Source: Lampropedia cohaerens | GTDB lineage: Bacteria; Pseudomonadota; Gammaproteobacteria; Burkholderiales; Burkholderiaceae_C | Direction: 5' to 3' | DNA: 64,000 nucleotides | NCBI RefSeq assembly: GCF_001005215.1 | Contig: NZ_LBNQ01000025.1 | Coordinates: 62,001 to 126,000, forward strand | Shown: positions 1 to 64,000 of the stretch, one piece after another | Layout of the letters: every line of letters starts with the position of its first letter | Numbering within the stretch: position 1 is the first letter of the stretch | Notes under the pieces: model-generated | Seen by the model: only the letters and a program-made list of their open reading frames with translations | What the model was told of the DNA's origin: nothing | The model's database searches: none | Translations under genes and position numbers: made by a program

Positions 1-463
1 GCATTGCAGGCCAGCCCTCACGCGCAGCGCGGGCATCCAGCTGCGCACGCACGGCCACATCCGCCTGCGGCAAAGGATCCAGCCCGTGCAGCAGTGCATG
101 CAGGTACAGCATGGTGCCACCCACCAGCAAGGGCAGCGCCCCGCGTGCCAGAATGCCATCCACCGCCGCCGCACAGTCCTGCAGGAATGCCGCGGCGCTG
201 TATGGCTCGTGCGGCTCGCGGATATCGATGAGATGGTGCGGCACCAGCGCCCGCTCGGCCGCACTGGGCTTGGCCGTACCGATGTCCATGCCGCGGTAGA
301 CCAGCGCCGAGTCAACGCTGACGATCTCAACACGACAGTGCGGCGCCAACGCCTCTGCCAGCGCCAACGCCAGCGCGGACTTGCCACAGGCAGTCGGCCC
401 GGTCAGGACGAGAAACGGCTTGCGCAGCAACGCGGGCGTGGGCATGCCGTCGCCCACCGGCAT
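1..463 (-). CDS. miaA: tRNA dimethylallyltransferase MiaA (N-terminal part, cut by window edge)
   Basis: MiaA transfers a dimethylallyl group to N6 of A37 in tRNAs that read UNN codons. About 154 N-terminal residues are present; the frame runs off the window start without a stop. The P-loop GPTACGKS lies at residues 22-29, followed by the family motifs [16 protein letters not shown] and PHHLIDI, and by a [10 protein letters not shown] stretch. The ATG at 463 shares one base with the TGA of gdhA (TGATG), so the two are probably translated together. Identification is firm; the C-terminal half cannot be judged. Confidence 0.94.
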
Positions 464-1806
464 CAGACGATACCCTGCGCCAGCATCGCATCGGCCACCT
501 TGACGAAGCCGGCAATATTGGCGCCGTGCTGGTAGCTGATGCGGCCGTCGGGCTGTCTGCCGTACTGCACGCACGCCGCATGAATGCCACGCATGATCTC
601 GAGCAGGCGGCGATCGACTTCCTGACGCGGCCAGGCAAGGCGCGCAGCGTTCTGGCTCATCTCCAGCCCGGAGGTCGCAACCCCACCGGCATTGCTGGCC
701 TTGCCGGGGGCATACAGTACTTCGGCCGCCTCGAAGGCGTGCACCGCCGCCTGAGTGCAAGGCATGTTGGCGCCCTCTGCCACACAGACTACACCATTGC
801 CGATCAGCGCCTTCGCATCGGTCTCATCCAGTTCGTTCTGGGTCGCACAGGGCAATGCGACCTCCACCGGAATCTGCCAGGGTCGCTGCCCTTCCAGGTA
901 CTGCGCACCGACCTGCTCCGCATAGTCCTTGACCCGGCCATAGTCCTGATTCTTGATCTTCATCAACAGTGCCAGCTTTTCCGCAGTGAACCCGTCCGGA
1001 TCATAGACCGTGCCGCCGGAGTCCGAGCAAGTGACCACCTCCGCGCCCAGCGCCATCGCCTTCTCGATGGCGTATTGGGCCACATTGCCGGAGCCGGAAA
1101 CGGCCACCTTCATGCCCTGCAGGGACTTCTTCGCCTGATTGAGCATTTCCTCGGCAAAGTAAACCGTGCCATAGCCGGTTGCCTCCGGTCGGATCAGCGA
1201 GCCTCCAAGATGCAATGGCTTGCCGGTAAGCACGCAGTCGGCACGGTTGGTGAGCTTCTTGAGATACCCGGCCAGGAAGCCAATCTCGCGCGCGCCCACG
1301 CCAATGTCACCAGCAGGCACGTCCGTGTCGGCACCCACGTGGCGGAAAAGCTCCGTTGCGAAGGCCTGGCAAAAACGCATGATCTCGCCGTGACTCTTTC
1401 CCTTCGGGTCAAAGTCCGCACCGCCCTTGGCTCCACCCATGGGCAGCGTCGTCAGCGCGTTCTTGAACGTTTGCTCGAACGCCAGGAACTTCAGCACCGA
1501 CAGGTTCACCGACGGATGAAAGCGCAGCCCTCCCTTGTAGGGGCCAATGGCCATGCTGTGCTGGACGCGATAGCCGCGGTTGACCTGCACCTGGCCCGCA
1601 TCGTCGACCCAGCTGATGCGGAAAATGATGATGCGCTCGGGCTCCACCAAGCGCTCCAGCAGACCCTGCTGCGCATACCTCGGGTGCTCTGCGATGAACG
1701 GCCACAGGCTCTCGAACACCTCGGTCACGGCCTGGTGAAATTCGCGCTGCAAGGGATTGCGCTGGACAACCCCGGCAAGAAACTGTTGCAACGACGGCTC
1801 GGACAT
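463..1806 (-). CDS. gdhA: NADP-type glutamate dehydrogenase
   Basis: This enzyme makes L-glutamate from 2-oxoglutarate and ammonium, using NAD(P)H in the cytoplasm. The 447 residues match the usual length of the hexameric bacterial enzyme. Seen are the substrate loop [11 protein letters not shown] (about 88-98), the catalytic segment [17 protein letters not shown] with the expected lysine at 127, and the nucleotide-binding turn SGSGNVAQ. The start at 1806 was chosen because GGAG lies 7 bases upstream; an in-frame extension to 1872 has no family-like sequence. It is followed by miaA with a one-base overlap. Confidence 0.96.
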
Positions 1807-1974
1807 GGCTGGACTCCTGTAGGTTGTAATGATGGGAATACGCACCCGTTTACTGCCGTCGCCAGGCGGCATCTAGACAGATTCAAGGCGCAACCAGGGC
1901 CGAGCGCACCAAATCAATGCGCATCACCCCATATTGGGGCGCAATTTTGCGCTGAAATGCCGGTCGCCTCGCGC

Positions 1975-1994
1975 AAAAAAGCCCCTTGCGGGGC
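1975..1994 (-). terminator. Rho-independent terminator after efp
   Basis: Read on the minus strand, a GCCCC/GGGGC stem with a GCAA loop (1981-1994) is followed by six T (1980-1975). It lies 91 bases beyond the efp stop and ahead of gdhA on the same strand, so it should separate the two transcripts. Confidence 0.75.
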
Positions 1995-2084
1995 CATCTT
2001 CTCGTCTGAGCACAGGGTGCTGGCAACCTGCACCGCGTTGCCTCGGACTGGGAAGCGCAGGTTCCGCCCTCCCCTACGAGCCAG

Positions 2085-2639
2085 TTACACCCGCTTGCGG
2101 TATTCGCCCGTGCGGGTATCGATTTCAATGCGATCGCCCTGATTCACGAACAGTGGCACGGCAACCTCAAAACCGGTCGAGATCTTGGCCGGCTTGAGCA
2201 CCTTGCCGGACGTATCACCCTTGACGGCGGGTTCGGTCCAGGTGATCTCGCGCTCGACGCCGGTGGGCAGTTCCACGGAGATGGCCTTGCCGTCATAGAA
2301 CACGACTTCGGCGGTCATCCCGTCTTCCAGATAGTTCAGCGCATCCCCCATGTTGGCAGCTTCCACCTCATACTGGTTGTACTCGCTGTCCATCCAAACA
2401 TACATGGGGTCGGCGAAGTAGGAGTACGTGCACTCCTTCTTTTCCAGAATGACGTTGTCGATCTTGTCGTCTGCCTTGAACACCACCTCCGTGGCCATGG
2501 ACGAGAGCAACGCCTTGAGCTTCATGCGCACGGTGGCCGCGCCACGGCCGCCACGGGCATACTCCGTCTTGAGGACAATCATGGGATCCTTGCCATGCAT
2601 GATGACGTTGCCGGCTCGGATTTCTTGGGCGATTTTCAT
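2085..2639 (-). CDS. efp: Translation elongation factor P
   Basis: EF-P binds ribosomes stalled at polyproline stretches and promotes peptide bond formation. The 184 residues fit the three-domain EF-P architecture: a KOW-like domain, a central OB domain and a C-terminal OB domain ending [17 protein letters not shown]. The modification loop reads YARGGRGAA, with arginine at residue 32. This is the class activated by EarP rhamnosylation, not by EpmA lysylation. No earP is seen beside the gene, although it often neighbours efp in this class. The ATG at 2639 gives the canonical N-terminus [11 protein letters not shown]. Confidence 0.97.
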
Positions 2640-3334
2640 AACTACAGTCTGGGTGATTCAATAAACGAACGGGGCCGCTGCCGGATGCGCCAGCACAGGG
2701 CATGTGATCCAGAAACGGGGAAAAGGCTGTGCACAATGCGCACAATATGGCGCGCCATCGACGTCGCAGGGCGTGCCAGCGTGCCAACAGGTTCTCCGCC
2801 AAGGCACCCTCGTTCACAAGCAAACATGTGCGTCGCCGCCGCATCAATAGCGACGCACGACGCAGGTGCCAGGCGCGGATTCTAACGGCAGCAGCGTCAG
2901 GCACCAAACCGACTGCCCCCGGCAGCGCAGGCGATCCCGCTAGAATGTACCTTTTTTCCACGCCGCGCCACCTGGATCGCCACTTGGCGTGCCACAGCGC
3001 CCGTGGCCTTTTGCGAATACCCGATGAACGCCATGCCCATCTCGTGTAGTGCCCCTGCCGGCCCGGCGTTCGCGTGGCACCGCGCGATCACGCAAGTGCT
3101 GCGCGCAGCCGTGCAGACTTGCGCCACGCGCACCCGGCGTCAGACCACCCGCGATCGAATTTGATGCCCTCCGGGCGCAACCGAGGCCCTGGCGGCAGCG
3201 TACCGTACGCATCGCACCGCCTGCGTCGCGGCCTGCCCTCGGCACCCCTTGCCCGCGCGGCACGCACTCCCTGCAACTTTTTTCGAGCGCACAGCTGGCT
3301 CTTGTCCTGCCAGTGACGGCTCGCCCCAACTAGC
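2640..3334. other. 695-bp gap between efp and ileS with no recognisable gene
   Basis: The stretch separates divergent efp and ileS. Several short open frames exist on both strands, but none looks like a known protein; they are arginine/alanine-rich readings typical of chance frames in GC-rich DNA. A TAGAAT hexamer at 2941-2946 resembles a -10 box reading towards ileS, without a convincing -35 partner. EarP and RibF, which often sit near these genes, are not here. Confidence 0.5.
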
Positions 3335-6214
3335 ATGTCCAACGATTCGACCGCCCTCGATCAGACGGCTGACAAGCCCAATTACCGCAGCAAGCTCAAT
3401 CTGCCCGATACCCCCTTCCCGATGCGCGGTGACCTGCCCCGGCGTGAACCGCAGTGGATCAAGAAGTGGGAGGAGCAAGGCCTCTACCAGAAACTGCGCG
3501 CCGCACGCAAGGGCCGGCCCCTGTTCGTACTGCACGACGGCCCGCCGTATGCCAATGGCCAGATCCACATCGGCCACGCGGTCAACAAGATCCTCAAGGA
3601 CATGATCGTCAAGTCCCGCCAGCTCGAAGGCTATGACGCAGCCTATGTGCCCGGGTGGGACTGCCATGGTCTGCCGATCGAGAATGCGATCGAAAAGCTG
3701 CACGGGCGCAACCTCAGCCGCGAGGACATGCAGGCCAAGGCGCGTGCCTTTGCGCAGGAGCAGATCGAACAGCAGATGGCCGGCTTCAAGCGCCTGGGGG
3801 TACTGGGCGACTGGGACAACCCCTACAAGACCATGAACTACGCCAACGAGGCGGGAGAGCTGCGTGTGCTCAAAAAGGTCATGGAGCGCGGCTTCCTCTA
3901 CCGCGGCCTCAAGCCCGTCTACTGGTGCTTCGATTGCCAGTCCTCGCTGGCCGAATTCGAAATCGAGTATGCCGACAAGAAATCGGACACGCTGGATGTG
4001 GCCTTCAAGGCCGACGACCCGCAGGCGCTGGCGCGCGCCTTCGGGCTGGCCGCGCTGCCCGATGCGGGCAAGGATGCGTTCGTGGCGATCTGGACCACCA
4101 CCGCCTGGACCATTCCCGCCAACCAGGCACTCAATGTCAATCCCGAGATCGTCTACGCGCTTGTCGATACCGACAAAGGTTACCTGGTGCTGGCCGATGT
4201 CCTGGTGCCACAGTGCCTCGAACGCTTCGGCCTGCATGGCACTGTGGTGGCGACGGCACCCGGCAAGGCGCTGGACGGCCTGCAATTTCAGCATCCTCTG
4301 CACGATGTAGATGCCGGTTATCGCCGCACGGCACCGGTCATCCCTGCCGACTACGCCACCGCCGAAGATGGCACCGGCATCGTGCACTCGGCACCGGCCT
4401 ATGGCGTAGACGACTTCAACTCCTGCACCAGCCACGGCTTCAAGCACACGGACATCCTGACTCCGGTACAGGCCAATGGCGTCTATGCGCCTGATTTCCC
4501 GCTGTTTGGCGGCCAGCACATCTGGAAGGCCGTGCCCGTCATCATTGATTCCCTGCGCCTGGCGGGCCGGCTATTGGCCACGCAGCCCATTACCCACAGC
4601 TACCCGCATTGCTGGCGCCACAAGACGCCGGTGATCTACCGCGCCACCGCGCAATGGTTTGTGCGCATGGATGAGGGTGAAGGCCTGTTTGCCAAGGAAA
4701 AGCCGGCCATGACGCTGCGCCAGGCGGCGCTGGCTGCCATTGAGCAGACCAGCTTCTACCCGGCCAACGGCAAGGCACGGCTGTATGACATGATTGCCAA
4801 CCGACCCGATTGGGGCATCTCCCGCCAGCGCAACTGGGGCGTGCCGCTGCCATTCTTCCTGCACAAGGAAACCGAGCAGTTGCACCCGCGTACCATGGAG
4901 ATCTTCGACCAGGCCATCGCCATCGTGGAACAAGGTGGCATCGAAGCCTGGAGCCGTGTCACGCCCGAGGACATCCTGGGTCCTGAAGAAGGCGTGCAGT
5001 ACAACAAGGTGGGCGACATCCTTGACGTCTGGTTCGACTCCGGCTCGACCTTCTCCCACGTGCTGCACGGCACGCACGCGCAGGCCGGTCACCAGCATGG
5101 TCCGGAAGCCGACCTGTACCTGGAAGGTCACGACCAGCACCGCGGCTGGTTCCATTCCTCGCTGCTGCTGTCCTGCGCGCTCAATGGACGCGCGCCGTAC
5201 AAGGGCCTGCTCACGCACGGCTTCACGGTCGACGGCCAGGGCAAGAAAATGAGCAAGTCGCTGGGTAACACGGTGGCACCGCAGACAGTCAGCAACAAGC
5301 TCGGTGCGGAAATCATCCGACTGTGGGTGGCCTCCACCGACTATTCTGGCGACCTGGCCATCGACGAAAAGATTCTCGCCCGCGTAGTCGATGCCTACCG
5401 CCGCATTCGCAACACGTTGCGCTTTCTGCTGGCCAACACGAGTGACTTCGATCCCGTCAGGGACGCTGTGCCACTGGAGCAGATGCTGGAGATCGACCGC
5501 TATGCGCTTGCGCAGGCTGCCGAGTTCCAGCGCGAGGTACTGGCCCACTACGATGTCTACGAGTTCCACCCTGTCGTCGCCAAGCTGCAGGTCTATTGCT
5601 CGGAGGAACTCGGTGCGTTCTACCTGGACATCCTCAAGGATCGGCTCTATGTCACGCAGGCCAAGAGTCTGGCGCGACGCAGCGCGCAGACTGCGCTGTG
5701 GCACATCACCCATGCCATGCTGCGCTGGATGGCCCCGTTCCTTTCCTTTACCGCCGAGGAAGCGTGGCCGATCTTCGCGCCCGGTCAGTCAGAGAGCATC
5801 TTCATCGAGACCTACCACACCATCCCCGAAACCGCCGACGCTGCGGACCTGCGTGCCAAGTGGGAGCGCGTCCGAGCCATCCGCGATGTGGCCAACAAGG
5901 AAATCGAGAAGATGCGCGAGGCTGGCAAGCTCGGCGCGTCACTGCAAGCGGCCATCACCATCACCGCGCCGCCGCAGGACTATGCGTTGCTCGCCAGCCT
6001 GGGCGATGACCTGAAGTTCGTGTTCATCACCTCCGCGGCAGCATTGCAACCGGGCGATACCCTGGCCGTGCAGGTGGCACTGGCTCCCGGCCAGAAGTGC
6101 GCGATGACCTGGCATTACAGTGAGGATGTCGGCACCGACCCTCAGCACCCGGAGCTGTCGGCGCGGGCCATCTGCAATCTGTTTGGCGAGGGTGAGACAC
6201 GCACCTACGCGTAG
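3335..6214 (+). CDS. ileS: Isoleucyl-tRNA synthetase with degenerate zinc ribbon
   Basis: IleS charges tRNA-Ile and edits valine. The 959 residues match the usual bacterial length. The class I signatures are intact: HIGH at 78-81 and KMSKS at 638-642. The editing domain motif [13 protein letters not shown] is present. The C-terminal zinc-binding ribbon is unusual: of the four cysteines expected by alignment with E. coli (922, 925, 942, 945 here) only C922 remains; the others are Thr, Ser and Ala. The rest of the C-terminus (WHY, NLFGEGE) is family-like, so this is substitution and not a frameshift. The start at 3335 fits the family N-terminus. Confidence 0.97.
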
Positions 6215-6280
6215 CCAACGCACGCCGCAAAGCGCCAGTGGGCCGCCAAGGGCGGCGGCCGGGCCGTGTTGCCCTCAGCG

Positions 6281-6430
6281 CCTGTTTACGATTTCTTTCA
6301 TACGGCGCGCTGCCTGCCAGGCGCCAGTGTTGCACGGTGCAAACCGCAGGTCGGGCCGACAGCCCGGTGAGGATTTGCATCGCCACCGGGCGCTACTGCC
6401 CCCCAACGCCACGCAAAAGCACATGGCAAG
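6281..6430. repeat. Diverged copy of a MITE-like repeat
   Basis: The segment resembles the reverse complement of the element at 25712-25980. It begins CCTGTTTACGATTT, like the element's terminal repeat, and carries the same internal core (GCAAACCGCAGGTCGGGCC, then CCCGGTGAGGATTTG near 6365-6380). The right end AAGATCTTGAA is only loosely related to the other terminus. It lies shortly after ileS. Boundaries are approximate. Confidence 0.55.
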
Positions 6431-6781
6431 ATCTTGAATGGATCTGCCCCCTGCGCCGGCGCACGACAGTCCATTTCCGCGTCCATCACCTGGCCCCATC
6501 AGCGCTGGGTGCGCAGCGGATCCTCACGCGCAGCACACCCCCAGCACATGCGATGACTCGGGCCTGCCATGGCCCGCGCGCGCCATCCCGCCGCGCAATT
6601 CAGCTCCTCGTGCATTCGGGGGCGGCAACCATTGCCTGCGTCACACGACAGGTGCCTGCCACCTCTGGCACGCTAACCCGCCTCACAGTACGTGAAAGCG
6701 GAACACAGCGTTCCATGGTATCGTTCAATCAAATGTCAAAAATTGCTTCCGCTTCACCCAGTTGATACAGGAAGCTCCAGC
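6431..6781. other. Leader region of the GGDEF/EAL gene, no gene seen
   Basis: About 350 bases between the repeat copy and the GGDEF/EAL start. No family-like open frame, RNA gene or clear hairpin was recognised. The only supported element is the ribosome-binding site CAGGAAG just ahead of the ATG at 6782. Confidence 0.4.
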
Positions 6782-8878
6782 ATGCCCGCTCTGCCCTGCC
6801 CCCGCGCTGCCGCCATTGCCTCGCCGCTGGCTGAGGCTCTGGAGACGATGCCCCAACCGTTGGCCTTATACGACACCGGTGGTGATCAGGTGTTGGCCAA
6901 TGCCGCATGGCGGACACTGGTGGACGGCGCGGACGCGCAGGCTGGCAATGCCGCCGTCTCTGCCTGCGTGGCAGCCCTGGCACAGGCGTGTCCGGGTGCC
7001 ACCAAGCCTTCGCATATGCTGTTGCGCCTGGGGTGCCATGAAGGAGTTGCCCGCTGGTACAAGCTCACCATGGCACGCTGGCCGCTCGCCGGCGGCGCGC
7101 AGCTGCTGATTCATGCCAGCCTCGCGGAGGTGGATCAGGAGGTCGGCCAGTGCGAACGCCTCGCGCACACTGTGGCCACCTACCAGCGCATGGCCAATGC
7201 CAGTGCTGACTGCATCAAGGTGCTCACGCCGCAGGGTGTGCTTCAGCACATGAACAGCGCGGGCTGCCAGGCCCTTAACGTCGCGGAGGCTGCGGCAGCC
7301 GGGCGACGCTGGCTCGACCTGTTGCCCAGCGCCATGCACCCCGCTGCGCGGCGCGCGCTCGCTCGCGCTGCCGCTGGTAAGACATGCCGCTTCTCCAGTG
7401 TCACGCAGGTCCAGGACATCCCCTGCTACTGGGACAACCTACTTACACCCGTGACCGATGCTCGCGGGAAGGTCATATCCATACTCTGCGTCTCCCGGGA
7501 CGTGACGGCGCTACGCAGCGTTGAGCAGCGCCTGCGCGACGCTTGCCAAATCGATGCGCTCACTGGCCTGCCCAACCGTAACAGCTTCAAGATGCAGCTG
7601 CAACGCAGTCTGGCGCATCATCGGCAAGGCGACCCGTCCATTGGACTGCTGCTGGTCGATTTGGACCATTTCAAGCATGTCAACGACACGCTGGGCCACG
7701 TAGCTGGCGATCAGCTGCTGCGCAGCCTGGCCCGGCGCCTTCGGGCCTGCCTGCCTGGCGATAGCTACATCGCGCGCCTGGATGGCGACGAATTCGCCAT
7801 CATCCTGCCACAGCTGCCCCACATGGACGCGCTGCTGGAGGCTGCCGCACGCATTCAGCGCCAGGCCGAGCTACCGATCCTGCACCGTGGCAGGCCCATC
7901 AACGTGGGCATGAGTATCGGCTGCACGCTGTATCCGCGCGATGCGCGCAACGCATCCGGTCTGCTGCGATGTGCCGAGGTCGCCCTGAGCGACATCAAGA
8001 CCAGCGGGCGTGGCGGCGTGCGCATGTACAACGTACACCTGATGCACAACGCCGCGCGGACTGCGGCACAGGTAATCCGCGCCCGCGCCATCATCCGTGA
8101 AAAGAGCATCGAGCCGTTCTATCAGGCCAAGATCCGTATCGATGATCGGCGCATCCAGGGCTTCGAGGCGCTGCTGCGCTGGCGCGACAGGCGCGGGCAG
8201 GCTCGCCTGCCACGGCAGGTGGCAGAAGCATTCAAGAACTACGAGCTGGCCACCCACATCAGCGATGCCATGCGCGAGCGGGTGTTCAGCGACATTACCG
8301 CATGGCGCGCGCGGGGACTTCTGTCGGTGCCCATTTCGCTCAATGCCGCACCGGTGGAGTTCCTGCGTGACGACTACGCGGAGCGGCTGCTGCAGCAAAT
8401 GCAGACGCACGGCATTCCCACCGATCTGATCGAGATCGAGATCACGGAACACAGCCTGAGTGAGCGCAGCGCAGCCTTTGTCGAGCGTGCGCTGCGCAAA
8501 CTCAAACAGGCCGGCGTGCGCATCGCGCTGGACGACTTCGGCACGGGCCATTCATCCTTCACCAACCTGCGCGACTACCCGGTCGACTTCATCAAGATCG
8601 ACCGCGACTTCATCCATCGCATGCACGCAGATGCTGTGATCGCCGCCATCGTCAGGGCGCTGTGCCAGCTGGGCCCGGCCCTGCACATGACCATCATCGC
8701 CGAAGGGGTGGAGACGGCAGCCCAACTGGAAATGCTGCGCAAGAAGGGCTGCACCATTGCGCAGGGTTTTCTGTTTCATCACCCTCAGCCGGCAGACGCC
8801 ATCGCACGCCTGCTGCTTCAGGATGCAGCCCACAACGTCGCGACGCTTCCTCCTGCCGCAGCCCAGCGGGCTTACTGA
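6782..8878 (+). CDS. PAS-GGDEF-EAL cyclic-di-GMP signalling protein
   Basis: A 698-residue soluble protein with two PAS-like sensor segments (about 20-125 and 130-255), a GGDEF domain (about 260-420) and an EAL domain (about 435-690). The cyclase signature reads DGDEF at 334-338, not GGDEF, and the inhibitory-site arginine is replaced by leucine, so cyclase activity is doubtful. The EAL half keeps EALLRW (462-467), the EITE glutamate, DDFGTG, IKID and AEGVE, so c-di-GMP phosphodiesterase activity is likely. The start at 6782 is preceded by AGGAAG. A BLUF photoreceptor gene follows 69 bases downstream, suggesting a shared pathway. Confidence 0.92.
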   Translation: MPALPCPRAAAIASPLAEALETMPQPLALYDTGGDQVLANAAWRTLVDGADAQAGNAAVSACVAALAQACPGATKPSHMLLRLGCHEGVARWYKLTMARWPLAGGAQLLIHASLAEVDQEVGQCERLAHTVATYQRMANASADCIKVLTPQGVLQHMNSAGCQALNVAEAAAAGRRWLDLLPSAMHPAARRALARAAAGKTCRFSSVTQVQDIPCYWDNLLTPVTDARGKVISILCVSRDVTALRSVEQRLRDACQIDALTGLPNRNSFKMQLQRSLAHHRQGDPSIGLLLVDLDHFKHVNDTLGHVAGDQLLRSLARRLRACLPGDSYIARLDGDEFAIILPQLPHMDALLEAAARIQRQAELPILHRGRPINVGMSIGCTLYPRDARNASGLLRCAEVALSDIKTSGRGGVRMYNVHLMHNAARTAAQVIRARAIIREKSIEPFYQAKIRIDDRRIQGFEALLRWRDRRGQARLPRQVAEAFKNYELATHISDAMRERVFSDITAWRARGLLSVPISLNAAPVEFLRDDYAERLLQQMQTHGIPTDLIEIEITEHSLSERSAAFVERALRKLKQAGVRIALDDFGTGHSSFTNLRDYPVDFIKIDRDFIHRMHADAVIAAIVRALCQLGPALHMTIIAEGVETAAQLEMLRKKGCTIAQGFLFHHPQPADAIARLLLQDAAHNVATLPPAAAQRAY

Positions 8879-8947
8879 GACGGCGGCACTCCATTTTGAC
8901 CGCGCGGCGTATGAAAAGACTTTGACCAGGCTCTCAGGAAAGCACCC

Positions 8948-9346
8948 GTGCAGACACAGCTACACCGTTTCTTCTACCACAGCATGCTGGCCAGTGGCCA
9001 TGACGCATCGTGCGTCAGCGCCATCATCCGCACCTCGCGCGTATTCAATGCCGCCAACGGCATCACTGGCGTGCTGGTGTTCGATGGCGAGTGCTTCTGT
9101 CAGTACATCGAAGGCCCACAAGGCAGCGTACACGCACTGGTGCAGCGCCTGGAAAAAGATCCACGCCACAGCAACTTCACACCGCTGCTGAATGAGCCCC
9201 TCGCCGGCGATCGGCTGTACGACCAGTGGTCCATGGCCTACTGCCAGGTCGATGGCGAATCGTTCATCACCACATTGCTGCAGCGTGAGCCGCACGAAGC
9301 GATCGTCCAACTGCACGCGTCCGGCCAGGCGTTGGATCTGGGCTAG
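8948..9346 (+). CDS. Short BLUF-domain blue-light receptor
   Basis: A 132-residue single-domain BLUF protein, similar in size to PixD-type receptors; BLUF domains bind FAD and respond to blue light. The flavin-site residues are all present: Tyr10, Asn34 in the N-x3-GITG segment, Gln52 in FCQYIEGP, and Trp94/Met96 in the WSM motif. There is no output domain, so it probably acts on a partner protein. The GGDEF/EAL gene just upstream on the same strand is the obvious candidate. Start is GTG at 8948, with AGGAAA upstream. Confidence 0.9.
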   Translation: MQTQLHRFFYHSMLASGHDASCVSAIIRTSRVFNAANGITGVLVFDGECFCQYIEGPQGSVHALVQRLEKDPRHSNFTPLLNEPLAGDRLYDQWSMAYCQVDGESFITTLLQREPHEAIVQLHASGQALDLG

Positions 9347-9432
9347 CGGCCAAGTCAGGCACGGTCAGCCCATTTGACCGCGATGCCAATACAGTTCCAA
9401 GCCCGCGCTGTGTCGGAATTCCCGCGGCGGGC

Positions 9433-9438
9433 TAGAAT
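9433..9438 (+). promoter_or_regulatory. -10-like box upstream of sodA
   Basis: TAGAAT, about 110 bases before the sodA start. No strong -35 hexamer is visible at the expected distance, so the assignment rests on the -10 box and position only. Confidence 0.35.
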
Positions 9439-9548
9439 CAATTCGATGGACTGAGGGCGGTTTGCAGCGCATGGCTGACAACGCCATGGCCGCGCGGCCG
9501 CCATCCGTCCAACAGTTGTTCAATTACCAACCGCGAAGAGGATCCACC

Positions 9549-10184
9549 ATGAGCTATACCTTGCCACCTCTGCCCTATGCCTATGACGCATTGGAGCCTG
9601 AAATCGATGCCAAGACGATGGAAATCCACCATACCAAGCATCATCAGACGTATGTGGACAACCTCAACAACGCCGTCAAGGGCACCGAGTTCGATGGCCT
9701 GGACGTCGAAGTGCTGATTTCCGATCTCGACAAGCTGCCGGAAAACATCCGCACCGCCGTGCGCAATAACGGTGGCGGCCACGCCAACCACAGCCTGTTC
9801 TGGACCGTGATGGCACCGGCCGGCAAGGGTGGTGGCGGCAAGCCCGCCGGCGATGTCGCCAAGGCCATCGACAGTGACCTGGGGGGCTTCGAGAAGTTCA
9901 AGGAAGACTTCATCAATGCCGCCAAGACACGCTTTGGCAGCGGCTGGGCATGGTTGTCGACCGACAAGAATGGCAAGCTCAAGATCGAGAGCAGCGCCAA
10001 CCAGGACAATCCGCTCATGAAAGGCATTGGCTCCGGCAACACGCCGATCCTGGGTCTGGACGTGTGGGAGCATGCCTACTACCTGAAGTACCAGAACCGT
10101 CGCCCGGACTACATTTCGGCCTTCTTCGAGGTCATCAACTGGGCTGAGGTCGAGCGCCGCTACCAGCAAGCCAAGAAAGCCTGA
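9549..10184 (+). CDS. sodA: Superoxide dismutase, Mn-type signature
   Basis: Converts superoxide to peroxide and oxygen in the cytoplasm. 211 residues. Metal ligands are visible: H27, the histidine of [10 protein letters not shown], and D and H of DVWEHAYY. The residues [17 protein letters not shown] and ANQDNPLM are characteristic of the Mn-binding branch and not the Fe branch, so sodA is preferred over sodB; metal specificity cannot be proved from sequence. The start at 9549 has a GAAGAGG ribosome-binding site; an in-frame extension to 9462 has no family resemblance. Confidence 0.94.
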
Positions 10185-10234
10185 TACACGGCGCGGCGCC
10201 CGCCGCCGCGGCATGTGCATGGCAGCAGGAACAA

Positions 10235-10264
10235 AGCCGCAACCACACCTGGTTGCGGCTTTTT
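10235..10264 (+). terminator. Rho-independent terminator after sodA
   Basis: A perfect 10-bp stem AGCCGCAACC / GGTTGCGGCT with a six-base loop, followed by TTTT. It lies 51 bases past the sodA stop. Confidence 0.85.
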
Positions 10265-10282
10265 CACAGCCTCGAACAACAC

Positions 10283-10365
10283 AGAACTTGTTGACGATCT
10301 TGCCATCCGGCGCAACCCCAAGGGCAGCCGGGCAAAAGCGCATGAAAAAATCGTCAACAGGTTCT
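10283..10365. repeat. Short (83-bp) internally deleted MITE-like element
   Basis: Imperfect terminal inverted repeats AGAACTTGTTGACGAT and ATCGTCAACAGGTTCT bound a short core. The core shares CAACCCCAAGGGCAGCC and AAAAGC with the longer element at 25712-25980 (read in reverse). It sits between the sodA terminator and the convergent yqaA-like gene. Confidence 0.65.
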
Positions 10366-10397
10366 CACGCATACAGCAGCGACGTTGGGACCGTGCG

Positions 10398-10913
10398 CTA
10401 TAGCGCGCGCCACCACTGCATCCCCCCGTGCGCGGCGTGCATCAGCAGCCACGTCATCACAACGTAGCGCAGGAACTTTCCCACCGCCATGTAGAGCACG
10501 CAAGGGCCCAGCGGCATGCGCAGCCAGCCGGCAACCACGCAAAGCGGATCGCCCACCACGGGAAGAAAACTCAAAAAGCACGCTTTGGGCCCGAAGCGCT
10601 GCAGCCAGCGCAATGCACGCGGGTTTGGTGGGCTCTCAGAGGGCGCCTTTCGTGCCATGCGCTGCTCGACAGCACGCCCGGCCAGCCCCCCCATCCACCA
10701 ACTGATGACGCCCCCCAGAGTATTACCCAGTGTTGCCACCGCCATCGTAGGCCAGAACAGCGCCGGATTGAGCTGCACCAGTCCGAACACCGCAGGCTCG
10801 GACCCCATGGGCAACAGCGTCGCTGACAACAGCGCCACGACAAACACCGTGGAAAGCCCGTACTCAGGCAGGGCCAACGCAGCCAGCAGCCCATCCATCC
10901 AAGATTCCCACAT
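10398..10913 (-). CDS. yqaA: YqaA-like DedA-family inner-membrane protein
   Basis: A 171-residue polytopic membrane protein of the SNARE-associated/DedA superfamily, YqaA branch. Visible are hydrophobic segments near the N-terminus, the re-entrant-loop-like stretch LLPMGSEPAVFGL, the glycine-rich segment GNTLGGVISWWMGG, and the second half-motif FLPVVGDPLCVVAGWLR typical of the family. DedA-superfamily proteins are linked to lipid flipping and membrane homeostasis; the exact substrate of YqaA is not known. It is followed downstream by a MITE-like repeat and faces sodA. Confidence 0.8.
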   Translation of the reverse strand: MWESWMDGLLAALALPEYGLSTVFVVALLSATLLPMGSEPAVFGLVQLNPALFWPTMAVATLGNTLGGVISWWMGGLAGRAVEQRMARKAPSESPPNPRALRWLQRFGPKACFLSFLPVVGDPLCVVAGWLRMPLGPCVLYMAVGKFLRYVVMTWLLMHAAHGGMQWWRAL

Positions 10914-11001
10914 GGATCAAATAAATCAACGCAACGCCTACAACGCAGCGCCGGCCCCCGATAACAGGACCGGCCGCGCCAACCCGTTCTCGTACCCAGC
11001 G

Positions 11002-11427
11002 TTACCGCTCGGCAGCCGGTGTGCGCGGCTCAACATCGGTCACGTCGTCAATCGTCCGAGGCGCGTGGGGTGCGGCGCTGCCGTGTGTCGCCGCGGTGCT
11101 GCGGAAGCTGCCGTATGTGCGCATGAATCCCTGCCGCGCAGCCAGCCCACCCACCGACCAGGTTGGTACCGGCTTGCCCGTCCAACGCGCCCACCACATG
11201 CGTGCCTTGAATGCCAGCCACACGGTAGCGCCCACCAATAACAACACCACAAACATTGCTGCGCCGGCAATCACGCCCAACGTCAGCAAAACAGCCCCCA
11301 GCAAAGTAGCAATCGCTCGGTTCAACGTCAGTCCTTTCAAGAGAAATAGCAGGGCAGCATCTTGCCACCATGGCTGTGGGAGGCCGGATGACCGAAAAAA
11401 TTCCCTCCGTTTTGACGGCCATGTCAT
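11002..11427 (-). CDS. Hypothetical membrane protein
   Basis: A predicted 141-residue protein. After a short polar start it has a long hydrophobic stretch (about 28-72), probably two membrane segments rich in Leu/Val/Ala/Gly, then a tryptophan- and arginine-rich turn (KARMWWARW) and a polar tail (about 90-141). No family is recognised. Support comes from the clean hydrophobic/polar organisation and the same orientation as the preceding yqaA-like gene. The start codon is uncertain. Confidence 0.5.
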   Translation of the reverse strand: MTWPSKRREFFRSSGLPQPWWQDAALLFLLKGLTLNRAIATLLGAVLLTLGVIAGAAMFVVLLLVGATVWLAFKARMWWARWTGKPVPTWSVGGLAARQGFMRTYGSFRSTAATHGSAAPHAPRTIDDVTDVEPRTPAAER

Positions 11428-11682
11428 CCATGCCGCAGTTGCGCGTGCGGCTACCGCCCGCTACGAGGAGGAACAGCCACCCGCACGTGGGAGCAGTCCG
11501 ACACCCGCAGAAGGCGAGCACCTACAGGGTGCTGATCGTATGTCCCGCCATTGCGCCTGCAAGCGCCATCCTACAGTGTGGGCATGGCTGCTCACAGCGC
11601 ATCTCCGCCGGCGCGGAGCCTGCAAAACCGAGCACTTCCCGGCCAGCCGTGCCACCCATTGCGCCCTGACAGGAGAGAGTTC

Positions 11683-11844
11683 ATGCTTCGCTACGCCGTC
11701 ATATTTTTCATCATCGCATTGATCGCCGCGCTGTTTGGCTTCACGGGCATTGCCGCAGGCGCCACTGAGATTGCCAAGATTCTCTTCTTCGTGTTTATCA
11801 TCATTGCCGTGGTCACTTTCGTGCTCAACATGCTCAAGCGATGA
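11683..11844 (+). CDS. Small DUF1328 (YtjA-type) membrane protein
   Basis: A 53-residue protein with two hydrophobic helices separated by [16 protein letters not shown], the core of the DUF1328 family of small inner-membrane proteins. The function is not established; family members are often stress-induced. The start at 11683 follows AGGAGAG at 6 bases; the longer in-frame reading from 11551 lacks family resemblance. The next gene, also small and probably envelope- or stress-related, is on the same strand. Confidence 0.85.
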
Positions 11845-11980
11845 GCGCTGCGACGCGCCATCTGGCCAGCCAGGCTGATCTGCCTGCCAGGCAAATGCGC
11901 GCATACTTGCAGGGTCGTCGGCATCCGGCTGACACCCGCCTTCATTTCGCCATCGATTGATTCACAGGAGAAATTGCCTC

Positions 11981-12448
11981 ATGAACACCAAGACAACCGG
12001 CAAGAAAATCGAAGAAGCAGCAGACAAGGCCGACGAAGCCATCCGCGATACTGCAGAGACCGCGCTTGACAAGGTCGAGCGCGGCGTCGACAAGGCTTCC
12101 GACGTGGCGCACGACGTCGCAGATCGTGCGCTGGAAGGCGCAGAGCAGGCCGTGCAGAGCACCCGCCGCACTGTCGATGAGGGCCTGCGCGAGGTCGAGC
12201 GCGGCGTGCGCGGATTGCGCGAACATGCAGATCCCACCATCGATCAGCTGGCCCACAAGGCACTGGACGTGGCTACGCAAAGCATCAACCTCGTAGCCGA
12301 CACCAGCGAGCGCGCCCGCGAACGCGTGCTGGAGTTGCAGGAGGCCACCTGCCGTTATGTGCATGAAAAGCCCGGCAAGGCGTTGCTCTTCTCGGCCGCA
12401 GCCGGCGCGCTGTTCACGCTGCTGCTCACAGGCGGGCGCCGCCGCTAA
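11981..12448 (+). CDS. DUF883/YqjD-ElaB-like helical protein with C-terminal membrane anchor
   Basis: A 155-residue protein. Residues 1-125 are strongly charged and helical, with repeated D/E-K-A-x-D spacing that looks like a long amphipathic or coiled-coil region. It ends with a single hydrophobic segment followed by GGRRR, as in the YqjD/ElaB group of ribosome-associated, C-tail-anchored inner-membrane proteins. That resemblance is architectural, so the family call is tentative. Start at 11981, with CAGGAG about 10 bases upstream. Confidence 0.65.
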   Translation: MNTKTTGKKIEEAADKADEAIRDTAETALDKVERGVDKASDVAHDVADRALEGAEQAVQSTRRTVDEGLREVERGVRGLREHADPTIDQLAHKALDVATQSINLVADTSERARERVLELQEATCRYVHEKPGKALLFSAAAGALFTLLLTGGRRR

Positions 12449-12531
12449 CTTGACGCGACAACGCACCGCGCCATGGCGGTGTCAGCACGGCGCTGGCACT
12501 TCCATGGCCTTTTTGCATCAGGCGAATCACT

Positions 12532-13770
12532 TCATTTTGCGAGAAAACGCCCTGGCCCGTAAGGCGTCGGGTCGGTAAATGGCTGCTCGCCGTGCATCAC
12601 CTGCGCCAGCAGCTTGGCAGTGGCTGGCCCCAGCGTGAAGCCCTGATGCGCATGGCCGAAGTGGAACCACAGGCCATGATGGCGTGGTGCGGCCCCAAGC
12701 ACCGGCTTCATGTCCACCGTGCAAGGACGTGCGCCCATCCACGGCTCGTCCTCCACAGGTTCGCCAAGCGGCACAAGTTCCCGCGCGATGCGCTCAGCCT
12801 TGGTGACCTGCACAGGCGTCGCACGGTCATTGAGCCGTGCAAATTCCGCACCGGTAGTCAGCCGAAGCCCTTTTTCCATTGGTACCAGCATGAAGCCATT
12901 GTCCGCATCAAGCAGCGGATGATTCAGCGGCTCGCCGCGGTAATGCAGGTGGTAGCCTCGCTTGATGAAAAGCGGCAGCCGATAGCCCAATTTACGGGTT
13001 AAGCCGGCGGACCACGGCCCCAGCGCCACCACCACTTGCTCGGCCTCCAGCAGACCTTCATCGGTCTGCACAGCCCACCCCTTGCCCCTGGGGCGCAGGC
13101 TCAGCGCATCGCCGAGCATGAAGCGGCCGCCGAGTCGCTCGAAATAGCGCGCGTAGCTGGCAACCAGCGCGCCCGGGTCGCGCACGGCCCAAGGCTCGGT
13201 CCAATGCACGCCTCCAGCAAAGCCCTTCAACTGCGGCTCCAGCCTGGCCAGCGCAGCCCGGTCAAGCGGCGTATGCGGCACGCCAAACTCCTGCTGCAAC
13301 CACTGGGCGTGCTCCACTAATTCAACAATGTTGCGCTCGTCACGAAAGGCCTTGATCCAGCCGTGCTTGCGCACCAAGTGCTCTGCGCCGGCTTCGGCCA
13401 TCAGCTCCGCATGCGCACTGATCGCATGGCGAATGAGGCGGCTGAACTCCTGCACGATTTGCCTGTAGCGCTTGGGCGTGGAGTTGAGCCAGTACTTCTC
13501 CAACACGCCGGTAAGACCCGGCATGGCTGTGAGGTGGTAGTTGACATCGACGCCGCCCTTGCGAATGACCTTCAGGATCGGTGCCAGGCCCTGCGGAAAT
13601 CCATAGGGTTCAACGGCCTCACTCTGGATCAGCCCGGCATTGCCGTAGGACGTCTCCCGTCCCGGCGAGCGTCGGTCCACGAGTACGACATCATCGCCAC
13701 GCTTGGCCAAATGCAGAGCCGTGCTGGTGCCCACCATCCCGGCTCCCAGCACAATCACGGATTTACCCAT
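12532..13770 (-). CDS. D-amino-acid dehydrogenase-like FAD oxidoreductase (DadA family)
   Basis: A 412-residue flavoprotein of the DAO/DadA family, which oxidises D-amino acids or related amines and passes electrons to the respiratory chain. The N-terminus MGKSVIVLGAGMVGTSTAL is a GxGxxG FAD-binding turn followed by VVLVDRR; later segments include SYGNAGLIQ and the C-terminal WMGARPCTVDMKPVLG and FHFGHAHQGFTLGP typical of the family. The start at 13770 was chosen because it places the FAD-binding strand at the N-terminus. No alanine racemase lies nearby, so the substrate is open. Confidence 0.85.
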   Translation of the reverse strand: MGKSVIVLGAGMVGTSTALHLAKRGDDVVLVDRRSPGRETSYGNAGLIQSEAVEPYGFPQGLAPILKVIRKGGVDVNYHLTAMPGLTGVLEKYWLNSTPKRYRQIVQEFSRLIRHAISAHAELMAEAGAEHLVRKHGWIKAFRDERNIVELVEHAQWLQQEFGVPHTPLDRAALARLEPQLKGFAGGVHWTEPWAVRDPGALVASYARYFERLGGRFMLGDALSLRPRGKGWAVQTDEGLLEAEQVVVALGPWSAGLTRKLGYRLPLFIKRGYHLHYRGEPLNHPLLDADNGFMLVPMEKGLRLTTGAEFARLNDRATPVQVTKAERIARELVPLGEPVEDEPWMGARPCTVDMKPVLGAAPRHHGLWFHFGHAHQGFTLGPATAKLLAQVMHGEQPFTDPTPYGPGRFLAK

Positions 13771-13933
13771 CGCTTCACGCTCCAGTTGGTTATCTGGCAT
13801 CCGAGCAGGTGCGGCTGTCACCTGCGTAACGCATGGCGCTGCATCTTACTCCTGCACGGACGATGCCCACAGTGGACATGCGCCGCAAGCTGCGCCCCGT
13901 AAATCCTGAACAGATAACGCCAAGGAATTGCTA

Positions 13934-14293
13934 CTAGAGCTTTTTTGTATTGCGCCCCTTGGCAAACAGACCGGCGCCGCGGGCGCCTTGCCGGGCGAAC
14001 CGCTGCCGCCGCGCCACCTTCGGGTCGACCAGCAAGGGGCGGTAGGCCTCCAGCCTGTCACCATCCTGCAACATCGTATTCGCATCCGCGATGCGCCCCC
14101 AGATTCCCCAGCGCCAGCTCTGCGCATGCACCACAGCATCATCGCACGCCAGCGTCTGCCAACGCGCAAGGACCATTGCACTGACCTGCGCGAGCGTTGT
14201 GCCTTCGGCAACGGACAGCGGCCAGCGCTCCACCTGACGCGGCGCCACGCAAAGCGCCACCTCAATCGTGATCTGCGTCTCGCCGCCCGTCAT
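13934..14293 (-). CDS. rnfH: RnfH family (UPF0125) protein
   Basis: A 119-residue ubiquitin-like-fold protein. The region ITIEVALCVAPRQ and the motif GDRLEAYRPLLVDPK are family hallmarks. The basic tail RRQRFARQGARGAG is also typical. The function is not established. It follows ratA with an ATGA overlap, the widely conserved ratA-rnfH pairing. Confidence 0.92.
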   Translation of the reverse strand: MTGGETQITIEVALCVAPRQVERWPLSVAEGTTLAQVSAMVLARWQTLACDDAVVHAQSWRWGIWGRIADANTMLQDGDRLEAYRPLLVDPKVARRQRFARQGARGAGLFAKGRNTKKL

Positions 14294-14751
14294 CCCGGAC
14301 GCTTGCCGTAGAGCGCATCGGCGCGCTGCACGAATGCATCCACCATGGTGTTGGCGATCTTGTCGAACACCGGACCGACCAGCAGGCGCAAGGGCAACGA
14401 CGCAAAGTCATAACGCAGCACCAGCGTCACCTTGCACGCCTGCGATGCATGCGCGTCTGCGCCGCCGACAGGCTGAAACGTCCACGTACCTTCCAGCGCG
14501 GAAAAAGGCCCACGCAGCAAGCGCATGTGGACCTTCTCAGTACCCTCATGCGTGTTACGCGTCACAAATGACTGACGCAGTTTGCCAAGGGCTATGCCAA
14601 CTTCTGCCGTCATGCCGTGTTCATCCTGCTCCAGAACGCGCGAGCGATCGCACCATGGCAGGAACTCCGAATAACGCGCCACATCAGTCACCAATGCAAA
14701 CATGCTTGCGGGGCCGTGCCAAACCAGCGCGGATTTCTCGACTTGCTTCAT
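14290..14751 (-). CDS. ratA: RatA-type START/COQ10-like protein
   Basis: A 153-residue protein of the polyketide cyclase/START fold. In E. coli RatA was described as an inhibitor of ribosomal subunit association, but the family is also related to COQ10, so toxin labelling is uncertain. It begins MKQVEKSALVWHG, with the conserved YSEFLPWCDRSRVLE near residues 30-44 and GPFSALEGTW further on. It overlaps rnfH by four bases and is divergent from smpB, a common arrangement. The sequence AGAACCTGTCCATAG just ahead of its start resembles the end of the MITE-like repeat. Confidence 0.9.
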   Translation of the reverse strand: MKQVEKSALVWHGPASMFALVTDVARYSEFLPWCDRSRVLEQDEHGMTAEVGIALGKLRQSFVTRNTHEGTEKVHMRLLRGPFSALEGTWTFQPVGGADAHASQACKVTLVLRYDFASLPLRLLVGPVFDKIANTMVDAFVQRADALYGKRPG

Positions 14752-14926
14752 CTCAGAACCTGTCCATAGTCTTTTCAACCGCCGGCTCGCGATAAAACTG
14801 CATAGAATGCTTGGCTGCACCTTGCGTTGCGGTATTGCTGGCTAAACATGGCATTTTAAGTCCATGGTGGTCAGCGACCATGCCGCGCGCCTTGAAGCCC
14901 GCCTCCGGCGGCCCCACCTTCACGCC

Positions 14927-15406
14927 ATGGCCACCAAACAAGCAAAGCAAAATTCCAGCCGTATTGCCGAGAACAAACGCGCCTTCTTCAACTATTTCCT
15001 GGAAGAGCGTCACGAGGCAGGCATGGTGCTGCAAGGCTGGGAGGTCAAGGCGCTGCGCAGCGGCAAGGCCCAGCTAACCGATGGCTATGTGGTCATCCGC
15101 GATGGCGAGATCTTTCTCATCGGCGGCCAGATCAATCCGCTCAAGTCCGCCTCCACCCACGTCAATCCCATCCCCGACCGCACCAAGAAACTGCTGCTGC
15201 ACAAGGACGAGATCAAACGCCTGATCGGCAAAGTGGAGCAGAAGGGCTACACGCTGGTGCCGCTGCAGCTGTATTGGAAGAACGGACGCGTCAAATGCGA
15301 AATCGCGCTGGCCAAGGGCAAAGCCGAATATGACAAGCGCAGCACCATCAAGGAACGCGAAGGCAAGCGCGAAGTCGAACGCGCCATGAAATCGCGCAAC
15401 CGGTGA
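14927..15406 (+). CDS. smpB: SsrA-binding protein SmpB
   Basis: SmpB binds tmRNA and brings it to stalled ribosomes for trans-translation. 159 residues, the usual length. Conserved segments include the [15 protein letters not shown] start, [19 protein letters not shown], the GGQINPL loop and the basic tail [20 protein letters not shown]. The start at 14927 gives the typical [11 protein letters not shown]-terminus. The ssrA gene is not in the window. Confidence 0.97.
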
Positions 15407-15411
15407 TAGCG

Positions 15412-15627
15412 TCAGGGCCGTGCAAGGATTTGTTCACGCGCGGTCGTGATGGCGGCAGCTATCGCCGCGCGTGCCTGCGGGCTGTTTTTCCAGCAGCTAC
15501 TGCCCGTAAGACTGGCTCCACGCGCCAGGATGTCGGCCACATTCGCAGCGGCCAGTTGCGCCAGCGATGCGATGCCCATTTGTTCAAGGCGAGCTAGCAC
15601 GGTGGGCCCAATGCCCTTGGTTTTCAA
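15412..15627 (-). CDS. Small helix-hairpin-helix protein
   Basis: A predicted 71-residue protein with the helix-hairpin-helix-like pattern KGIGPTVLARLEQMGIASLAQLA followed by a helical tail with a CW pair and RAAIAAAI. Such domains bind DNA non-specifically or mediate contacts; no specific role can be given. The only plausible in-frame start is TTG at 15627, and the frame stays open upstream with compatible sequence, so the real start may differ. It converges on smpB. Confidence 0.5.
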   Translation of the reverse strand: MKTKGIGPTVLARLEQMGIASLAQLAAANVADILARGASLTGSSCWKNSPQARAAIAAAITTAREQILARP

Positions 15628-15751
15628 CGGGATCTGTCGCTCAGAGGGTTGGAAATGGATGGGTCTTGGTGCAAAGTTGTGTCTGTCATTCTGACATGCA
15701 CGGAATGCAGCGCCTACGCAGCCACTTTGCTATTACGAGGACACCTGCGCC

Positions 15752-16372
15752 ATGTCCCGCGTCCATGCCCAAACACTCACACACTTGCTGTACCTGCACG
15801 GCTTTCGTTCGTCGCCCATGTCGGCCAAGGCGCAGCAGACGCTGCAGTGGTTCAGCACGCACTACCCGGATGTGATGGTGCAGATTCCGCAGCTGCCGCC
15901 TTCTCCGCAGGCTGCCGCGGAACTGATCGAGGCGACGGTCGCCACCTGGCCGCACAAACGCATGGCAGTGATGGGCTCATCGCTTGGTGGCTACTACGCC
16001 AGCTGGGTTGCTGCGCGGTACGCCTGCCCCGCCGTGCTGCTCAACCCCGCCGTGAATCCCGCGCGCGACCTGGCGCGCTACATCGGCCAGAACACGCAAT
16101 GGCACAGGCCCGAGGAAGCGTTCTACTTCAAGCCGGAGTACATCGAGCAGCTGCGCGCCTTGGACAGCCGCGGCGCGCCATGCCAGGCACCGCACCTGGT
16201 CGTGATTGCCAAGGGCGATGAAGTGCTGAACTGGCAAGAAATGGCCGAACGCCACGCAGACGCGCAATGCCTCATTCTGGAAGGCCATGACCATGCGCTG
16301 ACCCATGCGTTTGCCGAGCATCTGCCGCAGATCGCCACGTTTCTCTACACACTGGGCGAGGTCAGAAGCTGA
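15752..16372 (+). CDS. yqiA: YqiA-type alpha/beta-hydrolase esterase
   Basis: A 206-residue alpha/beta-hydrolase. It has the opening strand LLYLHGFRSSP, the nucleophile elbow GSSLGGYYA (about residues 74-82), the acid-bearing VVIAKGDEVLNW, and the histidine in EGHDHALTH, giving a complete Ser-Asp-His arrangement. Length and motifs match the YqiA family, for which esterase activity on short acyl esters is known; the physiological substrate is not. The start codon sits in GCCATGTCC, with GAGGA about 10 bases upstream. Confidence 0.88.
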   Translation: MSRVHAQTLTHLLYLHGFRSSPMSAKAQQTLQWFSTHYPDVMVQIPQLPPSPQAAAELIEATVATWPHKRMAVMGSSLGGYYASWVAARYACPAVLLNPAVNPARDLARYIGQNTQWHRPEEAFYFKPEYIEQLRALDSRGAPCQAPHLVVIAKGDEVLNWQEMAERHADAQCLILEGHDHALTHAFAEHLPQIATFLYTLGEVRS

Positions 16373-16400
16373 ATCGCCGCGACTGCGGGCGCTTTCCGCG

Positions 16401-17552
16401 TCATTCAGACAAGGCATGACGCACCACTGCCGCGGCAATCTGCGCCAGTGGCAGGATGTCCACGGCAGCATCCAGCAGCGCGGCTTCACGCGGCATCCCG
16501 TAGACCACGCTGCTGGCCGCATCCTGCGCAATCGTGTAGGCACCCGCCTGGCGCAGAGCGCGCAGGGCCTGGGCCCCGTCGGTTCCCATGCCAGTTAGCA
16601 GCACGGCAATGGTGTGCCGTGCGGTGGCCAGCAATGCGGAACGAAACAGCACATCCACCGAAGGCCGGTGATGCATGACAAGTTCGGACTCGGCCAACCG
16701 AGCCACCAACGAGGTGCCGGATTTCTGCACACGCAGATGCAGTCCACCCGGTGCAACATAGGCGTGCCCCGCGCGCAAGACGTCGCCGTCGCGCGCCTCG
16801 CACACCCGCAGCGCACAGTCAGCATCCAGTCGCGCGGCGAAGCTGCGCGTGAAACCAGCTGGCATGTGCTGCACGATGACCACCGGAGGGATCGTCTCGG
16901 GCAGCCCCTGCAGCACAGTCCGTATCGCGTCCGTGCCCCCCGTGGATGCCCCGATGGCCACCAGCTGCGTGGCAGTCGCTTGATACCTACAGGCACCGCC
17001 CGCCATGTCCCGCGTGCCAGCAGCGATCTCACTGTGCGCGGGTGTGTTACCTGCTTGCACCGCGTGGTCAGCCTCCATCGACAGGCCGTGATGGCGCGAG
17101 CTTGCCACGTTGGCCTGCGCCGCGGCCCGGATTTTCTCTACCAGCGCTTGTGCCAGCTGGTGCAAGCCATCGGCGACCCCGATGCGCGGCTTGAGCACGA
17201 AATCAACGGCGCCCATTTCCAGTGCCCGCAGCGTGGTTTCGGCGCCTTCGCACGTCTGCGCAGAGATCATCACGACCGGCAGGGGCTGACTATGCATCAG
17301 GCGCTCAAGCAGTTCCAGCCCGGACATGCCCGGCATCTCGATATCCAGTGTGAGCACATCCGGCGCCAGCGTCTGCACCATCTGCAGGGCCATGGCAGCA
17401 TGCTTGGCGACTCCCACGCAGCGCATATCCGGCTGGGCGTCGATGATGGTCCTGAGCAACTGACGCACGAGTGCGGAGTCGTCCACGACCAGCACGCGGA
17501 TGCGGCGCTGCTGCAGCTGTCCGGATGGTCTGTCTGCCGTTGCCCTACGCAT
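16401..17552 (-). CDS. cheB: Chemotaxis response regulator / methylesterase CheB
   Basis: CheB removes methyl groups from chemoreceptors and deamidates some glutamines, giving adaptation. 383 residues: receiver domain 18-122 (VVDDS, phospho-Asp D70, K121), a linker of about 70 residues, and a methylesterase domain with GASTGG (Ser203), VQHMPAGF and GMGTDGAQA (catalytic Asp). All catalytic residues are intact. It is the last gene of the che operon and starts five bases after cheD. Confidence 0.96.
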   Translation of the reverse strand: MRRATADRPSGQLQQRRIRVLVVDDSALVRQLLRTIIDAQPDMRCVGVAKHAAMALQMVQTLAPDVLTLDIEMPGMSGLELLERLMHSQPLPVVMISAQTCEGAETTLRALEMGAVDFVLKPRIGVADGLHQLAQALVEKIRAAAQANVASSRHHGLSMEADHAVQAGNTPAHSEIAAGTRDMAGGACRYQATATQLVAIGASTGGTDAIRTVLQGLPETIPPVVIVQHMPAGFTRSFAARLDADCALRVCEARDGDVLRAGHAYVAPGGLHLRVQKSGTSLVARLAESELVMHHRPSVDVLFRSALLATARHTIAVLLTGMGTDGAQALRALRQAGAYTIAQDAASSVVYGMPREAALLDAAVDILPLAQIAAAVVRHALSE

Positions 17553-17557
17553 TGCCG

Positions 17558-18223
17558 TCAGCGAGATAAATCAAACAGCTCGACACTGCCGCCGGCATTG
17601 CGGCGCGCCAGCGCCAGGGCACTGTCACTCTGCGCCCGCTGCGCCCGTGCATCCTGCGGCACATACCCCAGTCGTTTGAGCAACACCCGGCCATCGCGTG
17701 GGAAAAATGCCAGCCGCCGCGGCTGCAGCCCGAGCACGTCGCGCGCCAGCACGGCAATACCCTCAGTGCGCAGGTAAGCGTCCACGAACTGCACGTTGCG
17801 CTCGCCAACGTTGTGCACGCCGGGACTTTGCATCATCTGCGCACCGCCAAACACCTTGGCCTGCAGACGCTTGCGCTCGGCACCGAGCTTGAGCAAGGCA
17901 TTGATGAGCAATTCCATGGCGGCCATGCCATAGGCGCCCTCGACCAGACCGGGCGCGCGCGCCAATTCGGCCTGCGGCAGCATGAAATGGTTCATTCCAC
18001 CGGCGCCCGCGGCGCTATCCCACAAGCAGACCGATATGCAGGAGCCGACCACGGTGGCCAGCACACAGTCCCGTTGGGTCGCATAAAAGCCGCCGGGAAG
18101 AATCTTCACGGCGGGCTTGCCGAACTCGCGATCGCGGTAGGCCACCCAGCCCCGTGCGCTGGCGAACTCGTCCGCGCGCCTCCGCGAGGAGCGGTAGCCG
18201 GCAGCAGCGTCAGCGGCGCACAT
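17558..18223 (-). CDS. cheD: Chemoreceptor glutamine deamidase CheD
   Basis: CheD hydrolyses specific glutamines of receptors to glutamate. 221 residues. The catalytic Cys62 lies in VVGSCISVCLWD and His79 in GGMNHFMLP; the third family motif VFGGAQMM is also there. The ATG at 18223 overlaps the end of cheR by 14 bases. The protein ends with GGSVELFDLSR; the GS(V/I)ELFD motif recurs near the C-terminus of the cheZ-like protein in this operon. CheC, the usual CheD partner in Bacillus, is not seen. Confidence 0.94.
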   Translation of the reverse strand: MCAADAAAGYRSSRRRADEFASARGWVAYRDREFGKPAVKILPGGFYATQRDCVLATVVGSCISVCLWDSAAGAGGMNHFMLPQAELARAPGLVEGAYGMAAMELLINALLKLGAERKRLQAKVFGGAQMMQSPGVHNVGERNVQFVDAYLRTEGIAVLARDVLGLQPRRLAFFPRDGRVLLKRLGYVPQDARAQRAQSDSALALARRNAGGSVELFDLSR

Positions 18224-19058
18224 ACACCGTCCTCGCAAAGGGCTCGAACACATCCAGATGCCGGCTGAGGTGCTCCGCATGCCCCATGAACAGAAAGCCG
18301 CCGGGGCGCAGCACCTGGGCAAGGCGGCGCACCACACGATCCTGCGTGTCAGCATCGAAATAGATCAGCACATTGCGGCAGAACACCACATCCTGAGGTT
18401 GGGCGATGGCCTCCCACCGCGGCGACGCGAGATTGACGGTGCAGAACCGTACACGCTCGACCAGCCAGGGCTGAATGCGCACCCGCCCCTGCTGCGCGCC
18501 CTTGCCGCGCTGAAAATAGGTCTTGAGCATGTCCACCGGCACATCGCGCACGCGAGCCATGGCGTACTCGGCCCGCCGCGCAACGGCCAGCACTTGGCTG
18601 TTCACGTCACTGCCGAGGATGCGCACGCTGTCGGCGCGGGCACCCAGCACCTGGTCCACCGTCATCGCAATCGAATACACCTCCTCGCCCGAGGCTGCCG
18701 CGCAACTCCAGATGCGCCACGAGGGTGCCGAGGCATCGCCCGCCAGCAGCTCGCGCAGCAGTGCAAAGTGGTGCGGCTCGCGCAGGAAGGCGGTCAGATT
18801 CGTGGTGAGCGCATCCGTAAAGGCCTGCCACTCCGCATCATGCGCATCGGCCTGCAGCCGATCGAGATACGCATCGAACTGCGCCAGGCCCAGCGCCTTG
18901 AGGCGGCGCGCCAGCCGGTTATGCACCATCGCGCGCTTGCCATCGTGCAGATGGATGCCCGCCCGGGCATGAATCATGGCCTGCACCCGTGCGAAGTCGT
19001 GCGGCTGCAGCACGGGCAGTTGCGCAGCGCCAGCGGCTTCATCCCCCAGCGGCGGCAC
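18210..19058 (-). CDS. cheR: Chemotaxis protein methyltransferase CheR
   Basis: CheR methylates receptor glutamates using S-adenosylmethionine. 282 residues: an N-terminal helical domain (LARRLKALGLAQFDAYLDRL), then the methyltransferase domain with TTNLTAFLREPHHF, WSCAAASGEEVYSIA (SAM-binding), and VVFCRNVLIYFD. GTG at 19058 was chosen because AGGAG lies 7 bases upstream; it overlaps cheW by 20 bases. ATG at 19082 is the alternative. The gene lies between cheW and cheD in a tightly overlapping operon. Confidence 0.94.
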   Translation of the reverse strand: MPPLGDEAAGAAQLPVLQPHDFARVQAMIHARAGIHLHDGKRAMVHNRLARRLKALGLAQFDAYLDRLQADAHDAEWQAFTDALTTNLTAFLREPHHFALLRELLAGDASAPSWRIWSCAAASGEEVYSIAMTVDQVLGARADSVRILGSDVNSQVLAVARRAEYAMARVRDVPVDMLKTYFQRGKGAQQGRVRIQPWLVERVRFCTVNLASPRWEAIAQPQDVVFCRNVLIYFDADTQDRVVRRLAQVLRPGGFLFMGHAEHLSRHLDVFEPFARTVYVRR

Positions 19059-19536
19059 CTGCAGACTCCTGCTCGTGCGCATCCAGCCATGCGTCGATTT
19101 CACGCACCAGCCGCTGCGCGTCCAGCAGCACCAGCATGCCTTCGGGCTGTTCGACCAGGCCGGTAAAGCAGCTGGCATGGATGACGCTCTGCATGTCGGG
19201 CACCGGCTGCACGGCCTCTTGCGCCACTTCCACCACATCGCTGACCGCATCGACCACCATGGCAACCATGCGCGCATCAACCTCGACCACGACCATCACG
19301 GTGAAGTCGTCATAGTCGGCCCGCGGACAGCCAAAGCGCAGCCGCAGGTCCAGCACCGGCACAATGGCGCCGTGCAGGTGCACCACGCCCTTGACGAACG
19401 GCGCCGCAGTGGCGATGCGCGTCGGTGCCTGATAGCGGCAAATCTCGCGCACGCAGACCACATCGAACGCATAACGTTCATGGGCCAGCGCAAACGTCAG
19501 ATAGGTACGCTGGGCACAAGAATGACTCACTGCCAT
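19039..19536 (-). CDS. cheW: Chemotaxis coupling protein CheW
   Basis: CheW links CheA to receptors. 165 residues, near the usual length. Seen are YLTFALAHERYAFDVVCVREI, the RIATAAPFVKGVVHLHGAIVPVLDLRLRFG core, and VVVDAVSDVVEV, all diagnostic of the fold. The ATG at 19536 has GGAG 8 bases upstream and overlaps the end of cheA by 10 bases; longer in-frame readings run into cheA. The C-terminus is a short Gly/Ala tail. Confidence 0.95.
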   Translation of the reverse strand: MAVSHSCAQRTYLTFALAHERYAFDVVCVREICRYQAPTRIATAAPFVKGVVHLHGAIVPVLDLRLRFGCPRADYDDFTVMVVVEVDARMVAMVVDAVSDVVEVAQEAVQPVPDMQSVIHASCFTGLVEQPEGMLVLLDAQRLVREIDAWLDAHEQESAGAAAGG

Positions 19537-21488
19537 GCCGTTGCTCCTGCCGCGTCGCCGCGCGGCGCTCTCGGATTGGAAAGGGTTGCCGCTGTGGCCG
19601 ACTGCGGCTCCGTCAGGCGTGCATTGGCCAGTTGTGCCACATCCAGGATCAGTGCCACCGCGCCGTCGCCAAGCAGGGTCGCGGCTGCCACGTAGGGCAG
19701 CTTGCGAAAGTGGCGCTCCACATTCTTGACCACCACCTGCTGGTGATCGAGCAGCACATCGACCAGTACCGCCACACGCCGCGTCCCGCTGCGCAACACG
19801 ACCAGGGTGGCATTGCACGCCTGGCTGCCATCCTGGCGCCGCACGCCCAGCAGCGTATCCAGCGCTACGATCGGGCAATACCCGCCATGCGGCACCTGCT
19901 CCGCCAGCGGACGACTGGCCGGAGCCGCATCGCCGCGCAGGCGCATGAGCATCTGCACGCCCTGTACGGTCTGGATGTCCGCCTGCCCGGCAGGCATGGA
20001 GGCCTCGACCGCCGCCAGCGGCAGCACATAGCGCTCACTGCCCACCTGCACCAGCAACCCGTCGGTGATCGCCAGCGTCAGCGGCAGCCACAGTGTCACC
20101 ACCGTGCCTTCGCCAACGCGCGATTCGATGGCGATGCGCCCACCCAGCGCATGCACATTGCTTTGCACCACGTCCATGCCCACGCCGCGCCCGGAAATGT
20201 CGGTGACGGCATCGCTGGTGCTCAGCCCTGGCGTGAACGCCAGCTGCCACACCTGCGCGTCCGGCGCATCCGCATCCATGGCCACGCCGCTGGCATGCGC
20301 GCGTGCGAGCAACTGCTCGCGCGAGAGGCCCCGACCGTCGTCGCGCACTTCGATGACGACCTCCGCGCCTTCATGCCGTGCGGCCAACTGCAATCGTCCC
20401 ACCTCGGGCTTGCCCGCCTGGCGCCGCTGCGCGGGCGTCTCGAAGCCGTGGTCCATGCTATTGCGCACCAGCTGGATCAACGGATCGGTCAGCCGCTCCA
20501 CCACGGCCTTGTCGAGTTCTGTGGCATCGCCACTGGTTTCCAGACGCACCTGCTTGCCAAGCCGCTGTGCCAGTGCGTGCACCAGACGCGGCAGGCGCTG
20601 AAACAGCTGCGACGCAGGCACCATACGCGCCTGCATCACCGCCTCGCGCAGGCTGCGCAGCAGCATCTTCTGTCGCCGAATCGTGGGCGCCAGATGCGAG
20701 CGCTGCTGCTGGGGCAGCGCGGTCACCGCCTGCTGCAGGGTCGTCTGCGCAACGATCAGCTCACCGACCAGATCGACAATGCCATCGATCCGCCCGATCG
20801 GCACCCGCACGCTGCTGGCATTGCCTGCGGCGTCGGTCCATGGTGCCGTCCAGTCTTCCGCCACCAACGGCGGCTCCGAATGGTGTGGCGTGTCGCTGTG
20901 CGACTGGCCAGGGGGCACGCCGGGGGCGTCGTCGTCAAACCAGCCGAAGTCCTCGCCTTCGCGCGCCACGTCACCAGTGGCAGGGGCAGCCCCACCCGCG
21001 TCACCTTCAGCGGGGGCAGCGTCTTGTGCACGCTGGCCGGCACCGCCATGCTGGTGCAGTGTCTGGGCGGCTTCCTGGGCCCTGGCAATGACTGCGGGGG
21101 CCACTGCCTGCCCGCGCGCGTGCTGCACGACCATGGCCCGCATCGCATCGGAGGCCGCGAGCATGTGCTCGATGCATTCGGAGCTCGGGCGCGCATGCCC
21201 CTTGCGCCAGGCATCCAGCAAGGTCTCCATTGCATGTGCCAGTCGGGCAACCGCGTCGAAACCAAAAGTGGCTGCCCCGCCCTTTATGGAGTGGGCACAG
21301 CGAAACAGCGCTTGCAGGTGGCTCTCCTGGTCGGCGCCTGCGCGGGTGTCCAGCAGCAGCCGCTCCAGCTCGTCGAGGTTGTCCTGCGCCTCATCAAAGA
21401 ACAACTGATGAAACTGCTGGAAGTCAAGCTGCGGCAGTGAGAAAGGCGGTGCCTTCGAACGTTCCGTCACGGCCCTGCCCCCTGCCAT
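19527..21488 (-). CDS. cheA: Chemotaxis histidine kinase CheA
   Basis: CheA autophosphorylates and passes phosphate to CheY and CheB. 653 residues. Domain order: HPt (about 22-125, phospho-His66 in CAHSIKGG), an acidic Pro/Ala-rich linker, dimerisation domain (VRVPIGRIDGIVDLVGELIVAQ), ATPase domain with the N-box LVRNSMDHGFE and GRGVGMDVV, and a CheW-like regulatory domain at the C-terminus. No separate CheY/CheB-docking P2 domain is obvious; the linker is low-complexity. The ATG shares one base with the TGA of cheY. Confidence 0.96.
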   Translation of the reverse strand: MAGGRAVTERSKAPPFSLPQLDFQQFHQLFFDEAQDNLDELERLLLDTRAGADQESHLQALFRCAHSIKGGAATFGFDAVARLAHAMETLLDAWRKGHARPSSECIEHMLAASDAMRAMVVQHARGQAVAPAVIARAQEAAQTLHQHGGAGQRAQDAAPAEGDAGGAAPATGDVAREGEDFGWFDDDAPGVPPGQSHSDTPHHSEPPLVAEDWTAPWTDAAGNASSVRVPIGRIDGIVDLVGELIVAQTTLQQAVTALPQQQRSHLAPTIRRQKMLLRSLREAVMQARMVPASQLFQRLPRLVHALAQRLGKQVRLETSGDATELDKAVVERLTDPLIQLVRNSMDHGFETPAQRRQAGKPEVGRLQLAARHEGAEVVIEVRDDGRGLSREQLLARAHASGVAMDADAPDAQVWQLAFTPGLSTSDAVTDISGRGVGMDVVQSNVHALGGRIAIESRVGEGTVVTLWLPLTLAITDGLLVQVGSERYVLPLAAVEASMPAGQADIQTVQGVQMLMRLRGDAAPASRPLAEQVPHGGYCPIVALDTLLGVRRQDGSQACNATLVVLRSGTRRVAVLVDVLLDHQQVVVKNVERHFRKLPYVAAATLLGDGAVALILDVAQLANARLTEPQSATAATLSNPRAPRGDAAGATAWQ

Positions 21489-21883
21489 CAGGCGCGCGCT
21501 GCCGGCGCCGTCACCCTGCGAATCACATCCACCAGCCGTACCGGGTCAAAGGGCTTGACCAGCCAACCCGTGGCTCCGGCAGCACGGCCTGCCTGCTTGA
21601 TGTCGTCGCCGGATTCGGTGGTGAGGATGAGAATGGGCGTGCTGGCATAGGCCGGCATGGCGCGCAGCCGGCGCGTCAGACCCAGCCCATCGAGTCGCGG
21701 CATGTTCTGGTCCGCCAGCACCAGCGCAATGTCATCGTGTTGCTGCGCCTGCTGCAGCGCATCTTCGCCATCAACGGCCTCCACCACTGCGTAGCCTGCC
21801 GCTTCAAGCGTATAGCACACCATGCGCCGCATGGACGGAGAGTCGTCCACGGCCAAGATACGAAGGGGCAATGTGTTGGTCAT
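21488..21883 (-). CDS. cheY: Chemotaxis response regulator CheY
   Basis: A 131-residue single receiver domain. The acidic pair is D13/D14, the phospho-acceptor is D58 in LADQNMPRLDG, the switch Thr is T88/T89 in LTTES and the lysine is K110 in VKPFD. The asparagine two residues after D58 is a position known to influence autodephosphorylation. It is first in line for phosphate from the adjacent cheA and starts with an ATGA overlap on the cheZ-like gene. Confidence 0.93.
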   Translation of the reverse strand: MTNTLPLRILAVDDSPSMRRMVCYTLEAAGYAVVEAVDGEDALQQAQQHDDIALVLADQNMPRLDGLGLTRRLRAMPAYASTPILILTTESGDDIKQAGRAAGATGWLVKPFDPVRLVDVIRRVTAPAARA

Positions 21884-22341
21884 TCTGCATCTCCATGCCC
21901 GGCTTGCGTGGCATTGTCAAACAATTCAATCGATCCCGCGCTGTCAAGCTGCATCCGAAGCGGCGGCGCGCCAATCGACTCCGTGACGTTCACCAGCGCG
22001 GCCGGCTGTCGCGCCCGTCCATCATGCAGGCTGCGCACGCAGCCTTGCAGCCGCTCACGTGCCTGACGCAGCACCTGCGCGGCTATGTCCTGCATCTGCA
22101 GGCTCACGATGGCCTGATGCAGATGCTGGCGCGCCAGCTGCGCGCCCGCCGCTCCGGAGCAATCGAGCGCGCGCATGGCATTCCCAAAGGCGGCAATCAG
22201 GCCGTCGTTTTGCTGCTGCCACAATTGCTCCAGCTGGGCGAGCTCCGCATCCGTGCACTGCAGCAACTCACCCAGTACAAAAACGCCACCGTTGGAAGCG
22301 TCGTTGGCGTGGCGAGGGTCGGTGGTGGCAGAAGCTGGCAT
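21880..22341 (-). CDS. CheZ-like helical protein (putative CheY-P phosphatase)
   Basis: A 153-residue, mostly helical protein at the head of the che operon. Residues 81-92 read LQMQDIAAQVLR: the D85-x3-Q89 pair matches the spacing of the catalytic D143/Q147 of E. coli CheZ, inside a similar QDxxxQV helix. It is shorter than CheZ (about 214 residues), so this is inference from motif and context. The C-terminus carries GSIELFD (136-142), nearly identical to the CheD tail motif; in CheZ the C-terminus docks to CheY. The overlap with cheY supports a joint role. Confidence 0.6.
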   Translation of the reverse strand: MPASATTDPRHANDASNGGVFVLGELLQCTDAELAQLEQLWQQQNDGLIAAFGNAMRALDCSGAAGAQLARQHLHQAIVSLQMQDIAAQVLRQARERLQGCVRSLHDGRARQPAALVNVTESIGAPPLRMQLDSAGSIELFDNATQAGHGDAE

Positions 22342-22764
22342 GTCAGAAATGGCTGCGAAATAGGCGCTACCTCGTCGGGCATCTGTCGGCGCGTGCGCAA
22401 CATCTCGCCCGAAAGAACGGCAACCCTTGCCGAAGGTCAGGCTAGTTTAACGACATGAAGCCGTTGGAACTCGTGCAGAGCGCGTCCATTGCAACAAATA
22501 TTCAACACTCGGGCAAGCCTTGGGCGGGGCGCAGACCTGCCCGCGCCGCCCGCATGCAACATGCGGCTGCCTACCTGCGCTCTTCGGCACCAACCGCGCG
22601 ATCCCGCCCGGGACGGCAAGGCACGACGCACCCGCTCGCTGATGAAACCACACAGGATAGCGCCACAGGGCGGATGCAACGACATAGAACAGGTTCTGAA
22701 AAGGGCGTGAACGCCGTTGCCGGATATATTCCCGACGCACAACCGGCCATGCGAGAATAGGGCG
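22342..22764. other. 423-bp divergent spacer between che operon and rnb
   Basis: The promoters of both directions must lie here, but no strong -35/-10 pair was seen. There is a short perfect hairpin CCGCATG-CAA-CATGCGG near 22552-22568. AGAACAGGTTCT at about 22687-22698 is a palindrome equal to the outer end of the MITE-like repeat. No gene was recognised. Confidence 0.45.
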
Positions 22765-24828
22765 ATGTATCTGTTGTTTGAAGAGGCTGGCAAATTCCAG
22801 GCTGGCCGCATCCTCTCCGAGGCCGATGCCTCCTCGCAGGTCGAGCTCGACAGTGGCAAGCGCGTCAAGGTCAAGAAGGCCAACGCGCTGCTGAAGTTCG
22901 AGCGGCCCGCACCCGCGGAGCTGCTGCGCCGCGCGCAGGAAAAGGCGCAGGAGATCGACCTGGACCTGGCCTGGGAATTTGCGCCGGAAGGCGATTTCAC
23001 TTTCGCTGCCCTTGCGCAGGACTATTTCAGTGCCGACGCCGATGTCGTGCACCAGGCGGCCGCCCTGCTGCGGCTGCATGAAGCGCCCCACTACTTCCGC
23101 CGTGCCGGCAAGGGCCAGTTCCGCAAGGCCCCGCAGGACGTGCTCAAGCAAGCCCTGGCCGCGATCGAGAAGAAACGCCTGCAGCAGCAACAGATCGAGG
23201 CCTGGGCCAGCGATCTGGCCGCAGGCCGCACGCCCGAACCCATTGCCGAGCAGCTCTACCGGATTCTCTTCAAGCCTGACAAGAACGCGCCCGAATACAA
23301 GGCCGTGGTGGAGGCGGCCCGCAATACTGGTGCCGCCCCGCTGGCACTACTGCAGCGCGCCGGGGCCATTCGCTCGCCCTACGAGTTCCACTGGCAGCGT
23401 TTTCTGTTCGACCAGTTCCCCAAGGGCTATGCATTTCCGGAAGTGACGGCCCCCGCGCCGCAGACCGAGCTGCCGCTGGCACCCGTACAGGCCTTCTCGA
23501 TCGACGACTCCCACACCTCGGAAATCGATGACGCACTCTCTGTGCAGGGACTGGGCAGCGGTCAGGTCACGCTGGGCATCCACATTGCCGCGCCAGGCCT
23601 GGCGATTCAGCGCGGCGATGCGCTTGACCAACTGGCACGCGCGCGGCTTTCGACGGTCTACATGCCGGGGGCCAAGCTGACCATGCTGCCTAACGACGTG
23701 GTGCAGGCCTATACGCTGGATGCAGGCCGCGCCAACCCGGCCGTGTCGCTGTACGTCGTCTATGACGAGGCGACGCTGGAGCCGCTGTCGCACGAGACCC
23801 GCATCGAACGCGTCGAGACGCTGCACAACCTGCGCTATGACCGCATCGACCATATCGTCACCGAGGACTGGCTGGCGGCACCCTCCGTCGCCGGGCAGGC
23901 CGATGTGCCGGCGGAGCTCATCGCGCTGCAGCCGCAGCTGGCCTTTCTGCACCGCCTGGCCAAGGTCCTGAAGTCGCGCCGCGAAGTCGTGCGCGGCAAG
24001 CCGGAGCACTTCTCGCGCCCGGACTACAACTTCCGCCTGCACGGACAGCAAGGCGCCATTCCAGATGGCAGCGAAACCGTCGAGATCACCACCCGCAAGC
24101 GCGGTGCACCGCTGGACCTGATCGTGGCCGAAGCCATGATCGTGGCCAACAGCCATTGGGGCGGCTGGCTGGCGCACTTCGGCGTGCCCGGCATCTACCG
24201 CAGCCAGCACAGCCTGGCGCCCGGCGTGAAGGTGCGCATGGGCACCAAACCGCTGCCCCATGCCGGCATGGGCGTGGCCAGCTATACATGGGCGACCTCG
24301 CCGCTGCGCCGCTATGTCGATCTGGTCAACCAGTGGCAAATCATCGCTGCCGTGCAGCACGGCCAGACCGCAGCGCTGGCCGCCCCCTTCAAGCCGAAAG
24401 ACGCCGAGCTGTTCTCCGTGATCAGCGCGTTCGATGCCACGTACACCGCCTACAACCGTTACCAGAGTGACATGGAGCGCTACTGGACGTTGCGCTACGT
24501 GCAGCAGAACGGCATCACCGAAATCGATGCGGCCGTGATCCGCGAAGCGCAGGAGGGCGAGCCAGCACTCGTGCGCGCAGACACGCTGCCGCTGGTGGTG
24601 CGCGTGATGGGCGCGCAAGCCCTGGCGCGCGGCAGCCGCGTGCGCGTGCGGCTGGGCGAAGCGGATCTGCTCGCCCTGGAAATCAGCGGCACCGTCATCG
24701 CCAGCCTCGCGCAGACCGCCGAGGAAGATGCCCCAGACGATGAGGAGTCGCTGCTGCCCGAGGCACTGGCCATCGCCGTTGACCTGGCCCCCGAGCCCGC
24801 CGCCCAAGAGGCCTCCGTGACGGAGTGA
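22765..24828 (+). CDS. rnb: RNB-domain exoribonuclease (RNase II family)
   Basis: A 3'-5' exoribonuclease of the RNase II/R family. 687 residues. The N-terminal half holds a non-standard helical region (residues 60-230) in place of the usual paired cold-shock domains. The RNB domain begins near 245 with FSIDDSHTSEIDDALSV, containing the clustered catalytic aspartates. The later WATSPLRRYVDL is the family signature. The C-terminus is acidic and lacks a clear S1 domain. Start at 22765 gives MYLLFEEAGKFQAGRI, typical of the Burkholderiales version. The next gene overlaps by four bases. Confidence 0.92.
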   Translation: MYLLFEEAGKFQAGRILSEADASSQVELDSGKRVKVKKANALLKFERPAPAELLRRAQEKAQEIDLDLAWEFAPEGDFTFAALAQDYFSADADVVHQAAALLRLHEAPHYFRRAGKGQFRKAPQDVLKQALAAIEKKRLQQQQIEAWASDLAAGRTPEPIAEQLYRILFKPDKNAPEYKAVVEAARNTGAAPLALLQRAGAIRSPYEFHWQRFLFDQFPKGYAFPEVTAPAPQTELPLAPVQAFSIDDSHTSEIDDALSVQGLGSGQVTLGIHIAAPGLAIQRGDALDQLARARLSTVYMPGAKLTMLPNDVVQAYTLDAGRANPAVSLYVVYDEATLEPLSHETRIERVETLHNLRYDRIDHIVTEDWLAAPSVAGQADVPAELIALQPQLAFLHRLAKVLKSRREVVRGKPEHFSRPDYNFRLHGQQGAIPDGSETVEITTRKRGAPLDLIVAEAMIVANSHWGGWLAHFGVPGIYRSQHSLAPGVKVRMGTKPLPHAGMGVASYTWATSPLRRYVDLVNQWQIIAAVQHGQTAALAAPFKPKDAELFSVISAFDATYTAYNRYQSDMERYWTLRYVQQNGITEIDAAVIREAQEGEPALVRADTLPLVVRVMGAQALARGSRVRVRLGEADLLALEISGTVIASLAQTAEEDAPDDEESLLPEALAIAVDLAPEPAAQEASVTE

Positions 24829-25712
24829 TCGCCACCGTGAAAGTGCTGGAGCGCCTGCGTCATCTCTCGCCCCTGTCCATCGCCCTACTCCTCTCGGCGG
24901 TGGTGCATGCGGTAGTGCTGTCGATCCGCTTTGTCAGCCCCGAAACGTTTCAGCGCGTACTCAACACCCAGCCGCTGGAGATCATTCTCGTCAACGCGCA
25001 AAGCGAGGAGCGCCCCCAGGAGGTCAAGGCCGTGGCACAGGTGGCACTGGCCGGTGGCGGCGACGCCGACCGTGGCCGCGCCACCAGCCCCACTCCTTAC
25101 TCGGCGCTCACCCGCATGGGCAGCGACACGGAAGAAGCCGAGCAACGTCAGGAGACCCCGCGCGAGCGGCAGAATCGCCTGCTGGCACAGCTGCGCCAGC
25201 AGGTGGCGCAGCTGCCCGTGCCTGATCCGCGCCGCACCGACCTCTCGCCCGAAGCCATTGCCCAACAGGAACGCCGGCTGCTGCTGGTCAAGCAGTTGGC
25301 GGAGATGGAGCGGCTCGTCAAGCTCGAGAACGAACGACCCAAGAAACGCTACATCAGTCCAGCCACGCAAGATGCGGTCACCGCGCTTTACCTTGATAAA
25401 GTTCGCCGCGCCATCGAGGACGTCGGCACCCGCAACTTTCCGACCCAGAACGGCCAGAAGCTCTATGGCCGTCTGGTGTTGACGGTCCTCATCAACCACG
25501 ACGGCAGCGTGCTGCAGGCGGACGTGGATGTCAGCTCCGGCAACCTGGCACTGGACCGCCGTGCCGAGGCCATCGTCTACAAGGCCGGGCCGTTTGGCAG
25601 CTTCTCGCCGGACATCCGCCGCACGGCAGACCAGATCGGCTTTACCTCCACCTTCGAGTTCAAGCGCGACGCCACGCTCGCCACGCAGATGCAGCAGGCC
25701 CGCGACCGCTAA
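24825..25712 (+). CDS. TonB-family energy-transducing protein
   Basis: A protein of about 295 residues: short cytoplasmic start, one membrane helix (IALLLSAVVHAVVLSI), a long charged periplasmic region rich in Gln, Arg and Glu (about 60-180), and a C-terminal TonB-like domain (GRLVLTVLINHDGSVLQADV ... STFEFKRD). TonB proteins pass proton-motive energy to outer-membrane transporters; no exbB/exbD or receptor is nearby. The GTG at 24825 overlaps the rnb stop; GTG at 24837 is an equally good start. Its TAA shares its last base with the first base of the MITE-like element. Confidence 0.82.
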   Translation: MIATVKVLERLRHLSPLSIALLLSAVVHAVVLSIRFVSPETFQRVLNTQPLEIILVNAQSEERPQEVKAVAQVALAGGGDADRGRATSPTPYSALTRMGSDTEEAEQRQETPRERQNRLLAQLRQQVAQLPVPDPRRTDLSPEAIAQQERRLLLVKQLAEMERLVKLENERPKKRYISPATQDAVTALYLDKVRRAIEDVGTRNFPTQNGQKLYGRLVLTVLINHDGSVLQADVDVSSGNLALDRRAEAIVYKAGPFGSFSPDIRRTADQIGFTSTFEFKRDATLATQMQQARDR

Positions 25713-25980
25713 GAACCTGTTCATGATCTTTTTATGCATCGCGCAGTCAGGCAAAAGTGCGGCGGGCAAGGCGCCTGCCGCAGCCCAGACTGGCTGTCTG
25801 CGCAAGGCGGGCAACGCCGCCCGGTGTGCTTTTACCTGGCTGCCCTTGGGGTTGGCTCGCCGGACGCACGCTGCGGCGTTACAAATCCTCGCCGGGCCAC
25901 CGGCCCGACTGCGGTTTGCGCCTTGCATCGCATCGTCTGGTGAACCAACGCGGTGTATAAAAAGACCATGAACAGGTTCT
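25712..25980. mobile_element. MITE-like element with 24-bp terminal inverted repeats
   Basis: A 269-bp non-coding element. The left end AGAACCTGTTCATGATCTTT (25712 on) and the right end, read in reverse, agree at 23 of 24 positions. There is no transposase frame. Shorter or decayed relatives are at 10283-10365 and 6281-6430. The left end begins at the last base of the tonB-like stop codon and the right end stops 8 bases before the aroE ATG, so it fills the intergenic space exactly and must supply the aroE leader. Confidence 0.75.
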
Positions 25981-25988
25981 AAGCGCCC

Positions 25989-26882
25989 ATGCCCACACCA
26001 ACACCTAGCACCGACCACTACGTTGTCATCGGCAACCCCATTGCCCACAGTCGCTCACCCGCCATTCACCAGCACTTCGCTGCCCTGACCGGGCAATCCC
26101 TGCACTACACCACCTGCCTGGCGCCGGTGGACGGATTCGCACAGACCCTTGCCAAGCTGCAGCAAGAAGGCGTCAAGGGCTGCAACGTCACCGTACCCTT
26201 CAAGGCGGAGGCGGCGCGCCTCGCCCACGACCGCGATGCACGCGTGCAGCTCGCAGGCGCGGCCAATACACTGGTGCTGCAGCCCGATGGCCACATCCTG
26301 GCCTACAACACCGATGGCATTGGCCTGGTGCGCGACATCACCGTCAATGCAGCGCAGCCTCTCTCGGATCGGCACATTCTGTTGCTGGGCGCTGGCGGAG
26401 CCGCCGCTGGCGCACTGGCCGCCCTGCTGCAGGAAGGCCCGGCAAGCGTCACCGTCGTCAATCGCACTGCCATCCGGGCCGAGGCGCTGGTGGCCAGCCA
26501 TCGGGACGTTGCGCGCGCCCACGATGTGCAACTAGGGGCACTGTCACTGGCGCAACTTGAAGGCGCATCCCTGCCGCGACAGCAAATCCTCATCAATGCC
26601 ACGGCCAGCAGCCTGCAGGGCGCGGCCTTGCCGATGCAGGCGCTGCTGCACTGCCTTGCGCCGCAGGCGTTCGTCTACGACATGATGTACGGGCAGGCTG
26701 CGCAGCCCTTCCTGCAGGCCTGCGCCAGCCACGCGCCCGGCATCACAGTACGCGATGGACTGGGCATGCTTGTCGAACAGGCGGCCGAGGCCTTTGCCAT
26801 CTGGCGCGGTGTGCGTCCTCCCGCTCAAGCGGTGCTGCAAGTGCTGCGCGCCGAGATTGACGCCACCACCGCAGGCGCGTAG
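25989..26882 (+). CDS. aroE: Shikimate dehydrogenase
   Basis: AroE reduces 3-dehydroshikimate to shikimate with NADPH in aromatic amino acid synthesis. 297 residues. It shows the substrate motif GNPIAHSRSPAIHQHF, catalytic lysine in GCNVTVPFKAEA, AANTL, YNTDGIG, the NADP turn LGAGGAAAG and the C-terminal DGLGMLVEQAAEAF. It is followed 17 bases later by mtgA. The ribosome-binding region lies within or next to the end of the MITE-like element. Confidence 0.95.
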   Translation: MPTPTPSTDHYVVIGNPIAHSRSPAIHQHFAALTGQSLHYTTCLAPVDGFAQTLAKLQQEGVKGCNVTVPFKAEAARLAHDRDARVQLAGAANTLVLQPDGHILAYNTDGIGLVRDITVNAAQPLSDRHILLLGAGGAAAGALAALLQEGPASVTVVNRTAIRAEALVASHRDVARAHDVQLGALSLAQLEGASLPRQQILINATASSLQGAALPMQALLHCLAPQAFVYDMMYGQAAQPFLQACASHAPGITVRDGLGMLVEQAAEAFAIWRGVRPPAQAVLQVLRAEIDATTAGA

Positions 26883-26899
26883 CCTCCTGCTGCCCGGCC

Positions 26900-27628
26900 A
26901 TGACCGTGTCAGTGTCCAATCGCCTGCGCAACAATCCCGTCACCAGGTGGATGTGGCGCTGGTTGATACTGTGCGCGCTTGCAGGGCTGTGCCTGCAGCT
27001 GTACTTTCTGCTGGCCACGTTGAGCCTGAACCTGTGGCAGCCGCCTTCAACGGCCTTTCAACGCACGGCCATCTGGCAAAACCTTGTGCAGCAGCGCGCA
27101 GTGCGCTGGCAGCACACCCCCGTATCGGGCGCAGCGATCTCCGATCATGCCCGCCGCGCGGTGATTGCCTCGGAGGACAGCTTGTTCTTCAGCCACCGCG
27201 GCGTCGATTGGCAAGCCCTGCGCAACGCATGGCAAAGCAACTTACAGAGTGAACGGGTACTGGGCGGCTCGACCATCACGCAACAGCTGGCCAAGAACCT
27301 GTTTCTTTCGGGCGAGCGCAGCTTTGTGCGCAAGGGCCAGGAGTTGCTGCTGGCGTGGATGCTGGAAGCGGCGCTGCCCAAGCAGCGCATCCTCGACATC
27401 TACCTCAACCAGATCGAATGGGGTGACAGCATTTACGGCATTGAAGCCGCTGCCAGGCATTACTTTGGTACCAGCGCGCGCCAGCTCTCGGCCGCGCAGG
27501 CCGCAAAACTGGCCGTGCTGCTGCCCAGCCCGCGTCGGCTGGGCGCCAATCCCCACAGCCGCTATGTCAACCAGCGTACCCGCGTCATTGTGCAACGCAT
27601 GGGAGCGGTGGAACTGCCTGGCAAATAA
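26900..27628 (+). CDS. mtgA: Monofunctional peptidoglycan glycosyltransferase
   Basis: MtgA polymerises lipid II into glycan strands (GT51) in the periplasm. 242 residues: one N-terminal membrane helix (about 17-38) and a glycosyltransferase domain with the catalytic-Glu motif VIASEDSLFFSHRGVDW, GGSTITQQLAKNLFLS, and RILDIYLNQIEWGDSIYGIEAAARHYFG. No transpeptidase domain follows, as expected. It sits directly behind aroE. Confidence 0.95.
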   Translation: MTVSVSNRLRNNPVTRWMWRWLILCALAGLCLQLYFLLATLSLNLWQPPSTAFQRTAIWQNLVQQRAVRWQHTPVSGAAISDHARRAVIASEDSLFFSHRGVDWQALRNAWQSNLQSERVLGGSTITQQLAKNLFLSGERSFVRKGQELLLAWMLEAALPKQRILDIYLNQIEWGDSIYGIEAAARHYFGTSARQLSAAQAAKLAVLLPSPRRLGANPHSRYVNQRTRVIVQRMGAVELPGK

Positions 27629-27648
27629 AACGCTTGTTCACGCGACAA

Positions 27649-27689
27649 CGTGAAAGCACCGCCAAATAGGTCTGAGCAGTGCTTTCACG
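27649..27689. terminator. Hairpin between convergent mtgA and the permease gene
   Basis: CGTGAAAGCAC (27649-27659) and GTGCTTTCACG (27679-27689) form a perfect 11-bp stem with a 19-base loop. No long T-run follows on either side, so it could end both converging transcripts without being a classic terminator. Confidence 0.5.
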
Positions 27690-27716
27690 CTTGCGCACGC
27701 CCGCTTACCTGATCGC

Positions 27717-29102
27717 TCACCCCAGTGTTCTGATCAGCGCCGGCGCAGACAGCACTGCCACGTAGTACCCCATGAACTGCACACCGGTATTGAACCCCAG
27801 CACGCGCGAGAGCAGGCCGCCGGCCAACCCCATCGTCGTGATTACCAGCAGGCCAAGCAGCTGCCCTTCCCACACGCTGATGACGAAGATCAGGCCGATG
27901 AACGTGGCGATGATGGCCTCGTGGCTGACCTTGCGGGAGACGAACAGCGCGGCGCTGCGCGCGAAGTTCATTGCGAACGGATAGGACACCAGCGCTGCCA
28001 GCGCCACTGCCATCATGCCGTACCCCAGGAACTCCCAGTGGTTCATCAGATCGTGCAGGTTGTGCGTGGCGCCCGTGGCACTGTCGACCGTAAAGCGCGG
28101 TGGCGCATTGAACAGCGGCGCCGCCGGGCCTGCAGCAACGGGGCTCAGCGGCAGGCCGAATGCGATCAGAGGGATCATGGCCTCGGCAATGTAAGTAGCC
28201 TCGGTCACTCCGTTGCGGGCGCTGAGCACCGTTGTCAGGCGGTGATAGGCATGGCGCACGCGCGAGCCCACCAGTTCGCCGAGAGCCACCGTCATCGCCA
28301 CAGGACTGAAGACGAACGTGGCACTGGAAATCGCAGCCGTGCCGATCGTCCAGCGTACCTGCTTGCGGTCCAGCACCTTGAACGGGTTGGGGAAGTACCC
28401 GGACCACCCCTTCACATCCGGGGCGAGCTCGAACGTACGCGGTGTGTCCCTGCGCATGCGCCCGCGCTCAACGGGCGAAATCACCGAAAACAGGTCGGCT
28501 ACCAACGGGCCGATGGCAATGCCCAGAAAGTAGCTCACGCTGAGGTTGACATCGTAGCTGCCGGTCAGCGCCTTCAATGCCAGAATCAGCACCACGAACG
28601 GCACCAGCAGCGCCACCGACGCCCAGCGACCCGGCGAGAAATAGGCAATCAGTACCGCTGCCACCAGAAAAATCCATGGCGCCGACTTGGTGATGGCGTC
28701 CCCAAACGGCGCCAGCATCACGGCAAATAGCACCGCCAACGGCACAGCCACAAACGCGGCAATGATGGCACCCGAAATCATCTTGCGCAGCGCGATGTGC
28801 GGCACCCCCAGCTTGCGCAGCGTGTTGGCATCCTGCAGCAGTGGCGTAGCCAGGGTATCGCCCGGAATGCCCAGCAATGCCGTCGGCACGGCGTGCGTCA
28901 TGTGCTTGGCCACCGCACCCGCAAGAAAGAACGTAAACACGCCTGCCGGCGGCACCCCCAACAACACCACCAGCAGCGTCAACGGTGCCAGTGTGGTTGT
29001 CTCATCCGTTCCGGAGACCAAGCCGATGGCGGCAAAAACAGCCGCTCCGACCAGCCCCATGGCTGCGGCAATCCAAATTTGTTGAACGAGTTCTGCGCTC
29101 AT
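27717..29102 (-). CDS. TctA-like multi-pass permease of the HMG-CoA reductase locus
   Basis: A 461-residue polytopic membrane protein with about 11-12 hydrophobic segments. The stretch AVPTALLGIPGDTLATPLLQD resembles the conserved loop of TctA-type large subunits of tripartite tricarboxylate transporters; overall similarity is moderate. A small membrane protein (TctB-like in position) lies just upstream, but no periplasmic TctC-type binding protein is present. The start at 29102 has GGAGA 7 bases upstream. Co-orientation with a degradative HMG-CoA reductase suggests uptake of mevalonate or a related acid (inference). Confidence 0.65.
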   Translation of the reverse strand: MSAELVQQIWIAAAMGLVGAAVFAAIGLVSGTDETTTLAPLTLLVVLLGVPPAGVFTFFLAGAVAKHMTHAVPTALLGIPGDTLATPLLQDANTLRKLGVPHIALRKMISGAIIAAFVAVPLAVLFAVMLAPFGDAITKSAPWIFLVAAVLIAYFSPGRWASVALLVPFVVLILALKALTGSYDVNLSVSYFLGIAIGPLVADLFSVISPVERGRMRRDTPRTFELAPDVKGWSGYFPNPFKVLDRKQVRWTIGTAAISSATFVFSPVAMTVALGELVGSRVRHAYHRLTTVLSARNGVTEATYIAEAMIPLIAFGLPLSPVAAGPAAPLFNAPPRFTVDSATGATHNLHDLMNHWEFLGYGMMAVALAALVSYPFAMNFARSAALFVSRKVSHEAIIATFIGLIFVISVWEGQLLGLLVITTMGLAGGLLSRVLGFNTGVQFMGYYVAVLSAPALIRTLG

Positions 29103-29118
29103 TGCGATGTCTCCTTGT

Positions 29119-29568
29119 TTACCGCGCACGTGCTGACGTTATGTCATCGCGCGCATCGCGCGTGAACAGTTCATACAGGCCCAGCTCGCGCATCTCCTGC
29201 GCCACGGCTGGCGACAGTTCGGCCTCCGTACCGAGGCTGCCGTATTGCTGGCGCAACTCTTCGATGACTTCCTCGCGCCAGCGAGGATCGGCAGCGCCAT
29301 CCTCGACGACCAGCCGCTTGGGCTTGAAAAGCACTGCACACACGACGCCCGAAAGAATGCAGCCAGCCAGGCCTGCCAGCATCGCGTAGGCACGCGCCAA
29401 CTCGGCACTGGCCACATGCACCTGCAGAATCTTGTTGGCGATGAGAAAACCTGACAGGCTGATGCCTATGCCCAATACGATGGCCCAAGCCATATGTCGC
29501 AGCTCGGCTGTATCGCCCCACACTTCCACGAGCGATTGTCCGGCTGGCACCTGAGGTGCATGTGTCAT
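29119..29568 (-). CDS. Small membrane partner of the TctA-like permease
   Basis: A 149-residue protein with two hydrophobic segments (about 25-47 and 60-82) followed by a charged cytoplasmic tail (VIEELRQQYGSLG). Size, topology and position ahead of the large permease suggest the small-subunit role that TctB plays, but sequence identity with TctB was not recognised. The start at 29568 follows GGAGAC. The gap to the permease start is 16 bases, so they are probably co-translated. Confidence 0.6.
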   Translation of the reverse strand: MTHAPQVPAGQSLVEVWGDTAELRHMAWAIVLGIGISLSGFLIANKILQVHVASAELARAYAMLAGLAGCILSGVVCAVLFKPKRLVVEDGAADPRWREEVIEELRQQYGSLGTEAELSPAVAQEMRELGLYELFTRDARDDITSARAR

Positions 29569-29637
29569 TTGCTTGTCTCCTTGTGTTAAACGCGTGGAAC
29601 CGGTTCGAAAGCCGTCAGGCACCCGTTCAAACGACTT

Positions 29638-30921
29638 TTATGTGCCGCGCAGTTCCTTGAGCAACGCCAGTGCCCGGTCAGTGCGCACGTCGCCTTCGGC
29701 CGCCATGCGTTTGGCAATGGTGTCAATCTCGTCGCCCACAGCGCCGGCAACCAGTGCAATGTTGCGCGCGTGCAAGGCCATGTGGCCGCGCTGGATGCCT
29801 TCGGTGGCCAGCGCCCGCAGCGCCCCAAGGTTCTGCGCCAGGCCGACGGCCACCGCGACCTCGCCAAGCTCCTGCGCCGTCGCCACACCCATGATCTTGA
29901 GCGAAAGCTGTGCCAGGGGATGTGTCTTGGTCGCTCCACCAACGAGGCCGACCGGCATCGGCATTTCGATGGTGCCAACCAGGGCGCCGCTGGTATCTTT
30001 CTCCCAGGTCGTGAGTGAGCCATACCGTCCGCTGCGGCAAGCCCACGCGTGCGCGCCCGCTTCCACAGCGCGCCAATCGTTGCCGGTGGCAACGATCACA
30101 GGATCAATCCCGTTCATGATCCCCTTGTTGTGCGTGGCTGCACGATACGGATCAATCGCCGCGAAAGTGTAGGCATCCAGCACGCCATCGATGATGGCCT
30201 CCCCCGCCCTCTCCCTCGTGCGCAGCACCTCAGGCGTCAGCCGCACACGGGCACGCGCCAGGCGCAGGTCCGCAAGATTGGAGAGAATGCGCAAGCGCAC
30301 CTGTCCCCCGGTGATCTTCTCTACCAGCGGCGAGACCGATTCGGCCATGGTATTGACCGTGTTGGCACCCATGGCGTCACGCACATCCACCAGCAGGTGC
30401 ATTACCACCATGGGACCACGTGGGGTGTCTGGAAATACGTGGATTTCGATATCGCGGCAGCCGCCACCCAGGCCGATGAGCACTTTGTCACGACTATTGG
30501 CCAGCGCCACGATTTCCTCGCGGTGCTTGAGCAGCGCCAGCCGCGCACCATACGGGTCGGTCACGCCCAGCACCTGAACCTGCGCCCGCATCACTGGCCC
30601 GGTGCTGGACGTCTCGAACCCGCCACACTCGCGGGCCAGCTTGGCCATGAAGGATGCGGCAGCAACAATGGAGGGCTCCTCGACCGCCATCGGAACCAGC
30701 ACATCCCTGCCATTGATCTGGAAGTTGCCCGCAACGCCGAACGGCAGCTCAAATGTGCCGATGACATTCTCGATCATGCCATCTGCGCGGTCCACGCTCA
30801 GGGCGCCGGGTTGCGCCAGCAGCGCCACTTCATCTTCAGTCAGCGCGGTGACCTTGGCAATGTGTTCGAGACGCTGCGCGGGTGTGAGGGCGCGAAAGTT
30901 GGCCAGTCGGGAATCGACCAT
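29638..30921 (-). CDS. mvaA: Degradative (class II) HMG-CoA reductase
   Basis: Class II enzymes oxidise mevalonate to HMG-CoA with NAD, allowing growth on mevalonate. 427 residues, the length of the Pseudomonas mevalonii enzyme, which it closely resembles by eye. Seen are [11 protein letters not shown], the catalytic glutamate in [11 protein letters not shown] (E82), [25 protein letters not shown], the catalytic lysine in [19 protein letters not shown] and the catalytic histidine in [12 protein letters not shown]. No mvaB (HMG-CoA lyase) lies in the window. It heads the operon with the two membrane proteins and is divergent from a MocR regulator. Confidence 0.94.
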
Positions 30922-30962
30922 GGTTATCTCCTTCTATTTGAATCGTCCCACTCTAGGCGATC

Positions 30963-30984
30963 TGTACCCTTGTTAAAAGGTACA
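30963..30984. promoter_or_regulatory. Inverted repeat, candidate MocR operator
   Basis: TGTACCCTT-GTTA-AAAGGTACA: two 9-base arms agreeing at 8 of 9 positions around a 4-base centre. It lies in the 136-bp space between divergent mvaA and the MocR gene, 42 bases before the mvaA start. Position and symmetry suggest an operator for the adjacent regulator. Confidence 0.5.
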
Positions 30985-31057
30985 CTTTCCAGGAACAGTC
31001 GAGTGACACGATGTGCACCGTCTCCCTAACAGGTTCTGATAGAAAGCCTGCCTAACC

Positions 31058-32467
31058 ATGCCCAAGCACCGTACTGCAACGCGCGCGCAACAACTGGCCG
31101 ACACCATCGAGCGACAAATCCTCAGTGGTGTCTACAAGGCGGGCGACAAGCTGCCGTCGCTGCGGGAACTGGCGGCACTGCACCACTACGCCAAGAACAC
31201 GGTGGTGGCCAGCTTCGAAATGCTCGTCAACAAAGGCCTGGTAGAACCGCGCCGGGGCTCGGGGTACTACGTGTGTGCGCATCGCACGCAGGCCGAAGGC
31301 ACGCCGCCGCCGCACGAGGAGGACCGCGGCAACCTGGGCCGCGCGATGGACATCGTCTGGCTGATGCGTGAGCAGCTCAAGACGCGCGCTGGCGCACTCT
31401 CGGTCGGAGACGGTTTTCCACCAAGTGACTGGCTGGCCGATGTGCGACTCGACAGGTTCCACAGCAAGGTCGTGCGCACGGGGCTGGGTGCGCTGTTTCG
31501 CTATGGCAACCGTTTCGGCTACAGCGCGCTGCGGGAAAGCATCATCGGCAAGCTCGCGGACATCGGCGTAGGCGCCGAGCCCACGCAGGTGGTGCTGACG
31601 CAGGGCGCCAACGAGGCGATGGATCTTGTGATCCGCTATTTCGTGCCGCCAGGCGGCAAGGTGCTGGTGGACGATCCGGGCTACTACCCGCTATTTGGCA
31701 AGCTCAAGGTCGCCAGCGCGCAGGTGCTTGGCGTTCCCCGCCAGACCGATGGCCCGGATCTGGAAGCCTTGGAGCAATTGCTGATTGCACACCGTCCCCG
31801 GCTATTTTTTACCCAGTCGCTCGCGCACAACCCAACAGGCTCGGATCTCTCTGCCGCCAAGGCCTATCGCGTACTGCAACTGGCGCACAAGTACAACCTG
31901 CTGCTGGTGGAGGACGATCCGCTGGCCGACTTCAAGCCCACGGCATCCACCCGTCTGTCGGCACTCGACCAGCTGGAGCGCACCATCTACATAGGCAGCT
32001 TCTCCAAGTCGTTTTCTGCAGCATTGCGCGTTGGCTTCATCGCCTGTGACGCTGCGCTGGCCAGCGACCTGGCCGACCTCAAGGCCCTGGTGCACGTAGC
32101 CAGCTCCGAGTACAGCGAGCGGACGGTCGACGTGATGCTGCGGGAGGGCCATTACCAGCGCCACATCACCCGGCTGCGCAAGCAGCTGGCGCGCGCCACC
32201 CAGCAGGCGCTGCAGCTCTTCAATGCCATTGGCGCCAACGTCTTCGCGCAGAATGCGCAGTCGCTCTACCTGTGGGCAACTTTGCCGGGCATCACGGACT
32301 CCACCGCCTTCGCGCAACGCATGCTGCGGCGTGATGTCGTTATGGCTCCCGGGCGCATTTTCACCGTGGACGCGAGCATCTCCCCATGGGCGCGCTTCAA
32401 CGTAGGCGCGGTGGCCGACCCGCGCTTCATGGAGGCGCTGCGGCAGGAGCTCGGAATCCGGATGTGA
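31058..32467 (+). CDS. MocR-family regulator (GntR HTH plus aminotransferase-like domain)
   Basis: A 469-residue regulator. An N-terminal GntR winged helix ([41 protein letters not shown]) is joined to a fold-type I aminotransferase domain. That domain includes [13 protein letters not shown], the acidic DDPGYYPLF and the PLP-lysine motif [16 protein letters not shown]. MocR proteins sense small molecules through PLP chemistry. It is divergent from the HMG-CoA reductase operon, which is its probable target. Confidence 0.88.
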
Positions 32468-32588
32468 CGGCCGCCGCACGGTCTTGAGCCCGTACACTCG
32501 GCAAGTGGCACGCCATCTCATTGCTGGCCGCTACAGACATGCCAGCCTCCATTGCTCGTTCTTCCTCTCTGCCTCTCTAACAGTCCCC

Positions 32589-33137
32589 ATGCGTATTCTC
32601 GGCATCGACCCAGGCCTGCAAACCACGGGGTTTGGCGTCATCGACAGCGATGGCCAGCAGCTGCGTTACGTGGCCAGCGGCACCATTCGCACGACCAAGG
32701 TGGCGCTGGGCGATCTGCCGGGTAGGCTGAAAGTCCTGTTTGACGGCATCAGCCAGATTGCCGCACAGTATCAGCCGCACGAAGCCTGCGTGGAGATCGT
32801 CTTCGTCAACGTCAACCCGCAGTCGACGCTGATGCTGGGGCAGGCGCGCGGAGCCTGCGTAACGGCGCTGGTGGCCAACCAGCTGCCCGTCTCGGAATAC
32901 ACCGCGTTGCAGATGAAGAAGGCCATGACCGGACATGGCCGCGCCGCCAAATCCCAGATTCAGGAAATGGTGCGCCGACTGCTGCAACTGCCCGGGCTGC
33001 CCGGCACTGATGCGGCCGATGCACTGGGCCTGGCCATCACCCACGCGCATGCACAACGCACACGCGCCGTGCTGCAACAATCAACCACGCTGCAGCGGCG
33101 CCAGCACGCGATGTACAGGAACGGGCGCAGCTACTGA
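32589..33137 (+). CDS. ruvC: Holliday junction resolvase RuvC
   Basis: RuvC cuts Holliday junctions symmetrically in complex with RuvAB. 182 residues. The catalytic acids are visible: the Asp of ILGIDPG near the N-terminus, the Glu of [11 protein letters not shown], and the two Asp of [23 protein letters not shown] is also conserved. The ATG at 32589 gives the canonical MRILGIDPG start; the longer frame from 32484 is not family-like. ruvA and ruvB are not adjacent. Confidence 0.96.
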
Positions 33138-33427
33138 TTCCCGTCACCACCACTGAAGCCCCCACGGCCGCCGGGAAGCGGCTTGGGCGCTACGCTTTGC
33201 GGCAATGACCAAGGGTGGATATCTGCCTTGTCATTGCGCGCTGGAGCGCTGCAATGCCCGCTCAGCGCCAGCGCCTTCTCTCCCCGATTGCCACAGCGCC
33301 CTCGCAATGACGAGCGCCATCTGACCATGTGGACACCCTGGCGGGGACTGGCAAAAAGCGTCTCCGTCACGAAACAGTCACTGCAGCGTCATACCCCGTT
33401 CATGGCCGCTGCCTAGAGTGACTGCTC
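33138..33427. repeat. REP-like palindromic intergenic segment
   Basis: The 290-bp spacer between ruvC and the glycosyltransferase holds three copies of a GCAATGAC motif in alternating orientation: GCGGCAATGAC (33199-33209), GTCATTGCGC (33230-33239) and CGCAATGACG (33303-33312). They are set in GC-rich DNA that can fold. Such CGCAATGAC palindromes are common dispersed intergenic repeats in many bacteria. No gene is supported here. Confidence 0.5.
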
Positions 33428-34729
33428 ATGAACACGGCGCACCCCTCTGCCTTTGATGGCCTGTTGCAGGATTTGTCGCCGCCAGCGGGCGACAAGCCGC
33501 TGCGTATTGCATTGGTCACCGAAACCTTTCCTCCCGAGGTCAACGGTGTAGCCATGACGGCCGGGCGCGTCGTCAATGGCTTGCTGGCCGCCGGTCACAA
33601 GGTGCATATCGTGCGACCGGTGCAGCCCGAGGAAAACCGCGGGCGCCTGGCCAGCTTTGCCGATCTGCCCACCACGCTGGTGCGAGGCATTGGCGTGCCT
33701 GGCTACAACGGCATCCGTTTCGGGCTGCCGGCTGGCCGCACGCTGCTGCGCAACTGGCAGCAGCAGCCACCGGACGTGGTGCACGTGCTCACGGAAGGCC
33801 CGCTGGGCTGGTCCGCCGTACGCGCTGCCAGCAAGCTCAAACTGCCCCTTGTGGGCGGCTATCACACGCATTTTGACCGCTACACGGAGCACTACCGCTT
33901 TGGCTTTCTGCGCCAGGTGGTCAGCAACTACCTGGTGCGCTTTCACAACCGCTGCCATATCAACCTGGCCCCCACGCAGGAACTGGCTGACGCCTTGACC
34001 AGGCAGGGCATGCGCCAGGTGCGCGTGATGTCGCGCGGCGTCGACCGGACGCTATTTCACCCGCAGCACCGCAGCCAGGCATTGCGCACGCAATGGGGCG
34101 TTGGCAAGGACGATCTGGTGCTGCTGTGCGTGGGTCGGCTTGCCGCCGAGAAACAACTGGACCTGGTCGTGCGCGCCTGGGAAGCGGTGCGCCAGCATCT
34201 GCCCTACACGCGACTGGTCCTGGTGGGCGGCGGACCCGAATACCACCGCCTGGCACGCAGCTACCCGGACGTGATCCTTACGGGCCCCGTCAACACTTCT
34301 GACCTGAGCGCCCACTACGCTTCTGCTGATCTGTTCGTATTCGCCAGCATGAGCGAGACCTTCGGCAACGTCGTGCAGGAGGCCCTGGCCAGCGGCGTAC
34401 CTGTCATCGGCTTCGACTACGCCGCCGCGCGCGAACTGATCACGCACCGCGTCAACGGCATCTTGGTGCCATTTGGCGATCAGGAGGCGTTCGTGCAGGC
34501 CACGCTCGCCACCGCACTTGACGCCCCCTTGTTGCGTCAGATGGCGCGCAATGCAGGCAGCAATTGCCGCAGCTGGAAAAGCGTCATCGACGCGCTGATT
34601 GCCGACTACCGCGATGCCATCTCCATCGCAGGCGCAGGCCATCCCGTCCATCCCGACCGCTCAGGCCACCAGGCCGATGCGGGTTCTGAAAGGAGCTCCG
34701 CCCATGCACGCCCAGCCCAGAACGCCTGA
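33428..34729 (+). CDS. GT4-family glycosyltransferase
   Basis: A 433-residue GT-B retaining glycosyltransferase. N-terminal domain: LVTETFPPEVNGVAMT. C-terminal domain: LLCVGRLAAEKQLDLVVRAWE, LVLVGGGPEY, and the ESFG-like SETFGNVVQEALASGVPVIGFD with the nucleotide-sugar-binding glutamates. The length and the opening motif are like lipid-directed transferases such as mannosyl- or glucosyl-diacylglycerol/PI enzymes. The acceptor is not known. Its 3' end overlaps a PAP2 phosphatase, and ugd follows, suggesting a glycolipid step with UDP-glucuronate or UDP-glucose. Confidence 0.85.
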   Translation: MNTAHPSAFDGLLQDLSPPAGDKPLRIALVTETFPPEVNGVAMTAGRVVNGLLAAGHKVHIVRPVQPEENRGRLASFADLPTTLVRGIGVPGYNGIRFGLPAGRTLLRNWQQQPPDVVHVLTEGPLGWSAVRAASKLKLPLVGGYHTHFDRYTEHYRFGFLRQVVSNYLVRFHNRCHINLAPTQELADALTRQGMRQVRVMSRGVDRTLFHPQHRSQALRTQWGVGKDDLVLLCVGRLAAEKQLDLVVRAWEAVRQHLPYTRLVLVGGGPEYHRLARSYPDVILTGPVNTSDLSAHYASADLFVFASMSETFGNVVQEALASGVPVIGFDYAAARELITHRVNGILVPFGDQEAFVQATLATALDAPLLRQMARNAGSNCRSWKSVIDALIADYRDAISIAGAGHPVHPDRSGHQADAGSERSSAHARPAQNA

Positions 34730-35252
34730 CAACGCCAGCACCGCCTACCCCGCTTACGGCTTCAGCCACCGCGAGCTGATGCTGTGCGTAGCGCTCCAGC
34801 AGCGCCTGCGCCATCCCGCATTGCTCGCGCTCATGCGCACGGTCAGCCGTCTGGGCAACGGAATCTTCTGGTACGCCTTGATGGCGCTGCTGCTGGCAGC
34901 CGGGCACTTGCAGGCCGCCTTCCGCATGGCCGTTGCAGGGGTCGCCGGCGTACTGCTGTACAAATGGCTCAAGAAAGTCACCAGCCGCCCGCGCCCTTAT
35001 GCCCGTGGCGGCACTGTCGTCGCCCTGACGGCACCACTGGACGAATTCAGTTTTCCCAGCGGGCATACCCTGCACGCCGTAGCCTTCACATTGGTCGCCT
35101 GCTTCTACCTGCCGCTGCTGGCGTGGGTGCTGGTGCCTTTCACGCTGCTGATCGCACTCTCGCGTGTGGTGCTGGGGCTGCATTTTCCCAGTGATGTACT
35201 CGCCGGCGCTGCCATCGGCAGCTTACTGGCCGTGCTGGTTCTGATGGCTTGA
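34704..35252 (+). CDS. PAP2-family membrane phosphatase
   Basis: A 182-residue membrane phosphatase. The three active-site motifs are present: KKVTSRPRP, PSGH (in SFPSGHTLHA) and SRVVLGLHFPSD, among about four to five hydrophobic helices. Family members dephosphorylate phosphatidic acid, undecaprenyl pyrophosphate or similar lipid phosphates. The ATG at 34704 has AAAGGAG 8 bases upstream and overlaps the glycosyltransferase gene by 26 bases. Confidence 0.88.
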   Translation: MHAQPRTPDNASTAYPAYGFSHRELMLCVALQQRLRHPALLALMRTVSRLGNGIFWYALMALLLAAGHLQAAFRMAVAGVAGVLLYKWLKKVTSRPRPYARGGTVVALTAPLDEFSFPSGHTLHAVAFTLVACFYLPLLAWVLVPFTLLIALSRVVLGLHFPSDVLAGAAIGSLLAVLVLMA

Positions 35253-35272
35253 TCGAAAAGGACTCCTGCATT

Positions 35273-36643
35273 ATGCGCATCGTCGTGATCGGAAGTGGCT
35301 ACGTTGGCCTGGTCAGTGCTACCTGCTTTGCAGAAATGGGGCACCACGTCGTGTGCGTGGACCGGGACGCCGAACGCATCGCCCGCCTGCGTGACGGCGA
35401 GGTGCCCATCCACGAACCGGGGCTGGAGCCGCTGCTGCTGCGCAACCACCAGCAGGGCAGATTGCACTTTGCGCAAACGCTGCGCCCTGTGCTGACCAAC
35501 ATCGACCTGTGCTTCATCGCCGTAGGCACGCCATCGGCACCGGACGGATCGGCGGACACCTCGCAGGTGCTTGCCGTGGCCGAGGAACTGGGCCGCTGGC
35601 TGCCACAGCGGTGTGTCGTGGTCAACAAATCGACCGCCCCCGTCGGCACGGCGGAGCGCATCGAACGCACCATTGCCCGGGGCCTGACGCAGCGCGAGGC
35701 CGGCTTCACGGTTCCCGTGGTGAGCAACCCGGAATTCCTGCGCGAGGGCTGCGCGGTGGAAGACTTCATGCGCCCCGATCGCGTCATCATCGGCTGTGCG
35801 GACGATCAGGCGCGCCAGACCATGGAAGCGCTGTACGCACCATTTCTGCGCAAGCAACCGCGCCTGATGGTCATGGGCCGACGCGAAGCCGAGATGAGCA
35901 AATACGCGGCCAACGCCATGCTGGCCACGCGCATCTCATTCATGAACGAGATGGCCAGCCTGTGCGAGCAACTGGGTGTGGACATCGAGAAAGTGCGCCT
36001 TGGCGTTGGCTCCGACAGCCGCATCGGCTACGACTTCCTCTACGCAGGCTGCGGCTATGGCGGCTCGTGCTTTCCCAAGGACGTGCGCGCGCTCATCCAC
36101 ACCGCACAACGCCATGGGCTGCCCAGCCACATCCTGCAGGCAGTGGAAGAGCGCAACACCATCCAGAAAGCGGGCCTGTTCGTCAAACTGCAACAACAAC
36201 TGGGCGCACTCGATGGCCGCACCATCGCCGTCTGGGGCCTCGCATTCAAGCCCGGCACTGACGATGTCCGCGAGGCGCCCGCGCTGCAGCTGATCGCCTC
36301 ACTGCTTGAGGCCGGCGCCGTCGTGCAGGCCCATGATCCCGTTGCCACTGCCAGCGTCCTGCGCTGCGTGCCGGCCCACTGGCTGACCAGTGGGCAGCTC
36401 GTGCTGCATGCGCAAGACCCCTATGCCGTATTGGACGATGCGGACGCACTGGTCATACCCACGGAATGGAAGCCCTTTCGGCAACCGGACTGGCAACGCG
36501 TGCGCGGCCTCTTGCGCCAGCCCGTCGTCATTGATGGCCGCAACCTCTACGATCCCGCGCAGATGCAGGCACTGGGATTTCACTACAGCAGCTTTGGCCG
36601 CCCGTCGGTTACCGCCGGGGACATGCAGCGCCAGGCAGCGTGA
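35273..36643 (+). CDS. ugd: UDP-glucose 6-dehydrogenase
   Basis: Oxidises UDP-glucose to UDP-glucuronate with two NAD. 456 residues. The N-terminal Rossmann turn is VIGSGYVGLVSA; STAPVGTAERI and VSNPEFLREGCAVEDFMRPDR follow. The catalytic cysteine lies in GYGGSCFPKDVRAL, and VWGLAFKPGTDDVREAPA is in the C-terminal domain. The start at 35273 gives MRIVVIGSG with GGACTCC-type weak Shine-Dalgarno upstream. It could feed the neighbouring GT4 enzyme, the capsule or LPS. Confidence 0.94.
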   Translation: MRIVVIGSGYVGLVSATCFAEMGHHVVCVDRDAERIARLRDGEVPIHEPGLEPLLLRNHQQGRLHFAQTLRPVLTNIDLCFIAVGTPSAPDGSADTSQVLAVAEELGRWLPQRCVVVNKSTAPVGTAERIERTIARGLTQREAGFTVPVVSNPEFLREGCAVEDFMRPDRVIIGCADDQARQTMEALYAPFLRKQPRLMVMGRREAEMSKYAANAMLATRISFMNEMASLCEQLGVDIEKVRLGVGSDSRIGYDFLYAGCGYGGSCFPKDVRALIHTAQRHGLPSHILQAVEERNTIQKAGLFVKLQQQLGALDGRTIAVWGLAFKPGTDDVREAPALQLIASLLEAGAVVQAHDPVATASVLRCVPAHWLTSGQLVLHAQDPYAVLDDADALVIPTEWKPFRQPDWQRVRGLLRQPVVIDGRNLYDPAQMQALGFHYSSFGRPSVTAGDMQRQAA

Positions 36644-36790
36644 CCATCTGCACAACCTGTGCAGACCCGTGACCGCAGCCAAGATTGATGGCTGTTGGAG
36701 CGCGGCAGAATTTGACGCCGGAGGTGTAAAGCTCCGTGCACGCGCCTGCAATGCACAGAGGTCCATGACCAGAGCCCGAAAGCCCGAGTC

Positions 36791-37714
36791 TCACCAGCTG
36801 AAAGCAGGCAGGGCAAAGCCGCGCGGCACCTCGGCGTCATCCTCGAACGTCACGATGTCCCATGCCGCCTGGTCGGCCAGCAGGGCGCGCAACAGCTGGT
36901 TGTTCATCGCGTGTCCGGAGCGGTAGGCGCTGTAGGCGGCAAGCAAGGGCTTGCTCAGCACGTACAGGTCGCCAATCGCATCGAGAATCTTGTGCTTGGC
37001 GAACTCGTCCTCGTAGCGCAACCCTTCGCTGTTGAGCACCTTGTAATCGTCCAGCACGATCGCGTTGTCATAGCCGCCACCCAGCGCAAGGCCGTTGGCG
37101 CGCAAGGCTTCCACATCGCGCGTAAAGCCAAACGTGCGCGCGCGCGCAATATCGCGCACATAGTTGCCCTCGCCCATGTCGAACTCGACGCGCTGCCCCG
37201 TCGAATCCACAGCCGGGTGGCTGAAGTCGATCTCAAAGCCCAGCTTGAACCCCTGATAGGGAGAAAGCCTGGCCCACTTGCACTCGCCAACGCCCTCGAC
37301 GCGCACCTCCACGGGCTTGCGCACACGCACGAACTGCCGCGGCGCGCCCTGCACGGCAATGCCCGCCTCGCGCAACAGGTACACGAAGCCGGCTGCAGAG
37401 CCGTCAAGAATCGGCACCTCTTCGGCCGTCAGGTCGATGTAGAGGTTGTCGATGCCCAGCCCCGCGCAGGCCGACATGATGTGTTCAATCGTCGAAACTC
37501 GCGCCCCGGGTCTGCCAATGACCGACGCCAGGCGCGTATCGAACACGGCCTCGGCATTCACCGGTATCACCTCGGGCTCAGGCAAATCCACCCGCGTGAA
37601 GACAATGCCGGTATTTTCCGGCGCAGGTCGCAGCGTCAGCTCGACCCGCTGGCCGCTGTGCAACCCAACGCCTACCGCGCGGGTGATTGTCTGGATGGTT
37701 CTTTGGGCAAGCAT
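36791..37714 (-). CDS. lpxC: UDP-3-O-acyl-N-acetylglucosamine deacetylase LpxC
   Basis: LpxC performs the committed step of lipid A synthesis, a zinc-dependent deacetylation. 307 residues, normal length. It opens [21 protein letters not shown]; zinc ligands are the histidine in STIEHIMSA and those of [13 protein letters not shown]; the catalytic HAMNNQLL and the [11 protein letters not shown] loop are present. The start at 37714 is the canonical one. In many Burkholderiales lpxC follows ftsZ; here it lies about 16 kb away, on the far side of the capsule locus, in the same orientation as ftsZ. Confidence 0.96.
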
Positions 37715-38319
37715 GGGGCGCGATTCTACCGCTGGGTGCCAAAAGCCGCTGCGTCGCTGCGCGTGCCGCAATGGCCATACCTTGGCTAGACCATGTTGGA
37801 AGATCGACACAAACACCGTCACGTTGCACTGATAAAATTGCAACACCAAGAGAGATTGGTAACTTCGAGAAAACGGGCGATGCATCCATGACGAGAGTTG
37901 GGTCAAGCCTTGTTGCAAGAGTGCCTGGACGCACCATGTGCGTGCATGCGCCCTTCGCATGGCATGCGACTCGCGGTGCGCTTCTTCATGATTTGTTGCA
38001 GTCACACCGCCCCGAGAATCAAGGAATACCAACAGATTCCATAACAATTTGCTTCGGCTCGGGCAATGTGCGGCGCGCAGTGCTCCTCATCGGCTTCGCG
38101 CCTTCTGGAAGGGCTTTTGCTACGCGCCAAGGTCTGCGGCAACAAGCATCTCCATGATCACGATGGCTGCGGAATCTTCCATGCATCAGCCTGAGCCACA
38201 ATGCGCAACCCACGACACCTGCCTTGTTTGCCACACACAATAATTCTCCAATCCGGCAAGACGACGGCACCAACGCCCCCATTGCCAAGGATGCCACCGC
38301 ATCGCACTCAGCCACAGAG
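37715..38319. other. 605-bp divergent region between lpxC and the capsule locus
   Basis: It holds the leaders of both lpxC and the capsule operon. Composition drops from GC-rich to more mixed around 37790. No family-like open frame, JUMPstart/ops element or terminator was recognised. A TTG-initiated extension of kpsS back to 38224 cannot be excluded. Confidence 0.4.
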
Positions 38320-39552
38320 ATGAGGGTGGCAGCGGACTCGTCTGTCACGCCACCGCCTCTGCAGCGTCTGTTGCGTCACCACAAAATCCTGCTACTACAG
38401 GGGCCTATGGGCCCCTTCTTCAGTAAGCTGGCGCAGTATCTCAGCCGGCACGGTTGCGAGGTCGGGAAGATCAACTTCAACGCAGGCGATGCCCTGTTCT
38501 ACCGTTTTCCGGGAGCGACCGCCTACACTGGCCGCCACGAGGATTTATCTGAATGGCTCGCAGCGCATATTCAAACTCACCGCTATGAGGCCATCGCGTT
38601 GTTCGGCCAAAGCCGGCCCGTGCATCAAATCGCTCGCAAGGTTGCGCGAGAGCTGGGTCTCGCCGTCCACGTGTTTGAGGAAGGCTACGTCCGGCCCGAC
38701 TTCGTCACCCTTGAGGAAGGCGGTGTCAATGCACTGTCCCCCCTGCCGCGCGATGGCGCTTTCTACCGAGCCCTGCCAGCAACGCCAGCGCACACAGCCC
38801 AAGAGGTAACCGGCCAGCGCTTTCGGCGCACCGCACTGATTGCCAGCATTTATTCCGTGGCAATGTTGCTTGGATATGCGCGCTATCGCCATCACGTTTA
38901 CCACCGCCCTATTAACCCTGTTTCGCAGGCGTGGCGCTGGGGGGTGGTTGGCGGACTGCGCAAGCTTCGTGCGTATGTGACGGACCGGCCATTGATGCGG
39001 CAACTGCTGGCAGCACACAATCACAAACGCTACTTTTTGCTGCCGCTACAGGTGCATAACGACAGCCAAATGGTCAACCACTCGCCTTTCGCGAATAGCG
39101 AGGCCATGATTTGCCACGTGCTCGAGTCCTTCGCACGGGCAGCAGACAAGCAGGACCTGCTGGTCATCAAACACCACCCGATGGACCGACCCTACCGGCT
39201 CTACCATCAAGTCATCCGCCAGCATGCCAGGCGCCTTGGTGTGCAAGACCGCGTTTTGATTGCGCAGGATTTGCATTTGCCCTCGGTCCTGGAACATGCC
39301 AAGGGCCTGGTGACCGTCAACAGTACGACTGGGCTGCAGGCCTTGTTGCACAATACGCCGGTCGCTGTGCTCGGGGACTGCATCTACAACGTTGACGGGC
39401 TGGTCTACGGGCCTTCGCTACCGTTGGATGCATTCTGGCGATCACCAGGCAAAGTCGACAAGGTACTATTTCGTGCTTATCAACGATATCTGATCCAGCA
39501 CTCGCAACTGAACGCCAGCTTTTACGCCGACACACCCTGCCTGCGCCCATAG
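38320..39552 (+). CDS. kpsS: Capsule Kdo-linker transferase KpsS
   Basis: KpsS adds the first beta-Kdo to lysophosphatidylglycerol, starting the poly-Kdo linker of group 2 capsules. 410 residues from the ATG at 38320 (E. coli KpsS is about 390). The N-terminal HHKILLLQGPMGPFFSKLA and the later FEEGYVRPDFVTLEEGGVN are family hallmarks, as are KHHPMDRPYRLY and the C-terminal TVNSTTGLQALLHNTPV. It is the first gene of the capsule locus; kpsM begins 35 bases downstream. A TTG start at 38224 would add 32 non-conserved residues. Confidence 0.92.
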   Translation: MRVAADSSVTPPPLQRLLRHHKILLLQGPMGPFFSKLAQYLSRHGCEVGKINFNAGDALFYRFPGATAYTGRHEDLSEWLAAHIQTHRYEAIALFGQSRPVHQIARKVARELGLAVHVFEEGYVRPDFVTLEEGGVNALSPLPRDGAFYRALPATPAHTAQEVTGQRFRRTALIASIYSVAMLLGYARYRHHVYHRPINPVSQAWRWGVVGGLRKLRAYVTDRPLMRQLLAAHNHKRYFLLPLQVHNDSQMVNHSPFANSEAMICHVLESFARAADKQDLLVIKHHPMDRPYRLYHQVIRQHARRLGVQDRVLIAQDLHLPSVLEHAKGLVTVNSTTGLQALLHNTPVAVLGDCIYNVDGLVYGPSLPLDAFWRSPGKVDKVLFRAYQRYLIQHSQLNASFYADTPCLRP

Positions 39553-39587
39553 AGTCATGGGCCACTGTGGCAGCGCATGCTATTTCC

Positions 39588-40409
39588 ATGACGCAAGCGA
39601 CACCTTCCTCCCCCCCACCAGGCATCACATCCACACGCTCGCCTTGGCAGGTGGCTTGGGCTGTCTGGCATGCGCTGTTCATGCGCGAGGCGCTCACCCG
39701 CCTCTACGGGCGCCGCATGGCGTGGCTTTGGCTGCTGCTGGAGCCGCTGGTGCACGTGGGCTTTCTGATGCTGATCTTCTCCACCCTGCGCCAGCGCCAC
39801 CTCAGCGGTGTGGACTTTGCGCTGTTTCTCGCGCTGGGCTTCATGGGCTATCAGATGTTTGTGGCCACAGGCCGGCGCTGCGCATCGGCCATCGGCGCCA
39901 ACCGGGGCCTGCTCTCCTACCGCCAGGTGTTGCCGGTGGATACCGTGCTGGCGCGCATTGCGCTGGAAAGCACGCTGCAGTTCATTGTGCTGGTACTGCT
40001 TTTACTGCTGGCTGCGGTGGCAGGCTTTGACGTACTACCGCATGATCCGCTCATCGCCTGCGCTGCGCTGGCGCTGCTGGCGCTGATGGGCGCAGGCTTT
40101 GCGCTGACTTTCTCGGTTCTGTATGTGCTGGTGCCGGAGACAGAGAAATTGGTCGGCTTCATCTTCGTGCCCTTGTATTTTCTCTCCGCCATCATGTACT
40201 CACCGGCCATGTTGCCAGTTACCGCACGTGAATGGCTGCTCTACAACCCCATCGTGCATGGCGTGGAGTTGATCCGCAGCGGCTTCTTCCCGGGCTACCA
40301 CGTGCTGCCTGAAATCAGCATGGGCTATCTGGCCGCCTGGGCGTTGAGCTTGACGGTACTGGGTCTGGCACTGCAACGCCGATTTGCCAAACGCTTGCAG
40401 GCCCTATGA
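39588..40409 (+). CDS. kpsM: Capsule ABC exporter permease KpsM
   Basis: An ABC-2-type inner-membrane permease that moves the lipid-linked capsule chain. 273 residues, about six hydrophobic helices. FMREALTRLYGRRMAWLWLLLEPLVHVGFL, ANRGLLSYRQVLPVDTVLARIALE and PLYFLSAIMYSPAMLP correspond closely to E. coli KpsM segments. GTG at 39567 is an in-frame alternative start. Its stop overlaps kpsT by four bases. Confidence 0.93.
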   Translation: MTQATPSSPPPGITSTRSPWQVAWAVWHALFMREALTRLYGRRMAWLWLLLEPLVHVGFLMLIFSTLRQRHLSGVDFALFLALGFMGYQMFVATGRRCASAIGANRGLLSYRQVLPVDTVLARIALESTLQFIVLVLLLLLAAVAGFDVLPHDPLIACAALALLALMGAGFALTFSVLYVLVPETEKLVGFIFVPLYFLSAIMYSPAMLPVTAREWLLYNPIVHGVELIRSGFFPGYHVLPEISMGYLAAWALSLTVLGLALQRRFAKRLQAL

Positions 40410-41071
40410 TCGAGATCATTGATTTGCACAAACGCTACCGCACCGACCATGGCCTGGGGCGCTGGGTGCTCACCGGCATCAACCTGACCATTCCGGCCAA
40501 CCGCAGTGTCGGCCTGATCGGTCGTAACGGCGCGGGCAAGTCCACACTGCTGCGGCTCATCGGTGGCATCGACAGCCCGGACCATGGCCGCGTTATCCGC
40601 CACTGCCGCACCTCCTGGCCGCTGGGGCTGGCTGGCGGCCTGCAAGGCTCGCTCACCGGCCGCCAGAACGCGCGTTTCGTCTGCCGCCTGCACGGCCTGG
40701 ATGCGCGGATGCACGAGACCCTGGAATTCATCAACGACTTTGCTGAGCTTGGTGAAGCCTTTGACGAACCGATCAAGACCTATTCCAGCGGCATGCAGGC
40801 GCGCCTGAAGTTTGCCATGAGCCTGGCATTCGACTTCGACATTTACCTGGTGGATGAACTCACCTCGGTCGGCGATGCGGCATTCCGCCGCAAGGCCAAC
40901 CAGGCATTCAAACAGCTGGCCGGGCGCAGCAGCCTGATCATGGTGGCGCACAGCGAAAGCACCCTGCGCCAATTCTGCGAAAGCGGCATCTGGCTGGACC
41001 AGGGCAAAGCCTATTGGTTTGACGACATTAACGACGCGCTGGCCCAATACAATCACAGCCTCTCCCTATGA
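40406..41071 (+). CDS. kpsT: Capsule ABC exporter ATPase KpsT
   Basis: 221 residues. The nucleotide-binding domain has Walker A GRNGAGKST, ABC signature YSSGMQARLKFAM and Walker B DIYLVDELTSVGD, as in KpsT/CtrD. It powers KpsM. It overlaps kpsM and kpsE by ATGA on both sides, so the three are likely translationally coupled. Confidence 0.95.
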   Translation: MIEIIDLHKRYRTDHGLGRWVLTGINLTIPANRSVGLIGRNGAGKSTLLRLIGGIDSPDHGRVIRHCRTSWPLGLAGGLQGSLTGRQNARFVCRLHGLDARMHETLEFINDFAELGEAFDEPIKTYSSGMQARLKFAMSLAFDFDIYLVDELTSVGDAAFRRKANQAFKQLAGRSSLIMVAHSESTLRQFCESGIWLDQGKAYWFDDINDALAQYNHSLSL

Positions 41072-42354
41072 CCGATAAGACATCCACCGAAGCCGGCTCA
41101 CGCCCCGAACAGATGCCGGCGGAGCAAAAAGCTGCAGCTGGTGCGCCTGCGCACGTTGCGGCCAGTGATGCCCACGCGGATGCGCAAGTAGCCCCAGCGT
41201 CGCGCGCTTTCTTTTCCGAGCCCGCCTACAGCGTGCGTGCTGGCAAGCAATGGATGCGCGGACATCCCCTCCTGATTGCCAGTCTGGTGATCATACTGAT
41301 CGGTGCCATCTACTGGGGGCTGATGGCATCGGATCGCTATGTCTCCGAAACCCACCTCATCGTCGAAAACACTGACCTGCAAACAGGGCAGAGCTTCGAT
41401 CTTGCCAGCGCCCTTACGGGCGGTGGCTACAGCACCACGGATTTGCGCCTGCTGCGCGACCACCTGCGCTCGGTAGACATGCTGCAAAAGCTGCAGGACG
41501 ACCTCGACCTCAAGGCACATTACAGTGGTACGGCGTACGATTGGCTCTCCCGCCTGCCGCACGATGCCAGCCAGGAGGAATTTCACGACTACTATCTGCG
41601 GCGCGTCAGCATTGAGATCGATGACCAGGTCGGCGTCCTGCGCATTCGGGCACAGGCCTATGACGCGCCCATGGCTCAGGCCATTACACGCGCATTGCTG
41701 ACTGAAGGCGAAGCCTTCATGAACGAGATCGGCCACACCATTGCCCGCACGCAGGTGGAGTTTCTCGAGCGGCAGGTGGAGGAAAGCAATCATCGCGCAC
41801 AGCAAACACGCAATGCCCTGCTGGAGTACCAGAACGCCACTGGTCTGATATCACCACAGGCACAGGCCGAAAGCTTGGCCGCCATTAGTGCGCGGCTGGA
41901 AGGAGAGCTGGCCTCGCTGCAGGCGCAGCGCAGCGTCATGCTCGGATACCTGAGCCCGGAGGCGGCAGACGTCAAACAAATCGAACTGCGCATAGACGCC
42001 CTGCAGAAGCAAATCCGCAATGAACGCGCCAAGCTCACCGCAGGCCCCAAGGCAAAGGGCAAAGCCAAGGACGGCGAGGCCCTCAACCGCGCCGTGGAAG
42101 AATACCAGCGCCTTGAAATGCAGGCCCAGTTTGCCGACGAGGTCTACCGCTCCACCGTCATGGCGCTGGAACGGGGCCGCGTCGAGGCACTGCGCATGCT
42201 CAAGAAGATCACTGTGCTGCAGCAGCCTACACTGGCGGAAGAGCCGCTGGAGCCGCGCCGCATGTACAACACCCTGGTCTTCGCGCTGCTGATTGGCGCG
42301 CTCGCCATCATCTTCACGTTGATGACGGCCATTGTGCGCGACCACCAGGACTGA
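41068..42354 (+). CDS. kpsE: Capsule export polysaccharide co-polymerase-like protein KpsE
   Basis: A 428-residue inner-membrane protein that connects KpsMT to the outer-membrane exporter. It has a long polar N-terminus, a first membrane helix (IASLVIILIGAIYWGLM, about residues 71-87), a large periplasmic region with coiled-coil segments (for example ITRALLTEGEAFMNEIGHTIART on), and a C-terminal helix (LVFALLIGALAIIF) after the PxxP-like LAEEPLEPRRMY. Topology and motifs match KpsE/CtrB. Confidence 0.93.
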   Translation: MTDKTSTEAGSRPEQMPAEQKAAAGAPAHVAASDAHADAQVAPASRAFFSEPAYSVRAGKQWMRGHPLLIASLVIILIGAIYWGLMASDRYVSETHLIVENTDLQTGQSFDLASALTGGGYSTTDLRLLRDHLRSVDMLQKLQDDLDLKAHYSGTAYDWLSRLPHDASQEEFHDYYLRRVSIEIDDQVGVLRIRAQAYDAPMAQAITRALLTEGEAFMNEIGHTIARTQVEFLERQVEESNHRAQQTRNALLEYQNATGLISPQAQAESLAAISARLEGELASLQAQRSVMLGYLSPEAADVKQIELRIDALQKQIRNERAKLTAGPKAKGKAKDGEALNRAVEEYQRLEMQAQFADEVYRSTVMALERGRVEALRMLKKITVLQQPTLAEEPLEPRRMYNTLVFALLIGALAIIFTLMTAIVRDHQD

Positions 42355-42548
42355 CCGCTCCGACGATTTTGCAACCGATCGACTGAACGCCCGCCGCCAT
42401 TGCCATGCCCGTCGCCCACGCGCCATTGCAACTGCCCACCGCCGCTCCAGCCACTGCGCGCGCCCACGGCGCCGGAAATGGCGCCGTGGCATCCCAGCGG
42501 CACCCATGCGGCCACCATCCACTTTCATCGCAGAAGGCAAGCGCTCCC

Positions 42549-44441
42549 ATGTCCCTGTTAACCAACCAGCCCGTTGCCAATACTGCCACCGCCAGCGCCC
42601 CGCAACTGTCAATGCCCATGCGCATACTGCGCCGCCTAACTATGCGGTGGCTGCCTGCCACATTGCTTTGCGGCCTTGCCCTCACGCAGGCAAATGCGCA
42701 AAGCATTGCCTTTCCGGGCGACTTGCCCGCCACAGACGGCAACACGGCCTACTCCAGCCAGCAAGTCACCACAAGCAGCACCGGCACCAACCAGACGCAA
42801 AATCCCGGGATCCTGCGCGCGCATCCGGGCGCGGCCGCCGTCAACGCGGCGCGCATGCCCATGCCCATGCCTGCCGCAAATTCGCCTGTGCCACAAGTGC
42901 AGCCACAGGTACCACAACAGTTCGATTACCAGAGCAACCTGCAAAGCGACGTCTTCGGTGCACAGCTTTTCACCGGCGCATTTGCCAACGCCGGGGCCAC
43001 ACAGTTCAACCCGGACTACACCATCTCCAGTGGAGACAGCATCCAGGTGCGCCTGTGGGGCGCATTCAACTACGACGCAGTGCTCACCGTCGATCCGCAG
43101 GGCAACATCTTCTTACCTCACGTGGGCCCTGTGCGCGTTCTGGGCGAACGCAACGAGAACCTGCAGCAGGTCGTCAACAACGCCGTGCGGCGTGTGTTCC
43201 GCGCCAATGTGCAAAGCTATGCCAGCCTGGCTGAAGCGCAGCCCGTGCGGGTGTTCGTCAGCGGTTTCGTGCATCGGCCCGGTGCCTACAGCGGTACCAG
43301 CATGGACAGCCTGCTGCACTACCTCGACCAGGCCGGGGGTGTAGACCCGGAGCGCGGCACCTATCTGGCGGTGCAAGTTAAGCGGGGCGAGCAGGTACGC
43401 GCCACCGTCAACCTGTATGACTTTCTGCTCAACGGCACCATGCCCACGGTACAGCTGGCCAATGGAGACGTGATCTTTGTGCCGCCGCGCCAGAACGTCG
43501 TGCGCGTCAGCGGTCTGGTCGAGAATGCCAAGCGCTTTGAAGTCAGCAGTGCCCGTCCATCAGTTGCCCAGCTCATCGCCGTCGCCAAGCCATTTGCCGA
43601 AGCGACCCACGTGCGCATCCAGCGCAACTCAGGCACTGTGCGCAACACCGAATACTACCCCCTTTCGCAGGCCAGCCAGATTTTTCTGCAAAACGGCGAC
43701 GAGCTGGAATTCACTGCCGATAAAAAACCCGGCACCATCACCGTGCGCGTGGAAGGCGAACACTTCAGCGCGCAGGAATACGTACTGCCCTACGGCAGTA
43801 CGCTGGGCCAGCTGATTGGCCAAATCCAGTTCAATGACCGCTCGGAAATCGAAAGCATCCAGCTATTCCGCCGCAGCGTGCAGCAACGCCAGAAACAGAT
43901 CCTCGAAACCTCCTTGCGCAGCCTGGAGACAGCCGTATTGACGGCCCGCAGCGGCTCGCAAGACGAAGCCCGCCTGCGCCAGGAGGAAGCGCAACTCACC
44001 CTGCAATGGATTGAACGTGCACGCCGGGTACAACCGCTTGGCCAGGTTGTCATCGCTCCCGTGCAGGAACGCACCAACCTGCTGCTGGAAAACGGCGACA
44101 TCCTGCGCGTGCCCACCCGTGACGGACTGGTGTTGGTGGGCGGCGAAGTGCTCTTTCCCAACGCCGTGGCGCATGAATCCGGCCTGCGCCTGCAGGACTA
44201 CATTGATCGCGCTGGGGGCTACACCCAGCGCGCCGACGATGCACGCGTGGTGGTAGCCCGTCGCGACGGCACGTTCGAACAGGTGAACATGGGCAGATGG
44301 GGCATGAAACCTGCTATCAAGGCCGGTGACCAGATCCTAGTGCTGCCACGGGTAGACCAGAAAAATCGTCAGTTCTGGAAAGATATTACGCAAATCATGT
44401 ACCAGATCGCAGTCAGTGCGAAGGTCGTTTTTGACCTATAA
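42549..44441 (+). CDS. kpsD: Capsule polysaccharide export protein KpsD (periplasmic/outer-membrane)
   Basis: The exporter component that carries the polymer across the periplasm and outer membrane. About 630 residues from 42549; ATG codons at 42405 and 42612 are alternatives. The signal-peptide-like segment MRWLPATLLCGLALTQANA lies shortly after the start. A polysaccharide-export domain follows (YTISSGDSIQVRLWGAFNYD, VDPQGNIFLPHVG), then SLBB-type beta-grasp repeats (VSGFVHRPGAY, VSGLVENAKRFEV) and a C-terminal soluble domain. There is no lipobox, unlike Wza. Confidence 0.88.
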   Translation: MSLLTNQPVANTATASAPQLSMPMRILRRLTMRWLPATLLCGLALTQANAQSIAFPGDLPATDGNTAYSSQQVTTSSTGTNQTQNPGILRAHPGAAAVNAARMPMPMPAANSPVPQVQPQVPQQFDYQSNLQSDVFGAQLFTGAFANAGATQFNPDYTISSGDSIQVRLWGAFNYDAVLTVDPQGNIFLPHVGPVRVLGERNENLQQVVNNAVRRVFRANVQSYASLAEAQPVRVFVSGFVHRPGAYSGTSMDSLLHYLDQAGGVDPERGTYLAVQVKRGEQVRATVNLYDFLLNGTMPTVQLANGDVIFVPPRQNVVRVSGLVENAKRFEVSSARPSVAQLIAVAKPFAEATHVRIQRNSGTVRNTEYYPLSQASQIFLQNGDELEFTADKKPGTITVRVEGEHFSAQEYVLPYGSTLGQLIGQIQFNDRSEIESIQLFRRSVQQRQKQILETSLRSLETAVLTARSGSQDEARLRQEEAQLTLQWIERARRVQPLGQVVIAPVQERTNLLLENGDILRVPTRDGLVLVGGEVLFPNAVAHESGLRLQDYIDRAGGYTQRADDARVVVARRDGTFEQVNMGRWGMKPAIKAGDQILVLPRVDQKNRQFWKDITQIMYQIAVSAKVVFDL

Positions 44442-44494
44442 GACCAAACCTAAATTATCGTAGTCCCATCACATCGAAACCTCCAAACAAACGC

Positions 44495-46804
44495 ATGGTA
44501 TTTGAAATGCAAAACGTAACCCAAAGCAACACAGCAACATCCACACACGCACTCCAAAACACAGAAAAAGAGATAAACATCGTATTTGCAAGCGATAAAA
44601 ACTTTCTACCATACACAGCCGTCACAATCGCCTCCCTCCTCAAAAACTACAAATCCACACACCAACTCGAAATCTACATTCTCACAGACAAAAAACTAGA
44701 GAGCGAAGACGAGAAGAAATTCATAGACCTAAAAAAAATACATGCATTTAATTTACACACAATTGAAGTTGACGCAAGTCAATTCAAAAACATAAAAACC
44801 ACACCAGGAATATCAATTGCAACATACTACAGACTACTAATGCACGACATTCTTCCAAAAAGAATCGAAAAAGTAATTTATCTTGATGGCGATCTAGCCA
44901 TCACCGACTCGATTTCAAAGCTCTGGGAAATAGATATAGAAGACGCAATTTTTGCAGGCGTAGAGGACTCAATAAGCAAAATCTACAGCAAGAAATTTGG
45001 ACTACCTGAAGATGCGCCTCATATCAACGCAGGCGTCATGCTAATCAACCTCAAAAAAATAAGGGAAATAAATTTTCTAGAAAGAATAAACGAATACATA
45101 GCAGCAAATAAATACAAAATATCCCTCGGCGATCAGCAAATCATCAACGTCGTATTCAATTCACACATAAAATATATAAATTTAAAATGGAATGTTCACG
45201 GATCGTATTTTGACAAGCATTGGGCAAAAAATAATGTCGGAATCAACAACAAACAATCCCTAAGAGACTACAGGGACGCAGTAAAAAATCCATCCATAAT
45301 ACATTACACATACAAAAGAAAACCATGGATATCGCGCGAACACCCATTATCTTCAACTTGGGAATCCTATGCAAAGATGACTCAGTACTGGGCAGACATC
45401 GAAAAATCACTATCCACACAAAAAATAGAAACCAAACCCAACGAAGCGAAACACAAAATCCAACACACATACTCGGAAGCGAAAACAAAAAATAGAGGAG
45501 CAAAGAAGTTCTATACAAAACTATTGGGATACATCAAAAGTGTAAAAAACCTAAGAAGAACGCGACTAAACATGGAGAGGCTCGAGGACTCATTCCACAG
45601 ATTAGCAGTCGATTTAGTAAAAAACATAAACAACACCAAAACTCTAAGCAAGTCAATGGAATCCATAAAACATGCATCCGAAAGAAAAATAGTACCCTAT
45701 GACTACCTACAGTCCGCTTCGCACATTGCAATTATGCACCTGCAAAACGAAGCAAGAAAAACACCGAAGCAAAGCATTAAAGAATTTTTATCAAATATCC
45801 CTGAAAATTCCTACATCTTTACAAACGCAGAACCTCGCGACATTGACGGCGGTTTTCACGACAACATAAAGACCATATTTAGATCCCAAAATATAGGACG
45901 AAACATCGATCCATCCCAGGCCCAATTAATAATAATGCTTGTAAACAGAATCAGGAATGAGAACTGGTGGAAATGTATAAATTACGCCTCCCATTATGGA
46001 AAGAGGATAATTTTTGCAGAGACATCATTTTTTGGAGCATTTGCAAATTACTTCGACAATAAATTTAACGGACCAGCCGCCCAAAGCTTTGGATACATAC
46101 TTGACGACCTATCATACTACTATGACGCCAGACAACCTTCCAGACTAGAGGATCATTTAAATTCATCGGAAAGCATTTTAACACCCCAACAAAAGAAAAG
46201 GGCAGAAAACGCAATAGATGCCATAATAAAAAACAAAATAACCAAATATAACGCATATGTGAAACAAGAAATCAACTTAGAGATAGATGACGATTGCATT
46301 ATTATCATAGACCAAAAACCCAATGATGCCAGCATTGAATTTGCATCAGCCACTCCAAAAACTTTTGAACTCATGATATCGGCTGCAATTTCTGAAAACC
46401 CCAACTCAACGATATATTTTAAAAAACATCCTGACAATATCTCAGTGCGAGAAATAGCATCAACGAACAAAAGGTTAAAAATCCTAGATGAGAATGTAGA
46501 CATAGTTTCTTTGCTAGAAAAATGTCGCAAGGTGTACACAGTTTCCTCCCAAGTTGGTTTTGAGGCAATTCTAAGAGGTATTCAAGTTGAGACCTTCGGT
46601 ATTCCATTTTATGCCGGATGGGGACTGACAAACGACAGACAAGCAATAAATAGAAGACAAAGAAGAATTACCAAAGAGGAATTATTTTACGCATCATGCA
46701 TTGAGTTCAGCGTATACATTAACCCCTTCACCGGCAAAGCAATAGAATTGGAAGATATCATACCTCTTATCAACGAAATGAGAAGCAAGTTCGCAGGAGC
46801 GTAA
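44495..46804 (+). CDS. Bifunctional capsule polymerase: GT8 domain fused to KpsC-type Kdo-transferase domain
   Basis: A 769-residue cytoplasmic protein. Residues about 25-300 form a GT8 retaining hexosyltransferase with IVFASDKNFLPYTAVTIASLL, the DxD motif in YLDGDLAI (about 130-137), HINAGVMLINL and LGDQQIIN. After a charged linker (about 310-410), the C-terminal half is a KpsC-like beta-Kdo transferase: VSSQVGFEAILRG and FYAGWGLTND (705 on) match both KpsC domains in this window. Alternating the two activities would give a hexose-Kdo polymer (inference). Codon use is strongly AT-rich, unlike flanking genes, indicating transfer. Confidence 0.82.
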   Translation: MVFEMQNVTQSNTATSTHALQNTEKEINIVFASDKNFLPYTAVTIASLLKNYKSTHQLEIYILTDKKLESEDEKKFIDLKKIHAFNLHTIEVDASQFKNIKTTPGISIATYYRLLMHDILPKRIEKVIYLDGDLAITDSISKLWEIDIEDAIFAGVEDSISKIYSKKFGLPEDAPHINAGVMLINLKKIREINFLERINEYIAANKYKISLGDQQIINVVFNSHIKYINLKWNVHGSYFDKHWAKNNVGINNKQSLRDYRDAVKNPSIIHYTYKRKPWISREHPLSSTWESYAKMTQYWADIEKSLSTQKIETKPNEAKHKIQHTYSEAKTKNRGAKKFYTKLLGYIKSVKNLRRTRLNMERLEDSFHRLAVDLVKNINNTKTLSKSMESIKHASERKIVPYDYLQSASHIAIMHLQNEARKTPKQSIKEFLSNIPENSYIFTNAEPRDIDGGFHDNIKTIFRSQNIGRNIDPSQAQLIIMLVNRIRNENWWKCINYASHYGKRIIFAETSFFGAFANYFDNKFNGPAAQSFGYILDDLSYYYDARQPSRLEDHLNSSESILTPQQKKRAENAIDAIIKNKITKYNAYVKQEINLEIDDDCIIIIDQKPNDASIEFASATPKTFELMISAAISENPNSTIYFKKHPDNISVREIASTNKRLKILDENVDIVSLLEKCRKVYTVSSQVGFEAILRGIQVETFGIPFYAGWGLTNDRQAINRRQRRITKEELFYASCIEFSVYINPFTGKAIELEDIIPLINEMRSKFAGA

Positions 46805-46807
46805 GCC

Positions 46808-47596
46808 ATGGAACTCTTAAATTCAACACCACACTACAAATGGCTATTTAAGCGCTCAAAGAAAACCACGAAAAAGATCCTCGTGGTTTTCTCGCCATTT
46901 TCCGGATTTATGCTCAAACACTCAAATTTTGAGCATGATACACTTTATATCCATGAATCTGTAAACTCGTACTATACATTCAAAACGGACAAATTAACCG
47001 CAGATATATTCAATATTGCAGAAAAGCTAAGGAAAAACGAGTTAATTCTTCTTGGCTCCAGCAAATCGGCCTACCCAGCGATTTTCTGCGGAAGATCCAT
47101 ATCAGAAGGACTCCACCTAAGAAAATGCAAATCAATTTGCTTCTCCCCAGTGACGCGAGTATACCCATTAAAGAAAAATCTTCCATTCTCAACATACCCC
47201 CAATTCATAGAACTATTGAATAGCAAAAACCATGTCAAAAGAGAAGCTATAAAAAATGGCCATCCGCCTGCAACATCAAATCTCAAAAACTACAGAGAAA
47301 AAATAATATACGCACAGTTCTGTGAGCATGACGTCCGAGAGATTGAATGGCTGATCAAAAATTCCACCAACATTAAAATTGATACCACACCGATCCCCAC
47401 ATCAATACATCACGTAATAACAATGTTCGCCGCATCAAAGAAAGATTTAGCACGCTTCGTTAGTGATTGCAAAAAATCGAACAATGGAGAACTGGAGTTA
47501 CCATGGCTCGAACGAGATGATAAGCTTTTCGAGCTACAAGCTCCCCTTATCTTTAATAAAATTAAGAACCAATCCATCGTATCCATAACCAAATAA
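46808..47596 (+). CDS. Alpha/beta-hydrolase-fold capsule protein, possible O-acetyltransferase
   Basis: A 262-residue protein. The pattern fits a compact alpha/beta-hydrolase: strand KKILVVFSPFSG, nucleophile elbow LLGSSKSAYPA with S85, a candidate acid D175 in CEHDVREIEWL, and histidines H201/H202 in SIHHVITMFA. The length and triad spacing are like CsaC, the capsule O-acetyltransferase of meningococcal serogroup A, so acetylation of the polymer is possible, but hydrolase activity is equally compatible. It starts three bases after the polymerase gene and shares its AT-rich codon use. Confidence 0.5.
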   Translation: MELLNSTPHYKWLFKRSKKTTKKILVVFSPFSGFMLKHSNFEHDTLYIHESVNSYYTFKTDKLTADIFNIAEKLRKNELILLGSSKSAYPAIFCGRSISEGLHLRKCKSICFSPVTRVYPLKKNLPFSTYPQFIELLNSKNHVKREAIKNGHPPATSNLKNYREKIIYAQFCEHDVREIEWLIKNSTNIKIDTTPIPTSIHHVITMFAASKKDLARFVSDCKKSNNGELELPWLERDDKLFELQAPLIFNKIKNQSIVSITK

Positions 47597-48439
<843 letters not shown>

Positions 48440-48478
48440 CATCCTCAACATCAGTTACTTCCACGTGAGGAGCTTTGT

Positions 48479-49756
48479 GTGACTAAACGTTTGGTCATAG
48501 TCATTCCCGCGCGCTACGGATCCAGCCGTCTCCCAGGCAAACCGCTTGCAGATATCCTAGGCAAACCTATGGTTCAGCACGTGTACGAGGCCGCACTGAA
48601 AGTGCCGGAGGCAGAAGCTGTTATCGTCGCTACTGACGATAAACGTGTGCAAGACGCTGTCGTAGGTTTCGGTGGCCAATGCATCATGACATCAGCCGAG
48701 CATCCGTCTGGCACCGATAGGCTGGTAGAGGTCATGGGTAGTATGGACGCGGATATCTATCTGAACGTCCAAGGCGATGAGCCTTTGGTACGCGCTAAAG
48801 ATTTGTCGCTGCTTGCACAAGCCATGCTTGCGTCCGAATCCCCTCCGGTAGGCACGCTGTGTCATGCCATTGATGCGCAGGAGGCTGACAACCCCAACAT
48901 TGTGAAGGTGGTAGTGGATCACGCCGGTTATGCGCTGTACTTCAGCCGCAGCCTGATTCCTTATCCTCGCGAGAAAGCACACGCTCACTACCTGAAACAT
49001 GTAGGTGTGTATGCGTATAGCAAGCAGACTCTCGCGACATATGCTGATCTGCCCGCATCACCGCTGGAAGCGAGCGAAGTACTGGAGCAACTGCGATTGA
49101 TGTCTGCAGGCATTCGCCTGAAGGTCTTGACCGTGGCTCCCACAGGGCCGGGCGTGGATACGCAAGAGGGTCTAGAGCAAGTGCGCGCCATTCTCAATGG
49201 CAAACCCTACGCTGCGCCAGACCCTCTGGCAAAGGTACGACTGCTCATCACTGACGTGGACGGTGTCCTCACTGATGGCGGATTGTTTTATAACGCCAGC
49301 GGTGAGGCACTGAAACGCTTCCACGTACGCGACGGCCTGGGCATCAAACTGCTCCAACAGCGTGGCGTGCAGGTGGCTGTGCTGTCTGGCCGTGATTCTG
49401 CAGTCCTGCGCAAGCGCATCGCGGACCTGGGGGTGACGTTGTTCAGCCTAGGTGCCAAGGACAAGGCGGCAGAATGCGAGCGGCTGCAGGCAATTGCTGG
49501 TGTCAACCGCGAACAGACCGCATGCATTGGTGATGACAGCATCGACTTGCGCGCCTTTTCTGCTTGCGGCCTCTCTTACGCTGTTGCGGACGCACCTGAC
49601 TACGTAAAGAGGAATGCCACAGGCGTACTGAGTCTGCCCGGAGGCAGTGGAGCGCTACGCGAACTCGCCGACCGCATACTCCGTGCGCAGGGTGCAGGCG
49701 ATGTGCTTGAGTCTGCGCACGCCTACGCTTCTGTTATGAACCAGGTCGTACAATAG
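48479..49756 (+). CDS. Fused CMP-Kdo synthetase and Kdo-8-phosphate phosphatase (KdsB-KdsC)
   Basis: A 425-residue fusion. Residues 1-245 are KdsB: VIPARYGSSRLPGKPL, SGTDRLVEV, NVQGDEPLV and SPLEASEVLEQLRLM. Residues about 252-405 are a KdsC-type HAD phosphatase: LLITDVDGVLTDGG, VRDGLGIKLL, VLSGRDS and GDDSIDLRAF. One chain would thus dephosphorylate Kdo-8-P and activate Kdo with CTP, the two last steps to CMP-Kdo. The order is reversed relative to the reaction sequence. Start is GTG at 48479 with AGGAG 6 bases upstream; the E. coli enzymes are separate. Confidence 0.92.
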   Translation: MTKRLVIVIPARYGSSRLPGKPLADILGKPMVQHVYEAALKVPEAEAVIVATDDKRVQDAVVGFGGQCIMTSAEHPSGTDRLVEVMGSMDADIYLNVQGDEPLVRAKDLSLLAQAMLASESPPVGTLCHAIDAQEADNPNIVKVVVDHAGYALYFSRSLIPYPREKAHAHYLKHVGVYAYSKQTLATYADLPASPLEASEVLEQLRLMSAGIRLKVLTVAPTGPGVDTQEGLEQVRAILNGKPYAAPDPLAKVRLLITDVDGVLTDGGLFYNASGEALKRFHVRDGLGIKLLQQRGVQVAVLSGRDSAVLRKRIADLGVTLFSLGAKDKAAECERLQAIAGVNREQTACIGDDSIDLRAFSACGLSYAVADAPDYVKRNATGVLSLPGGSGALRELADRILRAQGAGDVLESAHAYASVMNQVVQ

Positions 49757-49841
49757 ACAGTTTATTCAAGCATAAGCCCTGACATGCGCTGTTCAATTTT
49801 TTAAAAACTCCATGTCAGAAATAACAGTACGTTGACAAACA

Positions 49842-50825
49842 ATGCTCACAACAGTCGCCAACAACTATGACGCGCTGTCCATCGCGTGTAAAACCATCTC
49901 GATTGAAATCGACGCCCTGCAGGCCATGCGCGACCGTCTTGACCACAGCATTTCCCAGGCGGTAGAAATTATCATGGCCACGCAAGGGCGCGTGGTGGTG
50001 ATAGGAATGGGTAAGTCAGGCATCATCGGTCAGAAAATTGCCGCCACGCTAGCATCGACAGGTACGTCTGCATTCTTTGTCCATCCTGGCGAGGCATTCC
50101 ATGGCGACCTGGGAATGATCAAGCCCGTCGACGTAGCGCTTTTAATCTCGAATTCCGGCGAAACCGAGGAAATACTGCGCATACTTCCATTTCTGGAGCA
50201 CCAAGGCAACAAAATCATTGCCTTGACCGGAAAGTTACATTCTTCTCTGGCACGGCATTCACATGTCGTTCTTGATGTCGGCGTCAGTCGGGAAGCATGC
50301 AGGAACAATCTGGCGCCCACCAGTTCCACTACCACCACCTTGGTGATGGGCGATGCGCTGGCAGTCGCGTTAACGGAGCAACGCGGGTTCGAGCCGGAGG
50401 ATTTTGCCAGATTCCATCCCGGCGGCAGTCTGGGGCGTCGCCTGCTCACCAAAGTGCGCGACGTCATGCATAAACCGCCTCTCCCCATCTGTACTCCTGA
50501 GTACTCGTTCAGGGATGTGGTGAATGTCATTACCAATGGCCGTTTGGGAATGGCTCTGGTGATTGAGAATGAGAAGTTGTTGGGCATCATTACGGATGGC
50601 GACATTCGTCGCGCATTTGACACCCATGAAAACGTGAAGCAATTGTCCGCGCAGGAGATGATGACGCCCGACCCTCTCAGCATTGGACCGGATGTGCGGT
50701 TTGCCGACGCCGAAGCTTTCATGCGTGAAAAGAAGGTGTCGACTCTCGTCGTTAAAAATGATTCTGACTGCGCCGTCGGGATTTTACATATCTACGATCT
50801 TAATCACTCCAAACCGCAGCTTTGA
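49842..50825 (+). CDS. kpsF: Arabinose-5-phosphate isomerase (KdsD/KpsF)
   Basis: Interconverts ribulose-5-phosphate and arabinose-5-phosphate, the entry to Kdo synthesis. 327 residues: SIS domain (VVVIGMGKSGIIGQKIAATLASTGTSAFFVHPGEAFHGDLGM, quoted in parts: GMGKSG, HPGE) and two C-terminal CBS domains (about 205-325). The catalytic-type histidine of HPGEAFHGD is present. It closes the CMP-Kdo gene set kdsA, kdsB-C, kpsF of the capsule locus. Confidence 0.94.
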   Translation: MLTTVANNYDALSIACKTISIEIDALQAMRDRLDHSISQAVEIIMATQGRVVVIGMGKSGIIGQKIAATLASTGTSAFFVHPGEAFHGDLGMIKPVDVALLISNSGETEEILRILPFLEHQGNKIIALTGKLHSSLARHSHVVLDVGVSREACRNNLAPTSSTTTTLVMGDALAVALTEQRGFEPEDFARFHPGGSLGRRLLTKVRDVMHKPPLPICTPEYSFRDVVNVITNGRLGMALVIENEKLLGIITDGDIRRAFDTHENVKQLSAQEMMTPDPLSIGPDVRFADAEAFMREKKVSTLVVKNDSDCAVGILHIYDLNHSKPQL

Positions 50826-51223
50826 TATCTTTTCTCCAAGCTCGTTACGCCATATTTGATTTGCTGTAATTGTGAGACAAACTGCGATGCTGCAGTCCGC
50901 GCCTACGCTTCAATGACGGACGCTGGTTTATATCCACTCTAATAGCAAAAACTAAAGGTAGTCGTTGCGCATTGTGCGTTACCACAACCCGGCATTTGTT
51001 CCTAACGTGCGATAGATCGCATAGGATATTTCACCCTCCCACAGGCATTTGATGTTCACACGGTAACGGACGCAATTAGGAGTCCATCTCACAGACGCAA
51101 CGGTAGAATCATCTGGTTTCAAACCACACCTACGGAAGTGACCAGACGCGACCTGACTTTGTCAGCGGCGCCATCTTAGATGGCGCCGCTCCTGCGCTCG
51201 GGCTTTGAGGATCTGGCATACGC
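50826..51223. other. 398-bp spacer between kpsF and kpsC
   Basis: No gene is recognised. The segment is less GC-rich than its flanks and contains only short frames. The one strong structure is the perfect hairpin at 51164-51190. KpsC may therefore have its own promoter here, or be reached by readthrough. Confidence 0.45.
51164..51190. promoter_or_regulatory. Perfect 12-bp hairpin upstream of kpsC
   Basis: AGCGGCGCCATC (51164-51175), loop TTA, GATGGCGCCGCT (51179-51190): an unbroken stem ending 33 bases before the kpsC ATG. No T-run follows, so it is not a textbook terminator; attenuation, mRNA end protection or a protein-binding palindrome are options. Confidence 0.55.
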
Positions 51224-53284
51224 ATGCTTCCTTACTCAGCTATGCCGCTTCGCTCCAATATCTCAAAGGTCGCAACGTTGTCTACCGGCATTGCCCGCCT
51301 TGTGGCGCTACCTGTTTTACTGGGGCAATCGGTGTCACATGTGCGTGCTTTGCAGCAGCCTTTGGACTTCCAGGCGGTTCTCTGTTGGGGCCTGCGCCCC
51401 AACGCCTCGCGTGCCGAAGCCTATGCAGCAAAACATGGACTGCCACTGTGGCGACTGGAAGACGGTTTTTTGCGTTCGGTCGGGCTAGGCAGTCAGGATT
51501 CCCCGCTTTCTATCGTGCTGGACAAGCAGGGGATTTACTACGACGCCACGCGCGCCAGCGCGCTGGAGGCAGCCATTGCCACCCCTTTGGCATCGCCCCA
51601 GATGCAGCGCGCACAGCAGCTTATGCAGAGCTGGCGCAAGGCACGCGTGTCCAAGTACAACCATTTGCGCGATCCCGCCCTGTCAACGCTGCCCCGCCAC
51701 TTTGTGCTGGTGGCCGATCAGACCTTCGGAGACGCCTCGATTCGTTACGGGCTAGGCGATACGGACAGCTTCAAGCGCATGCTCGATGCGGCGCTGCACA
51801 ACCATCCGGACTGCACCGTGCTGGTGAAGATCCACCCGGACGTCTTCGCCGGGCGCAAGCGTGGCCATTTCGACGTGAAGGCGTTGGCAGCGATGCCGCG
51901 CGTGCAGGTGCTTGCGGATGACGTCCACCCCGTTGCTTTGCTGGAGCACGCCGAGGCGGTGTACACGGTGACCTCGCAGATCGGCTTTGAGGCCTTGCTG
52001 TGGGACAAACCGGTCTACACCTTTGGCATGCCCTTTTATGCTGGCTGGGGTCTTACGCACGATGCGCTGCCAGCGCCTGCGCGCCGCCAGCCAGTTCCGC
52101 TGGAACAACTGGTGCACGCCGCACTGGTGGAGTACCCGCGCTATCTCGATCCTGAGACGGGTCAGCGCTGCGAGGTCGAACGCCTGGTGGAGTGGATGGG
52201 GCTGCAGCGGCGCATGCGCACTCGCCTGCCCAAGCAGGTGTATGCACTGGGCTTTTCCCGTCGCAAGCGCCCGATTGCGCAGCGCTTTCTCGACGGCTCG
52301 CAGGTGGTGTTTACACGGCACATCCGGCAGGTGCCCGCGGGCGCCACCGTGGCACTGTGGGGCCGCAATGCATTGCCGCAGGGGCACCCGGATGCGTCCA
52401 GCCTGCACATTGTGCGTATCGAAGACGGCTTTCTGCGCTCGGTCGGTCTGGGCGCGGATCTGGTGCAGCCGCTTTCATGGATCGTGGATGCGCACGGCAT
52501 TTACTACGACGCCACCACGCCCTCCGGGTTGGAGCTGCTGCTCAAGCACACCCAGTTCACGCCCGCCCTGTGCGAACGCGCAGCGGCATTGCGCGCGCAG
52601 ATCGTGCAGGCAGGCATCACCAAGTACAACACCGGCAGCCGTCAGGCGCCGCCGCTGGCGGAGTTGCGCGCCCGCGCTGGCAGCCGCGCCGTGCTGCTGG
52701 TGATCGGCCAGGTGGAGTCGGACGCGGCACTCGCCTGGGGAGCACCTGCCACGCGCACAAACATCGGCCTGCTGCAGGCCGTGCGCAATGGCAATCCCGA
52801 CGCGTATGTCATCTACAAGCCACACCCAGATGTGCAAGCGCGCTTGCGCGCGCAGGGTCAGGGAGAAGGCAGCGCCGCGCAGTATTGCGACGAAGTGCTG
52901 CCGGATGTGCCACTACCCCGGCTTCTGGATGGAGTCGATGAAGTCCACGTCATGACCTCGCTGGCAGGCTTTGAGGCGCTGCTGCGCGGGCGCAAGGTCG
53001 TAACGCACGGCTGCCCGTTCTACGCAGGCTGGGGCCTGACGGAGGATTTGCTGCCCATGCCACGGCGCCAGCGCCCGCTCACGCTGGATGAACTGGTCGC
53101 AGGTGCGCTGATTCTTTACCCCACATACGTGAGCCAGACGTCGGGCCGTTTCTCCACGCCTGAGCGGACGCTGCAGGAATTGATCGCCTGGCGCGCCCGG
53201 GGCATAAGCACCGCTTCTCGCTGGTTACGCGTCAAGCGCATCCTGCTGCGCGCAGCACAGCAGGCGGGTTGGATCAAGCGCTAG
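51224..53284 (+). CDS. kpsC: Dual Kdo-linker transferase KpsC
   Basis: KpsC extends the poly-Kdo linker of group 2 capsules by alternating two retaining beta-Kdo transferase modules. 686 residues (E. coli about 675). Module 1, about residues 40-335: RLEDGFLRSVGLG, DKQGIYYDAT, VTSQIGFEALLW, PFYAGWGLTHD. Module 2, about 365-650: RIEDGFLRSVGLGADL, AHGIYYDATTPSGLE, MTSLAGFEALLRG, PFYAGWGLTED. The internal duplication is plain. ATG at 51242 is an alternative start. It is the last gene of the capsule locus and converges on ftsZ. Confidence 0.95.
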   Translation: MLPYSAMPLRSNISKVATLSTGIARLVALPVLLGQSVSHVRALQQPLDFQAVLCWGLRPNASRAEAYAAKHGLPLWRLEDGFLRSVGLGSQDSPLSIVLDKQGIYYDATRASALEAAIATPLASPQMQRAQQLMQSWRKARVSKYNHLRDPALSTLPRHFVLVADQTFGDASIRYGLGDTDSFKRMLDAALHNHPDCTVLVKIHPDVFAGRKRGHFDVKALAAMPRVQVLADDVHPVALLEHAEAVYTVTSQIGFEALLWDKPVYTFGMPFYAGWGLTHDALPAPARRQPVPLEQLVHAALVEYPRYLDPETGQRCEVERLVEWMGLQRRMRTRLPKQVYALGFSRRKRPIAQRFLDGSQVVFTRHIRQVPAGATVALWGRNALPQGHPDASSLHIVRIEDGFLRSVGLGADLVQPLSWIVDAHGIYYDATTPSGLELLLKHTQFTPALCERAAALRAQIVQAGITKYNTGSRQAPPLAELRARAGSRAVLLVIGQVESDAALAWGAPATRTNIGLLQAVRNGNPDAYVIYKPHPDVQARLRAQGQGEGSAAQYCDEVLPDVPLPRLLDGVDEVHVMTSLAGFEALLRGRKVVTHGCPFYAGWGLTEDLLPMPRRQRPLTLDELVAGALILYPTYVSQTSGRFSTPERTLQELIAWRARGISTASRWLRVKRILLRAAQQAGWIKR

Positions 53285-53424
53285 AGGCCGAAGGCTGAGC
53301 GCGAGGTGGCTACGGAGATGCCTGCCTGCCCATAACGGCTTCTACCGTTGCAAGCGTCGCGCAATCCCTCACAGGCATAGCAAGCGCTGCGAAGCAAACA
53401 CCTGGGCAACGCCTGCAGGAGGTG

Positions 53425-53452
53425 TAAAAAAAGCGGGGCTTTCGCCCCGCTT
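53425..53452 (-). terminator. Rho-independent terminator after ftsZ
   Basis: On the minus strand AAGCGGGGC-GAAA-GCCCCGCTT is followed by six T (53430-53425), 12 bases past the ftsZ stop. Stem 53431-53439 with 53444-53452. It ends the dcw transcript. Confidence 0.9.
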
Positions 53453-53463
53453 GCCGACTCCGG

Positions 53464-54708
53464 TCAGTCCGCCTGCTTGCGCAGAAAGGCGGGGATCTCC
53501 ACATCGTCCATGCCGCCGGAGGACATCGCGTCCACGCGTGCGGCAGCACTGCTGTCGCGCGGAGTGCGCCAGACCGGAGGCACAGCCAGGTTGTCGTAGC
53601 TCTGGCTGTTGCGGCCCAGCAGTGCGCTGCTGCCCATGCCCAGGCCACCATTGCCGCCACCGGTGCGGCCAGCGCCTTGCAACGGCAGGTTGTCGGTGCC
53701 GGTGCGCAGGCTGCTTTGCACCATGGTCAGGTTCTGGCGGCGCTGCTGGTGGTTGACAAGACCTGTGGCAACCACGGTCACGCGCAGCTCGTCACCCAGG
53801 CTGTCGTCGTAGGCGGCGCCGTAGATGACGTGCGCGTCGTCGCTGGCGTAGGCGTTGACAGTGCTCATCGCCAGCTTGGACTCGGACAGCTTGAGGCTGC
53901 CGCGCGCGGCGGTGACCAGCACCAGGATGCCCTTGGCACCGGACAGATCAATGCCTTCGAGCAGCGGGCAGGCGATGGCCTGCTCGGCTGCGATGCGCGC
54001 ACGGTCGGGGCCGGAGGCGCTGGCAGTGCCCATCATGGCCTTGCCAGGCTCGCTCATGACGGTCTTGACGTCAGCGAAGTCGACGTTGACGTGGCCGTGC
54101 TCGTTGATGATCTCGGCAATGCCGCCCACAGCATTGCGCAGCACATCGTTGGCGATGCCAAAGGCCTCATCCTGCGTGATGTCATCGCCATAGACGGTCA
54201 GCAGCTTCTCGTTGAGCACGACGATCAGGGAGTCGACGTTGTTCTCGAGCTCCTGCAGGCCGACGTCGGCATTCTTCATGCGGCGCGGACCTTCCCACTC
54301 GAAGGGCTTGGTGACCACGCCGACGGTCAGGATGCCCATCTCCTTGGCCACGCGTGCGATCACCGGAGCAGCTCCCGTGCCGGTTCCACCGCCCATGCCT
54401 GCGGTGATGAACAGCATGTGGGCCCCCTCGATGGCCTTGCGGATTTCCGATTCGGCCAACACCGCCGCCTCGCGCCCTTGCTCCGGCTTGCTACCGGCCC
54501 CCAGACCGTTGTTGCCGAGCTGGATGATGCGCTCTGCGGTGCTGCGCGAGAGTGCCTGGGCATCGGTGTTGGCGCAGATGAACTCCACGCCCTGCACGTT
54601 CTTCTCGATCATGTGCTGCACGGCATTGCCGCCGCCGCCGCCCACGCCCAGCACCTTGATGCGGGTTCCTTGAGAAAACGTTTCGTTGTCGATCATTTCG
54701 ATGCTCAT
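53464..54708 (-). CDS. ftsZ: Cell division protein FtsZ
   Basis: The tubulin-like GTPase that forms the Z ring. 414 residues. Seen are IKVLGVGGGGGNAV, CANTDAQAL, the tubulin signature GGGTGTGAAPV, the T7-loop region DFADVKTVM, and the conserved C-terminal peptide VEIPAFLRKQ that binds FtsA and ZipA, after a Gly/Ser-rich linker. It is the last gene of the dcw cluster here; a 193-bp gap from ftsA leaves room for its own promoter. Confidence 0.98.
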   Translation of the reverse strand: MSIEMIDNETFSQGTRIKVLGVGGGGGNAVQHMIEKNVQGVEFICANTDAQALSRSTAERIIQLGNNGLGAGSKPEQGREAAVLAESEIRKAIEGAHMLFITAGMGGGTGTGAAPVIARVAKEMGILTVGVVTKPFEWEGPRRMKNADVGLQELENNVDSLIVVLNEKLLTVYGDDITQDEAFGIANDVLRNAVGGIAEIINEHGHVNVDFADVKTVMSEPGKAMMGTASASGPDRARIAAEQAIACPLLEGIDLSGAKGILVLVTAARGSLKLSESKLAMSTVNAYASDDAHVIYGAAYDDSLGDELRVTVVATGLVNHQQRRQNLTMVQSSLRTGTDNLPLQGAGRTGGGNGGLGMGSSALLGRNSQSYDNLAVPPVWRTPRDSSAAARVDAMSSGGMDDVEIPAFLRKQAD

Positions 54709-54901
54709 GGTGTTGCTCCTTGCGGTTTGAGGGGATGGGAAAACAAAAACTGGTAGATAGATGGATCAATGACAAGCGTCCGTGCGTGCTGCCGGCTGTC
54801 GCGCTCCGGCGGCTCTCGCCCGCAGCGCATACACCACGGACGCACAGGTTCAGGTGGTGGCTGCCAGCCCAGGGCGCGGTCACGGGTGGAGTGCTGCATG
54901 G

Positions 54902-56131
54902 TCAGAAGTTCCCCAGGATGAAGTCGCGGATGCGGGCGAAGACGTTCTTGACCGGCCCTTGCCGCGTCGCCGACTTGTAGCCGCGCTGACGCTCCAGACG
55001 CGCGTCCTCCAGCAGGCCCATCACGGTGGCGGCACGCGGCTGGGCGATCATGTCCGCCAGCGGGCCGGTGTACTGCGGCACGCCCCGGCGCACGGGCTTG
55101 AGGAAGATGTCCTCGCCCAACTCGACCATGCCGGGCATGACGGACGAGCCGCCCGTGAGCACCACACCGCTGGAGAGGATTTCCTCGTAGCCCGATTCAC
55201 GGATGACCTGCTGCACCAGCGAGAAAATTTCCTCCACACGCGGCTCGATCACGCCGGCCAGCGCCTGCTTGTTGATCAGGCGCGGGCCGCGGTCGCCCAG
55301 GCCCGGCACCTCCACCTGGGAGTCGGGGTCGGCCAGCATGGCCTTGGCGCAACCGTTTTCGACCTTGATGTCCTCGGCGTCCTTGGTGGGCGTGCGCAGG
55401 GCCATCGCGATATCGCTGGTAATCAAATCGCCAGCGATGGGAATCACCGCCGTGTGCCGGATGGAGCCACCCGAGAAGATCGCCACGTCGGTCGTGCCGG
55501 CGCCGATGTCCACCAGCACCACACCCAGTTCGCGCTCGTCATCGGTCAGCACCGACAGGCTGGAAGCCAGCGGGTTGAGCGCCAGCTGGTCGACCTCCAG
55601 ACCACAACGGCGCACGCACTTGATGATGTTTTCGGCCGCACTCTGGGCGCCGGTAACGATGTGTACCTTCGCCTCCAGACGCACGCCGCTCATACCGATC
55701 GGTTCCTTGACGTCCTGCCCGTCGATGACGAACTCCTGCGACGCCACCAGCAGCAGCCGCTGGTCGGACGGGATGTTGATGGCCTTGGCGGTCTCGACCA
55801 CACGGGTCACGTCCGCCTGCGTGACTTCCTTTTCCTTGATCGCCACCATGCCGCTGGAGTTGAGGCCGCGGATGTGGCTGCCGGTGATGCCGGTGTAGAC
55901 GCGCTGGATCTTGCAGTCAGCCATCAGCTCGGCCTCGCGCAGCGCCTGCTCAATACTCTGCACCGTCGCCTCGATGTTGACCACCACGCCGCGCTTGAGG
56001 CCGTTGCTGGGCGCCACGCCAAAGCCCGCCAGGCGCAGCTGGCCATCGGGCTGAACTTCAGCTACCACGGCCATGACCTTGGCGGTGCCAATGTCCAACC
56101 CTACGATGACATCCCTGTTTTCTTTTGCCAT
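54902..56131 (-). CDS. ftsA: Cell division protein FtsA
   Basis: The actin-like membrane tether of FtsZ. 409 residues. VGLDIGTAKVMAVVAE (phosphate-1), the 1C domain region MADCKIQRVYTGITGSHI, VLVDIGAGTTDVAIF (phosphate-2), VVLTGGSSVMPG (adenosine) and the C-terminal amphipathic helix NVFARIRDFILGNF that binds the membrane are all present. It lies between ftsQ (47 bases) and ftsZ. Confidence 0.97.
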   Translation of the reverse strand: MAKENRDVIVGLDIGTAKVMAVVAEVQPDGQLRLAGFGVAPSNGLKRGVVVNIEATVQSIEQALREAELMADCKIQRVYTGITGSHIRGLNSSGMVAIKEKEVTQADVTRVVETAKAINIPSDQRLLLVASQEFVIDGQDVKEPIGMSGVRLEAKVHIVTGAQSAAENIIKCVRRCGLEVDQLALNPLASSLSVLTDDERELGVVLVDIGAGTTDVAIFSGGSIRHTAVIPIAGDLITSDIAMALRTPTKDAEDIKVENGCAKAMLADPDSQVEVPGLGDRGPRLINKQALAGVIEPRVEEIFSLVQQVIRESGYEEILSSGVVLTGGSSVMPGMVELGEDIFLKPVRRGVPQYTGPLADMIAQPRAATVMGLLEDARLERQRGYKSATRQGPVKNVFARIRDFILGNF

Positions 56132-56178
56132 GTGCGTCTTCAGTTCATGTAACGGTTGCTGCCAGCCTGTCGTTCATC

Positions 56179-57000
56179 TCACCCTCTGGCACGTGCGGGT
56201 GTGTGCGCCTGCTCTGTCACCACCCCACGCAGGCGGATGGCATAGCCATTGCGATGCCGCAGGTCGGCGTACTCCAGTGCCGATGGCCTGACGCCCAATG
56301 GACCCAGCGCCTGCGGCAATGTCTCGAAAAAATCACTCAGCCGCTGCCCCACCTGCGGCGGCTGGCCGGCGCCAAGCTCCAGGTGCGCACCGTTGGCGAG
56401 AAACAGCTGCCAGTTGCCGCGCGGCGTCAGGTACAGGGCCGAGGGGTGCAGCTGGCTGGCATCGGCCAGATTGCGCGGCACCAAGCCGGACTGCCACTGA
56501 CGCATGAGGAACTGGTACATCGCCAGCACCTGCTGACTCTGCGCGGCAGGACCTGCCAGGCGCGGCAACTGGGCATCGGCGACCTCGCCCCGGTTAGCCT
56601 CGAACACCTCCCCAAAACTGTTGAGCATGGCCGAGCCTTCGGCATCGCCCCACAGGGCCACGGGCTGGTGTTCCTCCAGCCGCACTTGCAGCGTGTTCGG
56701 GAAAGCCCGGCGCAGTTCGGCGTGGCGCACCCAGGGCAGTTGCTCAAAGGCCTGCCGCGCATGCGCCAGGTCCAGCGTGAACAGGTTGCCGCGCAGCTGC
56801 GGCAACACATTGGCGCGCACGCTGATGGCGCTGCTGTGCTGGGCACTGCCATGTACCACCACCTGGGTGATGGCAAAGGCCGGGTTGCGCAGCAGCCACG
56901 TCACGCCTGCCGCACCGGCGAGCAGGAACAGGCTGAAGAACACCATCGAAGCCGTGGCATTCATCAACCGGACGTCAACGGGCGGCAGCGTTTGGCTCAC
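56179..57000 (-). CDS. ftsQ: Cell division protein FtsQ
   Basis: A bitopic divisome protein. 273 residues: short cytoplasmic start ending [11 protein letters not shown], one membrane helix ([18 protein letters not shown]), a POTRA domain ([16 protein letters not shown] ... [31 protein letters not shown], read in parts) and a beta domain. Start is GTG at 57000, overlapping the ddlB stop (GTGA). The next ATG at 56964 would remove the conserved N-terminal residues, so GTG is preferred. Confidence 0.92.
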
Positions 57001-58013
57001 GATGCGGCATCCTCCCCACAGGTGGCCGGCGCATCCAGGCGCGCAGCGGCAAGAATCTGCAGGCACAGCTCGGCATAGTCGACCCCGGCTGCGCGCGCGG
57101 CCATGGGCACCAGCGAATGGCTGGTCATGCCTGGCGATGTGTTGATCTCCAGCAGATACGGCGCGTCATCGCCGGCGCGCAGCATCACGTCGGCGCGGGC
57201 CCAGCCGCGACAACCCAGCGAGCGGTAGGCGTCCAGGCACAGCTGCTGGATGCGCGCCTCCAGCGCGGCAGGCAGGCCGCTCGGGCAGAAGTACTGCGTG
57301 TCGTTGCCGAAGTATTTGTTGTGGTAGTCGTAATTGCCTTGCGGTGCAGCAATGCGAATCAGCGGCAGCGCCCGCAGCTGGCCGCCGAATTCGACCAGCG
57401 CGCAGGTCGTCTCCTGCCCGGCGATGAACTGCTCGCACAGCACTTCATCGTCGTAGCGCGCCGCCAGCGCATAGGCGGCATCAGCCTGACTGGCCTCCAT
57501 CACCTTGGTCAGACCAATGGTGGAGCCTTCGCGGGCGGGCTTGACGATCATGGGCGCGCCCAGCTCGGCCAGCGCCTCGGCGACCTGGGCGGGCGCGTTC
57601 ACCAGCCGCCACGCCGGGGTGGCCAGTCCGTCGGCCTGCCACAGGCGCTTGGTCAGCACCTTGTCCATGGCCATGGCCGAGGCCCCTACTCCCGGGCCTG
57701 TATACGGAATCCGCAACAGCTCCAGCAGACCCTGGATGGTGCCGTCCTCACCGCCACGTCCATGCAGGGCGATAAAGCAGCGGGCAAAGCCCTGCTCCTT
57801 CAGCTCCCACAAGGGGCGCCGCCCCGTATCGAACGGATGTGCATCGACGCCGCGCGAGCGCAATGCCTGCAGCACGCCCTCACCCGACATCAGCGACACT
57901 TCGCGCTCGGCGGAGGTGCCGCCCAGCAGCACTGCGACCTTGCCCATGGCCGCCGGGTCAATGGCCGGCAGGGCAATGGCGTTGGCGGCCTCGCGTGTCA
58001 CGTGCGCGGTCAT
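56997..58013 (-). CDS. ddlB: D-alanine--D-alanine ligase
   Basis: Joins two D-alanines for the peptidoglycan stem peptide. 338 residues. [19 protein letters not shown], the [19 protein letters not shown] motif, [15 protein letters not shown], and the ATP-grasp end [17 protein letters not shown] are typical. It overlaps murC and ftsQ by four bases each. Confidence 0.96.
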
Positions 58014-59431
58014 GCTGCCACCTCCTGCCGCTGCGTGCGCAGCCGCTGGGCCAGTTGTTCGGCCATGCTGCCGATGTTGCCCGCGCCCATGAACAGCACG
58101 ACATCGCCATCCTCGACAATGTTGAGCAGCGCATCACCCAGCTGCGTCACGTCCTCGACGAATACCGGCTCGACCTTGCCCGCCACACGCACGGCGCGGG
58201 CCAGCGAGCGCCCGTCGGCAGCCACGATCGGTTGCTCACCGGCGGCATAAACCTCCGTGAGCAGTACCGCATCGGTCGTGCCCAGCACCTGCACGAAATC
58301 CTCAAAGCAGTCACGCGTGCGGGAGTAGCGGTGCGGCTGGAACGCAACGACCAGCCGCCGCTGGGGAAAGGCACCACGTGCAGCGGCAAAGGTCGCAGCC
58401 ATCTCCACCGGGTGGTGGCCGTAATCTTCGATGAGTCGGAAGCTGCCACCCTTGCCGGTGGGAAACTCGCCGTACTGTTCAAAGCGCCGCCCGACCCCCT
58501 GGAAACCGGCCAGTGCCCGCACCACCGCCGCATCGTCAATGCCCAGCTCCACCGCCACGGCAATCGCCGCCAGCGCATTGCGCACGTTGTGCACGCCGGG
58601 CAGGTTCAGCGTCACGGCCAAGTCCGGCAGGGTCACGCCATTGCTGCGCCGGGCGGTGAAATGCATGCGCCCGCCGTCGGCGCGCACGTCCACGCCGCGC
58701 ACCTGCGCGCCTTCGTCAAGACCGTAGGTCGTCACCGGGCAGCTGAGGCTGGGCAGGATGGCGCGCACGCCCTCGTTGTCGGTGCAGACGATGGCCGTGC
58801 CAAAGAACGGCATGCGGTGCAGAAAATCGATGAAGGTCTGGCGCAGCCGGCCGATGTCGTGCCCATACGTCTCCATGTGGTCGGCATCGATGTTGGTGAC
58901 CACCGCCATCACAGGCGTGAGATTGAGAAAGGAGGCATCCGACTCATCGGCCTCGACAACGATGTAGTCGCCCTTGCCCAGACGTGCGTTGGCACCGGCA
59001 CTCTTGAGCGGCCCACCGATCACAAAGGTCGGATCCAGCCCGGCTTCGACCAGCACACTGGTCACCAGGCTGGTGGTCGTGGTCTTGCCGTGCGTGCCAG
59101 CCACGGCGATGCCCTCGCGGGTGCGCATCAGCTCAGCCAGCATCTTGGCACGGGGCACGACCGGGATGCCCCGCGCACGCGCTGCCAGCACTTCCGGATT
59201 GTCAGGCTTGACGGCGGTGGACGTCACCACCGCATCGGCACTGGCCACATGGGCCTCGCTGTGGCCGATGAAGGTGCGAATGCCCAGCCGGGCCAGGCGC
59301 CGCACCGTCGCGCTGTCCTGCAGGTCGGAGCCGGAGATGCCGTACCCCTGGTTGTGCAGCACCTCGGCAATCGGGCTCATGCCCGCGCCGCCGATGCCGA
59401 CGAAATGGATGTTATGAATGGCGTGTTTCAT
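58010..59431 (-). CDS. murC: UDP-N-acetylmuramate--L-alanine ligase
   Basis: Adds L-alanine to UDP-MurNAc in the cytoplasm. 473 residues: N-terminal [22 protein letters not shown], central ATP site [27 protein letters not shown], and the C-terminal [18 protein letters not shown]. It overlaps murG and ddlB by ATGA. Confidence 0.97.
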
Positions 59432-60498
59432 TCAGCCAGTTCCTCGCAAGCCGTGACGATGGTGCGCACGGCATCCAGTTTTGCCAGCTGGTGCGCACGT
59501 TCGGCACGCTCCAGCAGTTCTTGACGCGTCCGCTGACGGATAAAGTCCGCCAGCGACGCGGGCGTCATGTCCTTCTGTTGCACCAGCCAGGCCGCATCGG
59601 CATCGACCAGGTAGCGCGCATTGGCCGTCTGATGGTCGTCCACCGCATACGGAAACGGCACGAAGCAGGCCGCAACGCCAACGGCGGCGATTTCCGTCAC
59701 GGTGCTGGCGCCGGCGCGGCACAGCACCAGGTCGGCCTCGGCATAGGCACGGGCCGTATCCTTGATGAAGGGCACCAGCTGCGCCTGCACGCCCGCCTGG
59801 GCATAGTGCGCACGCAGCGCCTCAATCTGCTTGCCGCCGCCCTGATGCACGACCTGCGGCCGTTGCTGCGGTGCAATCAGCGCCAGTGCCTGCGGCACGA
59901 TCTCGTTGAGCGCCTGCGCGCCCAAGCTGCCGCCGACCACCAGCAGTTTCAGCGGGCCTTCGCGCCCGCCGTAGCGACGCTTGGGTGCGCGCTGCTGCGC
60001 AAACGCCTCGCGCAATGGGTTGCCGCACCACTCGGCCCCCGGCAATGCCCTGGGAAACGCGGTGAAGACCCGCTGCGCCAGCCTGGCCAGCCACTTGTTG
60101 GCCATGCCAGCGACGGCGTTCTGCTCATGCAGCACCAGCGGTGTGCGCAGGCTGGCTGCGGCCAGGCCGCCTGGCACACAGATGTATCCACCAAAGCCCA
60201 GTACCACGTCCGGCTGCACTTCCTTGAGCAGTTTGCGCGCCGCCAGCCACGCCTTGGTCAGCGTCCACGGCAGCGTCAGCCATTTGCCCACGCCCTTGCC
60301 GCGCACGCCTGCAAAAGCAATGGTGCGCAGATCCAGATCGTGGCCGGGCACCAACCTGTGTTCCATGCCATCGGTTCCGCCCAGCCAGACCACGCGCCAG
60401 CCCGCCTGTTGCAGCCCCTGCGCGACGGCAATACCCGGGAAGATATGGCCGCCCGTGCCACCGGCCATGATCAGCGCGGTCTTGATGCGGGCGTTCAT
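59428..60498 (-). CDS. murG: UDP-GlcNAc lipid I transferase MurG
   Basis: Converts lipid I to lipid II at the inner face of the membrane. 356 residues. The N-terminal loop [56 protein letters not shown] and [17 protein letters not shown] are family marks. The ATG at 60498 is preceded by GGAGG and gives [14 protein letters not shown]. The frame stays open to 60690, but only by reading through the 84-bp tandem repeats, so that extension is rejected. Confidence 0.95.
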
Positions 60499-60749
60499 AC
60501 GCAGCCTCCGCGCATGCGGGCACTGCATGCCTGGGCGCCGCTGCGCGTCGCCATTCCGTTTTGGTGAAACAGAATTCTCATACGCGGCCTCCGCGCATGC
60601 AGGCACTCGCGTGCCTGGGCGCCGCTGCGCGTCGCCATTCCGTTTTGGTGAAACAGAATTCTCATACGCGGCCTCCGCGCATGCAGGCACTCGCGTGCCT
60701 GGGCGCCGCTGCGCGTCGCCATTCCGTTTTGGTGAAACAGAATTCTCAT
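60495..60749 (-). CDS. 84-codon repeat-encoded frame between ftsW and murG
   Basis: Three 28-codon repeats, each starting [18 protein letters not shown]; the third diverges at the end (SARMRGGCV). Its ATG at 60749 overlaps the ftsW TGA (ATGA), and its TGA at 60495 overlaps the murG ATG (ATGA). Each repeat also has its own GGAGG-x6-ATG, copied from the murG initiation region. No known family. It may simply be a translated spacer that preserves coupling from ftsW to murG; expression is not shown. Confidence 0.4.
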
Positions 60750-60775
60750 ACGCGGCCTCCGCGCATGAGAATTCT
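60498..60775. repeat. 84-bp tandem repeat, three units plus partial fourth
   Basis: TACGCGGCCTCCGCGCATG recurs at 60581, 60665 and 60749 (84 bp apart), with a variant TACGCAGCC at 60498 (83 bp before). The two central units are identical to each other; the first differs at a few positions near ACTGCATGCC. The fourth copy is partial: it breaks off after CGCATG and is the end of ftsW. Confidence 0.92.
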
Positions 60776-62014
60776 GTTTTCGTAATCCACGCGCAGGACG
60801 ATGGCCATGGCGATCAGGTTGAGCAACACGCCAGAGCCGCCAAAGCTCATCAGCGGCAGCGTCAGGCCCTTGGTGGGCAGCGCCCCCAGATTCACGCCCA
60901 TGTTGATGACGGCCTGAAAGCCGATCCACAGACCGATACCCTGTGCCACCAGGCCTGAGAAGATGCGGTCCAGCGCCACGGCCTGGCGGCCGATGACCAT
61001 GATGCGGCGCGTGAGCCAGAAAAACAGCGCCAGCAGCAGCAGCACGCCAACAAGCCCGAACTCTTCGCCAATGACGGCGAGAATGAAGTCGGTGTGGGCT
61101 TCTGGCAGCCAGTGCAGTTTCTCCACGCTGCCACCCAGGCCAACGCCGGCAACCTCGCCCCGGCCAATGGCAATCAGCGAATGCGTCAGCTGGTAGCCGC
61201 GCCCAAGCCGGTGCTCCTCGGACCAGGGATCCAGATAGGCAAAGATGCGGTCACGCCGCCACGGTGACGACCAGATGATGAAGGCAAAGGCCAGCCCCAG
61301 CACGCCCAGCATCAGCAGAAAGCCCCGGATGTTGACGCCGCCAAGGAACAGGATGCCCACCGCGATCACCGCGACAACGACGAACGCGCCCATGTCCGGC
61401 TCGGCCAGCAGCAAAAACCCGACCAGCCCGACCGGTAGCCCAATGGGCAGCACCGCGCGGAAAAATCGTTCGCGCACGTCCATGCGCCGCACCATGTAAT
61501 CGGCCGCATAAATCACGACCGCCAGCTTGGCCAGTTCCGACGGCTGAAAGCGCATGAGGCCAAGCGGCAGCCAGCGCCGCGCGCCATTGACGGAAATTCC
61601 GATGCCGGGGATCAGCACCGCTATCAGCAGCACGATGGTGCCCAGCAGCACCCACACGGCGTGCTTGCGCCACATCTCCATGGGGATCTGGAACACCGTC
61701 ACCGCCGCAACGAACGCTACGCCAATGGAGACCACGTGCCGGATCAGGAAGTACTCGTTGCCGATGTCGCCAAACCGCGGGTTGTCGCCCAGTGCAATGG
61801 ATGCGGAATACACCATCACCACGCTCCAGGCCAGCAGTGCGATCAACACCCCCACGAGCGCCTGATCGATGCCTTGCACCACCGGCGGCCTGGCCGAGGT
61901 GCTGAAGCGATACTCCAGCCCGCTGGCACGTACCGGCAGGTCCAGTGCATCCTGGTTGCGGCCAAGCAGGCGGGTCAGCCAGCCAAGTGTGCGGTTGCCG
62001 TGTACTGTGCTCAT
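60746..62014 (-). CDS. ftsW: Lipid II polymerase FtsW
   Basis: A SEDS-family septal peptidoglycan glycosyltransferase. 422 residues with about ten hydrophobic helices. [33 protein letters not shown], and the C-terminal [17 protein letters not shown] are hallmarks. The ATG at 62014 overlaps the murD stop by ATGA; an upstream extension to 62077 lies within murD. The last residues ([11 protein letters not shown]) are encoded by DNA shared with the tandem repeat. Confidence 0.96.
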
Positions 62015-63702
62015 GCCCAGGCCTCCAGGGACTGTCCGGCATCCAGTGCCAGCGCCTGTACGCAGGCGGCAAAGCACTCGGCACGGTGTACGTAGTTGTC
62101 GAACATGTCAAAGCTCGCACAGGCCGGCGAGAACAGCACGGCATCGCCTTCACGTGCCAGCGCCGTCGCCGCGGCCACCGCCTGCTGCAACGAATCGGCC
62201 CGCACCAGCGGCACGCCGGTGGAGGCCAGGGCCGCCTCGATCTGCGCCGCATCGCGGCCAAATACCACCACGCCACGCGCAAACGCCTGCACCGGCTGTG
62301 CCAGCGGCGTGAAGTCCTGGTCCTTGCCAACGCCACCGAGAATGGGCACCAGCTTGCGTACGCCCCCCAGTCCGCGCAGCGCGGCAACGGTGGCGCCGAC
62401 GTTGGTGCCCTTGCTGTCCTCGATGTATTCGATGCCTCCCACCATGCCCAGCGACTGCACGCGATGCGGCTCGCCGCGGTACTCGCGCAGGCCGTGCAGC
62501 ATAGGCGCCAGCGGCGCGCCAGTCGTGCTGGCCAATGCCAGCGCCGCCAACGCATTGCTGATGTTGTGGCTGCCACGGATGCGCATGGCGTCCGCTGGCA
62601 TCAGCCGCTGCAGAAACACGTCGACAGCGGCGTCGCGGCGCTTCTTGCCGGATTCCTGTGCGTCAGTGACGCTGCGCGCCAGCCAGGGCATTCCGGCGAC
62701 AGTCTCTACCCCCCAGGCATCCTCTGCCTGCGGCAGCGACAGCCCGAACGCCAGGATGCGCCTTGGCGACGCCTTGCTGCCGCGCGCCGGTTTCGCGTCG
62801 GGCGTTGCGGCAAGCTGCGTCTGCAGTGCCAGACAGGCCGGATCGTCCTGATTGACCACCGCAATGGCGCGCCGGCCGTAAACCTTGGCCTTGGCAGCGG
62901 TGTAGGACGCCATGTCGCCATGCCAGTCCAGATGGTCCTGCGTGATGTTCAGCAACACGGCGGCGGTGGGCTCGAAGCCACTGGAATACTCCAGCTGGAA
63001 GCTCGACAGCTCCAGCACCCAGGCCTGCGGCATGTGCTGCACGAAAGGATGCGCGATGGTGGGCTGCGGCGCAGTGGGCTCGCCGGATGCGTCCTCCGGT
63101 TGCGCGTCGACCTGCTGCGCCGCCTGATCGGTGGTCTCCTCCTCAGCATGGGCATCAGACGCCAGCGCAGCCTGCGCGGCCTGCATATGGTGCGCCAGCG
63201 TATCGAGCAGCGACGGGCCGATGTTGCCCGCCACCGCCACGCGCATGCCGGCGCGCTCCAGCAAATGCCCGGTCAGCGCCGTCACGGTAGTTTTGCCATT
63301 GGTGCCAGTGATTGCCAGCACCTGCGGCTGGTAACCGTACTCTTGGCGCAGCGCCGCCAGCGCCTGGCTGAAGAGATCCAGCTCACCGCCAAAGAATACG
63401 CCTGCCTGTTGCGCTGCATCGCGCACCGGCGCCACCGCATGCGGCGCCAACCCCGGCGAACAGTAGACGGCGCGAGCCACGACGTGCCCGAGTGCATCCG
63501 TCAACAGCGCGGCCGTGAGTGGACCGCTGACAAATTCCACCTGTGGCAGCTCGGCCTGCAGCGTCGGCAACGCCGCCGGCTGTGCGCGCGTGTCGGCCAC
63601 CCGCACGCGCTGGCCCTGCGCTGCGCACCAGCGCGCCATCGCCAGGCCAGAGATGCCAAGGCCCAGAATGAGGATGAAGGAGTCGGAGGTCTGCATCGCC
63701 AT
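62011..63702 (-). CDS. murD: UDP-N-acetylmuramoylalanine--D-glutamate ligase with acidic insertion
   Basis: Adds D-glutamate to UDP-MurNAc-L-Ala. 563 residues, clearly longer than the E. coli enzyme (about 438). Core motifs are intact: [63 protein letters not shown] and [11 protein letters not shown]. Two insertions account for the length: an acidic Ala/Glu/Gln-rich one at about 175-222, between GNIGP and the ELSSFQ strand, and another at about 325-375 before [15 protein letters not shown], seen in Comamonadaceae. The ATG at 63702 shares one base with the mraY stop. Confidence 0.95.
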
Positions 63703-64000
63703 TACCGCAACTTCAACGTGGACAGGCCCACCAGGCACAGGAACATGGTGATGATCCAGAACCGCACCACCACCTGGTTTTCCTTCCAGCCCTTCTTCTC
63801 GAAGTGGTGGTGCAGCGGCGCCATTAGAAACAGCCGTCGGCCTTCGCCATAGCGACGGCGCGTGTACTTGAACCAGCTGACCTGCAGCATGACAGACAGC
63901 GCCTCGGCGACGAAGATGCCGCCCATGATGGCCAGCACCAGCTCCTGGCGGGTGATGACCGCAATCGTGCCCAGCGCGCCACCCAGTGCCAGCGCGCCCA
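63702..64000 (-). CDS. mraY: MraY, phospho-MurNAc-pentapeptide translocase (C-terminal part)
   Basis: MraY makes lipid I in the inner membrane. About 99 C-terminal residues are in the window; the frame continues past 64000. The segment [24 protein letters not shown] followed by [12 protein letters not shown] (the conserved HHH loop) and the final helix [21 protein letters not shown] identify it. Its TAA overlaps the murD ATG by one base. Confidence 0.96.

Follow-up and report, generated by a model that had tools for sequence, protein, structure and literature searches.

What allows two essential genes to be pushed apart while the stop/start overlap between them persists? The ftsW-murG junction of Lampropedia cohaerens raises this question. 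It lies in a stretch of 64,000 nucleotides (hereafter the window) from a 3.16 Mb draft genome in 41 contigs. A sequence-only reading had described here a tandem-repeat frame that bridges ftsW and murG with ATGA overlaps at both ends, and the coordinates bear this out on the minus strand. The ftsW TGA (60748-60746) overlaps an ATG (60749-60747) that begins a small frame, referred to here as the relay frame, and the TGA of this frame (60497-60495) overlaps the murG ATG (60498-60496), in each case as ATGA (Table 1). The frame does consist of 84 codons in three fused 28-codon repeats, as had been read, and every unit carries a Shine-Dalgarno sequence and an ATG (GGAGG..GTATGA). The units had been given as 84 bp, which is right for the first two, a pair of identical copies, but not for the last, which is 83 bp. 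The accompanying idea that divisibility by three keeps the coupling intact likewise applies to internal units, which may be a multiple of 3, but not to the last one, which must be 2 mod 3 because its frame has to end in ATGA on murG.

Table 1. Features of the ftsW-murG junction, in window positions.
Feature	Position	Strand	Description
ftsW	60746..62014	-	422 aa
murG	59428..60498	-	356 aa counted from the ATGA start
Relay frame	60495..60749	-	84 codons + TGA; three fused 28-codon repeats; ATGA at the ftsW and murG sides
Unit 1	60666..60749	-	84 bp
Unit 2	60582..60665	-	84 bp; identical to unit 1
Unit 3, terminal	60499..60581	-	83 bp, 2 mod 3, giving the ATGA overlap with murG
A1, 5' arm of palindrome P1	60759..60779	-	within the ftsW coding end
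A', 3' arm of P1	60735..60755	-	inverted copy of the ftsW end
A2, partial direct copy AAAACGGAAT	60721..60730	-	able to pair with A'
P2 hairpin, unit 1	60702..60720	-	loop GCA; one A-G mismatch
P3 hairpin, unit 1	60684..60701	-	loop GCGA

TRF reports the array between ftsW and murG with a period of 84, 3.3 copies and a score of 518; it also lists two weak short tandem repeats in the window, at 24119-24156 and 42388-42443. The ftsW coding end and the first unit are spanned by a palindrome, P1, with 21-bp arms that are 95% complementary. Its arms A1 and A' enclose the Shine-Dalgarno sequence (GGAGG) and ATG of the relay frame, with the Shine-Dalgarno sequence at the tip. Each unit also has two hairpins; in the first unit A' is followed by A2, next come the hairpins P2 and P3, and then a fresh copy of the SD-ATGA segment. 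The units had been read as copies of the junction segment, but the insert exceeds such a copy. It also holds palindromes and an inverted copy of the ftsW end. These two features, together with single units in other genera and a dispersed related element, had not figured in the sequence-only reading. Fold predictions for the junction give z = -6.7 with RNA and z = -9.2 with DNA parameters, and in neither case is any of 100 shuffles equally low. Taken with homologous units at the same place in other genomes, these scores indicate that the window repeat is not a product of chance.

Homologous units of 80-87 bp occur at ftsW-murG in 0 to at least 3 copies across many Comamonadaceae, and other hairpin inserts occupy the junction elsewhere in Burkholderiales. 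In a survey of the best 80 of 587 confirmed loci, plus matches listed from further searches, the distance from the ftsW end to the murG core is mostly 50-65, 133-145, 219-233 or 307-319 bases, with others between. As read at the junctions, the main distance classes are those of 0, 1, 2 or 3 units. The plain ATGA junction in GCGGAGG..GTATGA that had been postulated as the ancestral state is found as an empty site in relatives. The comparison of unit number that had been proposed, made with one genome per species, shows the number varying between species with the overlap chain kept: of two genomes in the window's genus group, Corticibacter populi (G004) has one unit and Vandammella animalimorsus (G002, Comamonadaceae) none, Paracidovorax citrulli has 1 and P. 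cattleyae 0, and Acidovorax radicis has 3 and Leaf78 0.

Besides the units of 80-87 bp, the inserts include one of 113 bp in Polaromonas, a 116-bp pair in L171 and further hairpin inserts, and arrays occur both fused (84/83) and split (83/83, 86/86, 116/116). Inserts in L108, L045, L102, L069 and L031 were classed as other than short units, the unit ends of L044, L049 and L106 were set by hand, and left out of the unit set were L114 (with Ns), units with Ns as in L024, and the 113-bp insert in L115. The Polaromonas insert (L108, L115) is a distinct 113-bp relay that preserves the chain. Four loci carry a GC-rich in-frame repeat at the murG 5' end, at the murG start in L069 and L102 and after the unit in L043 and L049; by a script count, the distance from murG start to core in these loci is 32 to 62 codons, compared with a few in most others.

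In 132 of 132 distinct junctions ftsW and murG are linked by a chain of stop/start overlaps with 0-3 small frames in between. This count excludes loci without an ftsW or murG anchor, identical junctions and repeat loci (L001, L002, L013-L020, L048, L053, L061, L064, L070, L117 and L141). The overlap is NTGA in 130 junctions, among which 65 have no relay frame, 59 have one, 5 have two and 1 has three (L114, with Ns), and TGATG in the other two, L076 without a relay and L166 with one. These two had been flagged by the script as lacking an NTGA start, and on checking their ATG proved to be in frame with murG. At least one relay frame is present in 66 of the 132. In a further set murG is reached in 19 of 19 junctions, 10 of them newly counted (E. 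coli and nine from other GTDB families of the order). The chain is thus kept outside the window's GTDB family, in G502, G540, G542, G577, G589, G644, G657, G720 and G735; one out-of-family junction uses a GTGA start, others have fused or double relay frames, and G542 has a 12-codon relay frame without the dispersed element, E, described below. E. coli ftsW and murG overlap by 4 nt with no insert. Across the junctions examined, relay frames keep the chain at lengths between about 10 and 109 codons, whether they stand alone or in tandem, and the stop of one frame overlaps the next start on the same strand, as in coupled overlapping gene pairs.

The reading frame was also followed within the units. 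The coupled frame is open in 45 of 45 distinct short units, compared with 0 of 45 for frame +1 and 35 of 45 for frame +2, and a short unit is open in about 0.52 of composition-preserving shuffles. All 36 terminal short units (80, 83 or 86 bp) are 2 mod 3, and the 12 internal ones measure 84 or 87 bp (10) or 83 or 86 bp (2) and are never 1 mod 3; L023 has an additional 84-bp unit, truncated where its contig stops. The counts are not independent trials, as units may have a common ancestry, and it is the varied unit lengths and the unrelated inserts that carry most weight in the frame argument. Selection for the overlap chain at ftsW-murG is, as judged from these comparisons, well supported.

We next consider where the units come from. 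R1, a covariance model of the short element, was searched in 299 genomes of the family, and all 30 of the best loci fetched sit at ftsW. In the window genome and seven other short-form genomes no copies were found beyond ftsW-murG at an R1 E-value below 0.03, the next best match in the eight having an E-value of about 0.04. Genome-wide dispersal of the short unit is rejected for the genomes searched, in which the best loci read were all at ftsW. Among weaker matches fetched, one in G044 (E-value 1.3e-5, L164) has no ftsW and contains an E-like stretch. The pattern GTTTCNNCAAAAC was sought in 10 genomes; of the 20 places read, most were unrelated, but two were yggX ends. One of these is in G081 (of the window's GTDB family) and the other in Acidovorax sp. 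NO-1 (G696), and at both, the apparent yggX end has been duplicated by a core-less version, at GAAAACCACT or GAAAATCATT. The yggX-like 3' end is present in three copies in the Acidovorax sp. NO-1 locus (L237) and in two in the G081 locus (L229), together with a copy in inverted orientation and a spacer, GTTTTGCC or GTTTCGCC.

Weaker R1 matches also revealed a longer form at ftsW-murG, whose core, E, reads GTTTCGGCGCAGGCT-hairpin-AAG-hairpin-GGCCGNAGCC(A)AAAAC. A model of E, R2, has matches at an E-value of at most 1e-4 in 101 of 349 genomes of the order when 14 candidates are scored in each. In 12 chosen genomes, where scoring went up to 150 candidates, the highest numbers of matches are 51, 43, 38, 26 and 21. 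There was no R2 match in the window genome, where 150 of 7164 candidates were scored, nor in Corticibacter. E is short, multi-copy and dispersed in the manner of a MITE, and its terminal inverted repeats form a short stem with T-A at the second and third pairs (53 and 59 of 60) and C·A at the fifth (55 of 60). The flank is directly duplicated at 40 of 60 single-E loci, compared with 3.4% of mismatched locus pairs, with tandem arrays contributing, and an inverted flank copy adjoins E at 8 of 60 (null 1.6%). Because of tandem arrays and of the same site recurring in several genomes, these counts are not independent; the 60 loci include several ftsW-murG junctions. Mismatched pairs replaced a first control of shifted windows, into which tandem arrays fell and by which 0 of 83 copies exceeded the 99th percentile for direct and 16 of 83 for inverted duplication.

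The E sites read include some after stop codons, between two copies of a gene 3' end, for example at metK, at the gene before speD and at ftsW (gene names come from reading the translations). At one locus (L188, about 467-535) E lies in an efflux-pump (RND-like) gene with the frame open, directly after an inverted copy of host sequence. Two others, L290 (G484:C67) and L291 (G422:C1), hold tandem E arrays with duplicated gene ends at a spacing of about 107-145 bp. E and the short unit have common termini, GTTTC..C-AAAAC (in the short unit GTTTC-NNC-AAAAC), with the same C·A mismatch, from which the short unit is probably a core-less relative of E. The hairpins are placed differently, P2 and P3 after A2 in the short form and the two E hairpins between the termini, so the proposed homology rests on the termini. 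No known Rfam family accounts for these sequences at the 16 loci scanned (8 + 8), which had no match at gathering score (best E-values 0.38 and 0.23).

These observations are probably best explained by a hairpin insert that duplicates gene ends at GAAAAC-like sites and that has been retained at ftsW-murG as a putative translational relay. The insert would arise at GAAAAC-like sites near gene 3' ends and bring with it two copies of the gene end, one inverted and one direct but partial. At ftsW-murG it would be retained only if the chain of stop/start overlaps survives. A ribosome finishing ftsW would then restart on the relay frame at ATGA and, on finishing the relay, restart on murG at the next ATGA, and tandem copies could grow or collapse at direct repeats. 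In the window the relay is a single frame of 84 codons, fused by two internal units of 84 bp, and with such units the hand-over would take two restarts however many there are. The comparisons directly show the anatomy, the homologous units, the kept chain, the patchy presence and the dispersal of E with flank duplications; we infer that the relay is translated, how the copying proceeds, that the unit and E are related, and whatever influence there may be on the amount of MurG. The inverted flank copy is a minority feature of E loci, which counts against this explanation.

A more far-reaching version, which we advance as a tentative possibility, holds that a mobile or self-copying Burkholderiales element targets GAAAAC-like motifs close to the 3' ends of genes and, on insertion, duplicates the gene end, leaving the host gene whole. 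At some sites it would add an inverted copy, perhaps by snap-back priming from its terminal stem, and at ftsW-murG it would repeatedly have become a translation relay in an essential operon. Mobility of the short form itself is unsupported, given that the 150 of 7164 candidates scored in the window genome held no E match and that the searches turned up no second short unit.

Unit number could instead be adaptive. The differences between close species, and the existence of both fused and split arrays, would fit a dosage tuner, in which selection on the number of units, or on whether the relay is fused or split, adjusts the amount of MurG to that of FtsW. The distribution of the unit was followed on a tree of FtsW and MurG with 79 rows (78 named loci and the window), with junction ends trimmed and states typed from the junction readings; L087 and L104 lack one of the proteins. 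The short unit is present in 22 rows and absent in 54, and 3 with other inserts (L102, L108 and L069) were left unscored. The tree needs 19 changes for presence and 21 for unit number. Since 200 shuffles of the labels give 15-22 changes, the 19 for presence bear no sign of phylogeny, and a presence that looks the same as shuffled labels speaks against a tuner. So does the fused relay, which brings no additional restart; because fused 84-bp internal units leave the restarts at two, arrays built of 83- or 86-bp units are the main place where regulation of dosage could act. We regard such tuning as doubtful. The patchiness itself is compatible both with precise loss between direct copies and with repeated gain.

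The palindromes raise the separate question of whether they act in RNA. In an alignment of forty first units, A1:A' is paired in 97.7% of cells, with two-sided changes in 10 of 20 pairs. Its covariation score is reached by 0 of 500 shuffles and sliding the partner abolishes the signal, though pair types are no more numerous than shuffling yields (307 of 500). A':A2 is paired in 90% of cells and its covariation score is likewise reached by 0 of 500 shuffles, though its number of pairs with a double change and a further measure do not stand above shuffles (229 and 235 of 500). A consensus fold adds P2, with double changes. The best hairpins, at most two per unit and 84 in total from 45 distinct units, have varied stems and loops that are mostly GCA, GCCA, GTCA, GCAA, GTA or GAA.

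This covariation, the strong predicted fold and the enclosure of GGAGG and ATG by P1 are what an RNA switch would lead one to expect, in which A1:A' masks the relay Shine-Dalgarno sequence and start and A':A2 is the alternative, as in leader attenuators. G·U pairs are common in RNA stems, however, and evolution that tolerates them would be expected, from general RNA background, to leave more of them than are seen here. The variable P1 pairs (columns 4-10) comprise 264 Watson-Crick, 5 GT, 2 AC, 8 other and 1 gap, while pair 15:29, outside the variable part, is GT in 29 of 40. The 15 mismatches in the stems of the 84 P2/P3 hairpins are 12 purine-purine, 2 G·T and 1 A·C, as recorded by a finder that extends Watson-Crick stems; because it halts where the ends do not pair, its count of G·T at stem ends is too low. 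An excess of GT over AC in A':A2 (38:6) was considered as a trace of RNA-level selection and ruled out, since A2 is A/C-rich and about 4:1 would be expected without pairing, by reasoning rather than simulation. Some E loci within or following unrelated genes likewise carry an inverted flank copy. For an attenuator-like switch, strong covariation stands beside few G·U in the variable stems, and we consider it unlikely. The varied, mostly Watson-Crick stems, and an arm that repeats the ftsW end in inverted orientation, instead suggest copying at the DNA level and palindromes kept or made there.

A small protein, one of the products that had been envisaged for the frame, would account for every unit being open in frame and for the recurrence of residues 4-8 (L-F-x-Q-N). 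Across the whole frame there are 51 synonymous and 79 other changes, 39% synonymous compared with 23% expected. This excess lies in A'/A2 (26 changes at third positions) and in the SD copy (18), parts that are tied to the ftsW end. In the hairpin part the changes are nearly equal across codon positions (20/20/15, 11 pairs) and few residues recur, so that codon-position bias appears only where the frame is tied to ftsW rather than across it. A functional small repeat protein made from the relay frame is therefore most unlikely on the pattern of substitutions. An assembly artefact is scarcely credible: the draft is in 41 contigs, the G149 assembly breaks within such an array and the window's single assembly may miscount units, but single and multiple homologous units are present in many other assemblies.

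With the hairpin insert retained as a putative relay, nature has repeatedly tried what distance two essential genes tolerate while their stop/start overlap persists. Because relay frames of varied length keep the chain, the importance of FtsW-MurG coupling becomes directly testable. The junction also points to a widespread hairpin element, without an Rfam match at the loci scanned, whose flanks are apparently copied from its target and whose copying mechanism could be deduced from its many insertions.

A literature search, with sources available in part, found no account of ftsW-murG tandem repeats or coupling, of a murG VNTR in Acidovorax or of such elements. Among known systems, Rickettsia palindromic elements are palindromic inserts in frame inside coding genes. 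E was seen once in such a position (L188), but its main sites are gene ends and the coupled junction. Termination-reinitiation coupling at ATGA or TGATG overlaps between co-directed genes has been described (PMC6728339, PMC10666635). The stop/start overlaps found here are of that kind, as in E. coli ftsW/murG, whereas the junctions studied here can have an interposed hairpin-built frame, single or tandem, with both overlaps kept. MITEs and other small non-autonomous palindromic repeats (PMC2229807, PMC10969869) resemble E in being short, hairpin-rich and dispersed, with inverted termini and an often duplicated flank. E differs in duplications of tens of bases that cover gene 3' ends and stop codons at several sites read, and in the inverted copy of the local flank at some sites. 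REP elements are GC-rich hairpin repeats (PMC3733652), as E is, though by eye the ends of the E consensus are without a GTAG/CGTC tag. Overlap coupling and small palindromic repeats are thus already known, and it is their combination, with flanks copied in both orientations, that looks new.
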